Part shown: positions 1 through 64,000 of the stretch, one piece after another | How the letters are laid out: each line of letters starts with the position of its first letter | Position numbering within the stretch: position 1 is the first letter of the stretch | Made by a program: the position numbers and the translations under genes | Notes under the pieces: generated by a model | The model's database searches: none | What the model was told of the DNA's origin: nothing | The model's input: only the letters and a program-made list of their open reading frames with translations | Assembly: GCA_947489685.1 (NCBI GenBank) | Contig: CANLEM010000001.1 | Location: forward strand, 992,001 to 1,056,000 | Direction: 5' to 3' | From: an uncultured Aquimarina sp. | GTDB lineage: Bacteria > Bacteroidota > Bacteroidia > Flavobacteriales > Flavobacteriaceae | DNA: 64,000 nt

Positions 1-3000
1 TAGTATTTTTTTCATCTTTTGTAGATGTAATACCTTCAAATTCTGGAAGTATAGCTTTTTCTGAGGTTAGTATTTTATTTGGATAAGATAGAATGAGATC
101 ATTTTCGCCTTTCGAAATTACAATTTCACTTTCATCTAAATGATTCGTACCATTTTTAAGGAATACTTTAAATGAAGTACCAACATTTTCTTTACTATCT
201 ACGGTGATTTTTCCCTTGTGTAACGCTACCACTTGTTGGGCAATATGAAGTCCGATACCGCTTCCTTGGTTAAAATGTTTTTGATAGTGCAAATCACTGG
301 CAACTTCATAATATGGATTAAATATTTTATCTATAAACGCTGCATTAATTCCTTTGCCGTTATCCGATATTTCTATTACTATTTCATCTTGTTTCTGATT
401 AATTACAATTTTTATGGTTCCCCCTTTTGGGGTGTACTTAAAGGCATTAGAAATGATGTTGTAAAATACTTTCTCTAATTTACTTTGGTCGTAGAATATT
501 TGGATATTTGCTATAGCGGTTTCGAATGTATATGTATAATTTCCTACATCTGCATATTCTTGAAACGATTGATAAATTGTTTCTAATAGTTTAACGATGT
601 CTCCTTTTTCTGCATTCAATTTAGAATGTTTAGCATCAAAAGCCCTAAAATCCAGAAGTTGATTGGTAAGTTTAAGAAGTTGGCTTGCATTACGCTCTAT
701 AATAACTAATTTTTTGAACATTTCTTTGGTGCCTCTGTAGTTCTCAATTAGTTGCTGTAAAGGTGCTAGAATAAGAGTAAGAGGTGTTCTGAAATCGTGA
801 GATATATTGGTAAAAAAGTCTAATTTTGATTGGTTAATTTCTTCTTGCCGGATACTCTCAAGACGCTCTAATCGTAGTTTATGCGCCAAAATGATCTTAG
901 CCCTTAGGTTGTTGTAAATTAGATATAGAATAAATAATGCCATTCCTAAATACAGCATATATGCTATTGGGGTTTTCCAAATGGTAGCTTTAACTTTAAT
1001 AGGTATCGATGTAGGTTCACCATACCACGTATTTTCATTATTTGCTTCTTTAACTTCAAAAATATAATCACCTGGTTTTTGAATCGTATAACTTACTTCA
1101 TGAGTATTGGTAAACTTCCAATCATTATTAAGGCCTATCAGGCGATATGCATAATTATGGTTTCGACCACCAATATAATTAGGTAAAGCAAAATGTATAG
1201 AAAAAGAGTTTTCAGTATGCTTTAATACGATCTTATCCAAATAGGAGATGCTCTGATCTATCGGTGTTCCATTTACATTTAATTCAGTAAGAATAATCTT
1301 AGGAGTATTTGTATATTTTTTTACCTGTTTGGGATTAAAAAATGATACTCCTCGTATACCACCAAAATATAAATTTTCGTTAGTAGCTTTTAAGTAAGAA
1401 TTGTTTATAAATTCATTACCCATAAAATACTCTGTCTGATTATAAATGATTGATTTTTTGGTATTCTTACTGTATTTTACCATCCCCAGGTTACATCCAA
1501 TCCATAGGTTAGCCATATCATCTTCAACTATACTAAAAGCTGATGTGATTTCTGAATTTAATAAATTAAGATCTAACTTTTGAAAATTATTATCCTCAAA
1601 TCTGAGTATACCTCTTTCTTTTGTTCCCACAAGAATATGACCTAAGGTATCTTCATAAATGCTAATAATGTTATACCCATAATAGGTGTCTTGCTCATAA
1701 AGAAAACGTTCTACTTTTGGATTTGCGGATTTTAACGAAGTATTCGTGATTTTGTTAATTCCTTTATCTGTTCCGATCCATAAATTTTTTGAACTATCAA
1801 CTAACATGCATCTCACTCTATTATTAGAGAGAGAAGTTAAAGATTTCCCTTCGTAGGTAATATGTTTAAAACTTTGATTTTGCTCATCGTACACTACAAT
1901 TCCGTTACCAAAAGTCCCAAAAACAAGTTGCTGATCAATTCTTGCAATTGCATATACACTACTGTTATCTAATACCGTATTTAATTCTTTTATAAGATTT
2001 GAATCTTCAAATGTTTTTGATAGTAAATTAAAGCAAGCAATACCGGATTTTAAGGTGCCAATCCATAGCTTGTTTTCTTTTAATAAAAGGGATTTAATAT
2101 TCGAATTTTTTAATCTACTTCCAAGAACCTGGGTAGTTAAAACATCTTGTTTTCCATTTCCATAATTAACTTTTATCCCTTGACCTTCGGTGCCAAAATA
2201 GAATCTACCATTATTGTCTTCTGCTATCGCACTCACTACTCCCAAACCAAAGGCTTGCCCACCTTTTAGTTCGTAAAACGTATGAAAATTATTGTTGTGT
2301 ACATCCCACAAATTCACTCCCCCATAATAAGTTCCTATCCATAAAGAACCATTATCATCTAAAAAAATTTCTTTAATACTATTTTTACTCAAGCTACTTG
2401 GGTTTCCGGCTTGATTGGTGATTTTTAGTAGATTTCCGTTTTTTTCAAGAATAAATAATCCATTATATGTTCCAATCCAAAGGTTACCTTTTAGATCGTA
2501 TTTTAATTTTCTAATATCCTTATTGACGATTGGCTTATTTGTTTGATCAGTATTTTTGTAAAGAGAAGTCCATGTATGGGTGTTCTTTTCAAAAATGAGT
2601 AATCCACGCTGTTTAGTTCCTATCCATAAATTACCATTATCATCTTCATTTAAAGCCTGAATTTTGATAGGTAAATGATCAAAGTTTTGAGTATAACTGT
2701 GTTTTTTAATTTTATAATCTTTAGGCTCTATTTCATAAAGCCCAGAAGAAGTTCCGATCCAAATACGATTTCCCCGATCTTTAAAAATATCCATAACCGT
2801 ACTCTCATATAAATCCGAATCTTCATTTAAACCACTCGTTATTTCTAGAAACTCATCTTTTTCTTTGTGATAAACGAATAATCCACTCGAAGTGCCTAAC
2901 CACAATTGATTGTCATCTATTTCTTTAATAGTTCTAATTGAAAAGTGCTGATTGGGGTTATTTTCTGTGGAATAAAAGTACCGCTTAAAAGTTTGATTAC

Positions 3001-3328
3001 TGGGATTATATCGATTAAGGCCATTATAAGTTCCAATCCATATGTAGCCATCTTTATCTTCTTTTATAGATAAAATATCATTATTACTTAGACTTAATGT
3101 ATCATTAGGAATAGTTCTGTAAACAGTAATTTCTTCACCATCATATTTATTTAGGCCATCTCTTGTTCCTATCCAGATTTGGCCTAATTTATCTTGTTCT
3201 ATAGCTAATACCGTACTTTGAGAAAGTCCCTCAGAAATTGATAAATGAATAAAATTATTGAAATCATATTCTTGAGAAATAGCAAAAAAATGAATTGCCG
3301 AAAAAAGTGCAATGATTTTGTATTTCAT
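1..3328 (-). CDS. Hybrid two-component sensor (HTCS-type), C-terminus cut by window edge
   Basis: Single-polypeptide sensor kinase of the Bacteroidetes type that regulates polysaccharide-use genes. The frame opens at an ATG at 3328 with a short signal peptide (MKYKIIALFSAIHFFAISQ) and stays open to base 1, giving 1109 residues in the window. About residues 30-690 hold many reg_prop propeller repeats with the recurring WIGT.xGL pattern. A Y_Y_Y domain follows, then one transmembrane helix (about 784-808), a HisKA box NISHDFRTPL with phosphoacceptor H844, and a HATPase domain with GSGIGL near 1022. HTCS proteins normally continue into a receiver and an AraC-type DNA-binding domain; that part would lie beyond the edge. 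It is divergent from three secreted polysaccharide-degrading proteins and is probably their regulator (inference). Confidence 0.9.
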   Translation of the reverse strand, partial: MKYKIIALFSAIHFFAISQEYDFNNFIHLSISEGLSQSTVLAIEQDKLGQIWIGTRDGLNKYDGEEITVYRTIPNDTLSLSNNDILSIKEDKDGYIWIGTYNGLNRYNPSNQTFKRYFYSTENNPNQHFSIRTIKEIDDNQLWLGTSSGLFVYHKEKDEFLEITSGLNEDSDLYESTVMDIFKDRGNRIWIGTSSGLYEIEPKDYKIKKHSYTQNFDHLPIKIQALNEDDNGNLWIGTKQRGLLIFEKNTHTWTSLYKNTDQTNKPIVNKDIRKLKYDLKGNLWIGTYNGLFILEKNGNLLKITNQAGNPSSLSKNSIKEIFLDDNGSLWIGTYYGGVNLWDVHNNNFHTFYELKGGQAFGLGVVSAIAEDNNGRFYFGTEGQGIKVNYGNGKQDVLTTQVLGSRLKNSNIKSLLLKENKLWIGTLKSGIACFNLLSKTFEDSNLIKELNTVLDNSSVYAIARIDQQLVFGTFGNGIVVYDEQNQSFKHITYEGKSLTSLSNNRVRCMLVDSSKNLWIGTDKGINKITNTSLKSANPKVERFLYEQDTYYGYNIISIYEDTLGHILVGTKERGILRFEDNNFQKLDLNLLNSEITSAFSIVEDDMANLWIGCNLGMVKYSKNTKKSIIYNQTEYFMGNEFINNSYLKATNENLYFGGIRGVSFFNPKQVKKYTNTPKIILTELNVNGTPIDQSISYLDKIVLKHTENSFSIHFALPNYIGGRNHNYAYRLIGLNNDWKFTNTHEVSYTIQKPGDYIFEVKEANNENTWYGEPTSIPIKVKATIWKTPIAYMLYLGMALFILYLIYNNLRAKIILAHKLRLERLESIRQEEINQSKLDFFTNISHDFRTPLTLILAPLQQLIENYRGTKEMFKKLVIIERNASQLLKLTNQLLDFRAFDAKHSKLNAEKGDIVKLLETIYQSFQEYADVGNYTYTFETAIANIQIFYDQSKLEKVFYNIISNAFKYTPKGGTIKIVINQKQDEIVIEISDNGKGINAAFIDKIFNPYYEVASDLHYQKHFNQGSGIGLHIAQQVVALHKGKITVDSKENVGTSFKVFLKNGTNHLDESEIVISKGENDLILSYPNKILTSEKAILPEFEGITSTKDEKNT

Positions 3329-3935
3329 GGTCTTGGGGATTTTGCTAATACTCTAAAAAGATAACGTTAATTTTTTAGAATAGTATGATTGAACTTCTAT
3401 AAACAGGTTACTTAAAACCAAAATCTTATACTGTTTAAGAGTATTTTGTGGTTAGTTTATGGACTTGTAAATTATTCATTTTTAGAAGTTTGTACGAATG
3501 CACCCCTATTCTCGTACTCGTATATCTATTGCAATTGTTAATATTACAACATCAAATTTTATAGACTATTGTACCCCTATAGTTTGATTTGATAATTGAT
3601 AAAAGTGCTAAACAGAAATTTGGGAAAAAGTAAGATTAACGTAAAAAAATCTAATTATGAAAGCCAATGTAACCCAAACGTCTTTAAACATTAGTGCATT
3701 GCACTAGTTTATTGTTTAACATACCCGAAGGATCCGTTTCCTCTTTGATGATCTAGGGTAGTCGTTTTATTTTTTTATTTAATGGATTGTGATAACGTAT
3801 TGTATGCATTATCAACCTTCCTCGTAGTCATTGTTCAAAAGGTAATGCATGGTACAGTGTACGATGCTGATTCATCTTTGCTATTATTAAATATATAATT
3901 TAAAAAATAACCACAAATCACAAACACACTAACTC
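3329..3935. promoter_or_regulatory. Divergent intergenic region between sensor kinase and secreted enzyme genes
   Basis: About 600 bases with no credible gene, AT-rich, separating the divergent sensor kinase from the three enzyme genes. It must carry promoters for both directions. An octamer, ACCCCTAT, occurs twice in direct orientation at 3502-3509 and 3573-3580, 71 bases apart, which could be regulator half-sites. A TTTG at 3877-3880 lies 56 bases before the first enzyme start, but no good TAnnTTTG box follows it, so I do not place a promoter. Confidence 0.5.
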
Positions 3936-6900
3936 ATGAAAACTAATTATTCTGATCGATCAAAATCATTGAATCAATGGTATTTGATATTACTACTTTT
4001 ATGTTCTTTTCAAATTTCGGCACAATCAATTGTCAGTAAACATGGTCGACTCAAAGTACAAGGAAATACTATTGTTGATAAAACAAATACGCCGGTTAGT
4101 CTTGCCGGTAATAGCCTGTTTTGGAGTAATGCAGGAGATACATCAGATTTTTATGATGGAGAAACAGTAAGACACTTGGCCGATAACTGGAACAGTAGCA
4201 TTATTAGAGTTGCAATGGGCGTAAAAGAAACTTGGGATGCGGGCAATGGTTATATAGATAGCCCTAATGCTCAAAAAGTTAAAATCAGAAAAGTTATTGA
4301 TGCGGCTATCAGCAAAGGTATTTATGTAATTATTGATTGGCATACTCATGAAGCTGAGAAATATACACAAGAAGCTGCTGATTTTTTTAAAGAAATGGCA
4401 CGATTGTATGGAGATCAACCTAATGTCATGTACGAGATATACAATGAGCCAATTCGCCAATCTTGGTCCGAAGTCAAAAGCTACTCAAATACAGTTATTA
4501 CAGCAATCAGATCAGAAGATCCAGATAATCTAATAATTGTGGGATCTCCTACTTGGTCTCAAGATGTAGATATTGCATCCAATGATCCTATAAATGATCC
4601 TAATACGGCATATACGTTACATTTTTATGCCGGGACTCATAGTCAGGGATTACGAAATAAGGCTATAGCTGCTATGAATAATGGAGTTGCTTTATTTGCA
4701 ACCGAATGGGGAGCCGTAGATGCCAGTGGAGATGGAGCACTAGATGTTGCTGAAACAGAAAAATGGATGCAATTTTTTAAAGACAATGATATAAGTCATG
4801 TAAATTGGTCGGTTAGTGATAAGCCCAGTAATAATGACCCTAGCAGAGCAGAATCATCTTCGGTAGTTCAATTGGGTAAGGGAATTAACGGATTAAAAAA
4901 TGACCAATTAACCGATACAGGTGTATTTATAAAAGATATTATTAAAACCTGGTCAGACGATTCAAACGTACCAAATCCATCTGAAACTATCAATTGTAAT
5001 GATGTGGATTGTATACTTAGAGCTATGAGAAATGCAAAACCGGGTGACGAAATAGTGATTGCTCCCGGAACATACACGGCTCCCGACAAAGTAGTAATAG
5101 ATGGTAGAGCTGCAAGATTCTTCTCGGATAAAAACGGTACGTCGTCCAAGCCAATTACAGTAAGAGCTAAAAATGCATCTAATCCACCAATATTAAAAGG
5201 ACCAAACGGAAGATATGATGGGTATGTGATGAGAATCTTGGGTGATCATTGGCGAATTAAAGATCTTATTCTTGAAGAAGGTTCAAAAGGATTGGTGTTC
5301 GACAATGCTAATAATGGAATTATCGAAAATGTTACTGTTCGAGAGTTGGGAGAAGAAGGAATTCACCTTAGAGATGGATCTAGTAATAACCTGATAAAGA
5401 ACTGTAAAGTGTATAATACCGGAATTAAAAAACCGGGAATTGGAGAAGGCTTGTACGTGGGATCAGACAAAAAACAACATGATATCTATAACAGAGATTG
5501 TAATAATAACACCATAGATGGTTGTATTGTAGGCCCTAATGTAACTGCAGAGGGAGTTGATGTTAAAGAAGGGACCAAAAATACCATTATCAAGAATTGT
5601 ACTTTTTCGGCAAAAGGAATATCGGGAGAAAATAGTGCAGATGCTTTTATTGATCTAAAAGGGGCCTATGGCTTTGTATACAACAACACCTTTAATTTGG
5701 ATGGATCTAATATTATCAAATCGGGTGTTGATTTCTTGGATCGCGGAACAGGATATAATACAGGCTCAAGAAATGCAATTTTTAATAATACGTTCAATTT
5801 TCAGGGTAGAGGATCAGAAATTCAAACAGCGAGAAAAAAGCAAGGGAACCCTTCAGAAATTCATGTTTGGAACAATACCCGAAATCCAAACACACCCGAT
5901 TTCCCTGTTAGTGATGGGACCTTGGGTTTTGTAACACAGTCATGCCCTAGCTGGAACATAATACCATGTGACGATAATCCTAACCAATTACCAACAGTTA
6001 ATATTACATCTCCCAATGATGGTCAATCTTTTCAAGAAGGCGATGATATCACAATTAAAGCTACCGCTAGTGATAATGATGGTACTATCACTAAAGTAGA
6101 ATTCTATAACGGTTCTGCAAAACTTGGCGAAGATAGAACGGCTCCTTATCAATATAGAATTAACAACGCTCAGGAAGGTACATATAACTTAACTGTCAAA
6201 GCAATTGATAACGATGGAGGGACTACAACATCGAGCAGAGTTGCGGTTACGGTTTCTGGTCAAACAGGAGGTAATAACCCACCTACGGTTTCATTTAACA
6301 CACCAAATGGCAACATTGAAGTAGATGAAGGATATAGCCTTTATGTAAAAGTAAACGCTGCAGATGGTGATGGATCTATTGCTAATGTGAGGTTATATAT
6401 TAATGACAATTTTGTAAGACAAGAAAATTTTGATCCGTACGAATGGGGACATGCGAATTCGCCAAGCCCTAATGAGGTAAATGGATTGTCACCAGGTAGC
6501 TATACGTTTAAAGCTGTTGCGACTGATAATGATGGTACAAAAAGTGAAGCCAGTTTTATACTTACTGTTAAAAGTGGTGATACTACTGGAGGAAGTAATT
6601 GTTCTTATGGTACGCCTACTGTAAATGCTCTTGCACCGTTTGACAGAGCTTCTTTTTCAAATGTTCATGTAATCGGTAATGGAGGTCCAAATGTAGACAA
6701 TATCAAGCGTTTCAGGATTAATTGGAATCCTCAACAAAACGGTTTGTATCAATTTGCAGTAAATACTAAAAATGGTACTCCAAATTACTATGTAGATCTT
6801 AGAAATTTTATGAATTATAGTTTTAATAGTGCGCAACCAGAACTAGTACTCAATAATTCAGGATTACCAGGATGGGATGGTGCTTATTGGGTAACAAAAG

Positions 6901-7253
6901 ACGGGAATAATTTTGTCATGGTTTCTAAAAACAAGGGATTTACGATTTATTTTAATAATTCTAATGCCGCTTCAAATTGCGATAACAAAACATCTCCTGA
7001 AACTATTTTGGATCGAATAGATGATTTCAGATTATACCCTAATCCCATACATAATCATACGCTGTATTTTTCAGGAACACCACAAGATGCTTTGACTATT
7101 GATGTCGCAGATATGCAAGGAAAAGTAATCTTATCAAAAAATATTAAAGAAAGTAATTCACAAGTAGATGTTTCTGATTTAAAAGCAGGAGTCTACATTC
7201 TTATAGTGAAAGGAACAAAGTATAGAAAATCTATCTTATTCACTAAGCGCTAG
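3936..7253 (+). CDS. Secreted GH5 glycosidase fused to a right-handed beta-helix domain, T9SS cargo
   Basis: Modular exported enzyme of 1105 residues. After a signal peptide (cleavage near residue 30) comes a glycoside hydrolase family 5 TIM barrel at about 35-345, with acid/base E171 in YNEP and nucleophile E257 in TEWG; the NWSVSDK and TDTG motifs resemble subfamily GH5_2 endoglucanases. Residues 352-675 form a parallel beta-helix with NxTIxNC-type coils, a fold shared by several polysaccharide lyases; I cannot name its family. Two Ig-like domains (683-773, 782-878) precede a module bounded by C889 and C1015, and the protein ends in a T9SS type A sorting domain (about 1026-1105). It is first of three co-directional enzyme genes. 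Cellulose or another beta-glucan is a plausible GH5 substrate (inference). Confidence 0.88.
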
Positions 7254-7328
7254 TAGATAGTTAGTGTTGAATCTGGGTCATTGGGTAATAGGGGTTACCC
7301 GATGACCACTACTAAAAATATCAAAATC

Positions 7329-9152
7329 ATGAATTATAAGAGTCTTAGAAATAAGTTGGTTGGGTATATGTTGACCACTACTGCATTTGTATTTGCACAA
7401 CAAGATATTGTCTATCAAAATAACTTTGATCAACTTCAACCAGGGCAATATGATGAAGAACAGGCAAAAGAAGCCTTGGGAGTAAATTTTTGCAAGGGAG
7501 CTGATGAAGGAAGAGTATTTGTTTCTGAATTTAGAAGTAAAGGCAATGTTTTAATGGTAAAATACCCTAAAGGAAAAGTAAAAACCAATGATAGTGGTAT
7601 GCATACCAAAGTTTTCTGGAATAACTTTGAATCTTTCGAGGAGCTATATTTCAGTTATAACGTCTATATACCTGAAGATTTCGAATTTAGAGCCGGGGCC
7701 AAATTGCCTGGATTAGCCTATCAAACTCGAGATAGAAATATGTCTCTTCGTTTGATGTGGAGATATGATGGATTGTTGGAGTTCTATAATCATTTTGAAA
7801 CTAGACCATCATGGGATGGTTGGACCGCGTCTGTAAATTGGAGCCTTTTAGACCCTTATGATGAGCGGGGTGGGCCGCAACCGGATCAGGTAAAACTACA
7901 AAAGGGAGCTTGGAACCATATAGAGGTATACCATAAACTCAATACTCCTGGACAAAACGATGGCATAATGAGAGGATGGTTTAACGGAGAGCTAGCTATC
8001 GACATTACAGACAATAGAGATTATAGGCAGTTGGGAGAAGGTGATATAAAGCTTAACGGTATATATCTATCTACATTTTTTGGTGGTAGCAGTAATGATT
8101 TTAAACCTACCAAAGATCAATATGCGTATTTTGATGATTTTATAGTATCCAAAACCCGAATTGGAGACAACTCGGGAGAAGGAGATAACTCACCACTATC
8201 AGTACGTTTTAAAACACCTTCATCTGATCTTACTTTACAAGAGGGATATGATTTGGATGTTGAAGTAGAAGCCAATGATGCTATTGGATCTATAAGAGAG
8301 GTTAAGTTGTATGTTAATGATATTTTTATACGAAGAGAACGTATCATACCCTATACTTGGGGGCATGATCGTTCTCCCAATCCAGAAGAATTAAATGGCC
8401 TAACGGCAGGTACGTATCAAATAAAAGCTATTGCAACAAATAACAGAGGTGATAGTAACGAAACCTCTTTTACCCTTACCGTGCAAAATAATAATGCATG
8501 CAATTTTGTACTACCGGCTTCTCAGGGGATATCGGGTCTGGATAATATATATTATGATCATGTATATGTAATGGGTAATAATGATTCTAATTTTTTAAAC
8601 AATTTTGTTAATTTTTCTATCAAATGGAATCCTCAATATGATGAGTTGTCCAAGTTTGCAGTACTCACAAATAATGGATCTCCCAATTGGTATGTTGATT
8701 TTAGTAAAACAGCTCAATTTCAGCTTAAAGATGTACAACCCGAGATTACCTTAAAAAATACTGGTTTCGAAGGATTGGATGATAGTTATTGGGTTACTGT
8801 ACAAGACGAAGAATTGATCCTAAAATCCAAAAGTAGGTCTACTTTAATTTGTTTTAGTAATTCGGAAGAAGTTCCGCTATGCATGCGAAATAAAAACCAA
8901 GAAATCACTGCAGTGCATAACACGCAAAAAATAAGGTTGCATCCTAACCCTTCAACCTCTTTTATACAATTACAAGGGCTATTAAGAAAAAACACAAGTG
9001 TGCATATTGTAAACAGTGCAGGGACAATAATAGCAAACGCTGCACTTGATAAAAACAATATGCTCGATGTAACTGGTTTATCAAATGGATATTATTTTTT
9101 GGTTGTTAAAGATGATAGATATCAAAAGGCTATTCCATTTGTAAAATATTGA
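7329..9152 (+). CDS. Secreted PL14-like polysaccharide lyase, T9SS cargo
   Basis: Predicted secreted lyase of 607 residues. I place the start at the ATG at 7329 because a compact signal peptide (MNYKSLRNKLVGYM...FAQ) begins there; the frame is open upstream to a TTG at 7281. The catalytic domain (about 22-280) carries the KLPGL (from K125) and SLRLMWR motifs typical of the polysaccharide lyase 14 family, whose known members cleave alginate or glucuronan. An Ig-like domain with PYTWGH follows, then a module bounded by C391 and C518 that is shared with both neighbours, then a T9SS sorting domain (PNPSTSFIQL to the end). It starts 75 bases after the previous stop, so co-transcription is likely. 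Actual substrate is unknown. Confidence 0.85.
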   Translation: MNYKSLRNKLVGYMLTTTAFVFAQQDIVYQNNFDQLQPGQYDEEQAKEALGVNFCKGADEGRVFVSEFRSKGNVLMVKYPKGKVKTNDSGMHTKVFWNNFESFEELYFSYNVYIPEDFEFRAGAKLPGLAYQTRDRNMSLRLMWRYDGLLEFYNHFETRPSWDGWTASVNWSLLDPYDERGGPQPDQVKLQKGAWNHIEVYHKLNTPGQNDGIMRGWFNGELAIDITDNRDYRQLGEGDIKLNGIYLSTFFGGSSNDFKPTKDQYAYFDDFIVSKTRIGDNSGEGDNSPLSVRFKTPSSDLTLQEGYDLDVEVEANDAIGSIREVKLYVNDIFIRRERIIPYTWGHDRSPNPEELNGLTAGTYQIKAIATNNRGDSNETSFTLTVQNNNACNFVLPASQGISGLDNIYYDHVYVMGNNDSNFLNNFVNFSIKWNPQYDELSKFAVLTNNGSPNWYVDFSKTAQFQLKDVQPEITLKNTGFEGLDDSYWVTVQDEELILKSKSRSTLICFSNSEEVPLCMRNKNQEITAVHNTQKIRLHPNPSTSFIQLQGLLRKNTSVHIVNSAGTIIANAALDKNNMLDVTGLSNGYYFLVVKDDRYQKAIPFVKY

Positions 9153-9186
9153 AAAGACTTTAAAAATAAACTAACACAAACTCATT

Positions 9187-12100
9187 ATGAAATTAAAACG
9201 TCGAGCCATTAATAATTGGCAATTGATGGTAATCTTGATATTGTTAATAATCTCAGGATCCAATGCGCAAAACTGTGATAATAACAGGCTAATCTTTAAT
9301 CAAAATTTCAACCAATACAATGGGCAAAATAAATTGTACACTCGCAGTTTAGCCAACAATGACTTCCCAAGACTTGGAGGGCGAACCTCTGGAGGTAATG
9401 TCCGAGGATTAAGTAATGATTTTCCTCAGAGAAATCGAGTAATTAATGGCGAACTGCGTGCAGAATATACCAAAAATGATGCTAGTGGCAGAAGCGGTGG
9501 TTTTATATTTGACACTAGTTTTGATGGTGTTGAAGAAGCAACCCTCGAGTATCGCGTAAAATTTGCCAATGACTTTGTTTGGGCTACTGGCGGAAAACTT
9601 CCTGGGCTAGGAGGGGCTTCTACACCCAATGGGGCACAACCTGCAGGTTGTACCCAAAATCAAAACACTATTAACAACGCATTCTCTGCTCGTTTGATGT
9701 GGAGGTCAAATAGATCACATACACAACCCCCATATCTTATTGTCTACGATTATTTACCTAATAGAGAAACAAGATGCGGTGGCAATACTCGACTAGGTAA
9801 TTTAAAACTTCAAAGAAATAAATGGTATACTGTAAAACAATACCTCAAATTAAACTCTCCAGGTCAAAGAAATGGTGTTTTAAAAATGTATATCGACGGT
9901 CAAAAATTAGTTGACCTGGACGATGTAGTATTTCGATTATCAGGAAAGGGAAGCGTTAAGATAAATTCGATTGTAATGCATACCTACAGAGGGGGTAACA
10001 GAACTGATCCAGTATGGCATTCTCCAAAGGATGATTATGCATACTTTGATAATTTTAAAGTTTGGACCAACTGTTCAGGAAACTCTGGAGGAGGTAACCA
10101 GTCTCCTACAGTATCGATAACGGGAATAAATAGTTCATATAACGCAGGTAGCAATGTCTCGGTAAATATCAATGCCAATGATCCAGATGGAAGCATTACT
10201 AAACACGAGGTTTTCGTAAATGGTACATTAGTAGACACCGATGGAGCAATTTATACACCTCATGCGATAACCAATCTTCAAGAAGGAAATTATACCGTTA
10301 AGGTTGTAGTAACCGATAATGATGGTGCCACAGATGAAGATACAAAGAGTTTTACGGTAACAGGCTCTACTGGTGGAGGTGATAATTGTGATACGGCATA
10401 CGAAGAACAAAGTGGTTTAGTCGTCATGGAAGCCGAAAATCTTGACACTTCCGGTAATTGGCCTAAAAGATCTGGAGTTTCTGGTTTTACCGGTAACGGA
10501 TATATAGAATGGACAGGAGCTGATTTTTTTAACGATCCTGGAAATGGAGTTGTTACCACTAAAATTAGAATTAATACTCCGGGGCGCTATAAATTTTTAT
10601 CAAGAACGAAGGTTGGCGAAGGGACGAGTACTACTGAAGCTAATGATGTTTGGTTAAAATTTCCAGATGCCGATGATTTTTATGGACAGAGAGGTAGCCA
10701 AAGAGTATATCCCAAAGGTTCAGGAAAGACACCACATCCCGAAGGTGCAAGTGGAGAAGGGTATCTTAAAGTATATTCTGCAGGAACAACAGGTTGGACA
10801 TGGTCTACAAAAACTTCAGACGGAGCCGAAAACTCTAGCGATATCTATGTAGAGTTTGATAATCCTGGAACGTATACTATGCTATTGTCAGGACGTTCAA
10901 AGCATCACCTCATAGATCGTATAACCCTAAACCGCACAAGTGCAAATGCCACAAACTTGTCTCTCGAAGAAACAACCTGTGATGATGATGGGGGAGACAA
11001 TAATAGCAGTGCGTCTATTACAGGTGAACGAAAAAAATGGCATAAAGTAACCTTAACATTTAATGGCCCGAATACTTCAGAAACTGCTAATGAGAATCCA
11101 TTTTTGAATTATAGACTAAATGTAACTTTTACTCACCAAAGCGGTTCTCCATCTTATGTCGTACCTGGGTATTATGCAGCTGATGGTAATGCAGCACAAA
11201 CTTCTGCCTCTAGTGGAAATAAATGGAGAGTTCATTTTGCACCAGATAAGACAGGTGTTTGGAATTATAAAGTTTCTTTTAGAAAAGGGAATAACGTAGC
11301 TGTCAATGACGGTACTAATGCAGGAAATGCTGCAGGATTTATGAATGGAGAAACGGGGTCATTAAACATAAGTGCTTCAAATAAATCCGGGAGAGATTTT
11401 AGAGCCAAAGGACGTTTACAATATGTGGGTGAACATTACTTACGTTTTGCAGAAACAGGCGAGTATTTGATCAAACAGGGACCTGATTCTCCAGAGAATT
11501 TGTTTGCGTACGATGATTTTGACAATACCCCCAATTCGGGTAATCGAAGAAAAAACTTTAATCCTCATAAGGGAGATTGGAACAGCGGAGATCCTACCTG
11601 GAAAAGCGGCAAAGGAAAAGGATTGATAGGAGCCGTAAACTATATCGCTAGTGAAGGATTAAACTCAATGTCTTTCTTGACAATGAATATTAATGGAGAT
11701 GATAAAAATGTGTATCCATATATCGGTAGTAATCAACGTACCCGAATGGATGTTTCTAAAATGGCACAATGGGCAATTGTAATAGAACATATGCAGAAGA
11801 ACGGAATCTTTGCGCATTTCAAAACGCAAGAAACTGAAAATGAAACACTACTTGATAACGGAAACACAGGAACACAACGTAAATTGTACTATCGTGAACT
11901 AATTGCAAGGTTTGGACATAATCTAGCTTTAAACTGGAATCTAGGTGAAGAGAATGGAGGTGGACCGCAACCGGTAGATCAATCACCTGCCCAAGAAAGG
12001 GCGATGGCAGAGTATTTTTTCAAAAATGATCCCTATCGCCACCACGTTGTTATCCATAAACATCCAAATGATTTTCCTGATAACTTGACTGGAAATCAGT

Positions 12101-14037
12101 CAAAACTTACTGGTTTTTCTTTGCAAACCAATCAAGCTAATTTTAGTAGTGTTTTTGGTAAGGTAAAAGAAGCAGTCGATAAATCGAGAAATGCAGGAAA
12201 AAAATGGGCAGTCGCTTGTGATGAACCTGGTGATGCTCGTCAAGCACTTCGACCGGATAATAATGCAGGAAATTCACATACCGATGGAAGAAAAAATGCA
12301 CTGTGGGGTACATTACTTGCCGGTGGATGGGGTAATGAGTGGTATTTTGGATATGAGCAAGCACATTCAGATCTTTCACTACAGGATTTTAGAAGCCGTG
12401 ATAAATGGTGGGACTTCGCACGTTATGCAATTAGATTCTTCGATATTACCGATCTTCCGTTGACCCAAATGAGAAATAATAATGCTCTATCTTCTAACAA
12501 TAACGATTATTGTTACGCAAAACAAGGAGAGGCTTATGTAATATATCTGAAAAATGGTGGATCAACAAACCTTAATTTAAATGGGCAAACTGGACAATTT
12601 ACTGTCAAGTGGTACGATCCTCGTAATGGTGGTAACTTAAAAAATGGTTCTATTACTAGTGTTGGTGGTGGAGGTAACCGATCTCTCGGAAATGCACCTA
12701 ATAATAGTAATAAAGATTGGGCAATAGTAATTACTAAAAATGAAACCACCCCAACAGACAATACACCTCCAACTGTATCGTTGACTAATCCATCTCAGAA
12801 CAATCAGGAATATACGCTCGGAGAAACCATTCAGTTGAGTGCTAATGCATCAGATGCCGAGGGAAGTATTGAAAAAGTGAATTTTAAAATTAACGATTCA
12901 TTTTTTAAACAGGATCAAACCGCGCCATATAGCGCATCTTGGACACCAACAGTAGCAGGAACCTATACAATTGGAGCTAGAGCTTTTGAAGGTGAACAAG
13001 AAGGGCTTTCTACAGAAGTATCCAGAACCGTAATCATTAAGGAAGAAACGGGCAATCAAGCACCGCAAATCTCATTTGCAGATCCTTCAAATAATATTAC
13101 TGTGGATGAAGGTTATGATTTAACAGTGATTGTCAATGCCTCTGATACTGATGGATCGGTATCTAATGTAAAACTGTATATTGATGATGATTTAGTACGC
13201 CAGGAAAATATAGCTCCTTACGAATGGGGACACGATGGTTCTCCAAATCCAGAAGAAGTAAACAACCTTGCTACAGGAAATTATACATTTAAAGCAGTAG
13301 CTACAGATAATGATGGAGCAACTTCGGAGACTACTTTTACATTAACTGTTAGAGATCAAAATGGCGGGGGCGAAGGATGTAACTTTGGTACACCCGCTAG
13401 TGTGGGTATCCCGCTTATGGATAAGGTAAGTTACTCGGATGTTCATATTTTGGGCACTGTAGGGCCGTTATTATCCAATTTTAGGAAATTCACTATTAAT
13501 TGGGCTCCACAAAACAATGGACTATATCAATTTGCAATTAACACAAATAATGGTGCTCCGGATTGGTATGCGGATTTCTCGGATACGATGAATTATCAAT
13601 TAAAGAATGCTGACCCCGAGGTGACTTTGTCTAATACGGGATTTACCGGTCTAGATGGTTCTTATTGGGTTACTATAGATGGGGATAATTTTGTTATGGT
13701 ATCCAAGGATCGAGATTTTACCATTTACTTTAGTAATTCTTCTCAGTCTCCTTCTTGTGCAAATAGGCAAAGTAAAATTTCTTTGTCAAAAGATGGTTCC
13801 CAAAATATAGTGTTATATCCTAACCCTATAAAAAGTGATATCCTATCCATCGGGGGATTAGAAAACCAAAAAGTAACACTGCAAATATTTAGTTTGATTG
13901 GACGTAGAGTGTTGCTGAAAGAAGCTAAAGGAGTTAATGTATACCAATTACCAGTAGAAACTCTAGAAGCTGGTAGTTATATTTTGAATATAAAAGGTAA
14001 TGGCATCAACAAATCAATGCATTTTATAAAAGAATAA
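9187..14037 (+). CDS. Giant multimodular secreted enzyme: PL14-like, carbohydrate-binding, DUF5060-type glycosidase, T9SS cargo
   Basis: A 1616-residue exported protein. Order of parts: signal peptide (to about 28); PL14-like lyase domain (about 30-297) with GGKLPGL at 135-141 and FSARLMWR; Ig-like domain (304-391); a CBM6/malectin-like carbohydrate-binding region (about 400-595, VVMEAENLD); a DUF5060 N-domain (609-728); a TIM-barrel-like glycosidase region (740-1098) with candidate acidic pair E921/E922 in WNLGEENGG; a PF12904-like C-domain (1105-1185, WYDPRNGG); two Ig-like domains (1194-1287, 1292-1388); the shared module bounded by C1398 and C1524; and a T9SS sorting domain. It starts 34 bases after the previous stop, and a terminator follows. 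Carrying both a lyase and a hydrolase suggests stepwise attack on one acidic polysaccharide (inference). Confidence 0.85.
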
Positions 14038-14071
14038 GTACCAAAACTCAACTTTGCTATTTATTAATTAG

Positions 14072-14103
14072 AAAATACGGATTCAAAAATGGATCCGTAT
14101 TTT
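14072..14103 (+). terminator. Rho-independent terminator after the enzyme triad
   Basis: Perfect 11-base stem (AAAATACGGAT and its complement) with a 10-base loop, followed by a T-rich run, 35 bases after the last enzyme stop. It closes the three-gene unit. Confidence 0.85.
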
Positions 14104-14149
14104 TGTTTTAGGTCAATATGTAGAAGGTGTGAAAAAGCATGGTAATTGC

Positions 14150-14833
14150 TTAGTTAGCTACGTTATGCACAAAAAAAGTATATGCCTCTTGGCCCTTAAT
14201 TACTCCTGGGTCTTTCCCCAAAGAAATTTTGTACTTTTTTCGTGTAATTGCAGAAATTTCTTTGGCAATACTCATTGCTTTTTTCTTAGATGTAGCCGAA
14301 TAATAAAAAACCGTTGGACTATCGCTCATCCAATCTGGTTTCTCATCTTCATTATCATGTGTATACCCTTCGATATTAGTATAGCCACTCTTTTTTAAGA
14401 AATTATAAATCTTTGTTCTTTCTGGTTTAGGGATTTTATAGGATTGAAGACTTATTAAGTATCTAGAGTTACTAATAGAAGTAAGTTGTTTGTTTAATTT
14501 TTTGACGGGGTCAATCCTAGAAACGTTTTTAGGAGTACTGGGAGTACTGTTTAATTCTCCTGCCATAGAATCAATTAACTTTTCTTGTTTATTGATGATC
14601 CTCTTTAGGGTATCTATGGTGGCATAAGTTTTATTTTTGAGAGTAGATAATTTTAATAAATTTTTCTCATTGGTTTTATTTATTTCAACTTTTTCATTTT
14701 GAAGTTTAGCATTCTGAAAGTAATAGAAAATGATTATAGCAAATAATAAAATGACTGAAATCAAATACCAAAACAACCTTTTTTTACTTTTGTCGATTTG
14801 TTCTCTACTCAGGTGAAATTCTTCCTTTTTCAT
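14150..14833 (-). CDS. Membrane-anchored protein with coiled linker and SPOR/LytR_C-like C-terminus
   Basis: Unrecognised protein of 227 residues from the ATG at 14833; the longer frame would need a TTG at 14857. A basic N-terminus is followed by one transmembrane helix (about 20-40, YLISVILLFAIIIFYYF), a lysine/glutamate-rich probable coiled coil (about 45-95) and a folded C-terminal domain of about 100 residues (YLISLQSYKI to the end). Its repeating pattern, with SKKKAMSIAKEISAITRKK and a final strand, resembles small periplasmic domains such as SPOR or LytR_C; that is a weak structural guess. It overlaps the end of the upstream membrane gene by 29 bases, so the two are translationally coupled. 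Confidence 0.65.
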   Translation of the reverse strand: MKKEEFHLSREQIDKSKKRLFWYLISVILLFAIIIFYYFQNAKLQNEKVEINKTNEKNLLKLSTLKNKTYATIDTLKRIINKQEKLIDSMAGELNSTPSTPKNVSRIDPVKKLNKQLTSISNSRYLISLQSYKIPKPERTKIYNFLKKSGYTNIEGYTHDNEDEKPDWMSDSPTVFYYSATSKKKAMSIAKEISAITRKKYKISLGKDPGVIKGQEAYTFFVHNVAN

Positions 14834-15113
14834 CTTTTTCTTTTTTAAAAAATCCAAGGATTTTAATTAAATACTCCATGATCTTGTCTTTTCTTTCAGA
14901 ATCTTCAGCTTTGTCCAATTCATTTTTAAAAATAGCCACCATAATTGTTCCTACTATGGCAAAAACAGATATGCCAGACCCAATAGCTTTACCAGCCGTA
15001 TTAAATTTAGAGAACACAATTATATACACTAACAATACTATTAGGAGTATAGCAAACAGGAGCAAAAGAACTTTAATTGCTATATCAAAAAAGTGTAATT
15101 TTTTTTTCTTCAT
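14805..15113 (-). CDS. Small two-helix membrane protein, unknown function
   Basis: A 102-residue protein from an ATG at 15113. A basic N-terminus (MKKKKLHFFD) is followed by two hydrophobic helices (about 12-36, LLLLFAILLIVLLVYIIVF, and 42-62, AIGSGISVFAIVGTIMVAIF) and a charged cytoplasmic-type tail rich in lysine and glutamate. I do not recognise the family. Its 3' end overlaps the following single-helix protein, so the pair probably forms an operon and may form a complex. Confidence 0.6.
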   Translation of the reverse strand: MKKKKLHFFDIAIKVLLLLFAILLIVLLVYIIVFSKFNTAGKAIGSGISVFAIVGTIMVAIFKNELDKAEDSERKDKIMEYLIKILGFFKKEKDEKGRISPE

Positions 15114-15472
15114 CAGACAAAGATTAATCGGAACCCAACAATTTTTGGATTCTTTCTACACTCAAAAAACAAAGTTTACGCTAAATAAAAATAATGGTTC
15201 CAACCAGGAACAAGGAGGGGTGTTCAAATATACAAAAAAACAGTAATAGTTTAATATTCAAATAATTAAAAAATAGTAATATGTTAAATGCTGTTTTATG
15301 ATTAGTCGATATTCTTGGATGTGTATGAATTAGGTTCGATAGGATATAAGATAGTCGGAGTGAACATAATCTGATCTAATATGTTAAGGTAATTAGTGTT
15401 AAATTGTAATTTTAACAAGGTTTTTGTTTCTAAAACGTTACTTTTAGAAGTCTTAACCTACATTTTTCTTAT
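15114..15472. other. Intergenic region between membrane pair and metallopeptidase
   Basis: About 360 bases of AT-rich DNA between divergent genes. No conserved gene, strong hairpin or TAnnTTTG box was found. It should hold promoters for both sides, but I cannot place them. Confidence 0.4.
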
Positions 15473-16339
15473 TTGAACTTTTATATAGCAATCTTAATAT
15501 TCCAAGAGGAAGAGGTGTCTAACTCTGTGTTCCAAAATATTATTGGAGTACTGGTTACGGTTGGTATTGTTTCTATTTGCGTATATTATGTTTTACGATA
15601 TTTAGAATCTGTTTATGTAGAGCGATATAAGAAACCATACTTTATACATTTTTATCCAAGACTTCAAAAATTACCATCTAACTTACGATCATTTTTAGGA
15701 GATAATGATTTTTATAATTCGTTGGACAAAAAGAGAAAAAAATATTTCGAGCATCGATGTGTTAGGTTTTTGGATGAGGTGCAATTTGTTGGCCGAGAGG
15801 GTCTTGTTGTAGATGGTTTTATCCGGATGCAAATCACTATGTTGGTGATTCAACTTACATTTGGTATGCGCCATTATTTATTAGCTTATCTACATACGAT
15901 TATAGTATATCCCCAATCTTTTTTCTCTATTCTTAATCAAACTGAAAATATAGGAGAGTTTAACACACGATCAAAAGCGATAGCATTGTCCTGGAAACAC
16001 TTTCAAAAAGGAAACGAACATAAAGATGATGGTAGAAATTTGGGTATTCATGAAATTACGCATGCGATTCATTACAATTCGATAAAGAAAAATGATATCA
16101 GCTCAGAGATATTTTACGATACCTTTTTACAGCTAGAAGAATATTTGGGTGCCGAAGAAATTAGAAAAAAAATAGTGGATGCAAATATACTTAGAGAGTA
16201 TGCTTTTACCGATAAGTTTGAGTTTATCGCTGTATTGATTGAAGTTTTTATGGAATCACCGAAGCAACTCAAAAACGAATTCCCGCAGATATATGAATAT
16301 GTTGTGCGAATGCTTAATTTCCGATATTTTGAAAAATAA
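15473..16339 (+). CDS. MtfA-like zinc metallopeptidase with N-terminal membrane helix
   Basis: Peptidase of the MtfA (M90) type, 288 residues from a TTG at 15473. There is no in-frame ATG before the fold, so the start is either this TTG or the GTG at 15515, which follows the purine-rich AAGAGGAAGAG. A transmembrane helix (about 23-44) anchors the protein. The zinc site is HEITH with H193, E194 and H197 (TTG numbering), and a downstream FEFIAVLIEVF segment resembles the helix that supplies the third ligand in this family. E. coli MtfA is soluble and acts on the Mlc regulator; whether this membrane form has a similar role is unknown. Confidence 0.8.
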   Translation: MNFYIAILIFQEEEVSNSVFQNIIGVLVTVGIVSICVYYVLRYLESVYVERYKKPYFIHFYPRLQKLPSNLRSFLGDNDFYNSLDKKRKKYFEHRCVRFLDEVQFVGREGLVVDGFIRMQITMLVIQLTFGMRHYLLAYLHTIIVYPQSFFSILNQTENIGEFNTRSKAIALSWKHFQKGNEHKDDGRNLGIHEITHAIHYNSIKKNDISSEIFYDTFLQLEEYLGAEEIRKKIVDANILREYAFTDKFEFIAVLIEVFMESPKQLKNEFPQIYEYVVRMLNFRYFEK

Positions 16340-16370
16340 TATCAGCTTTTTTTAACTCAATACGATTATA

Positions 16371-17342
16371 TTATTGCAATACTTTTTCTAAAATAGATTT
16401 TACGATCATTTTGGCATGAATCCTGGAATTTTCGATAAACCAAACATGCGTATCCATACCACCGCAGATTACACCAGCGAGATATAGATTACTTATATTG
16501 GTTTCCATAGTTTCTTCATCGTACTGGGGATATAGTTTGTTGTCATTAGATAATTCAATACCAATCTTTCGAAGAAATTCAAAATTAGGAGTATATCCGG
16601 TTAACGCAAGTACATAATCATTAGCGATAACTTTTTCTCCTTCTACAGTGTCTAAAATAATATGATCCGATTGTATTTCTTTGATAGTAGTATTATAAAA
16701 AGCCTGAATACTTCCTTCTTCAATTCGATTAATAATATCGGGGCGTACCCAATATTTTACTCGTTTACCAATTTCGGGCCCACGAACGATCATAGTTACT
16801 TCGGCACCCTTACGATAACATTCTAGAGCTGCATCCACTGCGGAGTTACTGGCACCTACTACCGCTAATTTTTGTTTTGCAAAAAAATGAGGGTCTTTAT
16901 AATAATGAGAAACTTTAGGTAAATTCTCACCTGGGGCATTAATCGTATTAGGTAAATCATAAAATCCAGTTGCTACGACCACAAAAGAAGATGTATAAGA
17001 GCTTTTATCGGTGTTAATATAAAAAAGTTCTTTTTCCTTTGTTACCGAACTCACTTTTTCGAATAAATTAATATTTAGATTATTAGAGGTCACGATTCTT
17101 CTGTAGTATTCTAAAGCTTCATTTCGTTTAGGTTTTGCTTCTTTGCTAATAAATGGAATATTATCAATTTCCAATTTTTCTGAAGAAGAAAAGAATTGCA
17201 TATTTATAGGGTAATTGAATAATGAGTTAACAATTGGACCTTTTTCGATAATAAGATAATTTATATCATTTTTCTTAGCTTCCAACCCACATGCTATTCC
17301 TATAGGGCCACCTCCAATAATAATTAAATCGATATGTTTCAT
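16371..17342 (-). CDS. ypdA: YpdA-type FAD/NAD(P)-dependent thiol disulfide reductase
   Basis: Flavoprotein of 323 residues with two dinucleotide-binding motifs: GGGPIG near residue 10 for FAD, and VVGASNSAVDA near 160 for NAD(P)H. It looks like a thioredoxin reductase but lacks the CxxC redox pair, which is the hallmark of YpdA (Bdr), the proposed bacillithiol disulfide reductase. FNYPINMQFFSSSEKLEI and the C-terminal NLYLAGVICGGMDTHVWFIENSR are characteristic of that family. It would keep the low-molecular-weight thiol pool reduced in the cytoplasm. It lies alone, downstream of a terminator, and converges with the metallopeptidase gene. I did not see bacillithiol synthesis genes here. Confidence 0.85.
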   Translation of the reverse strand: MKHIDLIIIGGGPIGIACGLEAKKNDINYLIIEKGPIVNSLFNYPINMQFFSSSEKLEIDNIPFISKEAKPKRNEALEYYRRIVTSNNLNINLFEKVSSVTKEKELFYINTDKSSYTSSFVVVATGFYDLPNTINAPGENLPKVSHYYKDPHFFAKQKLAVVGASNSAVDAALECYRKGAEVTMIVRGPEIGKRVKYWVRPDIINRIEEGSIQAFYNTTIKEIQSDHIILDTVEGEKVIANDYVLALTGYTPNFEFLRKIGIELSNDNKLYPQYDEETMETNISNLYLAGVICGGMDTHVWFIENSRIHAKMIVKSILEKVLQ

Positions 17343-17426
17343 TCAAAAAATTGTCGTGTATATAATACGATACTTACATGTTTAGTATTCTTTAAAACTA
17401 CTGTTTTTTATACACCGAACATAAAA

Positions 17427-17458
17427 AAAGGCAAATTTCAATTAAGAAATTTGCCTTT
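17427..17458 (-). terminator. Terminator of the FG-GAP protein gene
   Basis: A 13-base perfect stem (AAAGGCAAATTTC and complement) with a 6-base loop and, on the minus strand, a T-rich tail. It separates the FG-GAP gene from the ypdA-like gene. Confidence 0.85.
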
Positions 17459-17479
17459 TAAGATGAAAGAGGAACAGAT

Positions 17480-19240
17480 CTATTTGATCACCAACTTCTT
17501 TAGTACACTCTTTTCATCTATGGCTACATTTAAAAAATAACTTCCACTGACTAGGGATGATGTATCCAATATAATATCTTGATCGGGATTAAAAATATGT
17601 TCAGAAACTTGAGCTCCAGAGCCATCTATTATGGTTACTGTGATTGGATTTGGCCTTTGCTCACCGAGCACTTTAACTTTAACCGATTTTTTGGCTGGAT
17701 TTGGGTATATGATTATTCTGTGTTTTATTTCTTTAATGGGTGGGGAGATCGGTTTTTTTTTACCTTCTTCAAGGGTGTAAAATTGATTCACTCTCAGGTT
17801 TAAATAGGTATCCTCATTACCTGATGGCCAGTATATAACAAGTTTTTCGATTTTTGGAGCTTTATTAAGCCCAAAATGCGCACGTAGGCTGTTATGCCCC
17901 ATAAAAGTGTTTGAAGCCGAAATTTCTCTTTTTTGAGTAACTAATTTCCCATTGATTCTTGCAGTTAATTCTAGTCGGGCACCTAATCCGGCTTTGTTTG
18001 ATGGATTACCGATTAGTTTTAGGTTGACATAGTGATTTTTGATGACCAAATCATTTCTGAATAATGCTTTAATATTTTTGCCTACTACAAAAAAATCGAG
18101 ATCACCATCGTTGTCATAATCCCCAATGGCGGATCCAGTAGAATTGCCTTTTGTAGCAGTATTGATAAAGTTAGTTTCTTTTTCGGTAAAAGTACCATTT
18201 CCGTTATTGATATAGAACCCGCTTCCGGTGGGATTTGATCCCGTAATAATAACGTCCAGGTCACCATCATTATCAAAATCACCCCAAGCATTAGATAAGT
18301 TCTGATTATTTGTTGCCGTAAATGGAACATCGGTTTTTACATAAGTACCAGAATTATTGACATAGAATTTGTTTTCGACACCCGAATAATTGGTAAGGCA
18401 AATGTCTAAGTCGCCATCATTATCATAATCTATGGCATTGTAACATTGCCCATCTTGAGGATCTTCTGAAAAAGATAATACTGAAGTAGGAATTTTTTCG
18501 AAACCTTCACTTCCGGTTTCTTTCAATAGATTTTTAAATAAAAAATCTGGTTTTATTCCTGTTGGTCCAGCTGCCGGGCCACTTGCAATAAATAAATCTG
18601 TATCCCCGTCCTCATCATAATCGGTCCAGTTAGATACGGTGTATGCCGCTTTTTCGGTAAGAAACTCGTATGACTCTGTTACTGCTGTAAAAGTACCATC
18701 TGCATTTCCTCTGTACAAACGATTTGGGAAACTTGACGGATTTAAAAAACCATCTGCAAAAGTTAGAATAAAATCGGGATAACTATCATTATTATAATCG
18801 CACCATTGCGTACTCCAGGTAGCAGAGTTGATGGTATTTAAAATAGTATTTGCTTCTGTAAACTGGCCATTGCCATCATTAACATATATTCTGGTTTGTA
18901 ATGTAGAAGGAGCCGAGAATCTTGAATAGATAAGGTCTAAATCACCATCATTTTGATAATCCGCCCAACTGCTTCCTGCTAATGCAGTAGCTATAGGGAT
19001 CGTAGAACCTCCTGGTGCAACCTCAAACTTTCCTTTTCCTAGATTCCTATAAATAGTACCTCCATAAAATAGATCCAAAAGGTCGTCATTATCGATATCT
19101 GTCCATGAAGTCCCAAAATATGTGCCTCCAATTGTTGGACCAGAAACGATAGGGTTGTCTGTTTCTGTTATTAATGTAAATTTTTGTGATAAAGCAGTGA
19201 AAGTAACACAAGAAAAAAAGAATAAAAGTAAAGTTCTCAT
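17480..19240 (-). CDS. Secreted FG-GAP/VCBS repeat protein with ASPIC/UnbV domain, T9SS cargo
   Basis: Exported protein of 586 residues. After a signal peptide (to about 18) come at least seven FG-GAP/VCBS repeats, each with a calcium-binding loop of the type DYDNDGDLD (residues about 45-390), predicting a beta-propeller. An ASPIC/UnbV domain follows (about 415-490, GLGARLELTA and YWPSGNEDTY), then a T9SS type A sorting domain (YPNPAKKSVKVKV to the end). Such proteins are common on flavobacterial surfaces, probably in adhesion or ligand binding; no enzyme activity can be assigned. It has its own terminator and lies alone. Confidence 0.88.
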   Translation of the reverse strand: MRTLLLFFFSCVTFTALSQKFTLITETDNPIVSGPTIGGTYFGTSWTDIDNDDLLDLFYGGTIYRNLGKGKFEVAPGGSTIPIATALAGSSWADYQNDGDLDLIYSRFSAPSTLQTRIYVNDGNGQFTEANTILNTINSATWSTQWCDYNNDSYPDFILTFADGFLNPSSFPNRLYRGNADGTFTAVTESYEFLTEKAAYTVSNWTDYDEDGDTDLFIASGPAAGPTGIKPDFLFKNLLKETGSEGFEKIPTSVLSFSEDPQDGQCYNAIDYDNDGDLDICLTNYSGVENKFYVNNSGTYVKTDVPFTATNNQNLSNAWGDFDNDGDLDVIITGSNPTGSGFYINNGNGTFTEKETNFINTATKGNSTGSAIGDYDNDGDLDFFVVGKNIKALFRNDLVIKNHYVNLKLIGNPSNKAGLGARLELTARINGKLVTQKREISASNTFMGHNSLRAHFGLNKAPKIEKLVIYWPSGNEDTYLNLRVNQFYTLEEGKKKPISPPIKEIKHRIIIYPNPAKKSVKVKVLGEQRPNPITVTIIDGSGAQVSEHIFNPDQDIILDTSSLVSGSYFLNVAIDEKSVLKKLVIK

Positions 19241-19323
19241 ATGCCCAGGATTTTAAGATTTATAGTATTAAAATTCTATAAAACCGAGCTAGAAAGCGTT
19301 TATAATTATAATTTTTTACTTCT

Positions 19324-20454
19324 TTATTTATCTTGACCTATCAGATTCTTTCTTTTATACTCTGAAGGTGTGCAATTGTATTTGTTTTTAAAAGCAGTGT
19401 TAAAGGTAGCTTTGTTATTAAATCCTACATCAAAATAAATGGTTTTAATGCTTGTAGAACTATCTTCCAGTAATAATTTTTTGGCTTCTTCTAGACGATA
19501 TTCATTGATAAATTGATTGAAATTCTTTTTCGCCTTTTCATTAATGAGCTTAGAAAGAACATGACTAGAATATCCTACCTTGTCTGCAAGATGCACTAAT
19601 CTTAAATTATTGTCTAAATAGGGTTTGTCATTTTTAATATAAGAAAGCAATTTTTGGTAAAATTCTTCTTTAGTAGTTTCGGTTAACTCAGTATGATTGG
19701 TGGATTTGAAAAATAGATTTGATAAGAGTTCGCCATTAAAAATTGAAGGTTCTTTGTAAACGGTATACCCAAGAATGTAAATGGACAGGGACATAGAAAA
19801 AGAAATCGCATAATCCCATCCAACATTGAAAAAAGAAAACTTAACCAAAGTATAATAACTTATATAAGAAAGGGTAAAGATGAAAAATAAAGCAATAAGA
19901 AGGTGCGTCCACTTTTTTCTCATGACCTCATATTGCGATTCAGGTTTGTCTTTATAAAAAGAAATCAGATCTTTAATAATAATTAGATAAATAATAAGAG
20001 AAAGGGCAGGTAACCAAGGAGATCTAATAGACCAAAAGAAATATGATAGGACATCACCGTTGTAATCGTTTATATTTTGAAACCCTTTGGACTTAAAAAA
20101 ATAAAAGGCATTTAGAAATAGTGATAAAAATGCTGGTAAAAAATGATACCAGCCTATCTTAAAAGATTTGCGATAAAACTTGGTGATATAACTGTATAAC
20201 AACGGTCCAAAAGTTAGATACCAGGTAGAATCAAAAAAATAGAGATAAGGATATTTGATCTTATATCCTGTCCAAAAGAAAACATATTGGAGCAAGATAA
20301 ATGAGAACCCAAGGATTAAAAGAATTATTGGGAGGTTATGAACTCTATTGTTTTTATTTAAACCCAAAACAAAGCTTAGAAAGAACCCGAATGAACTAAC
20401 CAGTAAAAAAATGGAAGTCCATGTATCAAAAGATGGAGACAGGTCCGCTTGCAT
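19324..20454 (-). CDS. AraC-family regulator with seven-helix membrane sensor domain
   Basis: A 376-residue regulator. The first 230 residues contain about seven hydrophobic helices (for example LPIILLILGFSFILLQYVFF), forming a membrane sensor. After a linker, the C-terminal 100 residues are an AraC DNA-binding domain with two helix-turn-helix motifs (LADKVGYSSHVLSKLINEK and IKTIYFDVGFNNKATFNTAF). The signal and targets are unknown; the adjacent FG-GAP gene downstream on the same strand is one possible target. The start (ATG 20454) is 8 bases from the stop of rpe, suggesting possible read-through from rpe. Confidence 0.88.
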   Translation of the reverse strand: MQADLSPSFDTWTSIFLLVSSFGFFLSFVLGLNKNNRVHNLPIILLILGFSFILLQYVFFWTGYKIKYPYLYFFDSTWYLTFGPLLYSYITKFYRKSFKIGWYHFLPAFLSLFLNAFYFFKSKGFQNINDYNGDVLSYFFWSIRSPWLPALSLIIYLIIIKDLISFYKDKPESQYEVMRKKWTHLLIALFFIFTLSYISYYTLVKFSFFNVGWDYAISFSMSLSIYILGYTVYKEPSIFNGELLSNLFFKSTNHTELTETTKEEFYQKLLSYIKNDKPYLDNNLRLVHLADKVGYSSHVLSKLINEKAKKNFNQFINEYRLEEAKKLLLEDSSTSIKTIYFDVGFNNKATFNTAFKNKYNCTPSEYKRKNLIGQDK

Positions 20455-20462
20455 TGTATTTC

Positions 20463-21125
20463 TTAAGTTTTAATAATTTCTTTTAATTCTTTAATAGTAT
20501 GAGTAGGATTTTCGCTTTTAAATACAAAACTTCCTGCAACCAAAACATCTGCTCCTGCATCAACTAGTTTTTTGGCATTTTTATTGGTAACTCCTCCATC
20601 AATTTCTATGAGTGTATTTGCCCCATTACGCTCAATGATTTCTTTTAAGGTTTCTACTTTTTTATAGGTATTCTCTATAAAGGATTGACCACCAAAACCA
20701 GGATTTACACTCATTATACAAACCAAATCAATGTCATTAATTACATCTTCGAGTAAATTAACATTGGTATGTGGATTTATGGCAACACCAGCTTTCATGC
20801 CTTCTGCTTTTATGGCTTGAAGTGTTCTATGTAAATGAGTACAAGCTTCATAGTGTACAGTAAGGATATTACTACCCAGATCAGCAAAAGTTTTTATGTA
20901 ACGATCTGGATCTACAATCATAAGATGCACATCGATGGTTTTTGTTGCATGTTTTGCAATATCTCTAAGAACAGGCATTCCAAAGGAAATGTTAGGTACA
21001 AAAACACCATCCATAATATCTATATGAAACCAGTCTGCATCACTAGCGTTGATCATTTCAACATCGCGTTGTAAATTTGCAAAGTCTGCAGCTAGAACTG
21101 AGGGAGCAATAAGTTTTGAAGCCAT
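20463..21125 (-). CDS. rpe: Ribulose-phosphate 3-epimerase
   Basis: Interconverts ribulose 5-phosphate and xylulose 5-phosphate in the pentose phosphate pathway. The 220-residue protein is full length and shows the family motifs: SVLAADFANL at the N-terminus, the metal-binding HIDIMDGVFVPNIS, HLMIVDP, MSVNPGFGGQ and the phosphate-binding EIDGGV and GSFVFK. It is followed by an AraC-type gene after only 8 bases. A good -7 box lies 20-27 bases upstream of the ATG. Confidence 0.96.
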   Translation of the reverse strand: MASKLIAPSVLAADFANLQRDVEMINASDADWFHIDIMDGVFVPNISFGMPVLRDIAKHATKTIDVHLMIVDPDRYIKTFADLGSNILTVHYEACTHLHRTLQAIKAEGMKAGVAINPHTNVNLLEDVINDIDLVCIMSVNPGFGGQSFIENTYKKVETLKEIIERNGANTLIEIDGGVTNKNAKKLVDAGADVLVAGSFVFKSENPTHTIKELKEIIKT

Positions 21126-21144
21126 AAAATAATATCGTTTCGAG

Positions 21145-21152
21145 CAAAAATA
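21145..21152 (-). promoter_or_regulatory. Candidate -7 promoter box of rpe
   Basis: On the minus strand this reads TATTTTTG, an exact match to the Bacteroidetes -7 consensus TAnnTTTG, about 20 bases before the rpe ATG. No clear TTTG -33 element was seen at the right distance. Confidence 0.45.
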
Positions 21153-21175
21153 CTATTAAAGTTTTAATTTATGGG

Positions 21176-21583
21176 TTAAGATAGCTTCATAAATTTATGA
21201 GCGAGATAGGAGATATTCTTAAAGATATCAGGGTTATGTGATTTCTGTTCTTTTAAAAAAAGTTGAAATTCCTGATTATTATTTTTTTCGGTGACAACCG
21301 TAAAAGAAGAATGATATTCAGAGAATGAAGTATCTGCTATTTCGCGATCAAATATTTTAATTAGATTAAAGTGTCTTTGATCTAATTTTATTTTCTCATA
21401 TACTTCTAATAAGATATCCCTTTGTCCTTCTATTACCTGAAAAAAATTGCCAGAAGAATACATCAATATCCCCGTTATATTATAAGCGTTATTACGTTCT
21501 TTTACAGTTTCTAATAATTCATTTATATCAGAATCTGTAAGAGTCGGGTGCGCAGTACTTACATAGCTTATAGTTTTTAACAT
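21176..21583 (-). CDS. BLUF-domain blue-light sensor, stand-alone
   Basis: Flavin-binding photoreceptor of 135 residues, essentially one BLUF domain plus a 35-residue tail. The three residues that form the FAD hydrogen-bond switch are present at the canonical spacing: Y7, N31 and Q49 (24 and 18 residues apart, as in AppA Y21/N45/Q63). ITGIL and FFQVIEG are family signatures. Short BLUF proteins act through a partner; none is encoded in the same operon. It lies between rpe and the primary sigma factor gene, on the same strand as both. Confidence 0.92.
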   Translation of the reverse strand: MLKTISYVSTAHPTLTDSDINELLETVKERNNAYNITGILMYSSGNFFQVIEGQRDILLEVYEKIKLDQRHFNLIKIFDREIADTSFSEYHSSFTVVTEKNNNQEFQLFLKEQKSHNPDIFKNISYLAHKFMKLS

Positions 21584-21661
21584 ATTAAGAGGATTCTTAT
21601 TTAAAGATACGGCTTTTTGTGTTAAACCTTTTTGGTTTTGGTATAAACGTTAAATGAAAAA

Positions 21662-21684
21662 ACCTCCGGTAATCAGCCGGAGGT
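21662..21684 (-). terminator. Terminator of the primary sigma factor gene
   Basis: GC-rich 8-base stem (ACCTCCGG/CCGGAGGT) with a short loop, followed on the minus strand by six T. It lies 64 bases after the sigma factor stop. Confidence 0.88.
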
Positions 21685-21747
21685 CATTCATCAATCAAAA
21701 AACGAACAGTTATGTTATAAAACTGTTTGTAACTGCAATTTAGGAAT

Positions 21748-22611
21748 TTATCCTAAATATGTCTTCAATATTTTACTTCTAGATGTATGTTTTAATCTAC
21801 GAATTGCTTTTTCTTTAATTTGACGTACACGTTCACGAGTTAAATCAAATGTTTCTCCAATTTCTTCAAGTGTCATTGGATGCTGATCACCAAGACCAAA
21901 ATATAATCTAATAACATCGGCTTCTCTAGGTGTTAACGTTTCTAGAGCTCGCTCTATTTCGGTACGTAAAGATTCATGCAATAATGATCTATCTGGGTTT
22001 GGAGATTCTCCTGAGTTTAATACATCATAAAGATTAGAATCTTCTCCTTCAACAAGAGGAGCATCCATACTTACATGACGGCCAGAATTTTTCATAGATT
22101 CTTTTACGTCATTGATAGTCATATCTAATTCTTTTGCAATTTCTTCGGCACTTGGTGGGCGCTCATGAGATTGCTCTAAGAATGCATAGGTTTTATTAAT
22201 TTTATTAATAGAACCAATTTTATTTAATGGCAAACGAACGATACGAGATTGCTCTGCCAATGCTTGCAAGATAGATTGACGAATCCACCATACCGCATAT
22301 GAGATGAACTTAAATCCACGAGTCTCATCAAAACGTTTTGCAGCTTTTATTAATCCAAGATTACCTTCGTTAATAAGATCAGGAAGAGTAAGTCCTTGAT
22401 TTTGATATTGCTTAGCAACAGATACCACGAATCTTAAATTTGCCTTTGTTAATTTTTCAAGGGCTCTTTCGTCACCTGCCTTAATACGCTGAGCTAATTC
22501 TACTTCTTCATCCGCAGTAATAAGATCTACTTTACCAATTTCCTGTAAATACTTATCCAGCGATGCAGTCTCACGATTCGTTACCTGCTTCGTAATTTTA
22601 AGTTGTCTCAT
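21748..22611 (-). CDS. rpoD: RNA polymerase primary sigma factor (Bacteroidetes type)
   Basis: Housekeeping sigma-70 factor that directs RNA polymerase to TTTG/TAnnTTTG promoters. At 287 residues it is the short Bacteroidetes form without region 1.1. Region 1.2 ([16 protein letters not shown]), region 2 ([50 protein letters not shown]), region 3 ([12 protein letters not shown]) and region 4 with its helix-turn-helix ([28 protein letters not shown]) are all intact. The gene has its own terminator and an unusually strong Shine-Dalgarno site for this phylum. Confidence 0.97.
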
Positions 22612-22617
22612 CTATGT

Positions 22618-22624
22618 TCTCCTT
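22618..22624 (-). promoter_or_regulatory. Strong Shine-Dalgarno site of the primary sigma factor gene
   Basis: On the minus strand AAGGAGA precedes the ATG with a spacer of 6 bases. Most genes in this window have no such site, so this one stands out. Confidence 0.7.
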
Positions 22625-22672
22625 GAAATTTTATTTGTGAATATTTAGGGCCTTTATTTATTATACGTAATA

Positions 22673-22694
22673 TGTTACAAAAATGTTACAAAAA
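22673..22694 (-). repeat. Perfect 11-base tandem repeat upstream of the primary sigma factor gene
   Basis: TGTTACAAAAA occurs twice in tandem with no spacer (plus-strand reading). It lies 62-83 bases before the sigma factor ATG, just upstream of an AT-rich TATAAT-like stretch, so it is in the promoter region and may be an operator or part of the promoter. Confidence 0.6.
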
Positions 22695-22853
22695 CGATAT
22701 TTTTTAATCTAAAATATTCACTTTCATTTTGTTTGTCGTAAAGCAAAACCCTTACTAACACTGGATATTGTTAATATTTGTGTTTTATGAAAAAAAAGTA
22801 AAAATCCTTCTGAAATAAAAGGCATATACGTGTTGCATTTGACTGATTTTATT

Positions 22854-24332
22854 TTAAAATTGATAAGAAAACCCGGTTTGGATTGCAAAATAAAACGGTC
22901 TGTAAGATGCTGTATTATTAGTAGCATTTTGTAATTGATATTTGGCAATAGGTTCTATATTAAAATAGATGTTTCTGCTAAGTTTGTATTGAAAGCTTGC
23001 TCCAAGGTTGATACTGAAATTCGTTTTGGAAATTTTAGAATTTCTTCCGGTTGCTAAAGTATTCGATTGCGAAGTCGCTGTAATTGTATTACTGTTTAAA
23101 ATAACTAAACTAACACCTCCTATTACCGATGTAACCACCTTTTTGTCAATGATATCATAACCTACCTCCATGGCTATCTCGTGATAATTGATCTTTTGGG
23201 TAAAATTAATCTCTTCCTGATTACTTAAGATTTGATTTATCTGGTTGTTAGGTCTAATCCCAATACTACCCAGTACACTTACGAACAAGGAGTCGGTTTT
23301 AATATTTTTTACTTCATTGCGGATTCGAAATTGATTGTATCCAATTCTTGAATAGAATTTCTTATTCAGGTGAGACTTTAGAATAACACCATATCCTAAA
23401 CTGATGTCTCCACTGTTAGAATTTTGTAATAGGGTATTATCAATTAAAGATCCTTGAGGTACTATATTATATACAGGAATAATGTGCGCTTGAATACTAA
23501 ACCTGGGAGAAAACTTATTTTCGAGGATAGAATCGATAGGTTTACTGGTCTCGTTAACGAGCAATGTGTCTTTTTTAGCGATCAACATTTCAGGTTTGAT
23601 CCTATCCTCTAGGTTGTTTATGGTATCTATTTTGGTGGCTATTTCATCATTAGTTACTATCTCACTGTCTTTTATATACTCGTCGGGATTTGAAATTTTA
23701 GAAATGGTCGATTCTTTTTGTTTAGCGTCGATATGCTTCGGGTCTGAATTGCCTGCATTTTTTGTTTTTTCGGCAGGATTTACGTTTTTCTGATATTGAT
23801 GCTTAGTTTCTGTAACCTTAGTGTTGTTTGATGCGTGATATTCCGCAATTGTTTTTATAGAATCTTTAAATTTTTCTGAAACCTTAAAACCAGGATTTGT
23901 ATTAATCGGTATGTTCTTCTCGTTTTTTAAACCAGAGTTTGCTTTTTTACTTCTATTGACAATTATGACATTGGTTTTATTTGTTGTGTTTTTTACTTTA
24001 TTCGACTCACTCAATGATTCAGGAAGATTTTGCTCAACAATGTTTTCAATTTCTGGCACTTCAGTTATAATAGATTCTTCACAGTTTTCTATAGTTATTT
24101 CTGTATCAGTGACCTTATCATTTGTATTAGGATTACTAGACAGGTTTAGTATTATTGCTGTGCCTATAGCGATAGATATAAGACCAATGGATAATACCCA
24201 ATAAGGCATTCTGTAACGCTCTTTGGGTTTTAGTCCGGCTTCAATATTCTCCCAAGATACTCTGGTAGGAGATGCTTTAAAATCGTTTAGTTCCTCACTA
24301 AATATTTTTCCAATGTCTTTTTTACTGGCCAT
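22854..24332 (-). CDS. Protein with one membrane helix, long linker and C-terminal beta-barrel, coupled to ECF sigma
   Basis: A 492-residue protein with three parts. Residues 1-42 are a cytoplasmic-looking segment (IGKIFSEELNDFKASPTRVSWENIE) like the N-terminus of many flavobacterial proteins encoded after ECF sigma factors. One transmembrane helix follows (about 43-65). Residues 66-275 are a charged, Asn/Lys/Thr-rich linker. Residues about 276-492 have the alternating pattern and terminal aromatic (FAIQTGFSYQF) of an outer-membrane beta-barrel. The ATG lies inside the last codons of the ECF sigma gene (11-base overlap). It may be an anti-sigma-like, envelope-spanning sensor (inference). Confidence 0.75.
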   Translation of the reverse strand: MASKKDIGKIFSEELNDFKASPTRVSWENIEAGLKPKERYRMPYWVLSIGLISIAIGTAIILNLSSNPNTNDKVTDTEITIENCEESIITEVPEIENIVEQNLPESLSESNKVKNTTNKTNVIIVNRSKKANSGLKNEKNIPINTNPGFKVSEKFKDSIKTIAEYHASNNTKVTETKHQYQKNVNPAEKTKNAGNSDPKHIDAKQKESTISKISNPDEYIKDSEIVTNDEIATKIDTINNLEDRIKPEMLIAKKDTLLVNETSKPIDSILENKFSPRFSIQAHIIPVYNIVPQGSLIDNTLLQNSNSGDISLGYGVILKSHLNKKFYSRIGYNQFRIRNEVKNIKTDSLFVSVLGSIGIRPNNQINQILSNQEEINFTQKINYHEIAMEVGYDIIDKKVVTSVIGGVSLVILNSNTITATSQSNTLATGRNSKISKTNFSINLGASFQYKLSRNIYFNIEPIAKYQLQNATNNTASYRPFYFAIQTGFSYQF

Positions 24333-24879
24333 TACTTATCGCAATTTTTTTTAAACAGTTTGTATTTGACATTATTTTTGTTTTCAATATTACTTTGGCT
24401 CTATGCAAATTCGATTTTGATGTCCCTTCAGAAATATTCAGCATTTCAGCAATTTCTTTATGAGAATAATTGTCTAGTTCATATAGACTAAATACTAATC
24501 TATATCTATCGGGTAATTCTTGTATTAGTGCAAGTAATTCATTTAAGGAAAACTTTACCATTTCTGGATCAATAGTCGTATCTGTTATTTTGTTTTCGTC
24601 TAATTTTACGTCTAAAAAGGGCGTTTTTTTATATTTATCGATGGCTTTATTAATGGTTATTCTTTTTATCCAACCTTCAAAAGATCCTTTAAAATTATAT
24701 TGATGTATTTTTTTGAAAATAGTTATAAACGCATCCTGTAAATTATCTTCGGCTTCATCATAATTTTTGCAATACTTTAGACTCAAAGCAAAAAGTACAT
24801 CTTTATATAAATGAAACAATTTACTTTGCGCTTCGCGATTATTTTTTTGACATTTTTTTACTAACTTGTTTATGTCCAA
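24322..24879 (-). CDS. ECF-type RNA polymerase sigma factor (TTG start)
   Basis: Extracytoplasmic-function sigma factor of 185 residues, with region 2 (AQSKLFHLYKDVLFALSLKYCKNYDEAEDNLQDAFITIFKK shortened here to its pattern) and region 4 (ELPDRYRLVFSLYELDNYSHKEIAEMLNISEG pattern) both complete. The frame has no ATG before region 2 and a stop lies 12 codons upstream, so the TTG at 24879 is the likely start. Its stop overlaps the ATG of the helix-plus-barrel protein, which probably controls it. Targets are unknown; the two lipoprotein genes upstream on the same strand are possible. Confidence 0.88.
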   Translation of the reverse strand: MDINKLVKKCQKNNREAQSKLFHLYKDVLFALSLKYCKNYDEAEDNLQDAFITIFKKIHQYNFKGSFEGWIKRITINKAIDKYKKTPFLDVKLDENKITDTTIDPEMVKFSLNELLALIQELPDRYRLVFSLYELDNYSHKEIAEMLNISEGTSKSNLHRAKVILKTKIMSNTNCLKKIAISNGQ

Positions 24880-25023
24880 CTCGTTAAGCTTTTTTAGAGA
24901 CTTTGATTTATGCTATTGACAACGTCCAATTTCTTCAATATATTTAAAAATAAGGCATTTGTTCATTTTTAATGACTGTATAATTTGTAAAGGTTGCGTA
25001 TGTAGATGACTTTTTTAAAGAAA

Positions 25024-26238
25024 TTACTGTCCTATAGACTTTGAAAGAATTGAAAGGCTTTCGGTTTGATCAACTTTAAATAGGCGATCTATGCTTTGTG
25101 AATAATTTAAATTATCCACATTTACGGTCTCAACTGCGTGGAGCTTAAGGGATTCTGGTATTGAAGATATGTTGGTTTCTTGTACAATCATTTCGGGAAC
25201 ATTTTGTAATTCATAATTCCCTGTTTTTTCTTTTGGGGATATGATTTCCCATCTTAGTACTTGAGAATTTTGACTTATCCACTTTGAGTGTACATAAGAA
25301 ATTTGGTCCCCAGAAATTTGAATATTCAAATTCTCAAATGTATTATTAGCTACGGTAATATCTGGATTGATGAAATTAAATGAGGTGGGGATATTACCTC
25401 TGGTATTTTGATGATATGTAGCATTTTGATCATAGGCGGTAAGTATTAATCTAAAACGTTCAAATATTGAAGGGGTATATACACTAATTTCGTTTACCGA
25501 TATCTCTGGAATACGATTTACATATAGTTTATAGGCCGTAGAATCAACATTTTTATCAATTAATCCAGATAATCTGGATGCATAATAGAAATCACCTATA
25601 GTGTTCAGAGAGGATGTATTAATAATGTGTTTATTTTCCATATGGATACTATTATCTAAATCAATAATAGGATTGTTGTTTTCATTTAAATTCAGAGCTT
25701 GATATTTCGGTACTTGATTTGAAAAAGAAGTACTTATAACAAGTAGTGGAGCACTCTCTGAAAAGGCGTATGAAAAGGTTTCTTCAAGCTTAACGTTTAA
25801 AGGAGAAAAACGCCCAAGTTGAGCTAGTATAACTTCATTAAAATCATCAGGAAAATTATTAAGCTTTATCATCGTGTTTGATGCTGGAGAAGGGAAAAAA
25901 GCATTAGTTAATTTAATCGTTTTATTAAGAGGGATATCAATATAACTTTTTGCCATAGTTGTATTATTAATCGATAAATGCCTAAAAATTGTAAGAGCTA
26001 CATTTTTACCAGAGTAAGGTTTTTCCAGATTTATATTATCCAGATTAAAGAGTTGACCATGACCTAAATCCTCTCCATTCTCGCCCTTTATAGCATAAAA
26101 TAATTTTTGATCCGTCGAGATTACTCCTTCGTCAACTATAATAGTTAAGATAGGTTGGATATTTGAATTAGCAGGGGTATTGTCTTCAGAACATCCAATG
26201 GATATTATTAATAATGTTAGTAGAGTTATTTTTTTCAT
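25024..26238 (-). CDS. Putative lipoprotein, unknown function
   Basis: A 404-residue protein with a lipoprotein signal peptide (MKKITLLTLLIISIGCSED, lipid-attachment Cys 16). The rest is rich in beta-strand-like stretches and asparagine/serine, with no motif I recognise. It is probably anchored in the outer membrane and faces periplasm or surface. It lies between another lipoprotein gene and the ECF sigma gene, all on the minus strand but separated by gaps of over 100 bases. Confidence 0.7.
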   Translation of the reverse strand: MKKITLLTLLIISIGCSEDNTPANSNIQPILTIIVDEGVISTDQKLFYAIKGENGEDLGHGQLFNLDNINLEKPYSGKNVALTIFRHLSINNTTMAKSYIDIPLNKTIKLTNAFFPSPASNTMIKLNNFPDDFNEVILAQLGRFSPLNVKLEETFSYAFSESAPLLVISTSFSNQVPKYQALNLNENNNPIIDLDNSIHMENKHIINTSSLNTIGDFYYASRLSGLIDKNVDSTAYKLYVNRIPEISVNEISVYTPSIFERFRLILTAYDQNATYHQNTRGNIPTSFNFINPDITVANNTFENLNIQISGDQISYVHSKWISQNSQVLRWEIISPKEKTGNYELQNVPEMIVQETNISSIPESLKLHAVETVNVDNLNYSQSIDRLFKVDQTESLSILSKSIGQ

Positions 26239-26306
26239 TAGTATATTTTTTATGGTATTGTATTTATATAGACTTGAAGTTTAAATAAGGTTGCTTATGT
26301 GTAAAA

Positions 26307-26343
26307 AAACAATCCTCTCTATTTTTATTAGAGAAGATTGTTT
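26307..26343 (-). terminator. Terminator between two lipoprotein genes
   Basis: Long stem (AAACAATC.TCTCTA and complement, one mismatch) with a 7-base loop; on the minus strand it ends in seven T. It lies just after the stop of the 350-residue lipoprotein gene. Confidence 0.85.
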
Positions 26344-26352
26344 AAAATTAAA

Positions 26353-27405
26353 TTAGCGTTCACCATCACTAGCACAGGCCTCAACAAATAATACGATTCT
26401 AATAATATTAAATTCATCAGTATTTATATTCTTAATTTTAACGAAGACTAATTGGGGATTAGCGTTATTGATATAAGAAGAAGGGTCCAAGGAGTTTGTT
26501 TCTTGTTCTGCAGATTCAAGATTTTCGAAGAAAGAAACCGAAACGGATTCAGAATCGGCTACATTTTCTTGTAATGAAAGGATACAATCGGTATAATTGT
26601 TGAAAATAAATTCTGCTTTTTCTGAAGTGTTTTCTTGTTCACATTCCCTAAACTCTACGTAATCGCAAGAGTTAGGTATGCCACAAGTTTTGGTAATACG
26701 ATATTGTTTGTCATTATTCATGATTTCGATAACAGTATCGCTTATAGATGTCACTCTCCAATCTAAATTCCAATCGTTGGCTACTTCAGAATTTCCCTCA
26801 AGATGAATGTTGATATGTAATTCTTCTCCAATAAATAGGGATATCCAAGAAGTTCTGTAAGCGTTACCTTGGTCATAAAAAATACCCGTTCCATCTTCGT
26901 AAAAATCCATTATTGAATTGTCATATCGAGTATCATCGGTATCCGAGGTTACTTTCCATATGCAATTAACTTCTTCTAATAAACCATTGCAGTATTGGAT
27001 AATTTCAGATTTGATACAGGTTTCGATAGCTATTTTTAATTCTTCGTTGGTATTAATACTTATCGAAGTGCCATCTTCTTGTATACTGGTTATAGGGTAA
27101 CTTAAGCCAATAGCTCCATCTTCTTCTGTAGCATCAAGCGCAGTAATAAACTCTATATTATTACGAATGATCTTACTATCAATAATTTCAGATTGATCAT
27201 TATAGAGGTATACATTGAAAGGGTATATAAATGTGAGGCAAACTGGTTTTTCTTCTGATTTGATTTCAGAAAAACTCCTTAGATCTCTGAATAATTCTGA
27301 ATTAGCATCTATTTTTCCAATGTCGAAAAATTCATAGGGTTCGTTGCTGCAAGAAGCTATAACTAGCATTATAATTACAGTAAATATGGGTTTTAACTTT
27401 ACCAT
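26353..27405 (-). CDS. Putative lipoprotein with lipocalin-like segment
   Basis: A 350-residue protein with a lipoprotein signal peptide ending in IASCSNEP (lipid-attached Cys 19). Two similar starts, CNGLLEEVNCIWKVTS (about 140) and a later Cys-rich segment CDYVEFRECEQ, suggest two or three small domains. The middle one (DFYEDGTGIFYDQG, LDWRVTSISDTVIEI, YRITKTCG) resembles lipocalin-like domains of Bacteroidetes lipoproteins that compare a text of strands; this is a weak likeness. Function unknown. Confidence 0.7.
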   Translation of the reverse strand: MVKLKPIFTVIIMLVIASCSNEPYEFFDIGKIDANSELFRDLRSFSEIKSEEKPVCLTFIYPFNVYLYNDQSEIIDSKIIRNNIEFITALDATEEDGAIGLSYPITSIQEDGTSISINTNEELKIAIETCIKSEIIQYCNGLLEEVNCIWKVTSDTDDTRYDNSIMDFYEDGTGIFYDQGNAYRTSWISLFIGEELHINIHLEGNSEVANDWNLDWRVTSISDTVIEIMNNDKQYRITKTCGIPNSCDYVEFRECEQENTSEKAEFIFNNYTDCILSLQENVADSESVSVSFFENLESAEQETNSLDPSSYINNANPQLVFVKIKNINTDEFNIIRIVLFVEACASDGER

Positions 27406-27529
27406 GGTAATGATTTTAAGTATTCACCCTATTAGACTATGGCGTTGCAAAAGGTTGCGTAAGAGTATTTACGAAATTTAATTTTTTGGATAATGATTGA
27501 GAATAATTTTCTTTAAAAGAAGAAGTGTT

Positions 27530-28498
27530 TTACTCAAATTCTAGTACATCAGGAACCTTTATTTGTGCGCGTAGATTGTCTATTTTTTTAAACATTTTAT
27601 TGAAAAAAATATTTCGTTCCTTTTCGCCAGTAGTACTCAATAGTTTAGAACCTTCCATTTGTATGTTTAAAAAATCTTCGGCCTGATCGCATGTTTTGAT
27701 ATCGTTTGTCCTGTAATACGAAAGAATCGTAAAAGGAACGTAAAGAGATGTAGTAGATGGAGTTTTAACCAGAACTCTATTATTCATTAATAAGAGTTCG
27801 TTGTAATAAAACTTAAAGGTTTTCTTTTGAGTGACAATTTTTTTAGAAATGGTATGCATTAGATCTCTGAGATCATTACATATTTGTAATGCATCGGTTT
27901 CGGTTAAAATGTCAGCTTCAAAATAAAAATGAATTTGTTTTAGCGTGCTATTTATTGTAGTTAAATCCCAAATTTCTACTGCATTTATACCATTGTACAG
28001 TTGACCTAGATTTTTAGCAGCTTCCAATAATGATAATGAGGGATTAAAATTATTGAATGAAGTTTCGGCCAAACTCGAATCCATAATCTTAAGCCATACA
28101 TACATTTTAAATTTTGATAAAAGATTGTCGTTCGAGGTATAGAAAATAGGAAGATCTTTGGCTGAGTATATCATTTTTACTGCCGAATTATTAATTAATG
28201 GTAGTAACGAATTATACGAGTTTTTATAGTATGCCAATAAACTATCCATATCCTTTACAGGGGCTGTTTTTTTTACGGCTACAATATGTTCTAGTTCATT
28301 GGTAAATAGTTGATCTATTGATATCCCAAAATATTTTGCCAGGGTAATCCCTTCTTCTAGTGATAACTTACTCTTATATGTTACACGGCGATGTGCTGCA
28401 TCATAACTAATATCAAGAACAGTAGCGACTTGATCTATAAGAGATGTTTTTTGATTGAGTTGTGATTTTATTAGTTCTAAAAAAGTTTTTTGGATCAT
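27530..28498 (-). CDS. XRE-like helix-turn-helix regulator with unknown C-terminal domain
   Basis: A 322-residue protein. Residues about 1-70 form a helix-turn-helix domain (LIDQVATVLDISYDAAHRRV) followed by EEGITLAKYFGISIDQLF, which is typical of a flavobacterial XRE-like/BetR-like group. The remaining 240 residues have no known motif; they are mostly helical and may bind a ligand or partner. The gene stands alone, divergent from a small lipoprotein gene. Its targets are unknown. Confidence 0.75.
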   Translation of the reverse strand: MIQKTFLELIKSQLNQKTSLIDQVATVLDISYDAAHRRVTYKSKLSLEEGITLAKYFGISIDQLFTNELEHIVAVKKTAPVKDMDSLLAYYKNSYNSLLPLINNSAVKMIYSAKDLPIFYTSNDNLLSKFKMYVWLKIMDSSLAETSFNNFNPSLSLLEAAKNLGQLYNGINAVEIWDLTTINSTLKQIHFYFEADILTETDALQICNDLRDLMHTISKKIVTQKKTFKFYYNELLLMNNRVLVKTPSTTSLYVPFTILSYYRTNDIKTCDQAEDFLNIQMEGSKLLSTTGEKERNIFFNKMFKKIDNLRAQIKVPDVLEFE

Positions 28499-28637
28499 TT
28501 TTAGGGGGTTTAAATCTTAAAATGTATTGCTAGGGGACTGGCAAGGTAAAATAGAAAAATATATATTTTTTGTGATTATCGCAAAAAATAATTCGAACCC
28601 TTGCAATTTTTACTATTTAAGATTGGGTCAAAGCGAG

Positions 28638-28645
28638 TATGTTTG
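28638..28645 (+). promoter_or_regulatory. Candidate -7 promoter box of small lipoprotein gene
   Basis: TATGTTTG matches the TAnnTTTG consensus and lies 38 bases before the ATG at 28683. A T-rich TATTT sits about 19 bases upstream, a weak -33 candidate. Confidence 0.4.
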
Positions 28646-28682
28646 GGAGGTGTAATTTCTAAAATGTAAAAAAACTAAGAAG

Positions 28683-29045
28683 ATGATTTTAATAAAGAAA
28701 TATATACAAGCAAGATTTCTTTTAGGCTTTAGTATGTTATGCTTATTTGTATTGCCTAGTTGTCATAGTTACAGAAATATGGATTTGACAGTTGATAAGA
28801 TAGTGCTAAATAAAAAATACAAGGTAACTACTCAGGGTTTAGATGAAGCAAAAATTAAAATATTGAAGGTGACAGATTACGGTATTACTACTATAATAAA
28901 TGGAGAACAAAAAAATATACCTTTCTCAGAAATAAAGGAAATAAAAAACAAGAAGTTTTCATTTATAAAAACTTTTGTGATATTGCCCGTGTCTTACGCT
29001 GCTTCTGGAGTAGGGTTATTGTACTTGTCGCTGGCAATGAGATAA
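28683..29045 (+). CDS. Small putative lipoprotein, unknown function
   Basis: A 120-residue protein with a lipoprotein signal (FVLPSCHSY, lipid-attached Cys near 27), a small beta-rich middle (KYKVTTQGLDEAKIKILKVT) and a hydrophobic C-terminal segment (about 98-118, TFVILPVSYAASGVGLLYLSLA) that could be a membrane helix. It resembles short flavobacterial proteins that respond to stress-type promoters, but I cannot name a family. A terminator follows immediately. Confidence 0.65.
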   Translation: MILIKKYIQARFLLGFSMLCLFVLPSCHSYRNMDLTVDKIVLNKKYKVTTQGLDEAKIKILKVTDYGITTIINGEQKNIPFSEIKEIKNKKFSFIKTFVILPVSYAASGVGLLYLSLAMR

Positions 29046-29075
29046 AAAAAGCCTTCCAATTTGGAAGGCTTTTTT
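29045..29075. terminator. Bidirectional terminator between small lipoprotein gene and pnp
   Basis: Near-perfect inverted repeat (AAAAAAGCCTTCCAA and complement) between convergent genes, with A and T runs on both sides, so it can end transcription from either strand. Confidence 0.9.
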
Positions 29076-29084
29076 ACATAAAAA

Positions 29085-31286
29085 TTAATTTTCTTTTCTA
29101 TCCGGTCTTGGTTTTCTATCACCTCTAGGTTTGTCACCTCTTGGCTTATCACCTTCTGGTCTAGGAGGTCTTGGTAAAAGCGCTTTTCTAGACACTTTTT
29201 CTTTACGTGTTCTAGAGTCAATACCAAAGTACTTAACGTCAAAAATATCACCCATGTTTACAACATCGCTAACATTTTCTGTACGTTCCCAAGCTAATTC
29301 TGATACATGAAGTAGTACTTCATTACCAGGAGCTTCCATATATTCAACAACAGCACCAAAATCTAGCATTTTGATCACTTTCACTTCATAAACACTTCCT
29401 ACCTGAGGTTTAAAAGTTATAGAGTCTATTTTTGCCAATACCGCATCGATACCTTCTTGATTTGTACCAAGAATTTCAACATTTCCTTCTTCGGTAACTG
29501 GATCTTCATTGATTACAATAGTAGTGCCAGTTGTTTTTTGTAATTCTTGAATTACTTTTCCACCAGGTCCAATCAATGCACCAATATACTCTCCTGGAAT
29601 AGTTTTGGTAACCATTTTAGGGGCATGTGCTTTAACGTCTCCATTAGGAGTAGCAATTGTGTCTGTTAATTTACCAAGGATATGTAAACGACCATCGGCT
29701 GCTTGTTTTAATGCATTAACAAGTATTTCATAAGAAAGACCTTTTACTTTAATATCCATTTGGCAAGCCGTGATACCATCTGCAGTACCTGTTACTTTAA
29801 AATCCATATCACCCAAATGATCTTCATCACCTAAGATATCAGATAATACGGCATATTTTCCAGTCTCACCATCCGAAATTAGTCCCATAGCGATACCAGA
29901 CACAGGTTTTTTCAGTTGTACACCGGCATCCATCAATGCCATAGTACCAGAACATACGGTCGCCATAGATGATGAACCGTTAGATTCTAAAACTTCCGAT
30001 ACAACACGCACTGTATACGGGCAATCTTCAGGAATCATTCCTTTTAATGCACGCTGCGCCAAATTACCATGTCCTACTTCTCTTCGAGAAGTACCTCTTA
30101 TTGGCCTTGCTTCACCAGTCGAGAAAGGAGGGAAGTTATAATGTAAGTAAAATGTTTCTTCTCCTTCATAAGATGGCATATCTATTTGATTAGCTTCTCT
30201 CGATGTTCCTAAAGTAACTGTTGCCAATGCTTGAGTTTCTCCTCTAGTAAATATAGAAGACCCATGAGTAGAAGGTAAATAATCAACTTCGCACCAAATT
30301 GGTCTGATCTCATCGGTTTTACGACCATCAAGACGTAATCCTTCATTAAGTGTTAAATCACGAATAGCAGCTTTTTCGGCTTTATAGAAATATTTTGATA
30401 CCAAATCTCCAAAATCTTCTAACTCTTCTTCAGAAAAAGTAGCTGTTATCTCTTCTTTTATTTCAGCAAAAGCAGCACTTCTTTCATGTTTTGAAGATCC
30501 AGCTTTTGCTACTGCATATACTTTGTCATAAGCCATGTCATGAACCTTTTGAGCTAACTCTTCGTCTGCTCTTTCAGGATCGTATTCACGAACTTCTTTC
30601 TTACCAAAAGCTTCTGCTAATTTAAGTTGAGCCGCACATTGTACTTTGATAGCCTCATGAGCAAACTTAATAGCTTCTACCATTTCTTCTTCAGAAATTT
30701 CATCCATTTCTCCTTCTACCATCATTACAGAATCGGCAGATGCACCAATCATCATATCGATATCTGATTCTGCTAATTGTGCTCTAGTTGGATTGATAAT
30801 AAACTCTCCGTTTATTCTACCTACACGTGCTTCAGAAATAGCACATTCAAATGGAAAATCTGATAACTGTATCGCTGCAGACGCTGCTAGTCCAGCCATT
30901 GCGTCTGGCATTACATCTTCGTCATGAGACATTAATTGGATCATCACTTGTGTTTCGGCGTGATAATCTTTTGGGAAAAGTGGACGAAGAACTCGATCTA
31001 CTAAACGCATTGTTAATACCTCACCATCACTTGGTCTTGCTTCTCTTTTGAAAAACCCTCCTGGATAGCGTCCAGCTGCAGCAAATTTTTCTCTATAGTC
31101 TACTGTTAATGGTAAGAAATCTACATCACTTTGCTTGTAATTTGAAACTACTGTACAAAGCAACATACATTTTCCTGATTGCACCACAACAGAACCATGT
31201 GCCTGTTTTGCTAATTTTCCGGTTTCGATAGAAATCTCTCTACCGTCACCAAGGTCTATGACCTCTCTATAAACTTGTGGAATCAT
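29085..31286 (-). CDS. pnp: Polyribonucleotide nucleotidyltransferase (PNPase)
   Basis: Phosphorolytic 3'-5' exoribonuclease for mRNA turnover. The 733-residue protein has two RNase PH domains (about 1-230 and 320-550, with the [14 protein letters not shown] and [16 protein letters not shown] motifs), an all-helical linker, a KH domain ([20 protein letters not shown], near 565), an S1 domain ([21 protein letters not shown], near 620) and an unusually basic, proline- and arginine-rich repeat tail ([19 protein letters not shown]). It lies downstream of rpsO, the usual arrangement, but with its own 212-base spacer and an upstream terminator. Confidence 0.98.
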
Positions 31287-31351
31287 ATTTTTTTGATTCT
31301 AGCCCATCACATCCTCTTCCCGAATGGAATGGGTTTAATTAAACATTGGTT

Positions 31352-31370
31352 TCCGTCTTACTCGGACGGA
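31352..31370 (-). promoter_or_regulatory. Hairpin in the pnp leader
   Basis: A 6-base GC-containing stem (TCCGTC/GACGGA) with a 7-base loop, 66-84 bases before the pnp ATG and not followed by a T run. In enterobacteria pnp autoregulates through a leader hairpin cleaved by RNase III; a similar role here is only a guess. Confidence 0.4.
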
Positions 31371-31474
31371 CAAGGTTGTGTTGTTGTAGTATTTGCGCGA
31401 CCAATGAAAAACTAAGGCATGCATTCATACCGCTTTATAGGTAATGAATGTTTTTTAATTATTTTCTATAAAAA

Positions 31475-31493
31475 AAGAGGCATAAAGCCTCTC
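31475..31493 (-). terminator. Terminator of rpsO
   Basis: Stem AGAGGC/GCCTCT with a 5-base loop, followed on the minus strand by seven T, just after the rpsO stop. It partly separates rpsO from pnp. Confidence 0.82.
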
Positions 31494-31498
31494 TTTTC

Positions 31499-31768
31499 TT
31501 ATTTTCTTAATCCTAATTCTTTTACAATTGCACGATATCTCATGATATCTTTTTTCTTAAGATAGTCAAGTAAATCTCTACGCTTACCTACTAATTTAAC
31601 CAAAGAACGCTCTGTGTTATAATCTTTACGATTCTTTTTTAAGTGTTCTGTTAAATGCGTAATTCTGTGCGTAAACAATGCAATTTGACCTTCGGCAGAA
31701 CCACTGTCATTCTTTCCTTTACCGTGTTTTGCGAAGATTTCTTCTTTAATTTCTTTTGTTAAATACAT
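31499..31768 (-). CDS. rpsO: 30S ribosomal protein S15
   Basis: Small-subunit protein that binds 16S rRNA. I use the ATG at 31768, giving MYLTKEIKEEIFAKHG and 89 residues, the normal length; the longer frame begins at a TTG and adds 19 non-homologous residues. The conserved core (GSAEGQIALFTHRITHLTEHLKKN pattern, KDYNTERSLVKLVGKRRDLLDYL pattern) is intact. A -7 box lies upstream. Confidence 0.98.
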   Translation of the reverse strand: MYLTKEIKEEIFAKHGKGKNDSGSAEGQIALFTHRITHLTEHLKKNRKDYNTERSLVKLVGKRRDLLDYLKKKDIMRYRAIVKELGLRK

Positions 31769-31822
31769 TCCAATATTATTTAAATGATTTTTATGTATAG
31801 ATAGCGCTATGCTATCAGCGTG

Positions 31823-31830
31823 CAAATATA
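31823..31830 (-). promoter_or_regulatory. Candidate -7 promoter box of rpsO
   Basis: Reads TATATTTG on the minus strand, an exact TAnnTTTG match, 55 bases before the chosen ATG. Confidence 0.45.
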
Positions 31831-31933
31831 ATATTTTTTAGATAAGAAATGCTGATTATTAAAAAAAAACATAAGGTATTAAACCTTTTGTAAAAATATG
31901 AGTCTTAGGATGGTAACGTTAAAATTAAATATT

Positions 31934-32758
31934 ATGAAAAACAGCATCTTAAAATTTGGTCTAGCAATTTTTTTGTCCGCAATTTTTACAGGTTGTAGTG
32001 AAAGTGAATCTGATGAAGTAGTAATCGAATCTCTGAAATTTGAAGAGGCAGAACTTAGTGCAAAAATCGATAACTCCGCCGAAGTAATTAGTGATACCTT
32101 CGTACAAATATATGAGTTCGAAGAGAGTCCGTTTAAAAACTCTGTTCATCCGTTTATACCAGAATGCGCAACTATTACTATCGAAATCACGAATAACTCT
32201 AAAACTATTGTGGTCGATTTTGGTACAGACGGTTGTGAAGTAAGAGGTCATTTAATTAAAGGTAAAGTGAATATGTCTTATGAAGTTGATACAAATACAA
32301 AGACTTTGGTTATTAATTATACCCTCGAAAACTTTTTTATTGATGACATACAATTTGAAGGATCCAAAACAGTAACTAGACAAAAAGCCAATGAGAATGG
32401 AAATCCGCAATATACAATGGATTTGGATTTTAATATCACCTTTGCAGATGGTACGGTAGCTTCAAGAACAGGAACCAAAACTCGAGAATGGATAGAAGGA
32501 GTACGTAATGGTAATTGGGGAGATAATGTTTTCTTAATTACCGGAGCTTGGGAAACCAATTTTGTAAACGGAAATACACATAGTACAACTATTACAACGC
32601 CTTTGAGACGTGAAGCGAGCTGTAAGTTTTTGGTAAGCGGAGAAGTTGCATTAGTACGTACTAGTTTTCGTGGTACTCTAAATTATGGAGAAGGGGAGTG
32701 CGATAATCTAGCTGTATTTGTAAATGACGAAGGAGAAGAAAGAGAAATTCGGTTATAA
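31934..32758 (+). CDS. Putative lipoprotein, unknown function
   Basis: A 274-residue protein from the ATG at 31934, which begins a clean lipoprotein signal (MKNSILKFGLAIFLSAIFTGCSES, Cys 21); the frame also opens at an ATG 36 bases earlier. The mature part is beta-rich with a repeated pattern of hydrophobic strands (VNMSYEVDTNTKTLVINYTLENF pattern; MDLDFNITFADGTVASRTGT), suggesting a barrel- or lipocalin-like fold. Conserved-looking features are GxWGDNVFLITGAWET and two cysteines at the C-terminal third. I do not recognise the family. A bidirectional terminator follows. Confidence 0.7.
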   Translation: MKNSILKFGLAIFLSAIFTGCSESESDEVVIESLKFEEAELSAKIDNSAEVISDTFVQIYEFEESPFKNSVHPFIPECATITIEITNNSKTIVVDFGTDGCEVRGHLIKGKVNMSYEVDTNTKTLVINYTLENFFIDDIQFEGSKTVTRQKANENGNPQYTMDLDFNITFADGTVASRTGTKTREWIEGVRNGNWGDNVFLITGAWETNFVNGNTHSTTITTPLRREASCKFLVSGEVALVRTSFRGTLNYGEGECDNLAVFVNDEGEEREIRL

Positions 32759-32828
32759 AGTTTTTTGATTAGTGAGTAGAAAAAGTAGCTGTATGATTCT
32801 GTTGACATACACTTTTTTGACTAAAAGT

Positions 32829-32853
32829 AAAGCCCGGTAAAATACCGGGCTTT
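32829..32853. terminator. Bidirectional terminator between lipoprotein gene and accD
   Basis: Perfect 11-base stem (AAAGCCCGGTA and complement) with a 3-base loop between two convergent genes. Confidence 0.88.
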
Positions 32854-32879
32854 ATATTTTTTGAAATAAACGTAGTTTA

Positions 32880-33737
32880 TTAATTTGAAAGTGCTCGATT
32901 TAGAATCAAGTCCAGATATAAGTTTATATTTTGTTTTAGGTCTTGTCGCGGAGTGATAAAATCTAAGAACCCGTGTTCCATTAAAAACTCCGACGTTTGA
33001 AAACCTTCAGGAAGTTCTTTACCTGTAGTATCTCGTACAACTCTTGGTCCTGCAAATCCAATAAGAGCACCAGGTTCGGCAATGTTGATATCTCCTAACA
33101 TTGCAAAAGAAGCAGTTGTTCCTCCTGTAGTTGGATCGGTACATAATGAGATGTAAGGAATACCGGCATCTGCTAATTGTGCAAGCTTTGCCGAGGTTTT
33201 TGCCAATTGCATTAAAGATAAAGCAGCTTCCATCATTCGGGCTCCTCCTGATTTTGAAATAATCATAAAAGGAATCTTGTGTTCTAATGAATAATCTGCT
33301 GCTCTGGCAATTTTTTCACCCACAACACTTCCCATAGATCCACCGATAAAAGAAAAGTCCATGCAGGCGATGACTAAGTCATTACCATTAGATTTTCCTA
33401 CTGCTGTTCTTACAGCATCCTTTAAATTTGTTTTTTCTTGTGCGTCTTTAAGACGATCAACATATTTTTTCTTGTCTTCGAATTTAAGAGGATCCTTAGA
33501 AGAAAGGTTTTTATCCAACTCTTTGAATTTGTTGTTGTCAAACAAGATTTCGAAATACTCTTTACTTCCAATTCTTACGTGGTATCCATCCTCTGGACTG
33601 ACATAGAAATTTTTCTCTAATTGTTCTGCATCTACAATTTTTCCTGTAGGAGATTTGTACCAAAGTCCTTTTGGAACATCTTTCTTGTCCTCTGTAGCAG
33701 TTTGTATACCTTTTTGTGTTCTCTTAAACCAAGCCAT
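32880..33737 (-). CDS. accD: Acetyl-CoA carboxylase carboxyltransferase subunit beta
   Basis: Beta subunit of the carboxyltransferase that makes malonyl-CoA, the first step of fatty acid synthesis. The 285-residue protein has the crotonase-type core with [17 protein letters not shown], the [13 protein letters not shown] motif and [14 protein letters not shown]. The N-terminal zinc ribbon found in most AccD proteins has lost all four cysteines: S29/G32 and S47/D50 stand at the expected positions (SPTG and SPED). Probably typical of flavobacteria but I cannot check here. It lies downstream of fbaA behind a terminator. Confidence 0.96.
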
Positions 33738-33756
33738 AAATTATATTATATTAAAA

Positions 33757-33787
33757 AAGCTGAAACTCCTAGGGTGAGTTTCAGCTT
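33757..33787 (-). terminator. Terminator of fbaA
   Basis: Perfect 12-base stem (AAGCTGAAACTC and complement), 7-base loop, T-rich tail on the minus strand, between the fbaA stop and the accD start. Confidence 0.88.
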
Positions 33788-33800
33788 GGTTTTCAGTCTT

Positions 33801-34868
33801 CTATAATGTGTTTACATTATTTAAATCTTCGAATGCCTTTTTAAGACGGGTTTTAAAGGTGATTTCACCTTCTCGTAACCATTTTCTTGGATCGTAATAT
33901 TTTTTATTAGGTTCTTCAGATCCTTCTGGATTACCAATTTGTGTTTTTAGATAATCGATATTATTGGTCATGTAATCTCGAATACCTTCATTAAAAGCAA
34001 ATTGAAGATCTGTGTCAATATTCATTTTAATTACTCCGTAGCCAATTGCTTCTCTAATTTCTTCTAAAGAAGAACCGCTTCCTCCATGAAATACAAAATC
34101 GATGTGGTTATTTTCGACTCCATATTTTTTGGAGATAAATTCTTGAGAGTTTTTTAAGATTTTGGGAGTAAGTTTTACATTTCCTGGTTTATACACTCCA
34201 TGTACATTTCCGAAAGCTGCTGCGACAGTAAATTTATCACTTACTTTACTTAACTCTTCATAGGCATAAGCAACTTCTTCGGGTTGAGTATATAGTTTAG
34301 AATCATCAACGTCACTATTGTCAACGCCGTCTTCTTCTCCACCAGTAATTCCTAACTCTATTTCTAGTGTCATTCCCATTTTGCTCATTCGAGCTAAATA
34401 TTCTTTACAGATTTCGATATTTTCCTCGATAGGTTCTTCAGATAAATCGATCATATGAGAACTATATAAAGGTTTTCCAGTTTCTTTATAAAATTGTTCT
34501 CCGGCATCTAGTAATCCGTCTATCCAAGGAAGTAATTTTTTTGCACAGTGGTCAGTATGCAAAATTACAGGTACACCATAAGACTCTGCTAAAAGGTGTA
34601 CGTGTTTGGCTCCAGCTACTGCACCTGAGATTGCAGCTTTTTGGTTTTCATTAGAGAGGCCTTTCCCTGCGTTAAATTGGGCGCCTCCATTAGAAAATTG
34701 AATAATAACCGGAGCGTTTAATTCTGCGGCAGCTTCTAAAACCCCATTAATAGAGCTAGAACCTATGACATTAACCGCAGGTAATGCAAAAGCTTTTTCT
34801 TTTGCGTACTTAAAAATTGCTTGCACGTCGTCTCCTGTAGCAACTCCTGGTTTGATGTTGTGACTCAT
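33801..34868 (-). CDS. fbaA: Class II fructose-bisphosphate aldolase
   Basis: Zinc-dependent aldolase of glycolysis and gluconeogenesis, 355 residues, of the E. coli-like class II group. Zinc ligands sit in HTDHCAKK and HGGSGSS, with another in GNVHGVYK; the LEIELGITGGEEDG segment and the C-terminal NIDTDLQFAFNEGIRDY complete the family pattern. Single gene with its own terminator and a good -7 box upstream. Confidence 0.97.
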   Translation of the reverse strand: MSHNIKPGVATGDDVQAIFKYAKEKAFALPAVNVIGSSSINGVLEAAAELNAPVIIQFSNGGAQFNAGKGLSNENQKAAISGAVAGAKHVHLLAESYGVPVILHTDHCAKKLLPWIDGLLDAGEQFYKETGKPLYSSHMIDLSEEPIEENIEICKEYLARMSKMGMTLEIELGITGGEEDGVDNSDVDDSKLYTQPEEVAYAYEELSKVSDKFTVAAAFGNVHGVYKPGNVKLTPKILKNSQEFISKKYGVENNHIDFVFHGGSGSSLEEIREAIGYGVIKMNIDTDLQFAFNEGIRDYMTNNIDYLKTQIGNPEGSEEPNKKYYDPRKWLREGEITFKTRLKKAFEDLNNVNTL

Positions 34869-34893
34869 AATTTAGTTTTGGTTTATAAGCTTA

Positions 34894-34901
34894 CAAAAAT
34901 A
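34894..34901 (-). promoter_or_regulatory. Candidate -7 promoter box of fbaA
   Basis: Reads TATTTTTG on the minus strand, matching TAnnTTTG, 26 bases before the fbaA ATG. Confidence 0.45.
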
Positions 34902-35050
34902 GTAAAATTATACGTAAACCTGTAGGAATAAAATAATCTTTGTATCCCAAGAAAGATGAAGTTTTGATAGTAGAACTTAAGGCTGGTTTTTTGACAATAG
35001 TATGTTATTTAGAAAGCGAAAACAGTAAAGAAATGAGTAATCTACTATTT

Positions 35051-37627
35051 TTAGAAAGGATAATTGATTCCAAAATTATAAACAGCTTCAGAAAAATTAT
35101 ACCCTTTAAACCATCTTTGATCTCTGTCGCTAGCCGGATTAAAGGTTTTAAAGCCAACATCTAATCGAATGACAAAGAATTCAAAATCATATCTAAAGCC
35201 AAAACCGGTGCCTACTGCAACCTCTTGTATGTCATCTAATTTTGAAAAAACGGCTTCTTCTTCCTCTACATTATCCAAAACATTCCAAATATTCCCAACG
35301 TCGATAAATAATGCGCCATTAAGAGAACCTAAAATGTTGTACCTGTATTCTAAATTTGAAGCTAGTTTTAAATTTGCTTCATTAAATTCATTTCTTCCAC
35401 CACTGCTTCCAGGGCCCAAATCATAAGCCAGCCATGCTCTATTGTCATTAGGGCCTCCTCCAAAAAAACTTCGGGCAAAAGGTATGCTATTGGCATTGCC
35501 ATAAGGGATTGCAATTCCTCCAAAAGCTCTAAAGGCAATAATATTTTTTCTTCCAAGATCCCAGTGTTTGGTATAATCTAATTCGGTTTTGACATATTGA
35601 GAAAATTCAACACCAAAAATTTCAAATCGGTCATTCGAATTTTTTTTCAAATCAGCCAAATTGGATACGGTGTTTAATACATTTCCTGCCAGTTCAAGTT
35701 TTGCCCTAAATCTCGAAAAATCTTCATCATATAAATTTTCTTTGTTATTTCTTGTATAGGTATAGCTAGAAGCAAAGATTAAGTTGTCTTCGGTTAGTCT
35801 TACTTTTCGTTCGTTAATGTTCTGAATATCTCGTAATTGCTCAGTATTAAGGTCATCATCTGGATTAGTCCCTAAGGATTCTGCAATAAAATCATCAGCT
35901 CCACTTGGGATCTGTAATACTGCATTGCCGATATCCGGAACTCCCGTATCCGGCTGTACAAAGAAAGGGGAGTTGGGGTCTAAAACTTGGCGAGCAATAT
36001 CGTTTAATTGATTAAAGGAGGTATTGTATATATTAAAATAGTTATTGGTATTTAAATTTCTAACATATTGAACGTTTACCAAATCAAATTGATTCGTTAC
36101 TATTCTACTAGGATTCCATTGATAATTAAATATTCCCGTTGCATTTTGCTTATCCAACCCAATGTTTTGCTGAACATTGATCCCGAAGATTAAATTTGTT
36201 GTAGGCGTCATTCTTTTGGGAATGATTTTGTTTGTTTTGAAAGGAAAAACGATTTTAGGAAATGATAATTTGACATCGGTTCCTACTTCAGAAATATTGA
36301 AAAATCGTTCTCCTCCATCCACAGCGTCACTTGAGGAACCAATACTTCCTCTAGCCGAAATTTCTAAGATTTCTGCCCCTCTAAAAACATTTCGAATTAA
36401 TAAAGATCCTCTAAAACCTATACCAAAAGCCTGTATGTTTGAGGTAGATACATCAAATTGCACATTGGTGCTATATTTTTTTCTTGGGGTTAATAAGATG
36501 TTGGTGATCAAGCTTTCTCCTGTGGGGTCATTAGGATCTACGTCATATCTGATGTTAGGATATTTAAAAGTTCTTAAGTTGTTAATTTGGTTATAGGTAA
36601 ATGTACGATCTTGATCCTTAAAAACCTCTCCGGGAGTTATTAGAATAGAATTGGCTATTGCCTTTCGCGTAAATTTAATTTTGTCATAAGCATATATATT
36701 GTAACCCCTATAAGAAGTACTATCAGCAGGTTTTTTATCCCTGTTTTTATATGCGTAGTCCGTAAAAACATTTACCTTACTTATCTTATGAATCTTAAAC
36801 GGAATTCGAGCTGTAGAATCACCAAAAGTAACAGGGCGATTATTAATAATTAAATTTAGGTTTACTTTGTGATCAGTATTTACTGTATCGGCATCAAATT
36901 TTATGAATTCCTTTTCAAAATGATACAAACCAGAATTTCGAAACAATGAGGTGAGTCTGTCTCTTTCGGCTTCAATATCCAGTGTTTTGTATTGCTTACC
37001 TGCAACTATAGCAGATTTATCTTTGCCAATATTGTAGATAGAATCTGCAATGTTCGATTCAATTTTGGTTCGTAAAGAGTCAATAAAATAAGGTCTGTTG
37101 GGGGAGATGTAATAATCTACCAAAGCTCTTTTGTTATCCTTTCTTGTTATTTTATAATCGGTTTCGACATTAAACCAACCGTTATTCCAAAAATAAGCAT
37201 GCAATCTTTTTTGAGAACGTTTTGTTTTATTTTCATTAAGTATCGAAGGTGGTTCTCCTGTTTTTTTGATCCATTTATTAATACCAGAAAGACCAGCCCC
37301 TAATCTATCGACTTGTTTTTTGGATAAAAAACGAATCATTCGTTTTTCTCTATTTGGTTTACGATGTAACCAATCTTGATATAAAGAATCTTTATTGACA
37401 CTAGCAAGATTATAAATGTGTAAACGTATGGGAATTCCTAACTTGGTGTTTGGTTTTTGAATTATTTGATTTTCAAGTTTAACATCATTGGTTTTGACGC
37501 TATCGATAAAAATTTGATTTTTTTCTAATAGATATTCATTATCCTGAACTCTCTTAACCGCATTACACGAAATTAAAAAGATTGTAGTTAGGGTAATAAA
37601 TAATATTTTTGTCAGAAAGTGTTTCAA
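35051..37627 (-). CDS. tamL: BamA/TamA-family outer-membrane lipoprotein (TamL-like)
   Basis: Bacteroidetes TamA homologue with a lipid anchor, 858 residues. The N-terminus is a lipoprotein signal ending in FLISCNAV (Cys 21). The middle holds POTRA-like repeats, and the last 400 residues are a 16-strand-type barrel ending in YNFGINYPF, with RSFFGGGPNDNRAW as the conserved barrel motif. TamL works with TamB in outer-membrane protein assembly or lipid transport. The start must be the TTG at 37627: an in-frame TAG lies two codons upstream, and the signal peptide begins right at the TTG. Divergent from a methyltransferase gene only 38 bases away. Confidence 0.88.
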   Translation of the reverse strand: MKHFLTKILFITLTTIFLISCNAVKRVQDNEYLLEKNQIFIDSVKTNDVKLENQIIQKPNTKLGIPIRLHIYNLASVNKDSLYQDWLHRKPNREKRMIRFLSKKQVDRLGAGLSGINKWIKKTGEPPSILNENKTKRSQKRLHAYFWNNGWFNVETDYKITRKDNKRALVDYYISPNRPYFIDSLRTKIESNIADSIYNIGKDKSAIVAGKQYKTLDIEAERDRLTSLFRNSGLYHFEKEFIKFDADTVNTDHKVNLNLIINNRPVTFGDSTARIPFKIHKISKVNVFTDYAYKNRDKKPADSTSYRGYNIYAYDKIKFTRKAIANSILITPGEVFKDQDRTFTYNQINNLRTFKYPNIRYDVDPNDPTGESLITNILLTPRKKYSTNVQFDVSTSNIQAFGIGFRGSLLIRNVFRGAEILEISARGSIGSSSDAVDGGERFFNISEVGTDVKLSFPKIVFPFKTNKIIPKRMTPTTNLIFGINVQQNIGLDKQNATGIFNYQWNPSRIVTNQFDLVNVQYVRNLNTNNYFNIYNTSFNQLNDIARQVLDPNSPFFVQPDTGVPDIGNAVLQIPSGADDFIAESLGTNPDDDLNTEQLRDIQNINERKVRLTEDNLIFASSYTYTRNNKENLYDEDFSRFRAKLELAGNVLNTVSNLADLKKNSNDRFEIFGVEFSQYVKTELDYTKHWDLGRKNIIAFRAFGGIAIPYGNANSIPFARSFFGGGPNDNRAWLAYDLGPGSSGGRNEFNEANLKLASNLEYRYNILGSLNGALFIDVGNIWNVLDNVEEEEAVFSKLDDIQEVAVGTGFGFRYDFEFFVIRLDVGFKTFNPASDRDQRWFKGYNFSEAVYNFGINYPF

Positions 37628-37665
37628 TCCCTATTTCATTATTGATTCAAAAATACACTATTTGT

Positions 37666-38397
37666 ATGGTTAGCAAAAACCAAAAGAAACTAATAAAAAG
37701 TTTATATCAAAAAAAATACCGAAAACAACATGGATTGTTTGTTGCCGAAGGTAAAAAAGTAGTCAGAGAATTACTTGATGCAGGTTTTGCATTGCACGCT
37801 CTTTATACTGTTGAGGAAAATTTGTTTAATGTTGATGATCAATATCAATATATTGTTACCGAAGAAGAATTGAAACAGATCAGTTTTTTGACTACTTCGC
37901 AAAAGGTATTGGCAATTTTTTCTATTCCCAAACCTCAAAAAATTAATGATAAGGGCATAACACTGGTATTAGATGATGTTAGGGATCCGGGAAATTTGGG
38001 CACTATTATTCGTTTATGTGATTGGTTTGGAATACAAGAGTTGGTGTGTTCTGCTCAAACTGTAGATTGTTTTAATCCTAAAGTGATTCAGGCAACGATG
38101 GGATCAATTACCAGAGTAAATATTAATTATACAGATACAGTGACATTTTTGCAATCGAAAAAAAATGATGCGAATATTTTTGGAACCTTTATGGATGGAG
38201 ACAATATATACCCAATGCAATTACCTAAACAAGCTATAATCGTAATGGGAAACGAAGCAAACGGAATATCAGAAGAGATTGAAAACCTTGTTAATACTCG
38301 AATTGCAATACCTCAATTTGGAACGGGACAGAAAACCGAAAGCCTAAACGTAGCAACCGCTACTGCAATAGTACTTAGCGAATTTAAGCGATCTTAA
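37666..38397 (+). CDS. TrmH/SpoU-family RNA 2'-O-methyltransferase
   Basis: SAM-dependent methyltransferase of the SPOUT class, 243 residues from the ATG at 37666 (the longer frame uses a TTG). An N-terminal substrate-binding domain (KQHGLFVAEGKKVVRELL) precedes the knotted catalytic domain with its three motifs: VLDDVRDPGNLGTIIR, MGNEANGISEE and TESLNVATATAIVL. The target is a 2'-hydroxyl in rRNA or tRNA; which site cannot be read from sequence. It shares a short divergent promoter region with tamL. Confidence 0.9.
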   Translation: MVSKNQKKLIKSLYQKKYRKQHGLFVAEGKKVVRELLDAGFALHALYTVEENLFNVDDQYQYIVTEEELKQISFLTTSQKVLAIFSIPKPQKINDKGITLVLDDVRDPGNLGTIIRLCDWFGIQELVCSAQTVDCFNPKVIQATMGSITRVNINYTDTVTFLQSKKNDANIFGTFMDGDNIYPMQLPKQAIIVMGNEANGISEEIENLVNTRIAIPQFGTGQKTESLNVATATAIVLSEFKRS

Positions 38398-38404
38398 GAA
38401 TGCT

Positions 38405-39112
38405 TTATTGAAACGTAAAGTTTATAAAAATCCCTCGAGTAGACATTTTATCAATATCTGCGGTCCAAGGACTGTTGGGATCATTATCTTTTATCAACTC
38501 ATCCGACATAGCAAATACACCTCTTATTGAAGGGGTAAATTTGAAGTAAAATAGGTATAGATCTATCCCAAAACCAATTTCATAATAATTCGTATTGGTT
38601 TTCATTCTAAACTCACCTGTACTATTATCATCTGGATTATCTTCGTTACTGGATAAATTAATAGAAGTAGAGATTCCTCCGACAATAAAAGGTTTGAAAT
38701 TATTAATTCTTTTTGTAGATATTTTTAGCAATAATGGTACATGAACATATGTTGATTTAACCTCTCTAAATGATTCGAATTGCGAGGTGAATGTAGGGTT
38801 AGAGAAATTTAGGTTTCGGCTAGTAAAAGTAACCATTGGTTCTAGTCTAAGGTCTAGGTAATCGTTAATTCTCATATTTCCTAATAAACCTACACTAAAA
38901 CCTACTGTTCTATCTACCACAATATCTTCGTTTTCAAATTCTGCGGCATAATCAAAATTAAAATCGTAACTATTAAATCCAAGAATATAACCCCAGCTAA
39001 ATCGCGGTTTGTCAAAATTTTGCAAATTTTGTACTCTTTCTTTCGAAAATAGTTGAGCACTCATATCCTGAGCACACATTACGAGAACAATTACAATAAT
39101 AAGTTTTTTCAT
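38405..39112 (-). CDS. porT: Type IX secretion outer-membrane protein PorT
   Basis: Outer-membrane beta-barrel of 235 residues with signal peptide (cleavage after about residue 19, DMSAQ). The pattern FSWGYILGFNSYDFNFDYA, DLRLEPMVTFTSRNLNF and the terminal GIFINFTFQ matches PorT/SprT, a component needed for T9SS export and gliding. It lies next to ubiE, the arrangement I know from other flavobacteria. It fits with the four T9SS cargo proteins in this window. Confidence 0.82.
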   Translation of the reverse strand: MKKLIIVIVLVMCAQDMSAQLFSKERVQNLQNFDKPRFSWGYILGFNSYDFNFDYAAEFENEDIVVDRTVGFSVGLLGNMRINDYLDLRLEPMVTFTSRNLNFSNPTFTSQFESFREVKSTYVHVPLLLKISTKRINNFKPFIVGGISTSINLSSNEDNPDDNSTGEFRMKTNTNYYEIGFGIDLYLFYFKFTPSIRGVFAMSDELIKDNDPNSPWTADIDKMSTRGIFINFTFQ

Positions 39113-39201
39113 CTACCTAAAAATTTACCGATCCATTACACATACTATGTTTGTATTGATCAGTATAGTTGCTTTTTAAATGCCCTATACGAGCTTTTGT
39201 A

Positions 39202-39930
39202 TTATTTTTTAGCTTTATAAATAGTAGCCACTCCAAAAGTTTGGGGGTTATCTTCAACATCTATAAACCCAATTTTTTTTAAAATATTGTTGAACGCCTC
39301 ACCATAAGGAAAAGCAGCTGCGCTTTCACTTAAATAAGAATATGCCGATCTATCTTTAGAAAAGATCTTACCAATAAGCGGTAATACCTTTGTAGTATAT
39401 AGCTTATGGCCTTGCTTATAAGGAGTTTTTGTAGGGATTGAGGTTTCTAATACCACAAAAATTCCTCCTGGTCTCAGCACTCTGTAGATTTCTGAAAGTC
39501 CTTTTTCAAGATTTTCAAAATTTCTTACGCCAAACGAAACTGTAATAGCATCAAAATAATTTTCTTCATAAGGAAGATGCTCACTGTCTCCTGTTACCAT
39601 TTCAATGACGGTATCCAAATTTTTGGAGGCGATTTTTTTTCTACCGATTTCTAACATTCCTGTCGAAATATCAAGACCTACAATTTTTGAGGCACCGGTT
39701 TTGGATAATTGTATAGCCAGATCTCCAGTCCCAGTGGCAACATCAAGAATTTTATCGGGTTTGATGGCTCCAACAAGTTTTACTACTTTTTTACGCCACT
39801 TTACATCAATACCAAAAGAAATAACACGATTTAATCCATCGTAGTTCCCCGAAATAGTATCAAACATTTCGGTAACTTGTTCTTTCTTAGACCTGTTTTT
39901 GTCGTTATATGGTGTTATTTTTTCTGACAT
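39202..39930 (-). CDS. ubiE: Demethylmenaquinone methyltransferase
   Basis: Methylates demethylmenaquinone to menaquinone, the electron carrier reduced by the Na+-NQR encoded later in the window. The 242-residue protein has the SAM-binding motif ILDVATGTGDLAIQL and the UbiE/COQ5 signature VSFGVRNFENLEKGL, plus YRVLRPGG. Flavobacteria use menaquinone, so the menG function is the relevant one. A -7 box lies 15 bases upstream of the ATG; porT follows downstream. Confidence 0.96.
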   Translation of the reverse strand: MSEKITPYNDKNRSKKEQVTEMFDTISGNYDGLNRVISFGIDVKWRKKVVKLVGAIKPDKILDVATGTGDLAIQLSKTGASKIVGLDISTGMLEIGRKKIASKNLDTVIEMVTGDSEHLPYEENYFDAITVSFGVRNFENLEKGLSEIYRVLRPGGIFVVLETSIPTKTPYKQGHKLYTTKVLPLIGKIFSKDRSAYSYLSESAAAFPYGEAFNNILKKIGFIDVEDNPQTFGVATIYKAKK

Positions 39931-39945
39931 TCAAAAAAATTTAGG

Positions 39946-39953
39946 CAAATATA
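39946..39953 (-). promoter_or_regulatory. Candidate -7 promoter box of ubiE
   Basis: Reads TATATTTG on the minus strand, an exact TAnnTTTG match, 15 bases before the ubiE ATG, leaving a very short leader. Confidence 0.5.
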
Positions 39954-40031
39954 CATTTTTGATATTGATCGTGATAACAGATTCGAATTAAGTTGGATAT
40001 AATCAAATTTTATCAGTTAGTCAATTTGCAC

Positions 40032-40039
40032 TATCTTTG
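40032..40039 (+). promoter_or_regulatory. Candidate -7 promoter box of trkA
   Basis: TATCTTTG matches TAnnTTTG; a TTTT-containing stretch lies about 20 bases upstream as a weak -33 element. The leader to the trkA ATG would be about 100 bases. Confidence 0.45.
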
Positions 40040-40142
40040 TACGCTTTTATATTCTAAGACAAGAATTGTCGTTATATTAATGGAGCAAAGAATAAATTTT
40101 AGTTCTATTTTATCTTTAGATGGAAAACAATAAACAAAACCA

Positions 40143-41492
40143 ATGAAAATCATTATTGCCGGAGCAGGTGAAGTAGGATTTCATTTGGCTAAATTACTCT
40201 CTTTTGAGTCTCAGGATATTACCCTTATAGATACGGATAAAGAATGCCTAAACTATGCCGATACCCACTTGGATATCAGGGTAATTAAAGGAGATGCAAC
40301 TTCTATTACAATTTTAAAAGAAGCTAGAGTCGAGAATGTGGATATGGTCATTAGTGTAACGTCTAGTGAAACAACTAATATTACTGTTTGCGTCTTAGCA
40401 AAACAATTGGGCGCTAAGCGAACTATTGCCAGAATCTCGAATGCAGAATTTATAGAAAACAAAGAAGAGGTAGGTTTTACCAAATTTGGAATAGATGAAT
40501 TAATATCTCCAGAAGCCCTTGCTGCAAGCGAAATAGAATTATTGCTTAATCAATCAGCATTTCATGATAGTTATGAGTTTGAAGATGGAGCATTGACCAT
40601 GGTAGGGACCACATTGTCTGAAGAAGCTTTGTTTGTGGGTAAAACGGTGAGAGAAGCCGCCGAGATATTTCCAGAACTTCACTTTATGCCGATCGCTATT
40701 CAGCGTTCGGGAACACAATATACTATTATACCCAGAGGAGATACTTCCTTTAAAAAAGGAGATCAGGTATATTTTGTAACTTCTAAAGGAGGGGTCGAAG
40801 AACTTTATAAACTTACCGGTAAAGTAAAAGAGCAGATTAAGAATGTAATGATTCTTGGTGGAAGTAAAATAGGGTATCAGACCTCATGTGATCTTTGTGA
40901 TCATAAATTTAGGGTGAAACTTATAGAAAAAGACAAAGATAAATCTTTTGACCTGGCAGATGATTTGCCAAATGCTTTGATCATTAATGGTGATGGCCGT
41001 AATGTAGAGTTGTTGCAAGAAGAAAGTATCGAAGATATGGATGCTTTTATTGCAGTAACGGGGAATTCTGAAACTAATATTATGTCCTGTTTGGTTGCAA
41101 AATCCAAAGGAGTTAGAAAAACTATAGCATTGGTAGAGAATATGGATTATTTTCAATTGTCGCATTCTATAGGTATCGATACACTCATCAATAAAAAGCT
41201 CCTTGCGGCTAATAATATTTTTAGATTTATTAGAAAAGGTGAGGTGGTTGCAATGACCAAGCTTAATAATATGAATGCCGAGTTGTTAGAGTTTATAGTT
41301 AAATCTACTTCAGAAGTAAGTGATAATTTAATTAAAGAACTAGATTTTCCTCGATCGGCTATTATTGCAGGAGTAATACGAGACGGAGAAGGGATGATCC
41401 CATTAGGCGATTTTTATATCGAAGCAGGAGATCGGGTAGTTGTATGTTGCTTGCCAAAATCTATTAAGAAAATAGAAAAGCTCTTTCTGTAA
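40143..41492 (+). CDS. trkA: Trk potassium uptake regulatory subunit TrkA
   Basis: Peripheral NAD(H)-binding protein that gates the TrkH potassium channel. The 449-residue protein has two RCK_N Rossmann domains (IIAGAGEVGFHLA at the N-terminus and ILGGSKIGYQ near 238), each followed by an RCK_C domain. It is full length. The trkH ATG follows only 2 bases after its stop, so the two form an operon. Confidence 0.96.
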   Translation: MKIIIAGAGEVGFHLAKLLSFESQDITLIDTDKECLNYADTHLDIRVIKGDATSITILKEARVENVDMVISVTSSETTNITVCVLAKQLGAKRTIARISNAEFIENKEEVGFTKFGIDELISPEALAASEIELLLNQSAFHDSYEFEDGALTMVGTTLSEEALFVGKTVREAAEIFPELHFMPIAIQRSGTQYTIIPRGDTSFKKGDQVYFVTSKGGVEELYKLTGKVKEQIKNVMILGGSKIGYQTSCDLCDHKFRVKLIEKDKDKSFDLADDLPNALIINGDGRNVELLQEESIEDMDAFIAVTGNSETNIMSCLVAKSKGVRKTIALVENMDYFQLSHSIGIDTLINKKLLAANNIFRFIRKGEVVAMTKLNNMNAELLEFIVKSTSEVSDNLIKELDFPRSAIIAGVIRDGEGMIPLGDFYIEAGDRVVVCCLPKSIKKIEKLFL

Positions 41493-41494
41493 CC

Positions 41495-42991
41495 ATGTCT
41501 AAATTAAACTACAAGATAATCTCGCATATTATGGGGCTTTTATTGCTCTGTAATGGTTGTTTTATGCTGTTTGCTACAATTGTAAGTTTTGCTTATAAAG
41601 ATGGTGTGACCTTAGAGATTATGATGGCATCTCTGGCGACTATGTTTATAGGTATAGCAATGATGTTTTTAACTCGCGAACACCAAAAAGAGATCAATAA
41701 AAGAGAAGGGTACATCGTTGTTACTTTTGGTTGGATATTTATGTCTTTGAGTGGTACTTTACCTTACTTGTTTTCGGGAGCAATACCATCTTTTACCAAT
41801 GCTTTTTTTGAAACGATGTCTGGGTATACCACGACAGGAGCGTCTATTCTAAATGAAATAGAAATTATCCCAAAAGGAATTTTGTTTTGGCGTAGTCTAA
41901 CGCATTGGATAGGAGGTATGGGAATCATTGTGCTGGCCATTGCTATTTTACCGCTATTAGGAATAGGAGGTATGCAATTGTTTGCTGCCGAAGCTCCAGG
42001 ACCAAATGCAGATAAATTACACCCTCGTATTACGGATACTGCAAAGAGATTGTGGCTTATTTATGTGGGTTACACTGCCGCCGAAACTATTTTGTTGAAA
42101 CTAGCAGGAATGAATTTCTTTGATGCTATAAATCATGCATTAAGTACTTTGTCTACAGGAGGATTTTCGACAAAAAATGCAAGTGTAGCTTATTGGAATG
42201 ATCAACCCATGATACAATATATCATCATATTGTTTATGTTTTTGGCCGGGATGAACTTTGTGCTTAGTTATTTCGGATTTAAAGGTAAGGTTCAGAAAAT
42301 TATCAAAGATGAAGAGTTTAAGTTGTATTCATTTTTTATCATAGCATTTACGCTCATTGCTACATTAATAATATATTGCAAAGCTGATGTTTCTATTTCT
42401 TCTATAGATCATCCAATGGTTTGGGGAGAAGCAGAAAGTGCTTTTAGGCATGCATTATTTCAGGTGTTAGCAGTAGTTACTACAACAGGTTTTGTCACGG
42501 CCGATTTTACAATGTGGACACCTTTTTTAACTGTCTTTTTCTTCGGAATCATGTTTTTAGGGGGATCGGCAGGGTCAACTTCTGGAGGAATGAAAGTTGT
42601 GAGACATTTGATTACTATTCGTAACGGGATTTTGGAATTTAAACGAACACTTCATCCCAGAGCTGTATTACCTGTGCGATATAATACTAGAGCCGTTTCT
42701 AAAGAAATTGTATTTAATATTTTGGCGTTCTTTATATTATATATGCTCGCTTTTATTATTGGATCTGTTGTTTTAGGAGCTTTAGGGCTGGATTTTGAAA
42801 CTGCAATTGGTGGTGCGGCCTCTTCGTTGGGTAATGTTGGTCCGGCCTTCGGAAAACTAAGTCCTGTTAATAATTTTGATGTGCTTCCGGCCTTTGGAAA
42901 ATGGTGGTGTTGCTTTTTGATGCTTATTGGTAGACTCGAACTTTTTACCGTTTTGATACTCCTTACACCTTTTTTCTGGCGAAATAGGTGA
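41495..42991 (+). CDS. trkH: Trk potassium uptake channel TrkH
   Basis: Potassium-transporting membrane subunit of 498 residues with about ten to twelve helices. Four pore-loop signatures of the Trk/Ktr superfamily are visible: MSGYTTTGASIL, LSTLSTGGFSTKN, VVTTTGFVTADF and SSLGNVGPAFG. GGSAGSTSGGMKVVR is another family motif. Paired with trkA directly upstream. It allows K+ uptake, probably for osmotic balance in a marine setting. Confidence 0.96.
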   Translation: MSKLNYKIISHIMGLLLLCNGCFMLFATIVSFAYKDGVTLEIMMASLATMFIGIAMMFLTREHQKEINKREGYIVVTFGWIFMSLSGTLPYLFSGAIPSFTNAFFETMSGYTTTGASILNEIEIIPKGILFWRSLTHWIGGMGIIVLAIAILPLLGIGGMQLFAAEAPGPNADKLHPRITDTAKRLWLIYVGYTAAETILLKLAGMNFFDAINHALSTLSTGGFSTKNASVAYWNDQPMIQYIIILFMFLAGMNFVLSYFGFKGKVQKIIKDEEFKLYSFFIIAFTLIATLIIYCKADVSISSIDHPMVWGEAESAFRHALFQVLAVVTTTGFVTADFTMWTPFLTVFFFGIMFLGGSAGSTSGGMKVVRHLITIRNGILEFKRTLHPRAVLPVRYNTRAVSKEIVFNILAFFILYMLAFIIGSVVLGALGLDFETAIGGAASSLGNVGPAFGKLSPVNNFDVLPAFGKWWCCFLMLIGRLELFTVLILLTPFFWRNR

Positions 42992-43018
42992 TGATTGATT
43001 TAAATCCTAATTAACTTA

Positions 43019-43288
43019 TTACGGAAACGAGTAGTATCGGGTTATAGTCCAGAGTTCTGTAACTTTTTTGATCGTATCTTTTACTTTTCCGGTTATACTA
43101 TCTAGGTGTTCGAGATCGATTAAAAAAATATCCAAAATAGATTCGTAGTAATTTAAGTGATTGGTAATAAATTCGTTTTCGGGTTTTATGTCCAAAATTT
43201 CATCATCTGTTTTGGTTACATTAAAATTCTCTTTAAAAATTTGTAATACATTTTTTTGAACTATGCGTTCTTTTTCCTGTATATCCAT
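43019..43288 (-). CDS. Small protein, unknown function
   Basis: A 89-residue protein from the ATG at 43288 (MDIQEKERIVQKN); the longer frame uses a TTG. It is mostly helical and charged, without signal peptide, membrane helix or known motif. It converges with trkH, whose stop is 27 bases away. No promoter was found. It could be a real small cytoplasmic protein; codon use looks ordinary. Confidence 0.5.
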   Translation of the reverse strand: MDIQEKERIVQKNVLQIFKENFNVTKTDDEILDIKPENEFITNHLNYYESILDIFLIDLEHLDSITGKVKDTIKKVTELWTITRYYSFP

Positions 43289-43452
43289 GGGGGAAATGGC
43301 TTTAAGTTGGTTTAAACAAACTGTTAAGGTCAAACAGTTGCTGTAATATTGAAAGATATAACTCGGATTTCTTTTATTTATTATTGAGTAAAAGAGTTAT
43401 AAGTGATAAAAAAAAGTTAAGATATACTAAGGTTTTTTTAAAAAATAAAAAA

Positions 43453-43478
43453 CCGGCTATATCTAGTGTAATAGCCGG
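43453..43478 (-). terminator. Terminator of the aminotransferase gene
   Basis: Stem CCGGCTAT/ATAGCCGG, 10-base loop, followed on the minus strand by a run of six T, 30 bases after the stop. Confidence 0.88.
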
Positions 43479-43507
43479 CTGTATATAATATGTTTTTAAT
43501 TTTAAAT

Positions 43508-44716
43508 TTATCCAATAGCTTCTTTAATTCTCTTAATAGCTTCAATGATTTGTTCTGTACTAGCAGCATAGGATATTCTAATACAATTTCCGTTGCCAAA
43601 AGCAATTCCGGTAACCGTAGCAACATTAGCATTTTCTAGCAAAAACATGGAGAAATCTGTAGCATTTTCAATAACTTGTCCTTGTATTGTTTTTCCAAAG
43701 TAATAAGAGATATCCGGAAAAACGTAAAAAGCTCCTTCAGGCTCGTTACATTCAAATCCTGGGATTTCAGATAATAAGTTTAAGATTAATTTTCGACGTT
43801 CTTTAAACTCATCTACCATATATTGGATTTTGCTCACCGGAGCCTCAAGAGCTGTAATCACAGCGCGTTGTGCAATACAATTTGCACCGCTAGTCACTTG
43901 TCCCTGTATCTTGTTGCATGCTCTAGCAATCGAGTTTGGAGCTCCAATATAACCAATCCTCCAGCCAGTCATAGCAAATGCCTTGGCAACACCATTAACG
44001 GTTACGGTTCTGTCATACATATCTTCAAATTGAGCCATTGAGGCATGATCGCCAACATAGTTGATATGTTCGTAGATTTCATCACTTACAACAATTATCT
44101 CTGGGTATTTTTGTAATACATCTGCCAAAGCTCTAAGTTCTTCTTTGCTATAAATAGAACCACTTGGATTACAAGGAGAGCTGTACCATAACATTTTGGT
44201 ATTTGGTGTGATTGCTGCTTCCAGTTGTTCGGCGGTCATCTTAAAATCAGTATCTATAGCTGTTTTTACCTCTACAGGTACTCCTCCGGATAGCTTTACA
44301 ATATCGCTATAGCTTACCCAATATGGGCAAGGTAATATAACTTCATCTCCGGGATTAAGATACACCTGTGCTACATTGTATAAAGATTGTTTAGCACCAG
44401 TAGAAACAACTATTTGAGAGCGGTCATAAACAAGGTTATTATCTCGTTTAAATTTGGTGATAATTGCATCTTTTAATTCAACATATCCATCTACAGGAGT
44501 GTATGAATTATAATTGTCATTAATAGCTTGCACTGCAGCTTCTTTAATAAAATCTGGCGTATTAAAGTCTGGTTCTCCAAGGCTTAAGCCAATAATGTCT
44601 TTTCCTTCAGCTCTTAGTTCTCTTGCTTTTGCAGCCATTGCTAATGTTGCAGAAGCTTCAAGAGCGTTAATTCTGTCTGATAATTGTGTACTCATTTCCG
44701 ATACTTGTGTACTCAT
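43508..44716 (-). CDS. Aspartate aminotransferase, class I PLP-dependent
   Basis: Transfers amino groups between aspartate (or related acids) and 2-oxoglutarate. The 402-residue protein belongs to the fold-type I Ib group (RELRAEGKDIIGLSLGEPDF, NPSGSIYSKEEL, YEHINY). The PLP lysine is K245 in GVAKAFAMTGWRIGY, and R in NCIRISYA binds the substrate carboxylate. A second ATG seven codons in (MSTQLSDR, 44695) is an equal start candidate, since MSTQ.SE.MSTQLSD looks duplicated. Confidence 0.93.
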   Translation of the reverse strand: MSTQVSEMSTQLSDRINALEASATLAMAAKARELRAEGKDIIGLSLGEPDFNTPDFIKEAAVQAINDNYNSYTPVDGYVELKDAIITKFKRDNNLVYDRSQIVVSTGAKQSLYNVAQVYLNPGDEVILPCPYWVSYSDIVKLSGGVPVEVKTAIDTDFKMTAEQLEAAITPNTKMLWYSSPCNPSGSIYSKEELRALADVLQKYPEIIVVSDEIYEHINYVGDHASMAQFEDMYDRTVTVNGVAKAFAMTGWRIGYIGAPNSIARACNKIQGQVTSGANCIAQRAVITALEAPVSKIQYMVDEFKERRKLILNLLSEIPGFECNEPEGAFYVFPDISYYFGKTIQGQVIENATDFSMFLLENANVATVTGIAFGNGNCIRISYAASTEQIIEAIKRIKEAIG

Positions 44717-44738
44717 TTTTAATTGGTAATAATAAAAG

Positions 44739-45839
44739 TTAAGATTGAATTACCGGTTCCATTCCCATTTCTTTAAGATGTTTGAAATGAGCAATGATGG
44801 CTTTTCGTGTGGTTTTGTATTCGTTATAAGGTAAATTAAACTCTAATGCGGTTTGTTTTACAATTTTAGAAATTTTGGTATAATGAACATGGCTTATATT
44901 TGGGAAAATGTGGTGTTCCACTTGGTGATTTAAACCACCGGTAAACCAATTCACTAGTCTATTTTTGGTCGAAAAATTAACAGTCGTAAATAATTGGTGG
45001 ATAGCCCAAGAATTTTTCATTGTTCCGGTTTGATCCGGAACGGGCATTTGTGCATCTTCGACCATGTGCGCTAATTGAAATACAACACTTAATATTAATC
45101 CAGCAACATAATGCATTATAAAAAAGCCCAATAAAATCTTCCACCAGGCTATAGACATAAATATCATAGGGATTACAATCCATATTAAAACATAAATCGT
45201 TTTGGTAATAACTACAGTGCTCCATTGTTTTAATGGACTAGGTAGCTTGCCATAGGATAGTTTACGGGCCAGATAATTCTTGGTTTGTTTGAAATCGGTT
45301 GTTAATGCCCAGTTAAAGGTTAATAACCCGTATAGAAATATAGAATAATAATGTTGAAATCTATGAAAACGTCTCCATTGAGCATGTTTAGTAAATCGAA
45401 TCACCCGCCCCGCATCCATATCCTCATCATGACCATGAATATTAGTATACGTATGATGCAGTACATTGTGCTGTACTTGCCAGTTGTATACATTTCCGGC
45501 TAGGATATAAATACTGTTCCCCATTAATTGATTGATCCATTTTTTTGAAGAATATGATCCATGATTTCCATCATGCATTACATTCATACCAACACCTGCC
45601 ATTCCTACTCCCATAACAACAGTGAGTAGTAACAACCACCATTGTGAGATGTTAAGTGTAAGGATTAAAAAATAAGGAGTTAAGAACATAGAAAACATTA
45701 CGATTGTTTTTAGGTGTAATCTCCAGTTTCCTGTTCGTTTAATATTATTATCTTTAAAATACTGATTAACGCGCTTGTTTAGTGTTCTAAAGAATTTGGC
45801 AGAATCCGCTCTGCTAAACCGTACATTAGGTGTCGTCAT
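44739..45839 (-). CDS. Membrane fatty acid desaturase
   Basis: Di-iron desaturase acting on acyl chains in the membrane, 366 residues from the ATG at 45839 (longer frame uses a TTG). The three histidine boxes are present: HDGNHGS, HNVLHHTYTN and NHQVEHHIFP, the last with the Gln typical of front-end (delta-5/delta-6-like) desaturases. Four or so membrane helices lie between them. There is no fused cytochrome b5 domain. Probably maintains membrane fluidity. It precedes the aminotransferase gene by 22 bases on the same strand. Confidence 0.92.
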   Translation of the reverse strand: MTTPNVRFSRADSAKFFRTLNKRVNQYFKDNNIKRTGNWRLHLKTIVMFSMFLTPYFLILTLNISQWWLLLLTVVMGVGMAGVGMNVMHDGNHGSYSSKKWINQLMGNSIYILAGNVYNWQVQHNVLHHTYTNIHGHDEDMDAGRVIRFTKHAQWRRFHRFQHYYSIFLYGLLTFNWALTTDFKQTKNYLARKLSYGKLPSPLKQWSTVVITKTIYVLIWIVIPMIFMSIAWWKILLGFFIMHYVAGLILSVVFQLAHMVEDAQMPVPDQTGTMKNSWAIHQLFTTVNFSTKNRLVNWFTGGLNHQVEHHIFPNISHVHYTKISKIVKQTALEFNLPYNEYKTTRKAIIAHFKHLKEMGMEPVIQS

Positions 45840-45950
45840 GCTATTGAGGTTTATGATCAAACGTTATTGATCATTGTAATATTGGGTAAATTTAGGTATT
45901 TAAATTTTTTTAAGTTCCTAAAAAGAAGTAAAATATATCAGTTTAACATG

Positions 45951-45958
45951 TATTTTTG
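45951..45958 (+). promoter_or_regulatory. Candidate -7 promoter box of rsmG
   Basis: TATTTTTG matches TAnnTTTG and lies 17 bases before the rsmG ATG. No clear -33 element. Confidence 0.45.
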
Positions 45959-45975
45959 CGACTTAACTTGAATTG

Positions 45976-46605
45976 ATGAATATCTTACTAAAATATTTTC
46001 CGGATTTAACCGAAGAGCAACAAGATCAATTTTCTAAGCTGAGAGAATTGTATAAAGAATGGAATGCAAAGATCAATGTGATTTCTCGTAAGGACATAGA
46101 GTCGCTATACGAACGACATGTGCTACACTCTCTGGGGATAGCCAAAATACAAGGTTTTAAACCTGGGTCTAGTGTTTTAGATGTGGGTACTGGCGGAGGT
46201 TTTCCCGGGATTCCTTTGGCGATTTTGTTTCCGGAAACCCAATTTTATTTGGTAGATGTTATTGCCAAAAAAATAAAAGTAGTTAATGAAGTAGCAAATG
46301 CTTTAGAGCTTAAAAATGTAAAGGCCGAGCAGCGCAGAGCCGGAACTTTTGATGATCGCTTTGATTTTGTTGTTAGTCGTGCGGTAACAAATATGCCCGA
46401 TTTTGTAAAATGGGTGCGTAAAAATATAACCAAAAAAAGTAATCACGAATTGCAAAATGGTATTTTATATCTAAAAGGAGGAGATCTAGCCGAAGAATTA
46501 TCAAAATTTCCTAAAGCGGTAGAGCATTCTTTATCCAATCATTTTGAAGAAGAATTTTTTGAAACAAAAAAAGTAGTGTATCTTCCTTTGAAGTATAAAC
46601 TTTAA
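45976..46605 (+). CDS. rsmG: 16S rRNA (guanine-527-N7) methyltransferase
   Basis: Methylates G527 of 16S rRNA in the decoding region. The 209-residue protein has the SAM motif VLDVGTGGGFPGIPLAILFP, NVISRKDIESLYERHVLHSL at the N-terminus and VSRAVTNMPDFVKW, all standard for RsmG (GidB). I use the ATG at 45976; the frame also opens at the TTG just before it. Its stop overlaps that of the convergent acetyltransferase gene by 4 bases. Confidence 0.96.
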   Translation: MNILLKYFPDLTEEQQDQFSKLRELYKEWNAKINVISRKDIESLYERHVLHSLGIAKIQGFKPGSSVLDVGTGGGFPGIPLAILFPETQFYLVDVIAKKIKVVNEVANALELKNVKAEQRRAGTFDDRFDFVVSRAVTNMPDFVKWVRKNITKKSNHELQNGILYLKGGDLAEELSKFPKAVEHSLSNHFEEEFFETKKVVYLPLKYKL

Positions 46606-47063
46606 TCTTTTAAATTAAGTCGCATTTCAATTAAATGTTTTTCAAAACCTGCCTTTTGATAGGCTTTAATTGCTCTTGGATTTTTCTCGTAAACTTTTAA
46701 TCGAATTTCGTCAAGATCTTTAGAGCTAAACCAATTGCATAAATAATTAATGATAAGTTGGCTTATACCTTTTCCGCGATGTTCATCTTTTACATACATA
46801 AAACCAATATAACCTAACTGTTTTTGTACGAAAAACTCGTCTCTGTCTCTGATTTGCCCATAACCACTACCAATGATTTCGTTATTGATTTCTGCTACAA
46901 CAACCTCTGTATGGCCCGACAAAATGTAATCCTCTATACTATAGTAGCTTATTTTTTCAGATTGTTTTAGTGTAGGATCCATTGGGCGTTCGGCCTCAAT
47001 AATTTTTTGCTCAAAATCAAGAAGAATGGGTAAATCTTGTATGGTTGCAGTTCTAATAATCAT
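46602..47063 (-). CDS. GNAT-family N-acetyltransferase
   Basis: Acetyl-CoA-dependent acetyltransferase of 153 residues from the ATG at 47063 (MIIRTATIQDLPILLDFEQ); a longer frame begins at a GTG/TTG-type codon inside the pruA terminator and is unlikely. The acetyl-CoA loop is VKDEHRGKGISQLI, and NPRAIKAYQKAGFEK is the conserved C-terminal helix. Substrate unknown. It lies downstream of pruA behind a terminator and converges with rsmG. Confidence 0.88.
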   Translation of the reverse strand: MIIRTATIQDLPILLDFEQKIIEAERPMDPTLKQSEKISYYSIEDYILSGHTEVVVAEINNEIIGSGYGQIRDRDEFFVQKQLGYIGFMYVKDEHRGKGISQLIINYLCNWFSSKDLDEIRLKVYEKNPRAIKAYQKAGFEKHLIEMRLNLKD

Positions 47064-47090
47064 ATAAAAATCAATAGTAAGGGTAATAAA

Positions 47091-47116
47091 AAAGGGTGTT
47101 CCTAAAAACACCCTTT
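47091..47116 (-). terminator. Terminator of pruA
   Basis: Perfect 10-base stem (AAAGGGTGTT and complement) with a 6-base loop and a T-rich tail on the minus strand, 14 bases after the pruA stop. Confidence 0.88.
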
Positions 47117-47129
47117 TTTGTTAAGTATT

Positions 47130-48758
47130 TTATTCTCTTAAGAAAGGATATCTGTAATCCGATGGAGAAACAAAAGTCTCTTTAATTGTTCTGGGAGAAA
47201 CCCAACGCAGTAGATTTAAATAAGATCCGGCCTTATCATTAGTTCCCGAAGCTCTGGCGCCACCAAAAGGTTGTTGCCCAACAACAGCCCCTGTAGGCTT
47301 ATCGTTGATATAAAAATTACCTGCACTATTTTGTAATGCTTTTGTAGCTTCTGCCGCTGCATAACGATTTGTAGAGAATATAGCTCCAGTAAGGGCGTAT
47401 TCACTAGTTTCGTCGATCAATTTTAGTGTTTCTAGCCACTGGTTATCATCATATACATAAATTGTAATTACTGGGCCAAAAAGCTCTGTACACATAGTGG
47501 TGTATTTTGGATCATTGGCAAGAATTACTGTAGGTTCAATAAAATATCCTTTAGATTTATCATAGTTACCACCAGCAATAATTTCTGCGTCAGCATCATT
47601 TTTAGCTTGATCGATATACTTAGCAAGCTTGTCAAAAGAGCCTTCATGAATTACCGCTGTAATAAAATTACTCATATCCTCGGGTGATCCCATTTTAAAG
47701 GACTTAATATCTTCCTTCAAAAACTTCTCAACATCGGCCCATAAACTTTTAGGAATATAAGCTCTAGAAGCGGCACTACATTTTTGTCCTTGAAACTCAA
47801 AGGCTCCTCTCGAGATTCCGGTGGCCACTTGCTTAGCATTTGCGCTTGGATGAGCGACAATAAAATCTTTACCACCAGTTTCTCCTACAATCCTTGGATA
47901 TGTTTTATAGTTGTGAATATTGGCTCCGATTTTTGCCCAAATATCTTTAAATACATGAGTACTTCCGGTAAAGTGGATACCTGCAAAATCAGGACTGGCC
48001 AGGACAGTATCGGTAATCATTACTGGATCTCCGTACACAACATTGATTACGCCATCTGGCACACCTGCTTCTTTAAAAATATCTACGATAACTTTTGCAG
48101 AATAGATCTGACTATCACTTGGTTTCCATACTACAGTATTTCCCATTAATGCAGCACTTGCAGGAAGGTTTCCTGCTATTGCTGTAAAGTTAAATGGTGT
48201 AATGGCGTATACAAAACCTTCCAATGGTCGGTACTCTAATCTATTCCATGCCTCAGAAGTAGAATCAGGTTGATCCTCATATATTTGAGTCATAAATTCT
48301 ACATTGAAACGTAAAAAATCAATGAACTCACAGGCGGCATCAATTTCGGCCTGAAAAATATTTTTCGATTGCGCAAGCATTGTAGCCGCATTTATTTTCG
48401 CGCGGTAAGGACCTGCAATCAATTCTGCGGCTCTTAAAAAAACTGCGGCACGTTGTTCCCATGCAAGATCGGCCCATTGTTCTCTTGCCTGTATAGCAGT
48501 GTCAATTGCCTTTTGAATGTGTGTTTTTTCTGCCTTGTGATACGTTCCTAAAACGTGCTTATGATCATGAGGAGGAGATATTGTACCTGTATCTCCGGTT
48601 TTAATCTCTTCACCATTAATATATAGCGGAACATCTATAGTGTCACTATACATTTTTTTATAAGTAGCCAGAACTTCTTCTCTCTCCGGTGTGCCCGGAG
48701 CGTATGACTTTACGGGTTCATTAATTGCTGTAGGAACTTGAAAAAAACCTTTTCCCAT
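47130..48758 (-). CDS. pruA: 1-pyrroline-5-carboxylate dehydrogenase
   Basis: Oxidises glutamate semialdehyde to glutamate in proline breakdown. The 542-residue aldehyde dehydrogenase matches the stand-alone PruA type (FQVPTAINEPVKSYAPGTPER). The active-site cysteine is in FQGQKCSAASRAYIP, the catalytic glutamate in VGETGGKDF, and NAD-binding residues in FTGSTHVFKDIW. PruA from other phyla can be fused to proline dehydrogenase; here it is not, and no putA/prodh gene is next to it. Confidence 0.96.
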   Translation of the reverse strand: MGKGFFQVPTAINEPVKSYAPGTPEREEVLATYKKMYSDTIDVPLYINGEEIKTGDTGTISPPHDHKHVLGTYHKAEKTHIQKAIDTAIQAREQWADLAWEQRAAVFLRAAELIAGPYRAKINAATMLAQSKNIFQAEIDAACEFIDFLRFNVEFMTQIYEDQPDSTSEAWNRLEYRPLEGFVYAITPFNFTAIAGNLPASAALMGNTVVWKPSDSQIYSAKVIVDIFKEAGVPDGVINVVYGDPVMITDTVLASPDFAGIHFTGSTHVFKDIWAKIGANIHNYKTYPRIVGETGGKDFIVAHPSANAKQVATGISRGAFEFQGQKCSAASRAYIPKSLWADVEKFLKEDIKSFKMGSPEDMSNFITAVIHEGSFDKLAKYIDQAKNDADAEIIAGGNYDKSKGYFIEPTVILANDPKYTTMCTELFGPVITIYVYDDNQWLETLKLIDETSEYALTGAIFSTNRYAAAEATKALQNSAGNFYINDKPTGAVVGQQPFGGARASGTNDKAGSYLNLLRWVSPRTIKETFVSPSDYRYPFLRE

Positions 48759-48822
48759 AATGTAATGTGTTGTTTAAGATTATTAAGATGCGTTATCTAA
48801 ATGAGTTAGTCAATTAGGATAG

Positions 48823-48830
48823 CAAAGATA
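48823..48830 (-). promoter_or_regulatory. Candidate -7 promoter box of pruA
   Basis: Reads TATCTTTG on the minus strand, matching TAnnTTTG, 65 bases before the pruA ATG. Confidence 0.4.
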
Positions 48831-48930
48831 GAAAATTAAAAAAGCTAATATCTATTTTAACCTTTTATAAACATTGTGGAGTATGTATTTTTTTTTGTAA
48901 GTTGTCGGATATTTAGCCGACCCAAAATTT

Positions 48931-49647
48931 ATGTGTACAGTAACGTTAATTCCAACTCAAGAAAATAATTTTATTCTTACCTCTAATCGTGATGAGGCTA
49001 TTAATAGAAAAACATTACTTCCTGAGTTTTATCAAGTAAATAAAACAAGAATGCTTTTCCCCAAAGATGCAGTTGCAGGAGGAACTTGGATAGGGGTAAG
49101 TGATAAAAATACAATGATATGTTTGTTAAATGGAGGCTTTGAAATTCATGAAAGACTTACTTCTTATAGACAAAGTAGAGGTGTGGTTGTCAAGGATTTG
49201 TTAGAAGCTGATCATTTACAACAAGCTATCTTAGCATATGATTATACTGGTATAGAGCCTTTTACTATAGTTGCAGCAAATTGGCAATCTGATTTAGAGC
49301 TTTTTGAGCTGGTTTGGGATGGAGAGAAGAAACATTTTCGATCTTTGGAAAAAGAGACGTATATATGGTCTTCTTCTACGCTCTACAATCAAAAGATGAA
49401 AACTATTCGTAAAAAGTGGTTCGATACCTTTAAGAAAGAAAATATTCATACTCCAAATACATTGCTCGATTTTCATAAAAATGCGGGGATAGGAGATAAG
49501 GATGTTGATCTGCAGATCGATAGAGGGTTTTTAAAAACGAGAAGTATTACGCAAATCGTTAAAAATGAAGAAGAGCTATCTATGCGATATGAGAACTTAC
49601 AAAATAAAGAAGTAAGTACTGTTATTTTTGAAGCTATAACCGCGTGA
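48931..49647 (+). CDS. NRDE (TANGO2-like) family protein
   Basis: A 238-residue protein of the NRDE/TANGO2 family, named for the N-terminal motif seen here as SNRDE following MCTVTLIPTQENNFIL. The catalytic-type N-terminal cysteine C2 is preserved, and GGTWIGVSDKN is the second family motif; the fold is related to N-terminal nucleophile hydrolases. The biochemical role is not established (TANGO2 has been linked to haem or lipid trafficking). The next gene overlaps it by 4 bases, so the two are translationally coupled. Confidence 0.88.
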   Translation: MCTVTLIPTQENNFILTSNRDEAINRKTLLPEFYQVNKTRMLFPKDAVAGGTWIGVSDKNTMICLLNGGFEIHERLTSYRQSRGVVVKDLLEADHLQQAILAYDYTGIEPFTIVAANWQSDLELFELVWDGEKKHFRSLEKETYIWSSSTLYNQKMKTIRKKWFDTFKKENIHTPNTLLDFHKNAGIGDKDVDLQIDRGFLKTRSITQIVKNEEELSMRYENLQNKEVSTVIFEAITA

Positions 49648-50636
49648 ACTACACAGGTAAAATAATTTCGCTTGCCTTTCCTGATACCTTTGTTCGTTTT
49701 TCTGATGAGAAGAACGCTTCAAATCTATTACAATTATTTGGTTTGGGTAAAAATGGAATCATCAAAGCAGGACATGCAGCTTTTGTTCTTATCGAAAATA
49801 AAACAGGGATTGCAGAATATTATGATTTTGGCCGATATATTACGCCTCAAGGTAAAGGCAGGGTACGAAGCGCTATTACAGATGTTGAGTTAGAAATACC
49901 TTTTAAAGCTAAGTTTACAACAGATGGAGAGCTAGCAAATGTTGATGAGTTTTTATTGTGGTTAGAAAAGCACCCCGAAAAAACTCATGGTAGTGGTCGA
50001 TTAGTAGCCTCTGTTTGTGATTGTATTTTTTATGATAAGGCCAAGGCTTATGTTTTAGAGACACAAAATAAAGGTAGTATTCCTTATTCTACATTTAGAA
50101 AAGAAGGTAGTAATTGCTCGAGAATCGTTACCGATACGCTTTTAGAAAGTACAGATAATAGCAAAATAAGGATCCCATTATTGCGAAATAAAATGTTCAC
50201 TCCAAGCCCTTTGGGTAATGTTGAAAAATCACGTTTAGGTAATCCTATTTATCAAGTTGAAAAAGGAGAACTAATAGTATATCCAGGATCTGTTTTTAGA
50301 GAAAATCTGACAAATTATTTTGATAAGAAAATCCCTAAGATGATGAATAATCATGTTGTTAACCCTAAAGGATTTTTGAAGAATGCTCATTTTTTGGATG
50401 GGATAGGAAGCAGTGCTTATTTTGTTATGAATTCTTGTGATTTTGATGATGATTTGTACGAAATTATAAGGTATACAGAATGTGGAGAAAAAGATTTTAA
50501 AGGGTTGTTTTCTGCAAATAGTCGATTCGATATCACTAAAGAATTTTCTTTTGTCTATGACTCAAATTGTAAATATTGCCATGTAGAACAGGATGGGGAT
50601 ACTATACGATTCGATTTGGTTAAAAGAATAGTGTAA
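49644..50636 (+). CDS. Unknown protein with permuted NlpC/P60-like His and Cys motifs (DUF6695-like)
   Basis: A 330-residue protein starting at a GTG (49644) that overlaps the NRDE stop; there is no ATG near the beginning. The N-terminal third has KAGHAAFVLIENK...YYDFGRY, a His in a strand followed by an aromatic DFGRY, and GSNCSRIVTDTLL with a Cys at the start of a helix. This His-before-Cys order is that of permuted NlpC/P60 (LRAT/YaeF-like) thiol enzymes, so I suspect an amidase or acyltransferase. The family name DUF6695 is from memory. No signal peptide. Coupled to the NRDE gene. Confidence 0.7.
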   Translation: MNYTGKIISLAFPDTFVRFSDEKNASNLLQLFGLGKNGIIKAGHAAFVLIENKTGIAEYYDFGRYITPQGKGRVRSAITDVELEIPFKAKFTTDGELANVDEFLLWLEKHPEKTHGSGRLVASVCDCIFYDKAKAYVLETQNKGSIPYSTFRKEGSNCSRIVTDTLLESTDNSKIRIPLLRNKMFTPSPLGNVEKSRLGNPIYQVEKGELIVYPGSVFRENLTNYFDKKIPKMMNNHVVNPKGFLKNAHFLDGIGSSAYFVMNSCDFDDDLYEIIRYTECGEKDFKGLFSANSRFDITKEFSFVYDSNCKYCHVEQDGDTIRFDLVKRIV

Positions 50637-50673
50637 CGCCAAAAAATGTAAATTAATAAAATGCGTTTTGCGA

Positions 50674-51060
50674 TCAATTAAGTGCAAATGGAGCACTTAG
50701 TTTAAAGCCAGGAATTAACACTTTGAATTTTTTAGTAGATGTAAAATTAACCATATTATAGTGCCCTTTCATGGCTCCAAATGGAGAGCTAAGAAGGCAT
50801 CCGCTATTATATGTATGCGACTCTCCTGGTTTTAGAACTGGCTTTTTGCCTATTACACCTTCTCCTTCTACAATTTCTGTACTATTTAATGCATCTTTTA
50901 TTTCCCAAAAACGTGAAGTGAGTTGTACAGAATCTTTACTTTGATTCTCTATAGTGATACGATAACCAAAGGCAAAATGAATCTTGTAGTTCTTATAGAA
51001 CGTACCTTCAAAGGTGGTGTCCACCGAAATTTTTATACCTCTTGTTATTTGTTGAACCAT
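50674..51060 (-). CDS. apaG: ApaG family protein
   Basis: A 128-residue beta-sandwich protein of the ApaG (DUF525) family, linked in enterobacteria to cobalt/magnesium resistance; function elsewhere is uncertain. The core VSVDTTFEG, FAFGYRITIENQS, QLTSRFWEI, GEGVIGKKPVLKPGESHTY and GCLLSSPFGAMKGHY is intact. The upstream DUF3667 gene ends 1 base before its ATG, so they form an operon. Confidence 0.95.
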   Translation of the reverse strand: MVQQITRGIKISVDTTFEGTFYKNYKIHFAFGYRITIENQSKDSVQLTSRFWEIKDALNSTEIVEGEGVIGKKPVLKPGESHTYNSGCLLSSPFGAMKGHYNMVNFTSTKKFKVLIPGFKLSAPFALN

Positions 51061-51061
51061 T

Positions 51062-52213
51062 CTAAAAAATAAAAATTGATCCTGCTATTGTAATGGCTGA
51101 GCCAATACCTGCTAAGATAAAAAATAAAACATTCAATAATAGAAATTTAACAATAGTTTTACCTCTTCCTTGAGCATAAAATTTACGCATCGCTTTGTAT
51201 AGGTAAAAGAGAAATATCATTATGGCAATACCCGAAGCTGTGTTGCTTTTTGTAATCTGATCAATTAATATGGATATTCCGATAAGTATAAAAAACATAG
51301 TTTGAGTATGGAAAGTAAATACCAAATGTTCCATATAGGTGTAAGGTCTGCGAACATATAGCAGCCAGATACTTAATGCGAAGAACGGAAGAAAGAAAAA
51401 TATGATAAAAGGCAACTTGTTAAATATAAATTCTAATAATTCGCGACCATAATTATCATTAATACTATTTGTTTTTATGGCTCTATGATAGATGTATTTA
51501 TTATACCTGTTTTTTTTGTGTTTTAATTCTGTTAGGGCACGAATAGCAGAAATCTCACCTGTTTTGTCATAATGATCATCATACATAGCCCATAGTTTTG
51601 TGCTTTTCTTAAAAAAACTCATGGTATCTATCTGTTCTTGAGAGTAGTAGGTTGCTTCTTCAGGTTTTTCATCTGTTTTGAATAAAGGAGATGTGTTTTC
51701 TATTTCTTCTAGATTCTTGGTAATTTCTTGTTTTTGTAATGCCGATAATCCTTTGTTTTGATTTATTTCTTCACTAACATGTTGTTTTAAAGAATCTACA
51801 TCAATGTTGTCTTTTATTTCATTAACTGCATTTTTTCCTTTAGAAATTCCATCCTCTACTCCTGTGCTAAAGCTATCAAAATCAATAAATAAGCCATTGA
51901 TAATAAAAAATATGATAGAAACACTAAGGTAAAACCGAAAGGGATTGGCATATTTGACTCTTATGCCTTCAATATAATCTTTAGAAATTTTTCCTGGACT
52001 AAATAATAAGGCAATTATAGTGTGCCTTAATCTAGAATCGTAGGAGAAAATACTGGCAAAAAACTCACCAAAAAAGTCTTTTAATGATAACTTTTTGGTG
52101 GTGTTAATTTGTCCGCAATTGTGGCAGTAGCGATCAATCATATCCAAAGGAACCCCACAATTAAGACATTCGTTTCCACGATATTTTTTTAAAAATCTCC
52201 CCTTATCTTTCAT
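51062..52213 (-). CDS. DUF3667 membrane protein with zinc ribbon
   Basis: A 383-residue protein. The N-terminus has a small zinc ribbon (CLNCGVPLDMIDRYCHNCGQ, two CxxC pairs) followed by DFFGEFFASIFSYDSRLRHT and the PGKISKDYIEGIRVKYANPFRFYL motif that defines DUF3667. After the first membrane helix comes a 130-residue charged extramembrane segment, then about four helices in the last 120 residues. The function is unknown. It is followed directly by apaG. Confidence 0.85.
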   Translation of the reverse strand: MKDKGRFLKKYRGNECLNCGVPLDMIDRYCHNCGQINTTKKLSLKDFFGEFFASIFSYDSRLRHTIIALLFSPGKISKDYIEGIRVKYANPFRFYLSVSIIFFIINGLFIDFDSFSTGVEDGISKGKNAVNEIKDNIDVDSLKQHVSEEINQNKGLSALQKQEITKNLEEIENTSPLFKTDEKPEEATYYSQEQIDTMSFFKKSTKLWAMYDDHYDKTGEISAIRALTELKHKKNRYNKYIYHRAIKTNSINDNYGRELLEFIFNKLPFIIFFFLPFFALSIWLLYVRRPYTYMEHLVFTFHTQTMFFILIGISILIDQITKSNTASGIAIMIFLFYLYKAMRKFYAQGRGKTIVKFLLLNVLFFILAGIGSAITIAGSIFIF

Positions 52214-52291
52214 GAATAGTTAGTTTGTCCCAAGTAGGTGACTAAAATAAAAGGAGTTTATTACAATGCCAAAAATGAATGCCTAAATATT

Positions 52292-53563
52292 CTAATTTGT
52301 AATAGTCGAAGAGTTCCCTATGCCTTTTCCGATAGCACGATCATATCGAGCGCCTGGAGCTCTGTAGTAGGGAATAACAATGTATTCGTTTTCGGTTTCA
52401 TCAAAATTACCACTAATAAATCCAGGATCAAGAGTTCCATCTTCTCTTAATAAAACGTACTTATAATTATAAAAACCTTGCTTAAATAATCTTGTTGCGT
52501 AATAAAAACCACTTTCTTTATCGTATTGCAATTTTGTAGAATCATCAAGAGCGTAGTTATTAAAATTCCCATAAATATGAAGTTCTCCATTTCCTACGGG
52601 CTCATAAGATTCTAATAAAAAATGCATAGATACATAGTCCGCTTCAACATTATTGTTGTCACTGGCGTTAAGATTTCTAATCACGAAATTGCCGTTAATG
52701 TCTGGATTATAAGTGTATTTCCTGTTTGCTCGAGTAATATTACGATGCAGATAATTGTGGTATATATCTTTTAGTTCAATCTTTGCTATACTGCCATAGG
52801 CAGCTCTTATATCTTTACTGTCAAATGATAAATATTCGTTTCCTCCCCAAAAACTAGATTCTTGATCATATTTGTATACCAATTTATTGGCTATTGTGAA
52901 TTGAGGAATAAGGTTGGTAATTGCTTGTTTAATGTCATTGTTTTGAATGACAAGAGTTTTTACAGTTTTTTTGGGGTTTCGAAGAATTTGACTTGGAGAG
53001 TTGATTTCAAATTGAATAGATTGCCTTGTGTCAATATATTTAAAATCTCTTGATCTTTTAGTGTATACCTTTACAGAGGTTAGCGGTTCGTAGATAATAA
53101 ATTTACGAGAAAACACAGTTTCATCGTCATCATTATATATTTCTAACATATAGTTCCCGCTTACTTTTAATCCTCTGGTATCTTCATTAGGGATACTTAA
53201 TGTATAATGACTATACATTTGTAAGGTGTTAAACGAGTTTTCGTAGTTTACGATTCTTATTTCGTCAAAACCATCCATGTACTCGTTTTTGTATAGAACC
53301 GATGGTGTCCAATCAAAATTGTAATGTGTGATTCTGTAATAGTAATCGGCTTCATCTCCATTAATATCATCAAATGTAATTTGTAGAGCTTCTCCTAATT
53401 TGATGATCGGAATTCCGGCAAATTCTGCATCTCCTGTAAATTGAATAGTTCTAATGTAATCAACGGCAGGGGTCTCATCAACAATAGGTTGGGCAATACT
53501 ACTGAGGTTGCTGTTTGTGAGTACAACGATTAATATTATGATTTGTTGAAGTGTTTTAGACAT
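52292..53563 (-). CDS. Type IX secretion system plug protein (formerly DUF5103)
   Basis: Periplasmic/outer-membrane-associated protein of 423 residues from the ATG at 53563 with a signal peptide (MSKTLQQIIILIVVLTNSNL pattern, cleavage near SIAQ); the longer frame uses a TTG. The arrangement IRTIQFTGDAEFAGIPIIKLGEALQITFDDI, YYYRITHYNFDWTPS and the C-terminal GNFNNYALDDSTKLQYD matches the T9SS plug family, which closes the SprA/Sov translocon when no cargo is engaged. It fits with PorT and the T9SS cargo proteins. No terminator was seen. Confidence 0.85.
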   Translation of the reverse strand: MSKTLQQIIILIVVLTNSNLSSIAQPIVDETPAVDYIRTIQFTGDAEFAGIPIIKLGEALQITFDDINGDEADYYYRITHYNFDWTPSVLYKNEYMDGFDEIRIVNYENSFNTLQMYSHYTLSIPNEDTRGLKVSGNYMLEIYNDDDETVFSRKFIIYEPLTSVKVYTKRSRDFKYIDTRQSIQFEINSPSQILRNPKKTVKTLVIQNNDIKQAITNLIPQFTIANKLVYKYDQESSFWGGNEYLSFDSKDIRAAYGSIAKIELKDIYHNYLHRNITRANRKYTYNPDINGNFVIRNLNASDNNNVEADYVSMHFLLESYEPVGNGELHIYGNFNNYALDDSTKLQYDKESGFYYATRLFKQGFYNYKYVLLREDGTLDPGFISGNFDETENEYIVIPYYRAPGARYDRAIGKGIGNSSTITN

Positions 53564-53685
53564 TATTGAGGATGTTGTGGGTATAAATATAAACAAAATA
53601 CGTGCCTAAATGTTAAAGAGGCTTTCTTTCTGGCGAAAACCTTTATTTAGAAACATTATAAATAAAATCTTATAACACAACCTGC

Positions 53686-53716
53686 TTTCACTTACGTGTT
53701 TTAATTAGTAAATTTG
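53686..53716 (+). promoter_or_regulatory. Promoter of the nqr operon
   Basis: TTTC at 53686-53689 (one change from the -33 consensus TTTG), an exact 19-base spacer, then TAAATTTG at 53709-53716, which matches TAnnTTTG. It lies 36 bases before the nqrA ATG and is the best full promoter match in the window. Confidence 0.65.
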
Positions 53717-53752
53717 CACGATTTTTTTAGTTAATTAACATAGACTACAAAT

Positions 53753-55108
53753 ATGTCAAAAGACATTCGTATCAGAAAGGGCTTAGACATTAAGCTTGTT
53801 GGTGAAGCAGAGAAGAAAACTTCAAAAGCTACCAGAAGCAATGTTTACGCAATTAAGCCTGACGATTTTCACGGTATTGTACCAAAAGTTATTGCAAAAC
53901 AGGGTACAGAAGTTAAAGCCGGCGAACCACTTTTTCACTCTAAAACTAATGAAAAAATACTTTTTCCATCTCCGGTAAGTGGAGAAATAGTGGAAATAGT
54001 GCGTGGAGCCAAAAGAAAGATTTTAGCCTTTAAGATTCTTGGAGATAAAGAGCAGAAGTTTGCCGATTTTGGAACTAAAGACGTAAGTGCCATGAGTGGT
54101 GATGAGGTAAAAGCTCACCTATTAGCATCTGGTTGCTGGCCATTCATTAAACAACGTCCTTATGATGTGATTGCAAATCCCGATGTTGCTCCAAAAGCAA
54201 TATTTATTTCTGGATATGCAACCGCGCCCTTGGCTGCAGATTATGACTATATCCTAGAGGGTAAAGAATCAGAACTTCAAGTAGCTATAGACGCACTAGG
54301 CAAGTTAACAGACGGACAAGTTCATGTTTCTGTTGGTAAAAAGGGAAATTCTCCTCTTGCTAAACTCAATAATGTAACATTACATAATGTTTCTGGGCCG
54401 CACCCGGCAGGAAATGCTAGTGTTCAAATAGCAAAAGTAGACCCTATTAATAAAGGAGAAGTTGTTTGGGTAGTAAATCCGCAAGATCTTATTATTATTG
54501 GAGAACTATTGCTTACAGGGAAATTTAATGCCGAAAGAAATGTGGCATTAGTAGGTTCTTCAGTCAAAAACCCACAATATTACACTACCAAAATAGGAGC
54601 TCAAGTATCTTCAGTGGTATACGATTCTGGAGTAAATGATGAAGGAAATATACGAGTGATTAGTGGTGACGTATTAACCGGAGAGAATGTAAAGCCTGAT
54701 GGGCATTTAGGATATTACCATAGTAGTATTTCTGTGATTCCTGAAGGAGATGATTATGAGTTTTTTGGATGGAACAAGCCTATTTTTAATAAAATATCAC
54801 CATCAAGAGCACTTACGTTTTCTTGGTTATTTCCTAATAAAAAATATAGCCTCAATACCAATACAAATGGGGAGCACAGAGCTTTTGTGGTTACAGGAAA
54901 CTATGAGAGTGTATTTCCTTTTGATATTTACCCATTACAATTGCTTAAAGCATGTGCGGTAAACGATTTGGATGCTATGGAGCAGTTGGGAATGTATGAA
55001 ATTGCTCCCGAAGATTTTGCCCTTACAGAATTTATATGTGTGTCTAAACAACCACATCAACAAATTATACGAGAAGGGTTAGACTTAATGTTAAAAGAAA
55101 TAGGATAG
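53753..55108 (+). CDS. nqrA: Na+-translocating NADH:quinone reductase subunit A
   Basis: Peripheral subunit of the Na+-NQR complex, 451 residues, with the RIRKGLDIKLVGEAE start, the lipoyl-like GTEVKAGEPLFHSK segment and the SGPHPAGNASVQI motif of the family. It has no cofactor motif and helps with quinone binding. First gene of nqrABCDEF, behind a good promoter; nqrB follows 4 bases after its stop. Confidence 0.96.
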   Translation: MSKDIRIRKGLDIKLVGEAEKKTSKATRSNVYAIKPDDFHGIVPKVIAKQGTEVKAGEPLFHSKTNEKILFPSPVSGEIVEIVRGAKRKILAFKILGDKEQKFADFGTKDVSAMSGDEVKAHLLASGCWPFIKQRPYDVIANPDVAPKAIFISGYATAPLAADYDYILEGKESELQVAIDALGKLTDGQVHVSVGKKGNSPLAKLNNVTLHNVSGPHPAGNASVQIAKVDPINKGEVVWVVNPQDLIIIGELLLTGKFNAERNVALVGSSVKNPQYYTTKIGAQVSSVVYDSGVNDEGNIRVISGDVLTGENVKPDGHLGYYHSSISVIPEGDDYEFFGWNKPIFNKISPSRALTFSWLFPNKKYSLNTNTNGEHRAFVVTGNYESVFPFDIYPLQLLKACAVNDLDAMEQLGMYEIAPEDFALTEFICVSKQPHQQIIREGLDLMLKEIG

Positions 55109-55112
55109 TGCT

Positions 55113-56339
55113 ATGGGATTAAAAGATAAATTACATAAACTAAAACTTAAGTATAAAGGTAAAAAGATGGCCCCTGCCTTTAACGCCATCCATACATTTT
55201 TGTATTTACCTAACGAAACAACACATTCTGGTGCTCATGTTCGAGGAGCAGATGATCTAAAACGTACGATGAATACAGTAATCATGGCATTATTGCCATG
55301 TTTAATATTCGGTATGTTTAATGCAGGATATCAACATAATCTTGCAGAAGGAGAAATAGAAGCCGTTGCCAATGGTTTTTTTAGTGCTGGATTCTGGACT
55401 TTGGATAATCTTACTATTGGATTATGGAAAGTATTACCACTAGTGATCATCTCATATGGAGTTGGACTTGGTGTTGAATTTTTATTCGCAGTAATCAAAG
55501 GACACGAAGTAGAAGAAGGATATCTGGTTACAGGGATGTTAGTTCCTCTTATTGTACCTATCGATACGCCACTATGGATGCTGGCTGTAGCGGTAATTTT
55601 TGGAGTAGTAATTGGTAAAGAAGTTTTTGGAGGAACAGGGATGAATATCCTTAATCCTGCATTAACCATTAGAGCATTCTTGTTCTTTGCATATCCTACT
55701 TGGATGTCTGGAGATAAAGTATGGGTTCATGGTGCAGTAGAAAGAGCTAATGAAATTGCAGATGGAGCAAAATTGGATGCCATATCAGGAGAAACAGTAT
55801 TAGGAGCTTTGGCTCAAGGAAAAGAACTTTCATTTTCAGTTTCTGATATGTTCTTAGGATTTATACCCGGTTCTGTTGGTGAAACCTCGGCTTTATTGAT
55901 TCTATTAGGAGGATTGTTTTTGATCTTTACCAAAATAGGAAGCTGGAGAATTATGTTAAGCGCTACTCTTGGAGCATTAGCAATGGGATTAATCTTTAAC
56001 GGTGTAGTTAGTGCAGAATGGATTAGCTCAGGAAGCAAGTTCTATAGTTTAATGAGTACAGAGTTTTGGCATCATTTAATTATTGGTGGTTTTGCATTTG
56101 GAGTAGTGTTTATGGCTACAGATCCAGTAACGGCATCGCAGACCAATAAAGGAAAATGGATTTACGGTTTCTTTATAGGATTTATCTCAATATTGATCAG
56201 AGTATTTAACCCTGCATATCCAGAAGGAGTAATGCTGGCCATTTTGTTAATGAATGTATTTGCTCCTACTATTGATCATTATGTGGTTCAAGGAAATATC
56301 AAGAAAAGAATGAAACGTCTAAAATTAAAAACTGCTTAG
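55113..56339 (+). CDS. nqrB: Na+-translocating NADH:quinone reductase subunit B
   Basis: Membrane subunit of 408 residues with about ten helices; it carries riboflavin and a covalent FMN and forms part of the sodium path. HSGAHVRGADDLKRTMN and FGGTGMNILNPALTIRAFLF are family motifs. The FMN attachment site is DAISGETVLG with T228; most NqrB proteins have SGAT, so the residue before the threonine is Glu instead of Ala. Needs ApbE for flavinylation. Confidence 0.96.
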   Translation: MGLKDKLHKLKLKYKGKKMAPAFNAIHTFLYLPNETTHSGAHVRGADDLKRTMNTVIMALLPCLIFGMFNAGYQHNLAEGEIEAVANGFFSAGFWTLDNLTIGLWKVLPLVIISYGVGLGVEFLFAVIKGHEVEEGYLVTGMLVPLIVPIDTPLWMLAVAVIFGVVIGKEVFGGTGMNILNPALTIRAFLFFAYPTWMSGDKVWVHGAVERANEIADGAKLDAISGETVLGALAQGKELSFSVSDMFLGFIPGSVGETSALLILLGGLFLIFTKIGSWRIMLSATLGALAMGLIFNGVVSAEWISSGSKFYSLMSTEFWHHLIIGGFAFGVVFMATDPVTASQTNKGKWIYGFFIGFISILIRVFNPAYPEGVMLAILLMNVFAPTIDHYVVQGNIKKRMKRLKLKTA

Positions 56340-56341
56340 TA

Positions 56342-57100
56342 ATGGCGATTAATACAGATAAAAATTCATATACAATTATTTTTGCCATAGCAATGGTAAT
56401 TGTAGTAGGTACCTTGTTGGCAGGTATATCTTCGGTTCTAAAACCTAACATTACCGCCAATAAAATAACAGAAAAGCAACAAAATATATTGTTTGCCATG
56501 GGTATTTCGGATAGCGAGGACCCTAACGAGTTTGTACCCGCTGAGAAAGCTCAAGAGTTATTTGATAAATATGTTGGTGATGATAATCAATATATAATAA
56601 CAGGAAGTACTGCTACGCAAACTACAGATGCATTTGCTATAGAAGTTAAGAAAGAAAATGATAAAGTAAAACAAGATCCTAACTATCAAAGAAAACTACC
56701 TCTTTTTATAGGTAAAAAAGATGGAGAAGAATTCTATGTAGTACCCATGAGAGGTAATGGCCTTTGGGATGCGATCTGGGGATACGTTTCTTTGGATAAA
56801 GAATTTAAAACGGTTAAAGGAGCATTTTTTGATCATAAAGGAGAAACTCCAGGATTAGGAGCCAATATCAAAGAAGCTTATTTTAGAGATGATTTTATAG
56901 GAGAAAGCATTTTAGATGCTTCAGGAAACTATAAAGGAATTACTGTAAAGAAAGGTAATGCAGATCCAAAGAATGTTGACAAAACTGATAATGAAGTAGA
57001 TGCAATGGCCGGAGCAACAATTACCGGAGATGGTGTTACAGCAATGGTAAAGAAGGGGATAAAGATGTATCAACCTTATTTCGAAACTTTAAAAAAATAA
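56342..57100 (+). CDS. nqrC: Na+-translocating NADH:quinone reductase subunit C
   Basis: Subunit of 252 residues with one N-terminal membrane helix (about 12-34) and a periplasmic FMN-binding domain. The covalent FMN is attached to T226 in DAMAGATITGDG, a canonical motif. GLGANIKEAYFRDDF and RGNGLWDAIWGYVSL are family signatures. The ATG follows nqrB by 2 bases. Confidence 0.96.
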   Translation: MAINTDKNSYTIIFAIAMVIVVGTLLAGISSVLKPNITANKITEKQQNILFAMGISDSEDPNEFVPAEKAQELFDKYVGDDNQYIITGSTATQTTDAFAIEVKKENDKVKQDPNYQRKLPLFIGKKDGEEFYVVPMRGNGLWDAIWGYVSLDKEFKTVKGAFFDHKGETPGLGANIKEAYFRDDFIGESILDASGNYKGITVKKGNADPKNVDKTDNEVDAMAGATITGDGVTAMVKKGIKMYQPYFETLKK

Positions 57101-57103
57101 CAA

Positions 57104-57796
57104 ATGGCTGAAGTAACAGAAGAAAAAGTTAAAGTAAAAGAGCCTAAAGAACCTTTGTTTTCGAAGAAAAACAAGAAATTACTAACAGATCCTCTAGCCG
57201 ATAATAATCCGATTACCATACAGGTATTAGGTATTTGTTCTGCATTGGCAATTACAGCTCAGTTAAAGCCGTCAATTGTTATGGCAATTTCAGTAATTTT
57301 TGTACTAGGGATTGGTAATGTGGTGATCTCTTTGATGAGAAACATCATACCTTCTAAAATTAGAATTATCGTACAATTAGTAGTAGTAGCTGCTTTAGTA
57401 ATTGTAGTAGATCAGGTGCTTAAAGCATTTGCTTATACATTGAGTAAAGAACTTTCGGTATTTATTGGTCTAATTATAACCAACTGTATTATTATGGGAC
57501 GTTTTGAAGCATTTGCTTTAGGTAATGGCCCATGGAAATCATTCTTAGATGGTATCGGTAACGCTGCTGGATATGGTGTTTTATTGATCATTGTGGCTTT
57601 CTTTAGAGAACTATTAGGATCAGGAACATTATTTGGAATTAAAGTATTGGGAGATCCAATCGAGAAAACTGGATTGTATGCGTACGGATATGAAAATAAT
57701 GGTTTTATGGTATTAGCACCAATGGCTTTGATTACTGTTGGGATTATTATCTGGATTCAGAGAAGTAGAAATAAAGCACTAATCGAAGATCACTAG
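57104..57796 (+). CDS. nqrD: Na+-translocating NADH:quinone reductase subunit D
   Basis: Integral membrane subunit of 230 residues with six helices; it forms with NqrE the inner ring that binds an intramembrane iron centre. The conserved half-channel motif [21 protein letters not shown] contains the cysteine ligand. A hydrophilic 35-residue N-terminal tail precedes the first helix. Confidence 0.96.
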
Positions 57797-57858
57797 AAAA
57801 GTTCACAGTTTTGAGTTGAAAGTGTATATTTTCAACCAAGACTAAAAACGTATAAAAA

Positions 57859-58575
57859 ATGGAATATTTAGAATTATTTTTAAAATCAATCTTTATAGAT
57901 AACATGGTATTCGCATTCTTTTTAGGGATGTGTTCATACCTTGCTGTATCTAAAAAGGTGTCGACAGCTGTTGGTCTTGGAGCGGCAGTTATATTCGTTT
58001 TGGCAATTACAGTACCGTTAAACTTTTTGTTAGACAAATATATCTTACGAGAAGGAGCTTTGGTATGGTTAGGACCAGAATATGCTGATTATGATTTGAG
58101 TTTCTTAACATTTATTTTATTTATTGCTACCATTGCAACAATGGTACAATTGGTTGAGATAATTGTAGAGAAGTTTTCTCCTTCATTATATAACTCATTA
58201 GGTATTTTCTTACCGTTAATAGCAGTAAACTGTGCAATCCTAGGAGGGTCATTGTTTATGCAACAGAAAGAATTCGCTACCATTTCTCATGCTGCAGTAT
58301 ATGGTATTGGTTCAGGAATCGGATGGTTCTTGGCAATTCTTGCAATTGCGGCTATTAGAGAAAAAATACGATACTCTAATGTACCAGCTCCATTAAGAGG
58401 TTTAGGAATAACATTTATTCTTACAGGATTAATGGCTATTGGTTTTATGAGTTTTGGAGGTATGCTGACCGGTGGTGATGAGGAAGAGAGTAAAGAACCT
58501 AAAGCGGTTCAAGTTGAAAAAGAAGAGACTACAAAAGAAGTAGCCGAAAATACTAACGTTACAATACTTAAATAA
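57859..58575 (+). CDS. nqrE: Na+-translocating NADH:quinone reductase subunit E
   Basis: Membrane partner of NqrD, 238 residues, six helices. It has the matching cysteine motifs ([15 protein letters not shown] and [12 protein letters not shown]) that complete the iron site. It extends about 35 residues past the usual end as a charged Glu/Lys tail ([19 protein letters not shown]). The 62-base gap after nqrD holds no gene. Confidence 0.96.
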
Positions 58576-58576
58576 C

Positions 58577-59884
58577 ATGATATTTTTAGCATCAACACTG
58601 GGAACAATTGTTATCACCATTATTTCGTTTTTGGTTTTAACCTTAGTTTTAGTAGGGATTTTATTATTTGCAAAAGATAAATTATTACCATCTGGACCCG
58701 TTAAGATTACTATTAATGGCGAAAAAGAGATAGAAGTAGCCTCAGGAGGAACATTACTATCTACGTTGGGTAATGAAAAGATATTTTTACCATCTGCTTG
58801 TGGTGGTGGTGGAACCTGTATACAATGTGAGTGCCATGTACTCGAAGGAGGAGGAGAAGCATTGCCAACAGAAACACCTCACTTTTCTCGTAAAGAGTTA
58901 CAACATGGAGCACGATTGGCCTGCCAGGTAAAGGTAAAGCAAGATATGAATATCGAGGTTCCTGAAGAGGTATTCGGAATCAAGAAATGGGAAGCTGAGG
59001 TTGTACGTAACTATAATGTAGCTTCTTTCATTAAAGAATTTGTAGTACGTATTCCAGAGGATATGGGATATAAAGCTGGTGGATATATCCAAATCGAAAT
59101 CCCACAATGTGAGATTAAATATTCGGATATTGATATTACAGCACACCCAGAAGAACATGATACTCCTGATAAGTTTCAGGCAGAATGGGATAAGTTTGGT
59201 TTATGGCCTTTAGTAATGAAGAATAACGATACGGTAGAACGAGCATATTCTATGGCTTCTTACCCTGCAGAAGGACGAGAGATCATGCTTAATGTGCGTA
59301 TTGCTACTCCGCCATGGGATAGAGCAAAAAATGGATGGATGGATGTTAACCCTGGTGTTGCTTCATCATATATTTTTGCGCAAAAACCAGGAGATAAAGT
59401 AGTGATTTCAGGACCTTATGGTGAGTTCTTTATTAATGAATCAGAAGCCGAGATGTTATATGTAGGTGGAGGAGCTGGTATGGCGCCAATGCGTTCACAC
59501 TTATACCACTTATTCAAAACATTACAGACGGGTCGAAAGGTTACGTATTGGTACGGTGGTCGTTCTAAGAGAGAATTGTTCTACTTAGATCATTTCTATG
59601 ATCTAGAGAAAAACTTCCCTAACTTCAAATTTTATCTTGCACTTTCTGAGCCACTAGAAGAAGATAACTGGAAGGTGAAAGAAAATATTGATGCCGAAGG
59701 TGATGGTTTTGTTGGATTTATACATAATTGTGTAATCGATAATTATTTGAATCACCACGAATCTCCAGAAGATATAGAATTATATTTCTGTGGTCCTCCT
59801 TTAATGAACAAGGCTGTTCAAAAAATGGGAGAAGATTTCGGAATTCCTGATGAGAACATCAGATTTGATGACTTTGGTGGATAG
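58577..59884 (+). CDS. nqrF: Na+-translocating NADH:quinone reductase subunit F
   Basis: Electron-entry subunit of 435 residues: an N-terminal membrane helix (about 10-30), a 2Fe-2S ferredoxin domain with C75, C81, C84 and C116 (SACGGGGTCIQC and ARLACQ), then FAD and NADH domains with ERAYSMASYP for flavin and GGGAGMAPMRSHLYHLF and YFCGPPLMN for NADH. It passes electrons from NADH to the flavins of NqrC and NqrB. Last gene before the operon terminator. Confidence 0.97.
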   Translation: MIFLASTLGTIVITIISFLVLTLVLVGILLFAKDKLLPSGPVKITINGEKEIEVASGGTLLSTLGNEKIFLPSACGGGGTCIQCECHVLEGGGEALPTETPHFSRKELQHGARLACQVKVKQDMNIEVPEEVFGIKKWEAEVVRNYNVASFIKEFVVRIPEDMGYKAGGYIQIEIPQCEIKYSDIDITAHPEEHDTPDKFQAEWDKFGLWPLVMKNNDTVERAYSMASYPAEGREIMLNVRIATPPWDRAKNGWMDVNPGVASSYIFAQKPGDKVVISGPYGEFFINESEAEMLYVGGGAGMAPMRSHLYHLFKTLQTGRKVTYWYGGRSKRELFYLDHFYDLEKNFPNFKFYLALSEPLEEDNWKVKENIDAEGDGFVGFIHNCVIDNYLNHHESPEDIELYFCGPPLMNKAVQKMGEDFGIPDENIRFDDFGG

Positions 59885-59911
59885 ACTTAACTATCTTTCA
59901 TGTATATAATA

Positions 59912-59943
59912 AAAACCGATACAGATTAATTTGTATCGGTTTT
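59912..59943 (+). terminator. Terminator of the nqr operon
   Basis: Perfect 11-base stem (AAAACCGATAC and complement), 10-base loop, followed by a long T run, 28 bases after the nqrF stop. Confidence 0.9.
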
Positions 59944-59945
59944 TT

Positions 59946-59953
59946 TATTTTTG
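59946..59953 (+). promoter_or_regulatory. Candidate -7 promoter box of the DUF4846 gene
   Basis: TATTTTTG matches TAnnTTTG and lies 16 bases before the next ATG, immediately after the terminator's T run. Confidence 0.35.
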
Positions 59954-59969
59954 AATATAAATTAATCAT

Positions 59970-60848
59970 ATGAAGAAGTATGTTTTTTTCTCTGCTACAA
60001 TTGTCGTATTGATAATTCTATTAAAAAATACAATCATTAACCATAAGATTGTGCAGCCTGTAAAAGGTGTATTTTCTAGTGGTATACATACACCTAATTA
60101 TATCAATCAAGAAGGAGATTCGATTTCGACCAGAGTGATGGTGCCCGAAGGCTATAAAAGAGTTGTATATAAACAAGGTTCATTTCAAGAATATCTTCGT
60201 CATTATCAATTAAAGCCTTACGGAAGCAAAATCATTAATTATGATGATAGCGAATATTTTGCGCAAAACTGGCATGAAGCCATCCTACAAGTTCCGGTTC
60301 CCAAAAACGGATTGCAACAATGTGCTGATGCGTTGATGAGGGTACGATCCGAATATCTTTGGGATCAGCATCGAAAAGATGAAATTGGATTTAATTTCAC
60401 TTCAGGTCATTATTGTTCGTGGACCAAATATGCCCAGGGATACCGACCAAAAATCAAAGGTAATAAAGTAACCTTTCATAAAACAGCATCTCCAAATACT
60501 TCTAAATCTAACTTTTATAAATACTTGAATTTAATTTATACCTATGCAGGTACTTTATCGATGCATACAGAACTTGAAAAAATAGCGGTAAAAGATATAA
60601 GAATAGGAGATATGCTTGTTAAACCTGGTTCTCCCGGGCATATAGAAATTATCGTTGACGAAATTGTTAATGATCAAGGTAACAAAATGTACTTATTGGC
60701 TCAAGGCAATACCCCAGCACAAAGTGTCTGTTTGCTTAAAAACTTTGAAAATACTTCAATTTCTCCCTGGTATAGTTTTGATGAGAATACAGCAGTAGAT
60801 ACGCCAAGTTACTATTTTGACAAAGCTAGATTTATACGGTTTAAATAA
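59970..60848 (+). CDS. DUF4846 family protein
   Basis: A 292-residue exported protein with an N-terminal membrane helix or signal anchor (about 4-22). The mature part has the pattern of the DUF4846 family: QGSFQEYLRHYQLKPYGS, CADALMRVRSEYLW, FNFTSGHYCSWTKYAQGYRP and the C-terminal VKPGSPGHIEIIVDE...LAQGNTPAQSVCLLKN. The His and Asp in PGHIEIIVDE and the Gly-rich end resemble an NlpC/P60-like or amidase fold, which is only a suggestion. Function unknown. It follows the nqr terminator. Confidence 0.85.
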   Translation: MKKYVFFSATIVVLIILLKNTIINHKIVQPVKGVFSSGIHTPNYINQEGDSISTRVMVPEGYKRVVYKQGSFQEYLRHYQLKPYGSKIINYDDSEYFAQNWHEAILQVPVPKNGLQQCADALMRVRSEYLWDQHRKDEIGFNFTSGHYCSWTKYAQGYRPKIKGNKVTFHKTASPNTSKSNFYKYLNLIYTYAGTLSMHTELEKIAVKDIRIGDMLVKPGSPGHIEIIVDEIVNDQGNKMYLLAQGNTPAQSVCLLKNFENTSISPWYSFDENTAVDTPSYYFDKARFIRFK

Positions 60849-60884
60849 TTTAATACACGGGATTAAATTCTTTAATTAGAGTGT

Positions 60885-60892
60885 TATCTTTG
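60885..60892 (+). promoter_or_regulatory. Candidate -7 promoter box upstream of the small gene and apbE
   Basis: TATCTTTG matches TAnnTTTG and ends only 7 bases before the ATG at 60900, so the transcript would be nearly leaderless. Confidence 0.45.
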
Positions 60893-60899
60893 CACCGCT

Positions 60900-61277
60900 A
60901 TGACAAGGATACTTAATAAACAAGAACTACATAATCTAGCAATGAATATTGTTGGAGAGGAATTAGAGAAAAAAGGATTCGAATTTATTGCGATCAATAG
61001 TAAATTGGGGAAACATCCGCAATTTGTGTGTATTGATAAATCAAATCAACGCTATTTTGTATTGGTCAAAGCCATTTCGTATCCCGATAATCCACATAAC
61101 TATGATGTGATCTGGATGGAAGCTTTTAAAAAACATGCTATAGAGCAAGAGGCAAAGGTGTTTTATGCTGGAGTTGGTTTGCAAAATGCCAAAAATCCTA
61201 ATAAACCTGTGTTTTTAAATGAAGAATATATATTAGAATACGCCGGTTTACAACCTATAGAAACACATTTAAACTAA
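60900..61277 (+). CDS. Small conserved flavobacterial protein next to apbE
   Basis: A 125-residue cytoplasmic-looking protein with alternating strands and helices (FEFIAINSKLGKHPQFVCID, YFVLVKAISYPDNPHNYDV, AKVFYAGVGLQNAKN), reminiscent of a small nuclease-like or PD-(D/E)XK-like fold but without a clear catalytic set. From memory, homologues in databases are sometimes named NqrF, which is wrong in kind: it has no Fe-S cysteines, FAD or NADH motif. Its stop codon shares one base with the apbE start (TAATG), so the two are coupled. Confidence 0.75.
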   Translation: MTRILNKQELHNLAMNIVGEELEKKGFEFIAINSKLGKHPQFVCIDKSNQRYFVLVKAISYPDNPHNYDVIWMEAFKKHAIEQEAKVFYAGVGLQNAKNPNKPVFLNEEYILEYAGLQPIETHLN

Positions 61278-62278
61278 TGCGTATGATCAGGAATGCAGTA
61301 TTTTTAGTAGTATTGGGACTGTTGTTTTCATGCAAAGAAACATCAGAGGTGCATCTCAACTATGCTACTGGAGAAGCTTTCGGAACAACGTTTACGGCTC
61401 AATTTATTGATAATAAGGAGTTAGATTTTTCAAAATCATATGATAGCTTGATCAATGTAATCAATGTTTCTATGTCTACATATATCAAAGATTCTGATAT
61501 ATCTAAAATAAATAGGGGGGACACTTCGATTGCCGTGGATCAGCATTTCAAAAATGTATTTGCTGCAGCCAAGAGAATTTATAGAGAGACAGAAGGTTCT
61601 TTTGATCCTACTATTGGTGTTTTGGTAAATGCATGGGATTTTGGTCCAAAAGGAAAAGTTGTAGCGTTAGATAGCCTTAAAATAGATAGTTTACTAATTT
61701 CAGTAGGATTGGATAAAGTAAGATTAAGCGGTGATAAAATTATAAAAACGCATACTAATACATTTATTGATTTTAATGCATTAGCCAAAGGGTATGCCGT
61801 AGACGTATTTACAGAGTTTTTAGAACATAAAGGATATACAAATTATCTAGTTGAAATTGGGGGCGAAATACGAGGTAAAGGAAGTAATCTGTTAAAACAA
61901 AAACCTTGGCGAATAGGTATAGAAGATCCTAATTTTGATGACACACAATCTTATAGTAAAGTTGTATTGTTACAAAATCAAGCTATGGCGACCTCTGGGA
62001 GCTATCGTAAGTTTAAACTAGATGAAAACGGAAATCGCTATGCCCATATCATAGATACCCAAACAGGATACCCTCACAAATCCAATTTGTTAAGCGTATC
62101 GATTCTTGCCAATAGTTGTATGGATGCTGATGCGTATGCCACCGCTCTAATGTCTATGGGACTAGATAAATCTAAGCAGTTTTTAGAAACTCACCCCAAA
62201 TTAAAAGCATTTTTTATTTATGAAGACGAAAACAAGGAGTTAAAAACCCTTGCTATTAATGGATTTCCGGAGGGTTAG
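61277..62278 (+). CDS. apbE: FAD:protein FMN transferase (lipoprotein ApbE)
   Basis: Attaches FMN from FAD to threonine in SGAT-type motifs, as needed by NqrB and NqrC. The 333-residue protein has a lipoprotein signal (LVVLGLLFSCKET, lipid-attached Cys near 19) and is placed in the periplasm side. Family motifs: GTTFTAQF, STYIKDSDISKINRG, VDFNALAKGYAVD-type (IDFNALAKGYAVDVF), EIGGEIRGKG, and the metal site TSGSYRKF...HIIDTQTGYP with SCMDADAYATALMSMG. Encoded 1.4 kb after nqrF, it is the likely maturation factor for this complex. Confidence 0.95.
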   Translation: MRMIRNAVFLVVLGLLFSCKETSEVHLNYATGEAFGTTFTAQFIDNKELDFSKSYDSLINVINVSMSTYIKDSDISKINRGDTSIAVDQHFKNVFAAAKRIYRETEGSFDPTIGVLVNAWDFGPKGKVVALDSLKIDSLLISVGLDKVRLSGDKIIKTHTNTFIDFNALAKGYAVDVFTEFLEHKGYTNYLVEIGGEIRGKGSNLLKQKPWRIGIEDPNFDDTQSYSKVVLLQNQAMATSGSYRKFKLDENGNRYAHIIDTQTGYPHKSNLLSVSILANSCMDADAYATALMSMGLDKSKQFLETHPKLKAFFIYEDENKELKTLAINGFPEG

Positions 62279-62290
62279 GAGTATGTTTTG

Positions 62291-64000
62291 CTAACTATGT
62301 TTTAATTTTTTTTTGTACAAAAACAACCCACTGGTTATAATACATAAAACAACTATGCCTACTATCCAATAATACATACTATAGCTTTTACTAAATTCCA
62401 TAGGAGAAGGATCTCCTACCAAATAAAAACCGCCCCAATAAAAAGGATCACTACGATTTACATTAGCCGTACTTAAGCATGTTAGCTTAGCTTGTTGTAA
62501 AGCTTTTGCTTTATTCATACCCTCTTTAAGATTACTATAAAAATGTTTCATTAGCTCAGGCGTGGTATGATCAGATACTTCCCAACTGCTTAATAGTAAA
62601 CTCTTGGTGCCTGCATATTGAAAAGCGTTGCCTAAACTCATAATACCTTCTCCTTTTGCAATTTTTCCTGATCCGGTATTGCATGCACTTAGTACAGTAA
62701 GTTCTGCAGGAATATCAAGAGCAAAAAGTTCATGCCCGTACAAAAGGTTATCTTCTATAGTATCTTTACTTTTGGTAAACAAAAGCCTGGAGTTTTCAGG
62801 ATTTTTATGATCTACTGCACCATGCATGGCCAAGTGCAAAATGTTATATTGACCCGCATTTTTCTTAAAGTTAGCCTCTATGGCCTGAGATCCATAATAA
62901 TAATTGCCATTAATGATTTCTGAGATAGCCATAATCTCTTTTCTGGTTCCAGGTAGATCATCTTTTGTATTGCGCAAAGCGGCTAAGCTCATTGTTTTAG
63001 TGTCTACGATAGTAGTACTATCTGAAAAAGAAAATGCTAAACATTCTTCTTTTTTGGTAGCGTTTACATTATTTCTAGATTCAAATAGCAAGGTTGCAGA
63101 ATTACCATAACTTATAGCATATTCTTTTAGTAGATATGATAGTTTTTTTGGATCATTTGATGAGTTGTTTTTGGTAAGTAACAATTCAAAATTAAGATGC
63201 CAAAGTGGACCATCTGGGACAATGATAAGTTCATCTCCTGTAACTAGATGTTTAATAGGATAAATTAAATTGGTATATAGTTTATGAGATACCTTTTTAA
63301 AGGAGATGGTATTTTTAGAGGCAATCGCTTCTCTTAATTGTTCGATGTTTTTGGTAAGTGTTGGTGTGGATAATGTGGTAATATTGAAATCATTTTTAGA
63401 AATCGTAAAAGCATATGAAATACTATCCGATGTAAAAAACTCCAAAACGGTGGTACTATCACTTAATTTTTCTTGTATATTTTGTATAGAAACTATCTTG
63501 TTTTGATGTTTTAATTGATAATATTTCGGGTATTTTTTCTCAACAATTTGTATTAAAGAATCTCTTTGCCTATCAATATCAAACAAAGTACTCTCGTAAG
63601 AGTTAATTTTGGTCGTATCTGGTGTCGTATTTGATTGCGCATTTACAATCTTTGATGTATATAAAGTATGCTCTGCTTTTAATTGTTGTTCTTGATCCAA
63701 AAGGGTTGCTGGTAATCCTGCAAAGTTTTTAGCACTAGACTCGCTTAGGAGACTTTTTAAGGTATTTGCTCGGCTTTTTTCGGCATAATAAAAAGCTTTT
63801 TCTAAAGATGGTTTGTTTTGATCCACTTTATAAAGTAATAGTTGGGCAGCAATAGCATCTTGATATACATTTTGAGCTTGCTTAGCAAAATTGACTTTAT
63901 CTCTGTACGTGTGCATGTTTTTTCTGATATTATCTATTAACGCATCAGCTTTTTTATACGTGATTATGCCGGAAGTTAATTTATCTAGATTATTACTTTC
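62291..64000 (-). CDS. CHAT-domain protein with C-terminal membrane helix, N-terminus beyond window edge
   Basis: Caspase-like peptidase of the CHAT family. The frame remains open through the right edge (no stop in the last 84 bases), so an ATG at 63916 is probably internal and the gene is partial: at least 569 residues here. The first part is helical and resembles TPR repeats (AFYYAEKSRANTLKSLL). The CHAT domain has the catalytic dyad His in ILHLAMHGAVDH (codon 62822-62824) and Cys in LSACNTGSG (codon 62681-62683), with YWGGFYLVGDP near its end. A final transmembrane helix (YWIVGIVVLCIITSGLFLY) and a short basic tail close it. Its partner or target is unknown. It converges with apbE. Confidence 0.88.
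   Translation of the reverse strand, partial: ESNNLDKLTSGIITYKKADALIDNIRKNMHTYRDKVNFAKQAQNVYQDAIAAQLLLYKVDQNKPSLEKAFYYAEKSRANTLKSLLSESSAKNFAGLPATLLDQEQQLKAEHTLYTSKIVNAQSNTTPDTTKINSYESTLFDIDRQRDSLIQIVEKKYPKYYQLKHQNKIVSIQNIQEKLSDSTTVLEFFTSDSISYAFTISKNDFNITTLSTPTLTKNIEQLREAIASKNTISFKKVSHKLYTNLIYPIKHLVTGDELIIVPDGPLWHLNFELLLTKNNSSNDPKKLSYLLKEYAISYGNSATLLFESRNNVNATKKEECLAFSFSDSTTIVDTKTMSLAALRNTKDDLPGTRKEIMAISEIINGNYYYGSQAIEANFKKNAGQYNILHLAMHGAVDHKNPENSRLLFTKSKDTIEDNLLYGHELFALDIPAELTVLSACNTGSGKIAKGEGIMSLGNAFQYAGTKSLLLSSWEVSDHTTPELMKHFYSNLKEGMNKAKALQQAKLTCLSTANVNRSDPFYWGGFYLVGDPSPMEFSKSYSMYYWIVGIVVLCIITSGLFLYKKKLKHS

Follow-up and report, generated by a model that had tools for sequence, protein, structure and literature searches.

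The cysteine-bounded module shared by three neighbouring genes in the window (the whole stretch of 64,000 nucleotides analysed, from an uncultured Aquimarina sp.) can be assigned with high confidence to CBM113, the family of the UKD domain. It would accordingly act as a non-catalytic beta-barrel carbohydrate-binding module, holding T9SS-exported enzymes on the insoluble brown-algal cell wall. In this analysis, the assignment is based on homology, the predicted fold of copy 3, residue states and the distribution of the module in sampled genomes; polysaccharide binding by the window copies themselves is something we infer.

The module belongs to CBM113

The founder of CBM113 is the UKD domain of CelAly from Aquimarina sp. 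2-A2 (PDB 9KVN), and the literature searched contains the name CBM113 in a single paper (PMC13235733, ISME J, May 2026). This paper reports the structure, binding and mutants of the CelAly UKD, which binds both insoluble cellulose and alginate; these results from others support the suggestion of an initial annotation of this DNA that the module binds polysaccharides. According to the same paper, Y50, Y63 and Y64 are important for cellulose, and a basic patch (R36, K100 and K110), studied in mutants of one homologue, "may be involved" in alginate binding. Among 553 UKD homologues, glycoside hydrolases were the commonest carriers, followed by polysaccharide lyases and then AA10, and the CBM families closest to UKD are given as CBM96 and CBM80 (PMC13235733).

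Searched alone against the PDB, copy 3 matched 9KVN (the UKD of CelAly from Aquimarina) over its full length (E 7.4e-51). Over the module, proteins 1, 2 and 3 matched the same entry at E 3.1e-48, 1.7e-28 and 3.1e-48, far beyond chance. All three copies are homologous to CBM113 over the full length, and their flanking cysteines correspond to Cys884 and Cys1010 of CelAly. Identity to copy 3 is 52% for copy 1 and 50% for copy 2. The predicted structure of copy 3 superimposes on 9KVN at 1.1 A over 126 residues, and the model has the nine-stranded beta-barrel with a 3-10 helix of the CBM113 fold. A beta-sandwich had been expected, but the published 9KVN structure is described as a beta-barrel (PMC13235733), which the model of copy 3 overlays.

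The initial annotation knew no family name for the module and stated that a clear match to an existing, characterised CBM would count against its reading. CBM113, through 9KVN (E 7e-51), is such a named and characterised family, and the idea of a new, unnamed one is therefore rejected. Among the matches listed in Pfam and NCBIfam scans of the three proteins, none fell on the module. Of 184 copies from the best 80 of 100 loci and the window's own genome, 182 have both end cysteines; the copy at locus L074 lacks both and that at L028 only the first. A disulfide between the two is plausible.

Three enzymes at one locus

The three genes are neighbours on the plus strand (3936-7253, 7281-9152 and 9187-14037), and each encodes one module upstream of a T9SS sorting domain (TIGR04183), as originally described; the module of CelAly likewise sits before the T9SS CTD. 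The module lengths first given (127, 128 and 127 residues) are correct, as are the cysteine positions in protein 1 (C889/C1015) and protein 3 (C1398/C1524). For protein 2, C391/C518 is right only with an ATG start; the open reading frame opens with TTG, from which the cysteines are C407/C534, and the ATG 16 codons later (7329) is probably the true start. The cores quoted as common to the three copies are only loosely so: in protein 2, DELSKFA replaces NGLYQFA, LICFSNS replaces IYFSNS and there is an additional Cys, while the PxWYxDF segment reads PNYYVDL in protein 1.

Gene 1 (1105 aa) has the architecture GH5_2-PL31-Big-Big-UKD-CTD, identical to that of CelAly, with matches to PF00150, Big_7, 6kfn, 9kvu, 9kvn and TIGR04183 in one chain. 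Its GH5 cellulase domain (4074-4823, residues 47-296; PF00150, E 2.8e-58) probably belongs to subfamily GH5_2, judging by the resemblance to CelAly. It is followed by a beta-helix alginate lyase domain (4983-5723, residues 350-596; PDB 6kfn "alginate lyase", E 3.1e-57), which is PL31-like, the name PL31 being that used in the CelAly paper. This domain was overlooked when the catalytic part of protein 1 was first described as GH5 alone. A Big_7 domain matching the alginate-binding B1 domain of CelAly (PDB 9kvu) lies at 5982-6260 (residues 683-775; E 1.2e-28, or 6e-31 when the segment is searched alone). Assuming a one-residue numbering offset, it has lysine at all three positions equivalent to K40, R49 and R75 of B1; the first Big domain of gene 3 retains only the first of these. 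Module copy 1 (6600-6980) precedes the T9SS type A sorting domain (7032-7220; PF18962, residues 1033-1095; TIGR04183, E 4.9e-11).

Gene 2 encodes PL14-like, Big_7, UKD and T9SS CTD domains, with the lyase domain at 7536-8141 (PF21294, E 1.5e-31; alginate lyase 5gmt, E 1.2e-9) and the divergent module copy 2 at 8499-8882. Gene 3 (1616 aa) begins with a PL14-like domain (9454-10056; PF21294, E 3.9e-34) and a Big domain, followed by a 195-residue region with no Pfam match. Next come a DUF5060 ... Collagen_bind_2 region (11014-12747), which has eight relatives at 82-91% identity and is a putative glycoside hydrolase, two further Big domains, module copy 3 (13378-13758) and the T9SS CTD. Genes 2 and 3 both match PF21294, with weaker matches to 5gmt, and we regard their products as putative PL14 alginate lyases with predicted lyase activity. 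The three catalytic parts had been called unrelated, but this PL14-like domain is common to proteins 2 and 3, and the GH5 of protein 1 is followed by a PL31-like domain.

Directly past gene 3 is a terminator-like hairpin (14071-14104, plus strand; 15 pairs and a T-containing tail), although this is weak evidence, as the interval 3500-14300 holds three such sites, with 6.2 expected from shuffled sequence. Upstream of the three genes, a divergent sensor gene (2-3328, minus strand; two-component propeller, Y_Y_Y, HisKA and HATPase) extends beyond the window edge and is possibly the regulator of the cluster.

Predicted binding residues of the three copies

In 9KVN numbering, copy 1 has Y/Y/Y at the cellulose face (50/63/64) and a complete basic set of K/K/K at 36/100/110, differing from 9KVN in having K36 for R36. 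Copy 3 has an aromatic Y/W/Y face and a partial basic set (R/I/K), with I at 100. Copy 2 has S/W/Y and V/V/K, so that relative to 9KVN it carries S50, V36, V100 and an extra Cys, and its basic set is mostly lost. The missing aromatic at 50 weakens the prediction that copy 2 binds; this residue belongs to the functional site and does not define the family. From these residues, we predict binding of both cellulose and alginate for copy 1, good cellulose binding with weaker alginate binding for copy 3, and a changed specificity for copy 2.

In the tree described below, copy 1 stands beside CelAly-type copies with modest support, and copy 2 falls in a clade of seven PL14 rows (support 99). All seven have the extra Cys in the ICF segment, and this clade has lost R36 and often Y50. 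Compared with Aquimarina acroporae (locus L051), pN is 0.175 at pS 0.79 for copy 2 and 0.201 at 0.79 for copy 1, rough values given that pS is saturated. Copy 2 looks to be under constraint about like the other copies and not decaying. As it has lost Y50 and two of three basic residues, yet is constrained, it probably does something else.

Two or three probable subfamilies

We think it likely that CBM113 consists of two or three functional subfamilies, in which copies on cellulases and LPMOs would bind only cellulose, lyase copies would carry the alginate patch, and the PL14-type clade of copy 2 would have a third specificity. This refines the CBM113 reading given above and does not oppose it. 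The evidence comes from a scan of a one-genome-per-species collection, yielding 74 named loci, 51 from Aquimarina and the others from Tenacibaculum, Hymenobacter, Neolewinella, Flammeovirga and further genera. From 100 confirmed loci ranked by match to copy 3, the 80 best (74 distinct) supplied the named loci, and the sample therefore leans towards relatives of that copy; loci L086-L110, with short flanks, were left uncounted. Together with the window's own genome, they gave 153 non-redundant UKD proteins (3 redundant of 156 dropped) and 184 complete UKD copies (3 partial copies dropped). We compared 61 lyase-type copies with 112 copies on GH9/GH48, GH5 without PL31, or AA10 (cellulase/LPMO copies); the other 11 of the 184 ("PKD-cytc etc", 8; "other", 3) fall outside this comparison.

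In this sample of the best 80 of 100 loci plus the own genome, the aromatic triad (Y/W/F at 50, 63 and 64) is present in 163 of 173 copies (54/61 lyase-type, 109/112 cellulase/LPMO). Position 36 is K/R in 53/61 lyase-type and 14/112 cellulase/LPMO copies, and position 100 in 42/61 and 2/112. K/R at 110 is frequent in both groups (60/61 and 80/112), so this position does not discriminate between them, which counts against a clean division into subfamilies. Among all 126 positions, basic enrichment ranks 36 first, 37 second and 100 third. The complete basic set occurs in 39/61 lyase-type copies and 0/112 cellulase/LPMO copies (Fisher p 2e-23, a value that overstates the evidence because partner type needs only three changes on the tree). 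The patch is thus not family-wide, being confined in this sample to those 39 copies. However, the set is incomplete in 22 of the 61 lyase-type copies. For ten of the 61, the lyase-type class was assigned from architecture only; nine of these have all three basic residues, and dropping the ten leaves 30/51. Pfam scans of five of the ten gave one BNR_4, one PF14099 and three with no catalytic match.

The tree was built without the six key columns, from 121 columns and with a midpoint root, and many of its forks are open. Most lyase-type copies (54 of 61) fall into a group of 58 rows (support 95), and most cellulase/LPMO copies (108 of 112) into one of 117 rows (support 97). Between these groups lie seven PL14 and three GH5 copies; those seven, distinct from the clade of copy 2, all have K/R at 36, four of them with the complete set. 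Partner type changes only three times, essentially one deep split, and with 2-3 independent pairs the link between partner and patch is inseparable from shared ancestry. The complete set needs 13 changes, indicating that the patch was also gained or lost within groups; a GH5_2-only copy within the CelAly group (L029) has Q at 100. As a reading of aligned sequences, two old subfamilies is a sound statement of the survey and the tree.

Dual binding of cellulose and alginate is probably not a property of the whole family. We give about even chances to a broader proposal, that dual binding occurs only in part of CBM113, with cellulase-, LPMO- and cytochrome-linked copies binding only cellulose and the PL14-type clade having a third, undescribed target, the barrel being retuned by surface charge to the enzyme it serves.

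A main role as T9SS linker, or as an element for folding or stability, is very unlikely for the module. It is bounded by cysteines, and its end lies 84-105 residues from the C-terminus in 116 of the 184 copies (best 80 of 100 loci plus the own genome), as a linker might. However, many GH9/GH48 and some AA10 copies are far from the C-terminus, by up to 1,320 residues, the protein with the L074 copy is protease-like and has no T9SS match, and a homologue binds polysaccharides (PMC13235733). A lipocalin/FABP-like (calycin) barrel, enclosing a small hydrophobic ligand, is likewise very unlikely.

Distribution and a fused enzyme

The window's own genome has eight clear module copies, all with E values no higher than 2.5e-30; a ninth match, at E 0.04, was left out of the count. 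Three are those in the window, two are on a 2139-residue protein with the architecture GH9-CBM3-UKD-UKD-GH48, one is on the adjoining GH5 protein and two are on an AA10 LPMO. Within the window's genus, 32 of 52 genomes carry the module. By sequence this genus comes out as Aquimarina: a stretch of A. algiphila (L040) recurs with 100% identity in G044, a genome listed under the same genus as the window. In the wider searches the module was present in 10 of 397 genomes from the family, representing 8 of 237 genera, in 6 of 395 for the order (one of them a marginal, partial hit at E 9e-4), in 2 of 395 for the class and in 4 of 395 for the phylum. These samples overlap, each including the own genome, and in the searches from family to phylum about 10-11 candidates per genome were fully scored, making copies per genome lower bounds.

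The PL14 and DUF5060 combination of gene 3 is absent from the four GH+PL types listed in the accessible parts of PMC13235733. Among the best 80 of 100 loci and the own genome, there are five such fused proteins, including that of the window. At L012 and L016, PL14-UKD and DUF5060-UKD are separate genes in one cluster, which suggests fusion or fission.

A proposed role on the algal cell wall

In the mechanism we propose, the enzymes would be exported by T9SS, and the module would then anchor them to the insoluble cell wall of brown algae. Its flat aromatic face (50, 63 and 64) would contact cellulose and, in some copies, the basic patch (36, 100 and 110) would contact alginate. Such anchoring would raise the local enzyme concentration and could bring lyase and cellulase domains side by side.

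In the family to which the module is now assigned, the structure of a homologue has been solved and its binding measured, which settles the original finding itself. Functional labels thereby become available for a domain that none of the listed Pfam or NCBIfam matches covered in these proteins. For the family as a whole, the headline claim of one domain binding two chemically unlike polymers may not cover the cellulase/LPMO copies, which make up 112 of the 173 compared.

Gene 3 and the neighbouring sensor gene

In the window, the PL14 and DUF5060 parts are united in the third UKD-bearing enzyme gene (gene 3, 9187-14037), while in some relatives they occupy separate genes, as at 6324-8645 and 8842-14280 in L012 (L-numbers denote named loci carrying the UKD, the CBM113 module). 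The DUF5060 region of gene 3 shows 82-91% identity in eight relatives and is far more conserved than the UKD. Ahead of it lies a 195-residue region (10387-10971), on which a Pfam scan of the gene gave no match. This region is seen again next to DUF5060 in relatives and is possibly another binding module. Polysaccharide loci in Bacteroidota are often regulated by two-component sensors combining propeller repeats with Y_Y_Y, HisKA and HATPase domains; a gene of this type (2-3328, minus strand) is oriented divergently from the UKD gene cluster.

UKDs on other protein types

Domain matches place GH5, CBM6, PKD, GH8 and UKD in a single chain at L076:5166-9422. At L074:8768-9985 (minus strand), the UKD has diverged and neither of its end cysteines is present; the protein that bears it is putatively an M57/M10-like metalloprotease, starts like a lipoprotein and gave no T9SS match.

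The UKD also occurs in haem-motif proteins of about 2,240-2,340 residues, found at L040:8806-15756 (A. algiphila) and in L047, L053, L063, L069 and L084. All six contain two CxxCH motifs. Domain scans of three of them, those of L040, L063 and L084, gave MauG-like and cytochrome c matches in each, along with CBM3, PKD domains and a T9SS CTD. GH48 and GH5 UKD genes immediately precede the haem-protein gene in L040, L047 and L053. Among 52 Aquimarina genomes searched, 21 have a haem-region match, every one belonging to the 32 that hold UKDs; none was found in the window's genome. These haem proteins could be cellulose-tethered redox partners of the LPMO (AA10 proteins).
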